Shown here piece by piece: positions 1 through 21,814 of a stretch of DNA of 21,814 bases. The notes under the pieces were generated by a model that worked only from the letters and a program-made list of their open reading frames with translations, was not told where the DNA came from and did no database searches. This stretch comes from Bacteroidota bacterium (GTDB taxonomy: Bacteria > Bacteroidota > Bacteroidia > NORP154). A program made the translations under genes and the position numbers. Positions within the stretch are counted from its first letter, which is position 1. The number at the start of each line of letters is the position of its first letter. The DNA is taken from NCBI GenBank assembly GCA_002401055.1, contig NVRZ01000032.1, forward strand, positions 1 through 21,814. The letters are read 5' to 3'.

Positions 1-114
1 AACAATTGGTGGAATCATAGAGACTGATTCTTGGATATAAATATATCCTAATTGATGTTCATATGAATTTCCAAAGTCTTTTTTATCATTAATCCAGAAA
101 CTATCTTTTTGCAC
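1..114 (-). CDS. Possible partial minus-strand coding end running off the left edge
   Basis: Read on the minus strand from about base 114 to base 1, one frame is open without a stop to the window edge (LPVQKDSFWINDKKDFGN..., ending ...SMIPPIV). It looks protein-like and the DNA is visibly more AT-rich than the genes to the right. The frame also stays open to the right, beneath the OmpA-type gene, where it is surely a shadow. I do not recognise the product. The stretch is short, so this may be chance; it matters mainly because the neighbouring OmpA-type gene appears cut off in the same place. Confidence 0.25.
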   Translation of the reverse strand, partial: MQKDSFWINDKKDFGNSYEHQLGYIYIQESVSMIPPIV

Positions 115-134
115 TGGAAGCGGACAATTCAGAT

Positions 135-1229
135 ATGGTAGAAGAAGTTCAGATACTGCACACGCTGAGCGGTAAAGAAACAATACTGACGGCCACCAGA
201 GAGGAAAATGGTTATTTCATATACACCGAACTTCTGAAAAAAGAAACCCGTCTATTCCTCATTGATGCAAAGGGAGATACACTCATGGTTGCAGAAATGA
301 ATGACGAAGGGTTTTTTGTATTCCAGCCTCTTCCTGCCGACAGAAGTCACCTATTCCTTCTTGACGCCGCCGAAGATCAGCTAGAAGACGAAATACTGAT
401 CTTGTTAATCGATAAGGACGGAAACGAAAATGTAATTCATGCCACTCAAGATGGCAACAACCAGTTTAGATACGAATACATTCCTCCAAAGGTGAATGTG
501 GATCTTGACTTAATGGAAGAAATGGACGTGCCGGTAATACTACTGGAAGAAGAAAAGGAAATATTAAATACTGCATTTCAAAACCTGGAATTCAATTCTG
601 CCAGCGACATCATAAGTTTCGGTTCGTTTAAATCATTGCAAGAGCTAAGCGACCTGTTATTGAAAAAACCTGAATGGAGAATAAAACTCTCAGGCCATAC
701 AGACGATGTTGGATCAGCAACCGCCAATCTCTTGCTGTCTAAGAAAAGAGCGGAGGCAATTAAATCGGTGCTGGCAAAGAGAGGCGTGAATACCGATCGG
801 GTTATTGTTAAATACTTTGGCGAAACAACGCCTATCGAAAGCAATACCACAAGTGAAGGAAGGCAGAAGAACCGGCGGGTTGAAATGCTAATTATTCAGT
901 CTGAAGATTATGTCGATCCATCGGGATCATCTGGTGCCATTCAAGGATTTGAAGGGGAAGCCGGGCTTTGGTTTAGGGTTCAAATCCTAACATCCGGGAA
1001 AAAGATTGACTTAGCTGATGCGCAATTTAAAGGAGTGAAGAAAATTGAAGAGTACTTCAATAATGGAACATACAAGTATACCTCCGGAAAATCTACTGAC
1101 TTTGATCAACTTGATAAGGTCATACTGCCCGCATTAAAAAAGAAAGGATTTAAAGAAGCGTTCATTGTTGCTTTCAAAGACGGAAAGCGAATACCAGTAT
1201 CAGAAGCTTTAAAATTATTGAACGACTAA
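135..1229 (+). CDS. OmpA-family peptidoglycan-binding protein with C-terminal SPOR-like domain, probably 5'-truncated
   Basis: Envelope protein that should tether the outer membrane to peptidoglycan. Residues 1-135 are imperfect repeats of a beta-rich unit built around LFLxDA followed by G-[FY]-F-x-[FY]. Residues about 142-253 form an OmpA C-terminal domain, with LSGHTDDVGS near residue 185 and the closing RQKNRRVEML. Residues 277-364 resemble the SPOR-like tail found on Bacteroidota OmpA proteins (GLWFRVQILTSGKK, then FKEAFIVAFKDGKRI). There is no signal peptide. The same reading frame continues upstream of the ATG to a TAA at 90-92 and encodes SRNYLFALEADNSD, which matches the repeat unit (compare SHLFLLDAAEDQ inside the protein). 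The true protein therefore began further upstream and this copy looks truncated or rearranged, or the assembly is broken here. The last 16 nt separate it from a convergent gene. Confidence 0.85.
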   Translation: MVEEVQILHTLSGKETILTATREENGYFIYTELLKKETRLFLIDAKGDTLMVAEMNDEGFFVFQPLPADRSHLFLLDAAEDQLEDEILILLIDKDGNENVIHATQDGNNQFRYEYIPPKVNVDLDLMEEMDVPVILLEEEKEILNTAFQNLEFNSASDIISFGSFKSLQELSDLLLKKPEWRIKLSGHTDDVGSATANLLLSKKRAEAIKSVLAKRGVNTDRVIVKYFGETTPIESNTTSEGRQKNRRVEMLIIQSEDYVDPSGSSGAIQGFEGEAGLWFRVQILTSGKKIDLADAQFKGVKKIEEYFNNGTYKYTSGKSTDFDQLDKVILPALKKKGFKEAFIVAFKDGKRIPVSEALKLLND

Positions 1230-1245
1230 GAAGTGGTTGCGATAC

Positions 1246-2202
1246 TTAGTTAGAGGCAGCGCTAATAGGTTTTCTAAGATGAATTTTTTGCCCGGGAGAA
1301 GGTTGCTCTCCATCTACCATTCTATTCATCTTGTACAGGCTCTTCAATTTAACCGCATACTTTTGAGAAATCCTATACATTGTCTCTCCTCTTTTTGCTA
1401 TGTGGTATTCAAAGTCTTTCTTAGCTTTCTTTCGCTTAGGCTGCAAATAAATCACCTGCCCAGGACGCAAATGATCGTTTCTTTTTAAATCGTTGTATTT
1501 ATATATCTGCCAAAGCATCATGTCGAGGTTATTGGCAATTTCAAAGTAAGTATCTCCGTCTTTCACAATTATATATCTCACCCGATTGTGTAGGAGCACT
1601 TTTCTGCCTTTTCTTAGCGGCTTTGAGGCAAATTCCTCTGGCTCGGGAGTAAGCGAAGGCATTTCCTTCACATGGTCATAATCGTACAGCTTATGCTTCT
1701 CTATAATATTAATCAACAGAACAGGGTATTTAGGATTTGTTGCATATCCCGCTTTTTTCAACCCGCGTGCCCAGCCTTTGTAGTCGGTTCTCTTTAATTC
1801 AAATAGGAATGAATACCTGCCTCTGGTATTTAAAAACCGTGAGTGGTCGCTATAAGAATCCAACACATTACTGTATTTTCTAAAGCACTCATTTCTGGTG
1901 TCGTCATCCTGAATGAATGTTAAGCCTTCCCATCCTCGATGACATTTTATGCCAAAATGATTGTTGGCATATACCGCCAATGGGCTGTTTCCGTTAGCCG
2001 ATTCGAGCATCCCTTGCGCCAATGTAATGCTGGCAGGTACTCCATTCATGAGCATTTCTCTTACGGCCTCGTCTTTATAGCGCTCAATATATTCGCGCTG
2101 AGTCATTTTATATTCAGCGGGTTGTGTAAATCCCGACAAAACAGTAGCTGCCACAACAATGATTACTGATAGAGGATACTTATAGCTCATAGTAGTATTC
2201 AT
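1246..2202 (-). CDS. Secreted N-acetylglucosaminidase (GH73-like) with two LysM domains
   Basis: Peptidoglycan hydrolase predicted to cleave glycan strands in the periplasm. From the ATG at 2202 the protein has 318 residues. Its order is a signal peptide (about residues 5-25), a glucosaminidase domain (about 32-174) and two LysM modules (about 208-254 and 264-310, VKDGDTYFEIANNL and AKRGETMYRISQKY). The motif LAQGMLESANGNS carries the likely catalytic Glu67, as in FlgJ/GH73 enzymes, and is followed by NNHFGIKC, typical of the family. An in-frame ATG at 2190 gives an equally good signal peptide. The longer open frame to 2220 starts with TTG and is less likely. It converges on the OmpA-type gene and is divergent from porU, so it is probably its own transcription unit. 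Family assignment is firm; the exact bond cut is inferred. Confidence 0.9.
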   Translation of the reverse strand: MNTTMSYKYPLSVIIVVAATVLSGFTQPAEYKMTQREYIERYKDEAVREMLMNGVPASITLAQGMLESANGNSPLAVYANNHFGIKCHRGWEGLTFIQDDDTRNECFRKYSNVLDSYSDHSRFLNTRGRYSFLFELKRTDYKGWARGLKKAGYATNPKYPVLLINIIEKHKLYDYDHVKEMPSLTPEPEEFASKPLRKGRKVLLHNRVRYIIVKDGDTYFEIANNLDMMLWQIYKYNDLKRNDHLRPGQVIYLQPKRKKAKKDFEYHIAKRGETMYRISQKYAVKLKSLYKMNRMVDGEQPSPGQKIHLRKPISAASN

Positions 2203-2465
2203 AAATTTCGGTAAACGCAAAGCACCTACTCTGGCTTCAATTATCGAGAACCAGATTTAAGAACTGCGTATTTTACAAAAATATGCGTCTGTTCTCCTAT
2301 TTAGCACGTATGGGTCAGCAAAGTTATAAACATCAAATTGTTAATGCCATCTGGGCAATAGCAAGTCATCATTTGCACATTCTATACAATATTAATAGTG
2401 AAAGTTCGTTTTTTAGCTGCTTTGTAGCATATACCAAACCGCGCAATCTTCCTTATCTGCTTAAC
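2203..2465. promoter_or_regulatory. Divergent intergenic region between glucosaminidase gene and porU
   Basis: About 260 nt between the two proposed start codons. An open frame continues upstream of the porU start to an ATG at 2283, but its product lacks any signal-peptide logic (a 61-residue basic and hydrophobic stretch before a good signal peptide), so I treat this stretch as non-coding. One exact TAnnTTTG match lies on the minus strand at 2326-2319 (TAACTTTG) and would face the glucosaminidase gene, but it has no -33 partner at normal spacing. I see no clear promoter element for porU. Confidence 0.3.
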
Positions 2466-5400
2466 ATGATATATCGAACTGGTCTTATAACATTGGTGTT
2501 ATTAGCAACATCAATCACCCTGTTTTCTCAATTGCCTTCCTCACCTCAAGTGCGCGCAGTTTCCGGAACAAAAGCACTTTCACAACACATTAATCTTCCT
2601 GAGAATGATGACAAAACTACACTAGCCTGGGGCGAACCAAGAACCGCGAATTATACGGATACCTACTCCGAAATGTATCTTTATTTTGATGGTGCTAAAT
2701 ACGATCGTCAACCCCATCAAATTCCTGTATTTACAAACCGAACAAAATTAGCGTCAAATGTGACTGGTGTAACGGCCACTCTCACAAATATGGAGTTCGA
2801 GGATTTTAATTTAAATGACTTGAACAGTATAAAAGGCCTGAAAGAAATTAGAGAAGAAATTGCAGTGGAAGCATTGGTTACTTACTATAAAAAACTTCCT
2901 CACGCCAGGGTTTCATTTGTTCCACTTCGCAGAAACCCAACTACAGGAACAATACAAAAACTCATTCGCTTTAACCTTGAAGTAACCCCGACATCTTTTA
3001 CCAGTACAACCAATAAAAAGAAAAAAACTCAGTACGCTGCCAATTCGGTTTTAGAAACAGGAGACTGGTATAAGATTAGTGTTACACAGGATGGAATGTA
3101 TAAACTCTCATACACCTTCTTGAATAGCCTTGGTATTGATGTGGACAATATCAACCCTCAAAATCTGCGGATTTATGGAAATGGTGGCGGAATGTTGCCG
3201 TATAGTAATTCCACTTTTCGATATGATGACTTAGAAGAAAATGCAATTGAAGTTGTTGGTGAAGGGGATGGAACATTTGACGGAAGTGATTACATCCTCT
3301 TTTACGGTGAAGGCCCTACCTCATGGAGCTATTCCTCTTCAGATTCCCGGTACAAACACCAATTGAATTTATACTCTGAAAAAACTTTCTATTTCATTAC
3401 TACTGATGGCGGCACGGGGTCTCCTAAACGAATTAATCCTCAGGCATCAGAATCCTCCTTTAATACCTCGGTTACAAATTTTGATGCATATGCCATGCAT
3501 GAAGCGGAAATTGAAAACCTGATAATATCAGGAAGACAGTGGTATGGTGAAAAATTTGATATTAAAACCTCCTATAGTTTTCCTTTCAGCTTTCCAAATA
3601 TATCGAGTAGTGTAACAGTTGAAATATCGGTGCTCGGCAGGGCCATTGAACCCGCAACGGGAGGTTTTTCGGCAACAGGTACCGGCGGCGTCTCGTTGTC
3701 ATCACTAGACCTATTTACCGGTAACGTAAGTGGTGATTACTTAAATTCTTTCGGCGTTCCGAAAACAGACGCTACATCATTTTCGTCAGGTGATGCGGTT
3801 ACCGTTACAGTGAGTTATAGCAAAAGCGAACCATCCTCGGTGGGCTGGCTGAATTATATTGAGGTTAATGCTCGGAGGGAGTTAAAAATGAGCGGAAACC
3901 AAATGGTATTTCGCGACATGCAGTCAGTCGTTATTGGTAATATCTCTAAGTTTTCAATCAGCAATGCTACATCATCGTTGAGAGTATGGGAAGTCACAAA
4001 TTCCACCAATTGTAGCGAAGTGACCGATACACTTATTGGTACGACACTGGAATTTAATCTAATCACCGATTCGCTAAGACATTTTGTTGCCTTTAACGGA
4101 AGCACCTTCCTAAGCGCGACAGCTGTAGGCTCTATAGCCAACCAGGATATTCATGGAACAATAGGACAGCCAGAGTTTGTTATTGTAACAAATCCAGCCT
4201 TTAAAGAGCAGGCTGATAATCTTGCTTCGTTTCATCGGAACCTAGAAGGAGACAACATGACGGTAGCAGTAGTAACAAACAAGGATGTATACAATGAATT
4301 TTCGTCAGGAGCCCAAGACATCACCGCAATAAAAGATCTTATGCGTATGCTGTATAACCGTGCTTCCAGCACAGCTGAATTGCCAAAATATCTGCTCTTA
4401 TTTGGTGATGGTTCTTATGATAATCTAAACCGGCTTAGCAACAATACCAACTATATCCCCACCTATCAATCGGCCAATTCCTTTGAGCCCGTGTGGTCTT
4501 ATGTTTCGGATGATTATTTTGGACTTCTGGACGACAGTGAAAGTGATGGGGCATATGAGAGCATTGACATTGGCATTGGAAGGCTTCCTGTTAAATCCGC
4601 ATCGGAGGCGGATGCAATGATTTACAAGATCACGAACTACAATTCACCCAATACTATGCGTGACTGGAGGAACCTTCTTTGTTTCATTGCGGATGACGAG
4701 GACAATAATATTCATATAAATTCAACTGATGGTATCGCAAAATATATTGATACTGCTTACTGTGAATATAATATTGATAAAATATATCTCGACGCTTATC
4801 AGCAAACTTCAACTGCGGGCGGTCAGCGTTACCCGGAAGCCAATGTGGCTCTTAACAGAAGGGTTGAGAAGGGAGCATTGATAATTAATTACACCGGCCA
4901 TGGCGGGGAGCTAGGATGGGCCCATGAAAGAATTTTGGGAAACAAAGACATCAATGCCTGGGCAAATTTTAACAGCCTACCATTGTTTACAACAGCTACG
5001 TGCGAATTTAGCAGGTTCGATGATCCAGCAAGAACAGCAGCTGGTGAATACGTATATCTAAACCGAAACGGTGGCGGAATTGCATTGCTTACCACGGTTC
5101 GTCTGGTATTCTCCGGCGCAAATAAAATGCTCACAGACAGCTTTTATCATACCGTTTTCGTTCCTATCAATGATAAGATGCCGCGCTTAGGTGATGTAGT
5201 GATGCTAACAAAAAACAAAATTAACAATGGCCCCAATGCCAGAAAATACTGCTTGCTGGGGGATCCCGCATTGCGCCTTGCTTATCCAGTACATAGCGTG
5301 CTTACTGATTCTATTGATGGCCAGCCCGTTGCGGGCGCCTCAGACACTCTAAACGCCTTGAGCCTGGTAACAATCAGTGGTCACATCAACGATAAAGCCG

Positions 5401-6386
5401 GAGGAAAGTTTACAACGTTTAACGGTACCGTGTATCCGACGGTTTATGATAAGGCTGCGACAATTACAACATTAAAAAACGATCCGAGCAGCAAAATCAG
5501 GAACTTCGAGCTTCAGAAAAGTATCTTGTTTAGAGGAAAAGCTACTGTTACCAATGGTGAGTTTAGCTATTCATTTATTGTTCCAAAAGACATTGCCTAC
5601 CAAAATGATTTTGGCCGTATTAGCTATTACGCAGAAAATGGCGAAACCGATGCAACTGGTTGCTATGAAGACTTTATCATTGGTGGGTCTTCGTCCAATA
5701 TCGCAGTGGATAACACCGGACCAAAAGTGGATTTGTACATGAACGACACAAGCTTCGTATTTGGCGGAATAACCAATGAGAACTCAACTTTGCTGGCATT
5801 CATTTTTGATGAACATGGAATTAACACCAGTGGAAACGGGATCGGGCATGACCTTGTGGCCGTACTAGATGGTGAATCAAATAATCCAATTGTGCTTAAT
5901 GACGATTATATTGCTGATCGAGATACCTATAAAAGCGGCTCAATTATGTATGACTTTTCAGACCTGGAAGTTGGCAACCATACCTTGAGCCTAAAGGTGT
6001 GGGATGTATACAACAATTCCACAGAAACCTTTACAGAATTTGTTGTCGCCTATTCATCTGAGTTGGCCCTGGCCCATGTGCTAAATTATCCAAACCCATT
6101 TACAACTTATACGGAGTTTTGGTTTGAACACAATAGACCGGGACAAAGTCTGGATGTACAAATACAAATATTTACAATATCCGGAAGGCTGATTAAAACC
6201 ATAAACACAAATGTGTTCACGCTTGGATTTCGCCCAGACCCTAAAGTCTTTACTGATCTTCAGTGGAATGGTAAAGATGACTTTGGTGATAATATTGGCA
6301 AGGGCGTCTATGTATACCATCTGAAAGTAAAGGCAGAAGATGGGTCCTATGCGAATAAGTTTGAAAAACTGGTTATCCTCAATTAA
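2466..6386 (+). CDS. porU: PorU, type IX secretion sortase (C25 cysteine peptidase)
   Basis: Surface sortase of the T9SS. It removes the C-terminal sorting domain from cargo proteins and attaches them to a lipopolysaccharide anchor (known for the Porphyromonas family member). From the ATG at 2466 it has 1306 residues, in the usual size range. It begins with the signal peptide MIYRTGLITLVLLATSITLF and a long beta-rich N-terminal region. The gingipain-like C25 domain lies at about residues 567-945. The catalytic pair is visible as His812 in YTGHGGELGW and Cys846 in TTATCEFSRFDDP. The end (about 1202-1306, NYPNPF, then FGDNIGKGVYVYHLKV) is itself a T9SS-type C-terminal domain, as in other PorU proteins, where it is retained. 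The open frame extends to 2283, but I reject that start. porV follows after a 119-nt gap. Confidence 0.93.
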   Translation: MIYRTGLITLVLLATSITLFSQLPSSPQVRAVSGTKALSQHINLPENDDKTTLAWGEPRTANYTDTYSEMYLYFDGAKYDRQPHQIPVFTNRTKLASNVTGVTATLTNMEFEDFNLNDLNSIKGLKEIREEIAVEALVTYYKKLPHARVSFVPLRRNPTTGTIQKLIRFNLEVTPTSFTSTTNKKKKTQYAANSVLETGDWYKISVTQDGMYKLSYTFLNSLGIDVDNINPQNLRIYGNGGGMLPYSNSTFRYDDLEENAIEVVGEGDGTFDGSDYILFYGEGPTSWSYSSSDSRYKHQLNLYSEKTFYFITTDGGTGSPKRINPQASESSFNTSVTNFDAYAMHEAEIENLIISGRQWYGEKFDIKTSYSFPFSFPNISSSVTVEISVLGRAIEPATGGFSATGTGGVSLSSLDLFTGNVSGDYLNSFGVPKTDATSFSSGDAVTVTVSYSKSEPSSVGWLNYIEVNARRELKMSGNQMVFRDMQSVVIGNISKFSISNATSSLRVWEVTNSTNCSEVTDTLIGTTLEFNLITDSLRHFVAFNGSTFLSATAVGSIANQDIHGTIGQPEFVIVTNPAFKEQADNLASFHRNLEGDNMTVAVVTNKDVYNEFSSGAQDITAIKDLMRMLYNRASSTAELPKYLLLFGDGSYDNLNRLSNNTNYIPTYQSANSFEPVWSYVSDDYFGLLDDSESDGAYESIDIGIGRLPVKSASEADAMIYKITNYNSPNTMRDWRNLLCFIADDEDNNIHINSTDGIAKYIDTAYCEYNIDKIYLDAYQQTSTAGGQRYPEANVALNRRVEKGALIINYTGHGGELGWAHERILGNKDINAWANFNSLPLFTTATCEFSRFDDPARTAAGEYVYLNRNGGGIALLTTVRLVFSGANKMLTDSFYHTVFVPINDKMPRLGDVVMLTKNKINNGPNARKYCLLGDPALRLAYPVHSVLTDSIDGQPVAGASDTLNALSLVTISGHINDKAGGKFTTFNGTVYPTVYDKAATITTLKNDPSSKIRNFELQKSILFRGKATVTNGEFSYSFIVPKDIAYQNDFGRISYYAENGETDATGCYEDFIIGGSSSNIAVDNTGPKVDLYMNDTSFVFGGITNENSTLLAFIFDEHGINTSGNGIGHDLVAVLDGESNNPIVLNDDYIADRDTYKSGSIMYDFSDLEVGNHTLSLKVWDVYNNSTETFTEFVVAYSSELALAHVLNYPNPFTTYTEFWFEHNRPGQSLDVQIQIFTISGRLIKTINTNVFTLGFRPDPKVFTDLQWNGKDDFGDNIGKGVYVYHLKVKAEDGSYANKFEKLVILN

Positions 6387-6473
6387 ACAATAAATAATAA
6401 CTCGGTTCGTTTTAACAGAAAACTCCAGAGATAGCGCCCTGGAACCATTCGGAATAAACCACGTATAAATTCA

Positions 6474-6481
6474 TATCTTTG
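6474..6481 (+). promoter_or_regulatory. Putative Bacteroidota -7 promoter element upstream of porV
   Basis: TATCTTTG is an exact match to the Bacteroidota -7 consensus TAnnTTTG and lies 24 nt before the porV ATG, giving a short leader. A weak -33 candidate (TTCG, 6448-6451) lies 22 nt upstream. It suggests porV can be transcribed independently of porU across the 119-nt gap. The evidence is positional and by consensus only. Confidence 0.4.
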
Positions 6482-6505
6482 TATAGGCAGTCCTGATTAT
6501 AATTG

Positions 6506-7795
6506 ATGATGAGAATACTTAGGAAAAACATTTACTGGCAGATGGGCACTCTGGTGTTGGCGGCGTTGGTTTTTACCATCAACTTGAGTCATGCACAAAG
6601 CAAATTGACCACAAATGAGCTTAACGGCGGTACAGTTAATACCATCACTACTGCCGTACCTTTGTTATTGATATCCCCGGATGCGCGTTCAGGAGCTATG
6701 GGAGATGCTGGAGTAGCATCCAAACCCGATGCGAATTCCACCCACTGGAATCCGGCAAAATTTGCATTTATAGAAGATGATATGGGATTCTCTGTATCAT
6801 ACACGCCCTGGCTTCGAGCCTTGGTGCCAGACATAAACCTGGCGTACCTTTCAGGTTACAAAAGAATTGATAAAAACCAGACAATTGGTGTGTCGCTCTT
6901 GTACTTTTCTCTGGGAAATATAATTTTTACAAATGTTGTCGGTGAAGTAACCGGTGAATTTAATCCAAATGAATTTTCTATTGACGGAACCTATGCCCGA
7001 AAGCTTTCGGATAATTTTTCAGGTGGAATCGCTTTGAGATATATTTATTCCAATTTAACTGGTGGCTATTATATTGAAAGCGCTGGCCAATCCAAAGCAG
7101 GTCAGTCGGTTGCAGCCGACATCTCCGTTTACTATCAGAATGAAGTAGAACTTGGTGACAAATCTGGAGAATATGCTTTGGGATTGAATATTTCAAACAT
7201 AGGATCGAAGATTTCCTATACGGAAACTGCTGACAGAGATTTTATTCCAATCAATTTGAGATTAGGGGCGCGATTGTCTGTTGATATTGATGAGTATAAC
7301 TCAATTTCACTCATGGCCGACGTAAATAAGCTATTGGTTCCTACTCCTCCCATATATGAGCTAGACACTGCTGGAAATCCCGTTCAGGACGCATCGGGGA
7401 ATAAAGTAATTCTGTATGGTAAGGACCCGAACAGGTCGGTAGTAAGTGGAATGGTTGGCTCTTTTAGTGATGCACCGGGAGTAGCAAATAGCAGTGGAGA
7501 TAGAAGCGTTGGGAAAGAGGAGTTAAGAGAACTTACTTACTCTATTGGGTTGGAATATTGGTATTCTGGACAGTTTGCAGTTAGGGCAGGATACTTTTAT
7601 GAGCACGCAACAAAGGGAAACAGGAAGTTCTTCACTCTGGGCGCCGGTTTAAAATACAACGTATTTGGCATCGATTTTGCCTATCTAATTCCTACCGAAG
7701 CCAAACATCCCCTAGAAAACACGCTCCGTTTTACGTTAGTTTTCGATTTTGAAGGGTTGAAAGAACAAAAAGCCGAGATCCCTCCAAAGTCTTAG
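6506..7795 (+). CDS. porV: PorV (LptO), T9SS outer-membrane shuttle protein
   Basis: Outer-membrane beta-barrel of the FadL type. It collects T9SS cargo from the SprA translocon and delivers it to PorU (known for the family). The product is 429 residues with a signal peptide ending near SHA-QS (about residue 31). The family signature follows at about residues 50-75: LLLISPDARSGAMGDAGVA and then STHWNPAKFAF. The rest alternates as expected for barrel strands, and it ends in a beta-strand (LRFTLVFDFEG) plus a short tail. Tandem ATGs occur at 6506 and 6509, and either may be used; an in-frame TTG at 6503 is unlikely. It sits directly after porU, the usual arrangement. Confidence 0.93.
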   Translation: MMRILRKNIYWQMGTLVLAALVFTINLSHAQSKLTTNELNGGTVNTITTAVPLLLISPDARSGAMGDAGVASKPDANSTHWNPAKFAFIEDDMGFSVSYTPWLRALVPDINLAYLSGYKRIDKNQTIGVSLLYFSLGNIIFTNVVGEVTGEFNPNEFSIDGTYARKLSDNFSGGIALRYIYSNLTGGYYIESAGQSKAGQSVAADISVYYQNEVELGDKSGEYALGLNISNIGSKISYTETADRDFIPINLRLGARLSVDIDEYNSISLMADVNKLLVPTPPIYELDTAGNPVQDASGNKVILYGKDPNRSVVSGMVGSFSDAPGVANSSGDRSVGKEELRELTYSIGLEYWYSGQFAVRAGYFYEHATKGNRKFFTLGAGLKYNVFGIDFAYLIPTEAKHPLENTLRFTLVFDFEGLKEQKAEIPPKS

Positions 7796-7859
7796 ATTTT
7801 ACCACATCCCATTATCCCTCGATGTTCGTAAATTAGCGATTCAATAAGCACTTCTATAC

Positions 7860-8345
7860 ATGGATATACGAGTAGGTTTTGGGTTTGATGTTCATCAGCT
7901 ACATGAAGGGCAGGATTTTATCATTGGTGGTGTTCATATAGAACACAGCAAAGGTGCTGTTGGCCACTCGGATGCTGATGTGCTCATTCATGCTATATGC
8001 GATGCCCTATTGGGCGCAGCAAACCTTAGGGACATAGGAACACACTTCCCGGATAGTGATGGTTCGTATGAAAACATTGACAGTTCTATACTGTTAAACA
8101 ATGTGATTGGATTACTGACCAAGCAAGGATATTCTATTTGCAATGTCGATTCAACCGTTTGTTTAGAGGCTCCAAAGATCAAATCGTACATTGATGACAT
8201 GCAAGAGCATTTGGCCGAAATAATGAAACTCGAAGTGGATCGAATTTCAATTAAGGCCACTACCAGTGAAAAAATGGGATTCGTTGGGCGCGAAGAGGGC
8301 GTCACCGCTTATGCTACTGTTCTGATTCAGAAGGCTTCTTCTTAA
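7860..8345 (+). CDS. ispF: 2-C-methyl-D-erythritol 2,4-cyclodiphosphate synthase
   Basis: Cytoplasmic enzyme of the MEP pathway of isoprenoid precursor synthesis. It cyclises CDP-methylerythritol 2-phosphate to MEcPP with release of CMP. It is 161 residues, the normal length. The metal ligands are visible as Asp10 and His12 (GFDVHQ) and His44 (DADVLIHA). The conserved C-terminal active-site segment is TTSEKMGFVGREEG. It starts 64 nt after porV, same strand, and may be co-transcribed. Its last 32 nt overlap the 3' end of the DUF2490 gene on the other strand. Confidence 0.96.
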   Translation: MDIRVGFGFDVHQLHEGQDFIIGGVHIEHSKGAVGHSDADVLIHAICDALLGAANLRDIGTHFPDSDGSYENIDSSILLNNVIGLLTKQGYSICNVDSTVCLEAPKIKSYIDDMQEHLAEIMKLEVDRISIKATTSEKMGFVGREEGVTAYATVLIQKASS

Positions 8346-9015
8346 TCAATCGGCCCTTTAATTTGTACGCATAGCCCAATCCAACGATATATGAATAGGT
8401 GGGGTTCTTCACATTGAACTGTCGCTGAATCCTATAAAAGAATGCTGCCTCATGGCGCTTACTCAACTCTAAGTCACAACCTAATGTATATCGAACTTTG
8501 TCAAATTGCTTACCCTTAATGTCTAGATAAACTTCAGATGAAAAAAATGGTCTGAACATTTTATCCAGATCCAGTTTTACAGTTAGTTTATTCCGATCAT
8601 AGTAGTCCACTCTGGGCCCTTTGTTTCGCTGGCCATACTCCACTTGTATTCGCGCCCGATAGAGAACTATTATTGGTTTCGCCTTGTAGCGAACCCGAAT
8701 ATCGCCGTGAAAACGATTTTCTACTCTATAGGTACCATCTAATCGTTGAATATTTTTGAATCTATAATAGCCAGATACCTTAAAGTACTTGTTCAGTCTG
8801 TAAGCAGTCCCTAATTCGGAAAAAAAGTTTTTTACAGAGGTTATATTATCATTCATTCGAACTTGCTCTTCGAAGTGCAGGCTTAATTTCTTTGTAATTT
8901 TTTTGCTGATTCCAGCGCCAGTCCAAAGCTCTGCATCATTCACCTGCGCGGTTCCAATGCCATACGTCCCAACAACTAGATAAACTAAATAAAATCGCCT
9001 TATGAACCGCTTCAT
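8314..9015 (-). CDS. DUF2490-family outer-membrane protein
   Basis: 233 residues with an N-terminal signal peptide (cleavage near GTAQ-VN, about residue 24). The rest is a run of amphipathic beta-strands of the DUF2490 type: WTGAGISKKITKKLSLHFEEQ, YRLNKYFKVSGYYRFK and YSYIVGLGYAYKLKG. The family is predicted to form small outer-membrane barrels of unknown function. It is the last gene of the six-gene minus-strand operon, 20 nt after the CotH gene. The basic C-terminal tail (RLIKKKPSESEQ) is encoded opposite the end of ispF. A role as outer-membrane partner of the CotH/polyphosphate system is an inference from context only. Confidence 0.8.
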   Translation of the reverse strand: MKRFIRRFYLVYLVVGTYGIGTAQVNDAELWTGAGISKKITKKLSLHFEEQVRMNDNITSVKNFFSELGTAYRLNKYFKVSGYYRFKNIQRLDGTYRVENRFHGDIRVRYKAKPIIVLYRARIQVEYGQRNKGPRVDYYDRNKLTVKLDLDKMFRPFFSSEVYLDIKGKQFDKVRYTLGCDLELSKRHEAAFFYRIQRQFNVKNPTYSYIVGLGYAYKLKGRLIKKKPSESEQ

Positions 9016-9035
9016 CTCCTGGTATTAAACCTATA

Positions 9036-12000
9036 CTATTTTACCCCTGAACCTAAGTAAGATATCACCGAATACGTGGTTGATGTAGCTGTAATCAGCT
9101 GGCAGTAATAGATCCCTGCGCTAAGATTATTTGGCTGAAAAGGTATATAATGATCCCCTTCATTCATCGTCCCTTCTGCTATTGTCATCATCTCCTTACC
9201 CTGTGTATCGATTATCTTGAGCAATACCCGCTCACTCTCATCAAGAGAAATCCTAATTGTTGTAGAATAATCAAAGGGATTTGGATATGCTTCTAAAAAC
9301 ACAGAGCTGTTATTGCCAGACTGCTGTTCCAAGCCAACCATGCAAGGGGCAAATCCTACCCCCGGAGATCCTCCAAAACAACCCGCGAACCAATTGTAAT
9401 AACTATTAAGATCATTGTATCTATCCAGTAATTCCAACGTTGATCCAAACCCATTTGCACCAGAGGGCCATAGTGAATTGCCCGTGAAACTAAGAGATAA
9501 ATAAAGAAGACCAGATGGATCATATAGCTTCAAGCTCTCACCATTGCTGCCAATACCAAAGTTGAATGGCCCAACATAATTGTTTACTGTGGGATTGTAA
9601 ATTTTAAACTTCGCCGTATCTTGGACAAGCACGATGTACTCATCTTGAATTAAAAAGGTACTGTCTGGTATTGTATAAGAATTGTTGTTTAAATCCTTCA
9701 GCTTCCAACCAGAAATATCAACATCAATAGTTCCATAGTTATGCAGCTCTATCCAATCTCCCATATCCCAATTCACGATGGATTTATAATTTATTTCACT
9801 TATTGTTATTCTATTTGTATCCGGCTCCCCGAAGAAATATGCGGTAAACACCTCATTGGTATCTATATTCAGTGTAATAGAAGAATTATAGTCCGGACTG
9901 GGAATCAGATTCAACGATTGCCAGAATGAAAACTCATACCCAGGATTTGGATTCGCGGTAATCGTTACGGGAACACCATCAAAGTAAATTCCAGCCCAAG
10001 GAAATGAATCAGGTATTATTGTACTTATCTTAATCGTGCCAGCCCCTTCGGGATATACCGATAGTGTTACAGACACTTGTTTACTAAGACCGAATTCCTG
10101 CTCAATATGATCCCTAGCAGGAGAAGGACGCCCATTGATAAAACCTATCAAGCTTGCCTCGACATTGACCTGATACCAGTTATTAAAATCTCCACCCCAT
10201 TTTTCAATGTGCCGTGGCATCTCTCCAATTATAGAATCCCTATAAGAATATGCAAGATTGCTCAAGGTCCTTGCATTAAAAACAGTATTAATCAAATCGG
10301 CGTATCGATTGATAAAATAGTTTCTAAACGTCGTGTTAAGCAACAGCGAATTCAACATTGCCGCGTGCGCAGTATTGGATTGTGTTGTAACTCTATTCAG
10401 ATCATTATCATTTGAGGTGCCACCAAAACAAAGACCAAAATCCATGTCAGTGACAATATATCTCCATTTAGACCCTGGACTTTGCGATTTCCAGTATTTA
10501 ATGTTGTTCTGAGGCCAGTCCCAGTTCACGTAATACGTCTGCGTGATAAAGTGGTCACAAAAGTTTTCTATGTCAAGCTGATTTGTAACTACATCATAGT
10601 TCGCAGTGATTGCCATATTATTTGAAATAATAAAATTGGCCAAATTGATAAAGTCGGTGTTTGTGCCTTCCATAATAGCGCCGTCAAACTGCAGGATATC
10701 TACACTATCTGGATTTACACCAAAGTTTTCGGCCAGGTAATATTTGCTGATTTTCTCTCTGATGTTTTGAATTCCCCAAAACTCCCCGTTTAAATAAACA
10801 ACGGCTGGTACATAGTCCTGAATATCATTGAAGGTGTTATGAACCGCCTTGTGCATCAGCGCATCGCGGAAAAACGTCCCATTTTGGACTGTTTCATTAC
10901 CAGATGTTCTGATTATAAATCTTTTAAAACTGTAAATCTCCTTGTCAGGGAATAGTTGATAATCCAAAGTACTATTGCCGTATCGCCCTTTTGCGAGAAT
11001 ACGCAATGACTTCTGTGGTTGTGACCTGGACCAGCCACCGTGAATTTTCATTCCGAAATCCTGATCAAATTGCAAGACCGCATCGGCACTATAGTATTCA
11101 AGGTGAATTGGAATCTCCCAATTTTGCCAGAAATTAGCTCCAAAGAAAGGAACACCAGGGTCAGCATTGGGGCCCAGCACATAGATCCCAGTGTTAAAAT
11201 CCCATAGGTTTGCCGGATCCGTAGTTATTGACAGAACAGGTAGTGTCGAATTATCATCTATAAAATAAGTTTTGGTAACCACTTCGCTGGGTAAAAACCC
11301 AGCGGCAAAAGCTCTGGCCCGTATTACCATATTTGAGTCAATTGTAATCGGCGCACTATAAACAGAATCCGTTAATGTCGGAATGCTTCCATCCATGGTT
11401 ATTCTAATCACAGAACCCACAAACAAATCCGATATTGTAAGCGATTGATTAACCATATAAAATCCTCCCGCCAATGAAAACACCGGATCGGTAACATAGC
11501 CAAGATACGATACGGAGCCATTATTAGTTAAGTCAGGCGTAGGGGTACCAAATAAGCCATTGTTCGCACTACCATCGGGGAATCTTCCATATGAATGGTC
11601 TACCTGTAAATACGGGTACTGCACCGTATCAATGAGCACCTTAGCCGGATTTCTTAGATAAACCGTTTCCCCATTACCGCTTAGCTTAAAATTTGTATGA
11701 AGGAATGACTGTCCCGGATTAAACCAAATGGGTAATGAATCATAAAAAGTAGAGTTCTCCTTGATCCCCACGGACAAAAACGGCCTTGCTGTCAGGTCCG
11801 AAGAGAATGTATTTACATTGTGAACTTGAACAGTTAACACATTGTTGCCGATTACCAAAACTGACTTGAGTTGCGCTTCGGTAATTTTAAACTCGTCAGG
11901 CAATTGACCTTGATATAACAAAGCTTCGTGCTCTACGTAAGCCAATGCATCGTAAGGCGTAATGGTGCCGTTAATTCCAACATTCGCTCTAACCATTTCC

Positions 12001-12593
12001 ACGCCATTTAAATACGCCACAAAAGAATCGTCAAAATCCATATGGAAAACCGCATTGCTTAAGGTGGACGTATCGATAATACTAAACTCATGACGGATAT
12101 AAACTGATGACAATGGAGGACTAATAATTGTTCCATCATCGCCGTCACCATAACCTATTCCTCCTACACCCAATAACCAAGCTGAGTCATCAAAACCTAA
12201 GTCCGTCCAGGTAGTGTCTACTGGTGCAGTCGGCACTAAATACCTCCAGCCATAACTATCCTTCACAATCGATTCCCAGTGATTTATACTCGTCTTCCTG
12301 TCTTTTCCTGAGGCAAAAACAGTCAAGTAAGATTGCGGTTGAATCGTGACTGAGGGAAATGTCCAGAATGCAGCGCTATCAATATTATCGCTTATCGAAT
12401 AGCCATTAAGATCAACTGCCGCTGAGCCGGCATTGTATAACTCAATAAAATCAGGGTAATCTCCATCCTCATCGGCTGTAATATTGGCGTTTCTTGAGCA
12501 TACTTCATTTATGGTAATCTGTGAATAAACACTCGGTGTACAGAGCATCAGGTATATAACCATGATCGAAACAATACACTTTACCTGCTTCAT
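9036..12593 (-). CDS. T9SS-exported CotH-family kinase with lamin-tail domains
   Basis: Large secreted protein of 1185 residues (numbering from the ATG at 12593). The CotH domain lies at about 446-836. It shows MKIHGGWSRSQPQKSLRI (candidate nucleotide-binding Lys528), VYLNGEFWGIQNIREKI, YYVNWDWPQNN and TDMDFGLCFGG (candidate catalytic or metal Asp716 and Asp718). Bacillus CotH is an atypical kinase that phosphorylates spore-coat proteins; activity here is inferred. Other parts, in order: signal peptide (to about 25), a lamin-tail domain split by a beta-sandwich insert (27-101 and 291-357, insert about 103-278), a chitobiase-C-like module (about 367-445), an InlB-B-repeat-like module (about 840-920), a second lamin-tail domain (about 929-1078) and a T9SS type A sorting domain (about 1099-1181, AYPNPFDYST). 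The ATG at 12593 overlaps the upstream stop as ATGA, so I prefer it to the ATG at 12605 and the TTG at 12620. Confidence 0.9.
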   Translation of the reverse strand: MKQVKCIVSIMVIYLMLCTPSVYSQITINEVCSRNANITADEDGDYPDFIELYNAGSAAVDLNGYSISDNIDSAAFWTFPSVTIQPQSYLTVFASGKDRKTSINHWESIVKDSYGWRYLVPTAPVDTTWTDLGFDDSAWLLGVGGIGYGDGDDGTIISPPLSSVYIRHEFSIIDTSTLSNAVFHMDFDDSFVAYLNGVEMVRANVGINGTITPYDALAYVEHEALLYQGQLPDEFKITEAQLKSVLVIGNNVLTVQVHNVNTFSSDLTARPFLSVGIKENSTFYDSLPIWFNPGQSFLHTNFKLSGNGETVYLRNPAKVLIDTVQYPYLQVDHSYGRFPDGSANNGLFGTPTPDLTNNGSVSYLGYVTDPVFSLAGGFYMVNQSLTISDLFVGSVIRITMDGSIPTLTDSVYSAPITIDSNMVIRARAFAAGFLPSEVVTKTYFIDDNSTLPVLSITTDPANLWDFNTGIYVLGPNADPGVPFFGANFWQNWEIPIHLEYYSADAVLQFDQDFGMKIHGGWSRSQPQKSLRILAKGRYGNSTLDYQLFPDKEIYSFKRFIIRTSGNETVQNGTFFRDALMHKAVHNTFNDIQDYVPAVVYLNGEFWGIQNIREKISKYYLAENFGVNPDSVDILQFDGAIMEGTNTDFINLANFIISNNMAITANYDVVTNQLDIENFCDHFITQTYYVNWDWPQNNIKYWKSQSPGSKWRYIVTDMDFGLCFGGTSNDNDLNRVTTQSNTAHAAMLNSLLLNTTFRNYFINRYADLINTVFNARTLSNLAYSYRDSIIGEMPRHIEKWGGDFNNWYQVNVEASLIGFINGRPSPARDHIEQEFGLSKQVSVTLSVYPEGAGTIKISTIIPDSFPWAGIYFDGVPVTITANPNPGYEFSFWQSLNLIPSPDYNSSITLNIDTNEVFTAYFFGEPDTNRITISEINYKSIVNWDMGDWIELHNYGTIDVDISGWKLKDLNNNSYTIPDSTFLIQDEYIVLVQDTAKFKIYNPTVNNYVGPFNFGIGSNGESLKLYDPSGLLYLSLSFTGNSLWPSGANGFGSTLELLDRYNDLNSYYNWFAGCFGGSPGVGFAPCMVGLEQQSGNNSSVFLEAYPNPFDYSTTIRISLDESERVLLKIIDTQGKEMMTIAEGTMNEGDHYIPFQPNNLSAGIYYCQLITATSTTYSVISYLGSGVK

Positions 12594-14230
12594 TGCTTTA
12601 TCCATTTCTTTTGATAACAATTACCATTCACGCAAAGCTCAATAAAGTAAATTCCCGATGACCCGCCTTCGATTACGTCGGCTAGTTGTATCGTGTGTCC
12701 TCCGGAATTGTACCCTTGATCTTTTTCAAGGATGCGAACCCTTCCAAGCAAATCAATTAGCCTAAGAGATATTAGCGAGAGCGCCTGAAGCTCGAATGAT
12801 ATCGCAGTTTCCTCGCGGCCTGGATTTGGAAAAATTACAAAATTCATTTCCTCACCCTCATATTCGAAAATGCCAGTCATCACATTTATCATAATCTCAA
12901 AAGTGTCAATCGAACACACGTTAGATGCTATCAAGCGAACAACCTTGGTCCCCAGAGTAGAATAAAAATGTCTTGGGTGCTTTTCTGTGCTTGTCGTTGA
13001 GTCGCCAAATTCCCAATAATATGAGTCGGCGTCAGTTGATAGGTTTACAAATAATGTAGAATCAGCATTCGTAACGCTTCCAGTCCAAAAGCTGGCTATA
13101 ACATCCTGATAAACCGAAACCTCAACTGTGGCCAGTTCCCAGCAAAACTGTGATTCATTGATGTAAACACTATATACCGTTGCGGTATCTGGGCTCACTG
13201 TTATGGAGGCCGTCATCTCACCTGTCGACCACAAATATGAAACGCCTCCGGTTACAGATAAAGTAACTGATCCACCTTGGCAGACATAAATATCGGGGGT
13301 AATCGTGTATGAAATAGCGGAACAATAGACACAACTGCTATCACTCGTATTCGCCAAAGGGTTGTAGTTGATCGCTGTCGTATCCATGCAACCATAATAT
13401 ACTGGTGGTGGTGGTGGGATATTTAATATCTCGGTGACGTAGTAATATGTCGGACCAGTTGTGTCTATAATGGGCTCGGTAATCTCCTTTACGAGCGCGT
13501 GTCTTATTCCCTCTGAATAATACAAGTAGTACTCTATAGTGTCGAGGTTGGCTCCATTAAACGTGCCGTTAATGAAAGTACTGTCGTACTTATACTCTAC
13601 CACGTGTACTCTGAGTACACTATCATAAGAGCCCAGTCCAGTAAGCATATCTCCCCAGCCGTCAGCATCAATTTTCTTATACAGATGGTTCTCGGCTTTA
13701 TAAAGAGTTGGACCAAACCAAATTTCTAGCTCTGTAAGTGCATAAGTACTGTCCGAGTATCCATAGGTATATTGATTGCTTAACAACGTATCCTCATTGG
13801 GCGGATTCAAATGAAAGAACAACGTGTCTATTGTTGCCGTATCTAGCAAATACCCCACCCAAACCATGCCATTCTGCCAAAACCCCGATACGTCAGAAGC
13901 ATAATATGTATACTGGTCATAACCTATCTGACCCATTGTAGGATAATACCTGAATAGGCTGGCCGTTGGGTACTCACTTGTGAATGGTCCTGAAGAAGCG
14001 TCTAGATAATCAATTAGCTGACTTCCGTACGTGAATCCACCTGTAAAATCATAGGATTGTGCAGGGCCAGATGCTGAAATGGGCGGCGTGTTGATAAAGG
14101 CAACATTACTCAGAAGGAAGTTCGTTCCCACAATCGGAAACTCACTACTGTCTAGGCTCACTTGCGCCTGAGAACGCCAACAAAACATGCTAAGTATGAA
14201 TACTATTACTAGTGTTTTGTTCACCTTCAT
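12590..14230 (-). CDS. T9SS cargo protein with Ig-like and PKD modules, no enzyme domain seen
   Basis: 546 residues. A signal peptide (to about residue 22, RSQAQ) is followed by an unrecognised N-terminal region (23-270) rich in Tyr, Ser, Thr and Asp. Next come a PPPPP linker (272-276) and a cysteine motif GCMDTTAINYN...DSSCVYC (280-303) of a type common in Bacteroidota surface proteins. An Ig-like module (about 305-375, CQGGSVTLSVTGG...YLWSTGE), a PKD domain (about 379-450, YYWEFGDSTTS) and a T9SS type A sorting domain (about 463-546, VIFPNPGREETAISFEL) follow. It begins 5 nt after DUF4956, and its stop codon overlaps the CotH start (ATGA), so the two are translationally coupled. It could be the substrate, scaffold or surface partner of the CotH protein. 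The function is not known from sequence. Confidence 0.88.
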   Translation of the reverse strand: MKVNKTLVIVFILSMFCWRSQAQVSLDSSEFPIVGTNFLLSNVAFINTPPISASGPAQSYDFTGGFTYGSQLIDYLDASSGPFTSEYPTASLFRYYPTMGQIGYDQYTYYASDVSGFWQNGMVWVGYLLDTATIDTLFFHLNPPNEDTLLSNQYTYGYSDSTYALTELEIWFGPTLYKAENHLYKKIDADGWGDMLTGLGSYDSVLRVHVVEYKYDSTFINGTFNGANLDTIEYYLYYSEGIRHALVKEITEPIIDTTGPTYYYVTEILNIPPPPPVYYGCMDTTAINYNPLANTSDSSCVYCSAISYTITPDIYVCQGGSVTLSVTGGVSYLWSTGEMTASITVSPDTATVYSVYINESQFCWELATVEVSVYQDVIASFWTGSVTNADSTLFVNLSTDADSYYWEFGDSTTSTEKHPRHFYSTLGTKVVRLIASNVCSIDTFEIMINVMTGIFEYEGEEMNFVIFPNPGREETAISFELQALSLISLRLIDLLGRVRILEKDQGYNSGGHTIQLADVIEGGSSGIYFIELCVNGNCYQKKWIKQ

Positions 14231-14235
14231 TTCTG

Positions 14236-14919
14236 CTAGTCTTCCGTTCTTTGTTCTCTTTCTTCCTGAATTGAAGATTCTGTTCCTTCATCGGCATAAT
14301 AGAACACCCGTACTCTTGCCGTGTCCCTTAAAAAATCAATTCTTCCAATCTCGGTCCTGTGGATATTTAATCCAGTTCTTTCCCGCAGGTCTTCTATCAG
14401 TTTTTGCTGGTTTTCAGGTTTAATAAGTTCAATCTTTTCAAGAATTACGGTTTGCCGCGACTCATGTTTGGTAAACCATACTTTCTCCAACCCATATGTT
14501 ATTGAGGCGATAATAATATTCGTAAATACTAGCTCCATATAGGTAACCTTCTTATTTGCCAACCCATTTATGGCCGAAATACCAATTACAACAAATAGGT
14601 AGGTCATCTCTCTAATTGGAATTGGATCCGTCCGATACCGGATAATTCCGAAAATTGCGAACATACCAAGGGCGAAGCCAAGACCAAGCTTTACATTTGA
14701 CAGAAGCTGACATAGAAAGAACACAATAACGCTGAACAGCATGTACGTAAAGAGATACTCCTTGCGTTTTGTAATCGGGTAATAGATATATCGTACGATC
14801 CAAACCGTGATAATCATATTAAAAGAAAACCTAAGCACCAGCTCAAGAAAATCTTCGGCATCAACAAGTTTAACACCAAATATTTTTGTCAGTTCTATAA
14901 AATCAAGCGCCCACTCCAT
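14236..14919 (-). CDS. DUF4956 multi-spanning inner-membrane protein
   Basis: 227 residues with four or five predicted membrane segments (about 28-47, 55-74, 78-94, 104-120 and 127-145). A soluble cytoplasmic C-terminal domain (about 155-210) looks like a small alpha/beta fold (VILEKIELIKPENQQKLIEDL, then RVRVFYYA). The DUF4956 hallmark FAIFGIIRYRTDPIPIREMT is at 88-107, with charged Arg and Asp residues inside or beside the membrane. Its first 17 nt overlap the VTC gene. By analogy with the yeast VTC complex, where membrane subunits carry polyphosphate across the vacuolar membrane, I infer a channel or anchor role for polyphosphate made by its partner. The family has no proven function that I know of. 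Confidence 0.88.
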   Translation of the reverse strand: MEWALDFIELTKIFGVKLVDAEDFLELVLRFSFNMIITVWIVRYIYYPITKRKEYLFTYMLFSVIVFFLCQLLSNVKLGLGFALGMFAIFGIIRYRTDPIPIREMTYLFVVIGISAINGLANKKVTYMELVFTNIIIASITYGLEKVWFTKHESRQTVILEKIELIKPENQQKLIEDLRERTGLNIHRTEIGRIDFLRDTARVRVFYYADEGTESSIQEEREQRTED

Positions 14920-15691
14920 ATCTCAATTTGTTAATCGTTATTATTTTGGGTTTAAACCTATTGTATTTAATCTCTTCATTAAACAGGTTACTCTTCACAT
15001 CCGAGTTCATCAAAACAATACCAATACAATATTTACTAATCCGCATCGGCTTTATTCTAAATTCCTTCATGGTTCTTATAAATGAAGAGCGCACATTGTA
15101 TTTTTCTTGTTTTACCTCAGCAATTATCAACTCTGAAACTGATGACACCTGATCATTCAACTCAAATTTTAAATCCAAGTCAAGCGTAACCCTTTCTTTA
15201 TCCCTCAAGCTCACCAGAGTAATACGCTTAAACTCACTGGCTAGTTTCGCATGTAGCTCGGTTGACGACAATGGGAAATATTTTGCTAAAAACTCAACGG
15301 ACCTATCAGAAAAATCAGGGCGTATGTCCGTTCTCTTGGTTCTTTTCTTGTCCGTTTTTCCCTTATTATTCTTGAATTTAACTTCCAAATAACACAATCC
15401 GGTATCTACATATTTTCGATACCTCACCTTGTGCCGGTTCAGTTTCCCATTATGGTGTTGGGTGTATAGTTTCAATTCCTCGGTATCAAAATACAGTGAC
15501 CGGTATTGGCTGAACTTCCTCCCATCTATTTCCAGCACCCTATAACTCTGCGAAAGGTTCCTTAACACATCGGACAATAAATCCGAGTTGAAAACAAACT
15601 TGGTATCCGTCCTGTTTAGCAGTTTTACGCTGTCCATTTCTTTGAGAGAAATAGGACTAAATCCACTTCGTATAACTTCCTCCAGGCCCAC
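14903..15691 (-). CDS. VTC-domain polyphosphate polymerase
   Basis: 262 residues forming essentially one VTC domain (triphosphate tunnel superfamily). In yeast Vtc4 this domain makes polyphosphate from ATP and binds it in a basic tunnel. Candidate tunnel residues are visible in family order: NRTDTKF (26-32), NRHKVRYRKY (85-94), the LEVKFKNNKGKTDKKR basic run (102-117), ASEFKRITLV (151-160), DKERVTLDLDLKF (164-176), the acidic metal-binding candidate IIAEVKQEK (189-197) and KPMRISKYCIGI (214-225). There is no membrane segment or SPX domain, so it should be cytoplasmic and need a membrane partner; DUF4956, which overlaps it by 17 nt, fits. It starts with GTG immediately after the stop of the lipoprotein gene. 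A later ATG at 15637 would remove the conserved FSPISLKEM segment. Confidence 0.9.
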   Translation of the reverse strand: MGLEEVIRSGFSPISLKEMDSVKLLNRTDTKFVFNSDLLSDVLRNLSQSYRVLEIDGRKFSQYRSLYFDTEELKLYTQHHNGKLNRHKVRYRKYVDTGLCYLEVKFKNNKGKTDKKRTKRTDIRPDFSDRSVEFLAKYFPLSSTELHAKLASEFKRITLVSLRDKERVTLDLDLKFELNDQVSSVSELIIAEVKQEKYNVRSSFIRTMKEFRIKPMRISKYCIGIVLMNSDVKSNLFNEEIKYNRFKPKIITINKLRYGVGA

Positions 15692-16417
15692 TTATCTTTT
15701 TTCTATTTCCAGGTTTGATAATTGAATGTCTTCACCCTCAATAGTTATTTCAGTTTGCAGCTCTTTCGCTTCGGTACCGCTGGTGCAAGTTAAACAATCC
15801 GAAAACGCATATATTTTGTACGAGCCTTCAATCAAATCGCTGAACTGAAAAATCCCACCCTCTCCAGATTTAGTCTTGTCGAAATAGCTTTGGTCATTGT
15901 CATAAATTATATAAACATTTTCATCCGGCTTTGGATATTGAGCAATTAAGGTTGGCCCAGAATACTCGTACATATATACGATTCCAGAAACCGTACCGCT
16001 CCCATCGTTGAGATCAATGTTCTTCACAACTTCCAGGTCTACGGCTTCAACCAATTCCTTTTTATCTTTTATTTCCACTTTTATTTCAACCGACTCTATT
16101 CCTGACGGACAGGTGTTACAATCCGAATACGCGAAAATTGTGTAGTCTCCTTTTCTCAGGTACTGAAACTTATAGCTCCCTTCATCATCAGAGTCCATCT
16201 GATCATCATATACAGTGTTGTCTCCATATATAATGAACAAATCCTCCTTCCTGGCCTCTTCCTTTTTAAGAAATTTGCCATTTGGATCATAAAGCATGGT
16301 ATACAACTTTCCTTCTATTGTTGCCTTGCCTCCTTCGCCCTCTTCTTTTTTGCATGCGCTGAATATGACCATAATCATGGCTATAAAAATATACAGGCTT
16401 AATTTATTCACTTTCAT
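15692..16417 (-). CDS. Lipoprotein with two tandem CxxC-bearing repeats
   Basis: First gene of the minus-strand operon. From the ATG at 16417 it has 241 residues, with a lipoprotein signal and lipobox FSAC (Cys22). The following KKEEGEGG resembles the acidic export signal that sends Bacteroidota lipoproteins to the outer surface. The mature part is two copies of a beta-rich domain of about 100 residues, similar to carboxypeptidase-regulatory or Cna-B-like folds. Repeat 1 (about 31-130) ends with YTIFAYSDCNTCPSG and repeat 2 (about 140-241) with YKIYAFSDCLTCTSG, so each has one CxxC (Cys100/103 and Cys208/211). The specific function is unknown. It could bind metal or polyphosphate, or act as a receptor for the secreted partners; these are guesses. 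The open frame to 16507 begins with GTG and would bury the signal peptide, so I reject that start. Confidence 0.82.
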   Translation of the reverse strand: MKVNKLSLYIFIAMIMVIFSACKKEEGEGGKATIEGKLYTMLYDPNGKFLKKEEARKEDLFIIYGDNTVYDDQMDSDDEGSYKFQYLRKGDYTIFAYSDCNTCPSGIESVEIKVEIKDKKELVEAVDLEVVKNIDLNDGSGTVSGIVYMYEYSGPTLIAQYPKPDENVYIIYDNDQSYFDKTKSGEGGIFQFSDLIEGSYKIYAFSDCLTCTSGTEAKELQTEITIEGEDIQLSNLEIEKR

Positions 16418-16684
16418 ACATACAATTTTTTTTGTGTCTACTGTCATAAACCTATCTACCAATCCGAACGTCACAGCCTTCTGTCTGTAGGAATTGAAAC
16501 TGATCACTAATAATGGATGCTGGGTGCCTCATCGAACTAGTTGCAATAGTAAAGTTAAGAATTAATCAGGTAACGTCTATTTGACTTAGCAATCACTTCT
16601 CGGTTTAATTTCACCTATCCGATTGGGATATGTTTCATTACATTTATATCTTGCACCCGATTATAACGACCAAAATATTGTGTA
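16418..16684. promoter_or_regulatory. Divergent control region between the six-gene operon and cdd
   Basis: About 267 nt without a convincing gene, so it must hold the promoters for the minus-strand operon and for cdd. Facing left there is a near match to the -7 consensus (TAGGTTTA, minus strand 16454-16447), 30 nt before the lipoprotein ATG. Facing right there is a poorer match (TATCTTGC, from 16647), 38 nt before the cdd start. Neither has a good -33 partner, and I see no strong operator-like palindrome or riboswitch. Confidence 0.3.
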
Positions 16685-17179
16685 TTGGCTAACTCTGTAG
16701 AAATAAAATTTAGTATTGAGGTACTGGAAAGTGCATCTGACTTGTCAACTGAGGATCAAGGCCTTCTTAAGAAAGCCACGAAAGTGTTGAAGGATGCTTA
16801 TGCCCCCTATTCTCATTTCAATGTGGGAACTGCCTTGCTTCTGAAGAATGGCGACATTGTTGTTGGAAGTAATCAGGAAAACGTTGCTTATCCATCTGGG
16901 CTATGTGCTGAACGCGTCGCCCTATTTGCTGCTGGTGCACAACACCCAGATGTTCCCGTAACCACAATTGCCATCACGGCACAGTCCGATACCGTAACTA
17001 TTGATGAGCCTTTAGCACCATGTGGCGCGTGTCGACAAGTAATGTGTGAGACGGAAAACAGGTATGGACAAAAAATCAAAGTGATACTAAAGGGAGATGC
17101 AGATAAAATTTACGTAATCAACAGTGTTTCTGATATTTTGCCGTTGTCTTTTACCCCTGATAAACTGGCAGTGAAATAG
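16685..17179 (+). CDS. cdd: Cytidine deaminase
   Basis: Zinc enzyme of pyrimidine salvage that deaminates cytidine and deoxycytidine to the uridine forms. It is 164 residues. The active site is complete: Cys74 and Glu76 in LCAERVALF, and Cys113 and Cys116 in PCGACRQVM. The substrate-side motif NVGTALLL and the NQENVAYPSG segment are also present. The only start that keeps the N-terminal beta region (VEIKFSIEVLES) is TTG at 16685; a TAA lies in frame at 16664. The gene stands before pdhA with a 70-nt gap that contains its own promoter-like element. Confidence 0.94.
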   Translation: MANSVEIKFSIEVLESASDLSTEDQGLLKKATKVLKDAYAPYSHFNVGTALLLKNGDIVVGSNQENVAYPSGLCAERVALFAAGAQHPDVPVTTIAITAQSDTVTIDEPLAPCGACRQVMCETENRYGQKIKVILKGDADKIYVINSVSDILPLSFTPDKLAVK

Positions 17180-17218
17180 ATGCATGTCATCTTGGGATGA
17201 AGGATGTCTATTTTATTA

Positions 17219-17226
17219 TAAATTTG
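17219..17226 (+). promoter_or_regulatory. Putative Bacteroidota -7 promoter element upstream of pdhA
   Basis: TAAATTTG matches TAnnTTTG exactly and ends 23 nt before the pdhA ATG. A TTG at 17192-17194 is a possible -33 element, with 24 nt between them, slightly long. It suggests pdhA-pdhC has its own promoter. Confidence 0.42.
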
Positions 17227-17249
17227 CATATAACACGGTGAAAAACTAA

Positions 17250-18269
17250 ATGCCAAAAACAATAACAAAAAAGGAACTTAAGCCAAAACACTCTCAGAAA
17301 ACTTACGTAGAGTGGTTTCGGTTGATGCACCTTATCCGCAAGTTTGAGGAAAAGGCGGGGCAACTATATATTCAGCAAAAAATACGGGGGTTTTGTCATC
17401 TTTATATCGGTCAGGAAGCATTGGTTGCAGGTTGCATTTCTGCGATTAACAAATCTGACAACCTTATTACCGCCTACAGAGATCATGCCCATCCTCTTGG
17501 AAAGGGCATGCATCCGAAATACGTAATGGCTGAGCTATATGGAAAAGCAACAGGGTCTACCAAGGGAAAGGGTGGCTCGATGCATATTTTTGATGTTAAG
17601 AACAGACTCTTCGGTGGCCATGCAATTGTAGGTGCGCAGATCCCGATGGGTGCTGGTATCGCCTTTGCAGAAAAATATAAGAAGACCAAAGCAGTAACCC
17701 TCTGTTTTATGGGTGATGGCGCGGTTAGACAGGGAGCATTGCACGAAACGTTTAATATGGCGATGACCTGGAAGCTGCCGGTTATTTTTGTGATCGAAAA
17801 CAACAACTATGCCATGGGCACATCTGTGGAGAGAACATCAAATGTTACGGATCTATATAAGCTCGGAGCTGCCTATGATATGCCATCGTTTCCAGTTGAC
17901 GGAATGCGATGCGAAAGTGTACATGACTCAGTAATCGAAGCCGCGAAAAGAGCGCGTAGTGGAGAGGGACCAACACTGTTGGAAATGGTTACTTACAGAT
18001 ACAAGGGACATTCAATGTCAGACCCAGCCAGCTATCGTACAAAAGAGGAGGTTGAAGAATACAAGGCCCGCGACTGCATAGAACATGTTTTGTCGGTTAT
18101 CAAGAAAAATAAGTTTGCCAATGCGAAAGAGCTGGATATGATCCGAAAAAAAGTAAAAGCAGAAATAGACGAAGCGGTCACATTTGCTGAAGAATCACCC
18201 TATCCTGATCTCGATGAGCTTTACATAGATGTGTACTCTCAGAAAGATTACCCATACATAATTGAATAA
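17250..18269 (+). CDS. pdhA: Pyruvate dehydrogenase E1 component, alpha subunit
   Basis: Thiamine-diphosphate-dependent subunit that, with E1-beta, decarboxylates pyruvate and acetylates the lipoyl group of E2. It is 339 residues, normal for a bacterial alpha subunit. The ThDP/Mg motif starts at GDGAVRQGA (Gly155) and closes with IENNNYAMG (Asn184-186). The YIQQKIRGFCHLYIGQEA region and the loop YRYKGHSMSDPASYRTKEE are characteristic of pyruvate rather than branched-chain enzymes. pdhC follows after 3 nt. No E1-beta gene is present here, so it must lie elsewhere. Confidence 0.95.
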   Translation: MPKTITKKELKPKHSQKTYVEWFRLMHLIRKFEEKAGQLYIQQKIRGFCHLYIGQEALVAGCISAINKSDNLITAYRDHAHPLGKGMHPKYVMAELYGKATGSTKGKGGSMHIFDVKNRLFGGHAIVGAQIPMGAGIAFAEKYKKTKAVTLCFMGDGAVRQGALHETFNMAMTWKLPVIFVIENNNYAMGTSVERTSNVTDLYKLGAAYDMPSFPVDGMRCESVHDSVIEAAKRARSGEGPTLLEMVTYRYKGHSMSDPASYRTKEEVEEYKARDCIEHVLSVIKKNKFANAKELDMIRKKVKAEIDEAVTFAEESPYPDLDELYIDVYSQKDYPYIIE

Positions 18270-18272
18270 ATC

Positions 18273-19532
18273 ATGGCGGAAGTAGTAAGAATGCCCAAGT
18301 TAAGTGATACCATGACCGATGGTGTAGTGGTAGAGTGGCACAAAAGAGTAGGCGACAAAGTAGATTCCGGTGATCTTTTGGCGGAAATTGAGACCGATAA
18401 GGCTACGATGGAGTTTGAGTCTTTTCAGGAGGGCGTTCTGCTTTATATTGGGGTAAAAAAAGGGCAGACTGCAGCGGTGGATTCAATATTGGCAATCCTT
18501 GGTAAAAAAGGCGAGAAAATTGACAAAATTCTCAAAGAAGAAAAAGCAAAGAGTCCCGTAAAGCCAGTTGAAGAAGAAGAGAAGAAAGAGGCTTCTGCAC
18601 CACCGCCTCCAGTTGCAGAGCCCGTTGATGCTGAAGCACCAGCTCCTGCCTCAGCACCCGTAACAGCTGCTGCTGCCGGTGACAGAATAAAAGCATCACC
18701 AATGGCCAAGAAGCTAGCGAACGATAAAGGCGTGAACATAGGGCTCATTAATGGAACAGGAGATGGAGGCAGGGTTACCAAAAAAGACATAGAGAACTAT
18801 ATACATTCTACTGTTGGAGGAAATTCAGTTGTCTCAGAAGAAAAGTTCACTGAAGTTGGCCTTTCCCAAATGCGAAAGACTATCGCCTCACGGCTTGCAG
18901 AAAGCAAATTTAGTGCGCCACACTTCTACCTCAAAATAGATATTGACATGGACCGTTGCATCGATGCGCGTACATCCATAAATGCCACTTCTAACGTCAA
19001 AATTTCTTATAACGACATTATTATTAAGGCAGCCGCAAGCGCCTTGAAGAAACATCCGGCCGTGAACTCATCTTGGTTGGGAGATCGAATCAGATATAAC
19101 GAGCACGTAAATATTGGCGTGGCAATTGCCGTTGAAGATGGACTTCTGGTACCAGTGGTACGATACGCTGATGGCAAGACTCTTACGCAAATTAATATAG
19201 AGGTGAAAGACTTTGCCGTAAAGGCGCGCGAAAAGAAGCTTCAACCTGAAGATTGGGCGGGTAACACATTTACGATCTCCAATCTGGGCATGATGGGTAT
19301 TGACGAATTTACAGCAATCATCAATACTCCTGATGCGTGCATCATGGCTATTGGCGGAATAAGAGAAACACCGGTGGTTAAAAACGGAGAAGTTGTTCCC
19401 GGAAATTTAATGTCAGTAACGCTGTCATGCGATCACAGAGTGGTGGACGGAGCAACCGGTGCCGAATTTCTGCAGACTTTTAAACACATGATGGAGAACC
19501 CTGTGCTTTTCCTTGGGGCAAGCTCTATTTAG
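18273..19532 (+). CDS. pdhC: Pyruvate dehydrogenase E2, dihydrolipoamide acetyltransferase
   Basis: Core subunit that passes the acetyl group from lipoate to CoA. It is 419 residues with one lipoyl domain (1-77, lipoylated Lys43 in ETDKATM) and a Pro/Ala/Glu-rich linker (about 93-137). The E1/E3-binding domain is at 138-176 (ASPMAKKLANDKGVNIG). The acetyltransferase domain is at about 190-419 and has the catalytic motif DHRVVDGATGAEF (His388, Asp392). Many relatives have more than one lipoyl domain; this one has a single copy. It is transcribed with pdhA. Confidence 0.95.
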   Translation: MAEVVRMPKLSDTMTDGVVVEWHKRVGDKVDSGDLLAEIETDKATMEFESFQEGVLLYIGVKKGQTAAVDSILAILGKKGEKIDKILKEEKAKSPVKPVEEEEKKEASAPPPPVAEPVDAEAPAPASAPVTAAAAGDRIKASPMAKKLANDKGVNIGLINGTGDGGRVTKKDIENYIHSTVGGNSVVSEEKFTEVGLSQMRKTIASRLAESKFSAPHFYLKIDIDMDRCIDARTSINATSNVKISYNDIIIKAAASALKKHPAVNSSWLGDRIRYNEHVNIGVAIAVEDGLLVPVVRYADGKTLTQINIEVKDFAVKAREKKLQPEDWAGNTFTISNLGMMGIDEFTAIINTPDACIMAIGGIRETPVVKNGEVVPGNLMSVTLSCDHRVVDGATGAEFLQTFKHMMENPVLFLGASSI

Positions 19533-19552
19533 TATTTTAATCTTCCTGGTAT

Positions 19553-19560
19553 TACATTTG
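19553..19560 (+). promoter_or_regulatory. Putative Bacteroidota -7 promoter element upstream of recG
   Basis: TACATTTG matches TAnnTTTG exactly and lies 46 nt before the recG ATG at 19607. I see no TTG at normal -33 spacing, so support is limited to the -7 match and its position in the only gap between pdhC and recG. Confidence 0.35.
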
Positions 19561-19566
19561 TTTGTT

Positions 19567-19578
19567 CGATAGCTATCG
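19567..19578. repeat. 12-bp perfect palindrome in the recG leader
   Basis: CGATAGCTATCG reads the same on both strands. It begins 6 nt after the TACATTTG element, about where transcription of recG would start. It could be a small operator or a dispersed intergenic repeat; it is too short and has no T-run for a terminator. Confidence 0.45.
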
Positions 19579-19606
19579 GACTGATTAACTCTTGGTTACC
19601 AATGCC

Positions 19607-21715
19607 ATGTCTGTACAATACCTAGATACTGATATTACATACCTCAAAGGTGTAGGGCCAAAGCGTGCTGATGTCTTGAACAAAGAATTGGGCGTCTTCA
19701 AATTTGGCGACCTGCTTTCAGTTTTTCCTTTTAGATACGTTGACAGAACAAAATTTTATAAAATACGCGACATTAAATCCGACTTGCCCTTTATCCAGCT
19801 TAAGGGAACAATAGTCTCGATTGAAACCTTAGGAAAGCCACGACAAAAACGACTAGTTGCTCTTTTTAAGGACGACACTGGAATGGTTGAGCTGGTCTGG
19901 TTTCGGGGTATAAGTTGGATTAGATCAGGATTAAGACCCAATACTGAGTACATCGTTTTTGGCCGGCCCAATGTGTACAAGGGAAAGGTCAACATACCTC
20001 ATCCTGAAATGGATCCAGCAAATGAAAAGAGTAGCACAACAGCATCGTCCTTACAAGCTGTATATCCTTCAACGGAAAAGTTGACGGCTAAAGGTTTGAA
20101 TAGTAAAGGAATTGGCAATTTGCTAAAGGAATTAATGTCGGGTATGCAAGAATCTTTCCCAGAACCTCTGTCAGATTCCATTCTAAAAACAGCCAGCTTA
20201 ACCAGCAAGAAAACCGCATTGATAAATATTCATTTCCCAAAAAATCCTGCGCAACTAAATAAGGCACAGTATCGCCTAAAATTTGAAGAGCTCTTTTTCA
20301 TTCAGTTAAGATTGCTCATGATGCGCGATTCTAAGAAGCGCAATATTAGAGGGTTCCCTTTCCTTAAGGTTGGTGAGCTTTTCAACAAGTTTTATAAGGA
20401 CGTCTTGCCCTTCGAATTAACGGGGGCACAAAAACGTGTAGTTAAAGAAATTAGAGACGACATTGGGTCCGGAAAACAGATGAATCGGCTTCTTCAAGGA
20501 GACGTGGGAAGTGGTAAAACGCTCGTCGCATTGATGTCCATGCTGATTGCATTAGACAATGATTACCAAGCCTGCATGATGGCACCCACAGAAATCCTGG
20601 CAAACCAACATTTCAAAACGATCAGTCAAATGATCGAACCACTAGGGATAAAAGTGGCGTTATTGACTGGCTCTACAAAGACCGCAAAGAGAAAAGAGCT
20701 ACATGCCGCTCTTGAATCAGGAGAAATAAATATTTTGCTCGGCACCCATGCCTTGATTGAAGACAAGGTAAAGTTTGGCAATCTGGGCATGGTGATAATA
20801 GATGAGCAACATAGATTTGGTGTGGCCCAACGCGCAAGGCTTTGGAAAAAGAGCAAAGGTAATCCACCCCATATTTTGATTATGACCGCAACTCCAATTC
20901 CCCGGACTCTGGCCATGACGCTTTATGGTGACCTCGATGTTTCAATAATTGACGAATTGCCGCCCGGGCGAAAAGACATAAAGACCATCCATCGGTACGA
21001 CTCCTCCAGGCTAAAGGTGTTTGGCTTTATGAAAGAGGAGATTAAAAAAGGGCGACAGATCTACGTGGTATATCCACTCATTCAAGAATCTGAAAAGCTC
21101 GACTACAAAGATCTCATGGATGGATATGAGAGCATTTCGCGAGAATTTCCTATACCAGAATATCAAATTAGTATCGTGCATGGCAAGATGAAATCTGATG
21201 TAAAAGAATTTGAAATGCAGCGCTTTGTGAGCGGCAAAACACAAATCATGGTAGCTACCAATGTAATAGAGGTGGGCGTTGACGTTGCAAATGCCACAGT
21301 TATGGTATTGGAAAGCGCAGAACGGTTTGGATTGTCACAACTGCATCAACTGCGTGGGCGGGTAGGCAGGGGTGCTGAACAATCCTATTGCATACTAATG
21401 ACAGATGGTAAGCTAACCGGCAATGGAAAACTGAGAATGGAAACGATGGTGCATACCAATGATGGCTTTGAAATTGCGGAGGTTGACATGAAATTGAGGG
21501 GACCGGGAGATTTGGAGGGAACCCAGCAAAGTGGCACGCTCGAGCTAAAGATAGCTGACATTGTACGAGATGGTCAAATTATTCAATATGCCCGAGAAAT
21601 AGCAACCAAAACACTGGAAAAAGACCCAATGTTAAAGTCTTCCTCAAACTCCCGGGTGGCCAATCATTTGGCGGCCCTTAATAAACACCACAAAGACTGG
21701 AGCCAGATTTCCTGA
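19607..21715 (+). CDS. recG: ATP-dependent DNA helicase RecG
   Basis: Branch-migration helicase that reverses stalled replication forks and processes Holliday junctions. From the ATG at 19607 it has 702 residues, normal for RecG. The N-terminal wedge/OB domain starts with the family signature ITYLKGVGPKRADVLNKELG. Helicase motifs are in order: Walker A GDVGSGKT (298-305), DEQH box (399-402), TATPIPRTLAMTLYGDLD, and the second RecA domain with VATNVIEVGVDVANA and the arginine-finger motif QLRGRVGRG. The ORF could begin at a TTG at 19592, but the ATG fits family starts. It has its own -7-like element and is probably transcribed alone or by read-through from pdhC. Confidence 0.96.
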   Translation: MSVQYLDTDITYLKGVGPKRADVLNKELGVFKFGDLLSVFPFRYVDRTKFYKIRDIKSDLPFIQLKGTIVSIETLGKPRQKRLVALFKDDTGMVELVWFRGISWIRSGLRPNTEYIVFGRPNVYKGKVNIPHPEMDPANEKSSTTASSLQAVYPSTEKLTAKGLNSKGIGNLLKELMSGMQESFPEPLSDSILKTASLTSKKTALINIHFPKNPAQLNKAQYRLKFEELFFIQLRLLMMRDSKKRNIRGFPFLKVGELFNKFYKDVLPFELTGAQKRVVKEIRDDIGSGKQMNRLLQGDVGSGKTLVALMSMLIALDNDYQACMMAPTEILANQHFKTISQMIEPLGIKVALLTGSTKTAKRKELHAALESGEINILLGTHALIEDKVKFGNLGMVIIDEQHRFGVAQRARLWKKSKGNPPHILIMTATPIPRTLAMTLYGDLDVSIIDELPPGRKDIKTIHRYDSSRLKVFGFMKEEIKKGRQIYVVYPLIQESEKLDYKDLMDGYESISREFPIPEYQISIVHGKMKSDVKEFEMQRFVSGKTQIMVATNVIEVGVDVANATVMVLESAERFGLSQLHQLRGRVGRGAEQSYCILMTDGKLTGNGKLRMETMVHTNDGFEIAEVDMKLRGPGDLEGTQQSGTLELKIADIVRDGQIIQYAREIATKTLEKDPMLKSSSNSRVANHLAALNKHHKDWSQIS

Positions 21716-21814
21716 TTCTCTATAGTTCTGAGCCTGCCAGGCGACAGACAAGCAAAGCGAAGAATTTTTCGATAATTAAAGTCCAGATTCTTTGTTTCGC
21801 TTTAAGCTCACTCA
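21716..21814. other. Right-edge stretch after recG
   Basis: 99 nt to the window end. It contains an 8-bp inverted repeat, AAAGCGAA (21754-21761) and TTCGCTTT (21796-21803), with a 34-nt spacer and no T-run in the right place, so it is not a clear terminator. A minus-strand frame is open from the edge to a TAG at 21722-21720 (...SELKAKQRIWTLIIEKFFALL..., about 30 codons). It might be the 3' end of a convergent gene, but it is too short to judge. Confidence 0.2.

Follow-up and report, generated by a model that had tools for sequence, protein, structure and literature searches.

Genes for VTC-domain, CotH and DUF4956 proteins are linked in the Bacteroidota class examined here, and the linkage is real. 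In the window (the whole stretch of DNA analysed: 21,814 nucleotides of Bacteroidota bacterium GCA_002401055.1, contig NVRZ01000032.1, 1..21,814, forward strand) the three genes belong to a run of six ORFs, all on the minus strand and spanning 8314..16417, in the order lipoprotein, VTC, DUF4956, T9SS cargo, T9SS CotH, DUF2490 (Table 1). The operon may represent the Bacteroidota version of a VTC-DUF4956-CotH module, in which polyphosphate is made, exported and used together with a surface CotH protein; we prefer this explanation, while giving it slightly less than an even chance of being correct.

The six-gene run and its products

The six genes and their five junctions, re-read from the sequence, are as described in the earlier note, and the family names used there hold in Pfam and NCBIfam matches (DUF2490, CotH, DUF4956, VTC and the T9SS tails). 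The lipoprotein and VTC genes are separated by 0 nt (TAA then GTG), provided that VTC starts at that GTG, and VTC and DUF4956 overlap by 17 nt (ATG 14919, stop 14903). The cargo gene follows DUF4956 after 5 nt and shares a 4-nt overlap, ATGA, with the CotH gene, provided that the latter starts at ATG 12593; the alternative starts, an in-frame ATG at 12605 and TTG 12620 (ORF tool), lengthen this overlap. DUF2490 comes 20 nt after CotH. The junction pattern is more than chance, because it recurs in a congener (L097: 0, 17-nt overlap, 8, ATGA and 20 nt), ATGA is also found in locus L094, and 55 of 65 DUF4956 genes placed directly downstream of VTC overlap it (longest-ORF starts). Promoter-like sites (19) are fewer than in shuffled sequences (27.5), and terminator-like sites (9 vs 6.4, standard deviation 2.5) are not clearly more numerous. 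The consensus of the Bacteroidetes-type promoter motif gives 2 matches vs 1.17 expected and none inside the operon.

Table 1. Features of the six-gene run in the window.
Feature	Position	Strand	Description
Lipoprotein	15692..16417	-	241 aa from ATG 16417; lipobox ends FSAC, then KKEEGEGG
VTC-domain protein	14903..15691	-	262 aa, GTG start; Pfam VTC 3.4e-24
DUF4956 membrane protein	14236..14919	-	227 aa; Pfam 7.3e-55
T9SS cargo	12590..14230	-	546 aa; PKD domain and C-terminal sorting domain; TIGR04183 3.5e-9
T9SS-exported CotH kinase (predicted)	9036..12593	-	1185 aa from ATG 12593; Pfam CotH 1.2e-31
CotH catalytic domain	10128..11048	-	bounds from Pfam match
DUF2490 outer-membrane protein	8314..9015	-	233 aa; Pfam 1.3e-23

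The VTC protein is a predicted cytoplasmic polyphosphate polymerase. Its family profile, compared with solved structures, matches Vtc4 (3g3q) at 1.5e-13, and residues K31, R90, R92, E192, S219 and K220, invariant in 39 sequences, align with K200, R264, R266, E426, S457 and K458 of Vtc4. Sixteen charged or polar positions were compared: 15 do not vary across these 39 sequences, the window's included, and the other is the same in 38 of them. K200, S457 and K458 are active-site residues of Vtc4. R264, R266 and E426 are described as essential for synthesis, or as changed in the mutant behind the complex structure (PMC8749416, PMC9911596). The window protein has neither an SPX nor a membrane domain, VTC being its sole Pfam match (E up to 0.01). 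An apparent VTC-DUF4956 fusion in a single ORF of locus L069 was rejected, as the domains actually sit in different ORFs.

The DUF4956 protein consists of predicted membrane helices and a C-terminal alpha/beta domain (AlphaFold2 pLDDT 86.5, pTM 0.77), and R94 and R96 of its RYRT motif are invariant (alignments A2, A4 and A6). The best match of its profile to solved structures has an E value of 0.073, taken as chance, and structural comparison gives no fold match linking DUF4956 to a channel. MgtC is absent from the matches of the window protein and from the 25 of 43 families listed (31 members, E up to 10), and a structural second look lists no clear MgtC match; SIR_1592 carries an MgtC-type membrane domain according to PMC12345266.

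The lipoprotein contains a pair of transthyretin-like repeats that both carry an SDC-x-x-C motif; its profile matches, to transthyretin/prealbumin-like families (Pfam, NCBIfam), are weak, and its relatives near VTC are mostly ~130 aa long with one repeat. In DUF2490, R85 and R141 are invariant and R53 and R175 nearly so (window and 38 relatives from VTC/DUF4956 loci; alignment A8).

The cargo and CotH are both predicted T9SS type A cargo proteins, with sorting tails above the TIGR04183 cut-off of 23 (36.5 and 31.6 bits, respectively) and with PorU and PorV encoded in the same window; the Pfam tail model scores 25.7 on the cargo, just below its cut-off of 27. The cargo contains 19% Ser+Thr. Its relatives among the loci (L094, L097, L057) each lie beside a CotH of 1187-1192 aa, and in L057, from another family, the pair occupies a different position of the same operon. 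The cargo family is small and rare, which rules it out as a general component. CotH comprises LTD, CHB_HEX/Fn3-assoc, CotH, InlB-like and LTD domains and the sorting tail. Among solved structures, a profile built from 38 CotH domains finds B. cereus CotH (5jd9; E 2.6e-34); the family profile is needed, as the window protein alone finds nothing there at E up to 0.1. The candidate catalytic Asp692 and metal-binding Asp716 (numbering from ATG 12593) align with the 5jd9 pair, which probably corresponds to D228/D251 of B. subtilis CotH (PMC7821199), because the 23-residue spacing is equal. The domain and both Asp residues place the protein in the CotH kinase family, kinase activity itself being predicted.

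Linkage among genomes and loci

In 149 genomes of the window's class, 69 with and 80 without VTC, CotH is present in 68/69 and 17/80, and DUF4956 in 69/69 and 12/80, respectively. PPK1, which served as a control, shows no link (53/69 vs 65/80, p 0.55). The same is seen within 15 mixed families (55 genomes), where CotH is found in 32/33 VTC-positive and 7/22 VTC-negative genomes (permutation p 1e-4) and PPK1 in 27/33 and 18/22 (p 0.43). Among the T9SS-positive genomes of the class, CotH is found in 67/67 with VTC and 15/74 without. In a draw from the phylum, CotH accompanies VTC in 37/37 genomes and occurs in 44 of the 161 without it. The sole VTC-positive genome without CotH (1/69, G073) is also without PorV, the T9SS marker. 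Three f14 genomes (G013, G057, G094) have DUF4956 and CotH with no VTC, and Bacteroides ihuae has VTC and DUF4956 matches with no CotH match. PelG is above the cut-off in 0/149 class genomes, with one weak sub-threshold match (G108).

Of 76 VTC loci, counted by direct profile matches within 9 kb, 72 have a DUF4956 gene, 48 a DUF2490 gene, 45 a relative of the lipoprotein and 39 a CotH gene (for CotH, 2.1 would be expected by chance). The exact six-gene order is found at 3/76 of these loci: in the window, in L097 and in L094, where DUF2490 is divided between two ORFs. In L056, from the window's own family, VTC-DUF4956-DUF2490 stand without adjoining CotH, cargo or lipoprotein, and nine CotH matches lie elsewhere in that genome; L109 has the lipoprotein, DUF4956 and DUF2490 and no VTC. 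In Puteibacter caeruleilacunae JC036 (L169), an environmental isolate, a single run of genes contains the lipoprotein, VTC, DUF4956, DUF2490 and a CotH with a T9SS tail. In L064, DUF4956-VTC-CotH lie beside Wzy_C and MBOAT genes, and some class loci are similar. The gene cluster often adjoins porU/porV.

The six genes had earlier been proposed as one linked set. The linkage stands, with VTC predicting CotH and DUF4956 genome-wide and in mixed families and with clustering far above chance, whereas the six-gene order is limited to the three loci and the cargo to its small family. The products are indeed predicted to reach from the cytoplasm to the surface, as part of a functionally linked gene set. 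Since these partners tend to be retained among relatives, the partner genes probably work as one system, which may be a phosphate or phosphorylation system.

Comparison with known systems

The earlier note knew of no described pathway of this kind, but the VTC-DUF4956-CotH trio is already in print for Gram-positive Pel loci, with cotH, a poly-phosphate polymerase, DUF4956 and DUF4832 as accessory genes (PMC7112168, PMC12345266). There the same three families adjoin and the CotH protein is predicted to be secreted; the window likewise clusters them, but with the cargo gene between DUF4956 and CotH, two membranes, T9SS tails, and the added lipoprotein and DUF2490. No Pel family was found among the ten window proteins scanned (Pfam), the window's own genome being 60% complete. 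According to PMC12345266, the trio was detected only within the Pel locus, whereas it is present in the window's class, where PelG does not pass the cut-off. In NELoc-2 of C. perfringens, a Gram-positive locus unlike the window, VTC and CotH genes are close together (PMC2879425), and a nearby gene annotated as tubulin/FtsZ probably encodes DUF4956.

The eukaryotic VTC complex (Vtc1/2/3/4) synthesises polyphosphate and translocates it in one coupled process (PMC9911596). The window resembles it in that the VTC/TTM domain keeps the catalytic residues of Vtc4 and a membrane partner is encoded next to it; it differs in lacking SPX and in having its membrane part on a separate protein, from a different Pfam family (DUF4956). 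In Bacillus, cotG neighbours cotH. The CotH-CotB-CotG spore-coat kinase module (PMC7821199) shares with the window the CotH domain, the Asp pair and a partner encoded beside the kinase; T9SS export, the extra LTD and Fn3-like domains and the VTC partner set the window protein apart. Neither a description of VTC with CotH in Bacteroidota or of polyphosphate as CotH donor, nor an experiment testing that donor, was found in the titles, abstract openings and text excerpts of the open-licence papers listed by the searches.

Proposed mechanism and alternatives

In the preferred explanation, the VTC protein, as predicted from its residues, would use ATP to build polyphosphate on the cytoplasmic side of the inner membrane. 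DUF4956 may act as the membrane partner that passes the chain to the periplasm, as the membrane portion of VTC does in yeast, and the lipoprotein and DUF2490 barrel might retain the polyanion or hand it on within the outer envelope. Judging from the sorting tails, T9SS would carry CotH and the partner cargo to the surface of the cell; there, phosphorylation, or surface material bearing polyphosphate, could strengthen adhesion, matrix or cation binding. The linkage of VTC to CotH and DUF4956 in genomes and loci, the conserved VTC and CotH residues, the coupled mode of the eukaryotic complex (PMC9911596), the joint absence of CotH and PorV from one genome and the displaced cargo-CotH pair in L057 count in favour. 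Against it count the presence of CotH near just 39/76 VTC genes, the lack of CotH in Bacteroides ihuae and beside VTC in L056, and the absence of a channel fold match for DUF4956. The absence of VTC from L109 and the three f14 genomes also counts against; it may mean that the other genes work independently of VTC, or that they draw on polyphosphate made by PPK1.

A further point against the export explanation comes from S. intermedius, where deletion of the DUF4956 or CotH gene alters the Pel level and lowers aggregation, and for the polymerase deletion no such change in aggregation is described (PMC12345266, available text). The former result suits a matrix-assembly module, in which CotH, the cargo and DUF2490 would synthesise or modify a polymer at the surface, and VTC and DUF4956 would control that synthesis from inside via the polyphosphate or ATP level with no polyphosphate export. 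Loci of the L064 type, with their Wzy_C and MBOAT genes, agree with this, and the C-terminal domain modelled for DUF4956 would suit sensing; but no polymer synthase is recognised among the six proteins (Pfam) and PelG passes the cut-off in none of the class genomes, and we regard such a module as rather unlikely, if a serious candidate. The near-obligate presence of CotH alongside VTC and the T9SS tail of the window CotH could instead mean that exported polyphosphate is the phosphoryl donor of a surface kinase that is unlikely to encounter ATP in the extracellular space. The ATP source of CotH is called an unanswered question even in spore coats, yet the CotH studied uses ATP in vitro (both from PMC7821199), and CotH also occurs in 17 VTC-negative genomes; we consider this donor role unlikely. 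Loose co-inheritance, through operon hitch-hiking and the shared lifestyle of T9SS-bearing, surface-living Bacteroidota, would fit genomes in which CotH and T9SS are common and the porU/porV neighbourhood; it is very improbable, as T9SS-positive genomes still split according to VTC, the link persists inside families, and PPK1 shows none.

New here is the T9SS and outer-membrane version of the trio, with recurrent partners. Because the trio also occurs away from the Pel locus, its general function cannot be one specific to Pel. Further-reaching, and in our estimate quite doubtful, is the idea that bacteria have their own equivalent of the vacuolar VTC complex, which exports polyphosphate through DUF4956 and DUF2490, and that this polyphosphate, in place of ATP, powers CotH or is covalently attached by it. 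The predicted polymerase is almost never without CotH in these draws, which offers a candidate answer to the question of the donor of extracellular kinases; if true, extracellular protein phosphorylation would run on a shipped inorganic polymer.

Operon content and gene order

The six minus-strand genes reported in the earlier note are borne out by the sequence and its open reading frames (table), and the family names it used (DUF2490, CotH, DUF4956 and VTC, together with two T9SS type A tails) are backed by Pfam and NCBIfam. The lipoprotein gives weak transthyretin/prealbumin-like matches only; an SDCxxC motif marks its two repeats, whereas its relatives in other loci (L-numbers) are mostly single-repeat. 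Within a 2.49 Mb genome bin that is 60% complete, the window makes up contig 25; among named relatives, its DUF4956 protein lies nearest to those of Flavobacteriales and other Bacteroidota bins.

Features of the window (positions in nt)
Feature	Position	Strand	Remark
VTC operon, six genes	8314-16417	-
DUF2490 gene and 161-aa gene	8314-8345	- and +	3' ends share a 32-nt tail-to-tail overlap; 161-aa gene presumably ispF
T9SS porV with large T9SS-tail gene (porU)	2283-7795	+	adjoins and converges on the operon

The porV arrangement recurs next door in several families (L035, L044, L045, L047, L056, L068, L070, L072, L090) and is a long-lived neighbour, not a part of the operon.

Profiles built from the window proteins were run on the window and on 75 loci around the VTC matches of the class draw described below (76 in total). 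A frequent order in the class, incomplete in many loci, is CotH with other T9SS cargo, lipoprotein, a lysine-rich secreted protein (~190 aa), VTC, DUF4956 and DUF2490. The exact six-gene order of the earlier note, in which cargo and CotH separate DUF4956 from DUF2490, is rare (3/76 loci: the window, its congener L097, and L094). In L057 (genome G059, another family) relatives of the cargo and the long CotH stand side by side 5' of lipoprotein-o194-VTC-DUF4956-DUF2490; the two thus behave as a pair joined twice to the same operon. The window's own family also includes L056, where the corresponding place has neither cargo nor CotH nor lipoprotein. In L094 DUF2490 is split into ORFs of 120 and 82 aa, and in L086 DUF4956 is interrupted by one TAG, either through assembly error or through decay.

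Directly upstream of VTC, 18 loci encode a protein that the window lacks; it looks secreted, is 157-205 aa long, contains repeated Y-N/D-x-G units and is 14-19% lysine (L035, L041, L043, L044, L049, L050, L054, L057, L060, L062, L063, L067, L070, L073, L075, L077, L088, L090); its charge suggests a polyanion binder. In phylum-draw loci (L199, L206-L209, L211, L213, L214, L219-L221) a gene of 354-359 aa takes the lipoprotein's place there. L118, titled Euryarchaeota archaeon, has a VTC-DUF4956 locus of Bacteroidota type, with a large T9SS-tail protein nearby, and is probably a mislabelled bin.

Linkage within loci and across genomes

Within 9 kb of VTC, DUF4956 was found in at least 72/76 loci, DUF2490 in 48, the lipoprotein in 45, CotH in 39 and all four in 27, the counts being lower bounds because contig ends cut some loci. 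By chance, CotH would be expected near VTC in 2.1 loci, assuming independent CotH copies, which is not fully true. DUF4956 directly follows VTC in 65 loci and overlaps it in 55 (longest-ORF starts). A second, named set comprised the best 80 loci from a DUF4956 profile search of genome contigs, of which the gene caller retained DUF4956 in 77 (L146, L147 and L149 were left out); VTC accompanies it in 71/77, DUF2490 in 45, the lipoprotein in 29 and CotH in 16, many contigs being short. Another 37 loci, drawn from 33 genomes of the phylum, all have DUF4956, and 14 have CotH.

At the genome level, one even draw of 149 class genomes was searched with Pfam models, and the influence of shared ancestry was reduced by shuffling labels within the 15 families (55 genomes) having both states.

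Genomes with each family; shuffle p values are inexact because families are a coarse kinship correction
Family	All (149)	VTC+ (69)	VTC- (80)	Shuffle VTC+ (33)	Shuffle VTC- (22)	p
VTC	69
CotH	85	68	17	32	7	1e-4
DUF4956	81	69	12	33	5	5e-5
DUF2490	118	66	52
PPK1	118	53	65	27	18	0.43
PorV	141

PPK1, another polyphosphate gene, shows no link to VTC in the class genomes. A 198-genome phylum draw, partly overlapping the class draw, has CotH in 37/37 VTC+ against 44/161 VTC- genomes. Among T9SS+ genomes only, CotH occurs in 67/67 with VTC and 15/74 without. The VTC-CotH linkage is strong and is not accounted for by T9SS carriage.

Conserved residues

Vtc4 structures are the best matches of the VTC family profile (3g3q, 1.5e-13). 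Counted along the printed 8i6v alignment, window residues K31, R90, R92, E192, S219 and K220 correspond to Vtc4 K200, R264, R266, E426, S457 and K458, and are invariant in 39 sequences. R264/R266 are required for synthesis (PMC8749416), and R264A/R266A/E426N is the mutant behind the complex structure (PMC9911596).

The CotH profile matches B. cereus CotH (2.6e-34). The catalytic Asp is present in 32/38 aligned domains (of 48 found); it is missing from the second CotH of L040, L058, L061 and L064 and from the CotH of L051 and L093, and the window protein retains both Asp. PMC4827864 lists DUF2490 among putative porin families without established functions. Across the window protein and 38 of its relatives, R85 and R141 never vary and R53 and R175 hardly do; a cationic pore is our guess. 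B. thetaiotaomicron BT3498-99 (DUF4956, DUF2490) are tabulated in an iron-dependent stimulon (PMC10434189), which hints at a possibly iron-responsive module.

Pel loci and the proposed mechanism

The earlier note knew of no described pathway of this kind. This does not hold for the trio of VTC, DUF4956 and CotH: in streptococci, clostridia and bifidobacteria, published work treats it as accessory to Pel loci (PMC7112168). In S. intermedius, DUF4956 and CotH gene deletions change Pel level and aggregation; no such effect of the polymerase deletion is reported in the accessible text, whose authors failed to find trio synteny outside the Pel locus (PMC12345266). Contiguous DUF4956-VTC-CotH runs in L040, L061, L064 and L079 of the class draw, in which PelG exceeded the cut-off in 0/149 genomes (one weaker match), are a direct counter-example to that Pel-only synteny. 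Together with L058 these form a second locus class, with a second CotH downstream of the run (that of L079 is outside the catalytic-Asp alignment); in L064, Wzy_C and MBOAT genes intervene. The named control genomes of C. glutamicum and M. acetivorans match all three families (presence per genome, not adjacency).

Against the reading in which VTC makes polyphosphate, DUF4956 exports it and surface CotH acts with it stand several results. In L109 (genome G028) VTC is missing from a run of lipoprotein, ~161-aa protein, DUF4956 and DUF2490, perhaps a natural VTC deletion; three f14 genomes carry DUF4956 and CotH but lack VTC; B. ihuae matches VTC and DUF4956, not CotH; roughly half of the VTC loci lack CotH within 9 kb; and the streptococcal polymerase deletion, in the accessible text, has no effect reported for it. 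Such results would suit a helpful polymerase that can be replaced, e.g. by PPK1, or a link looser than export. The observation itself is right and the linkage strong, the mechanism of joint action is a proposal, and the operon is a Bacteroidota variant of an already known gene set.
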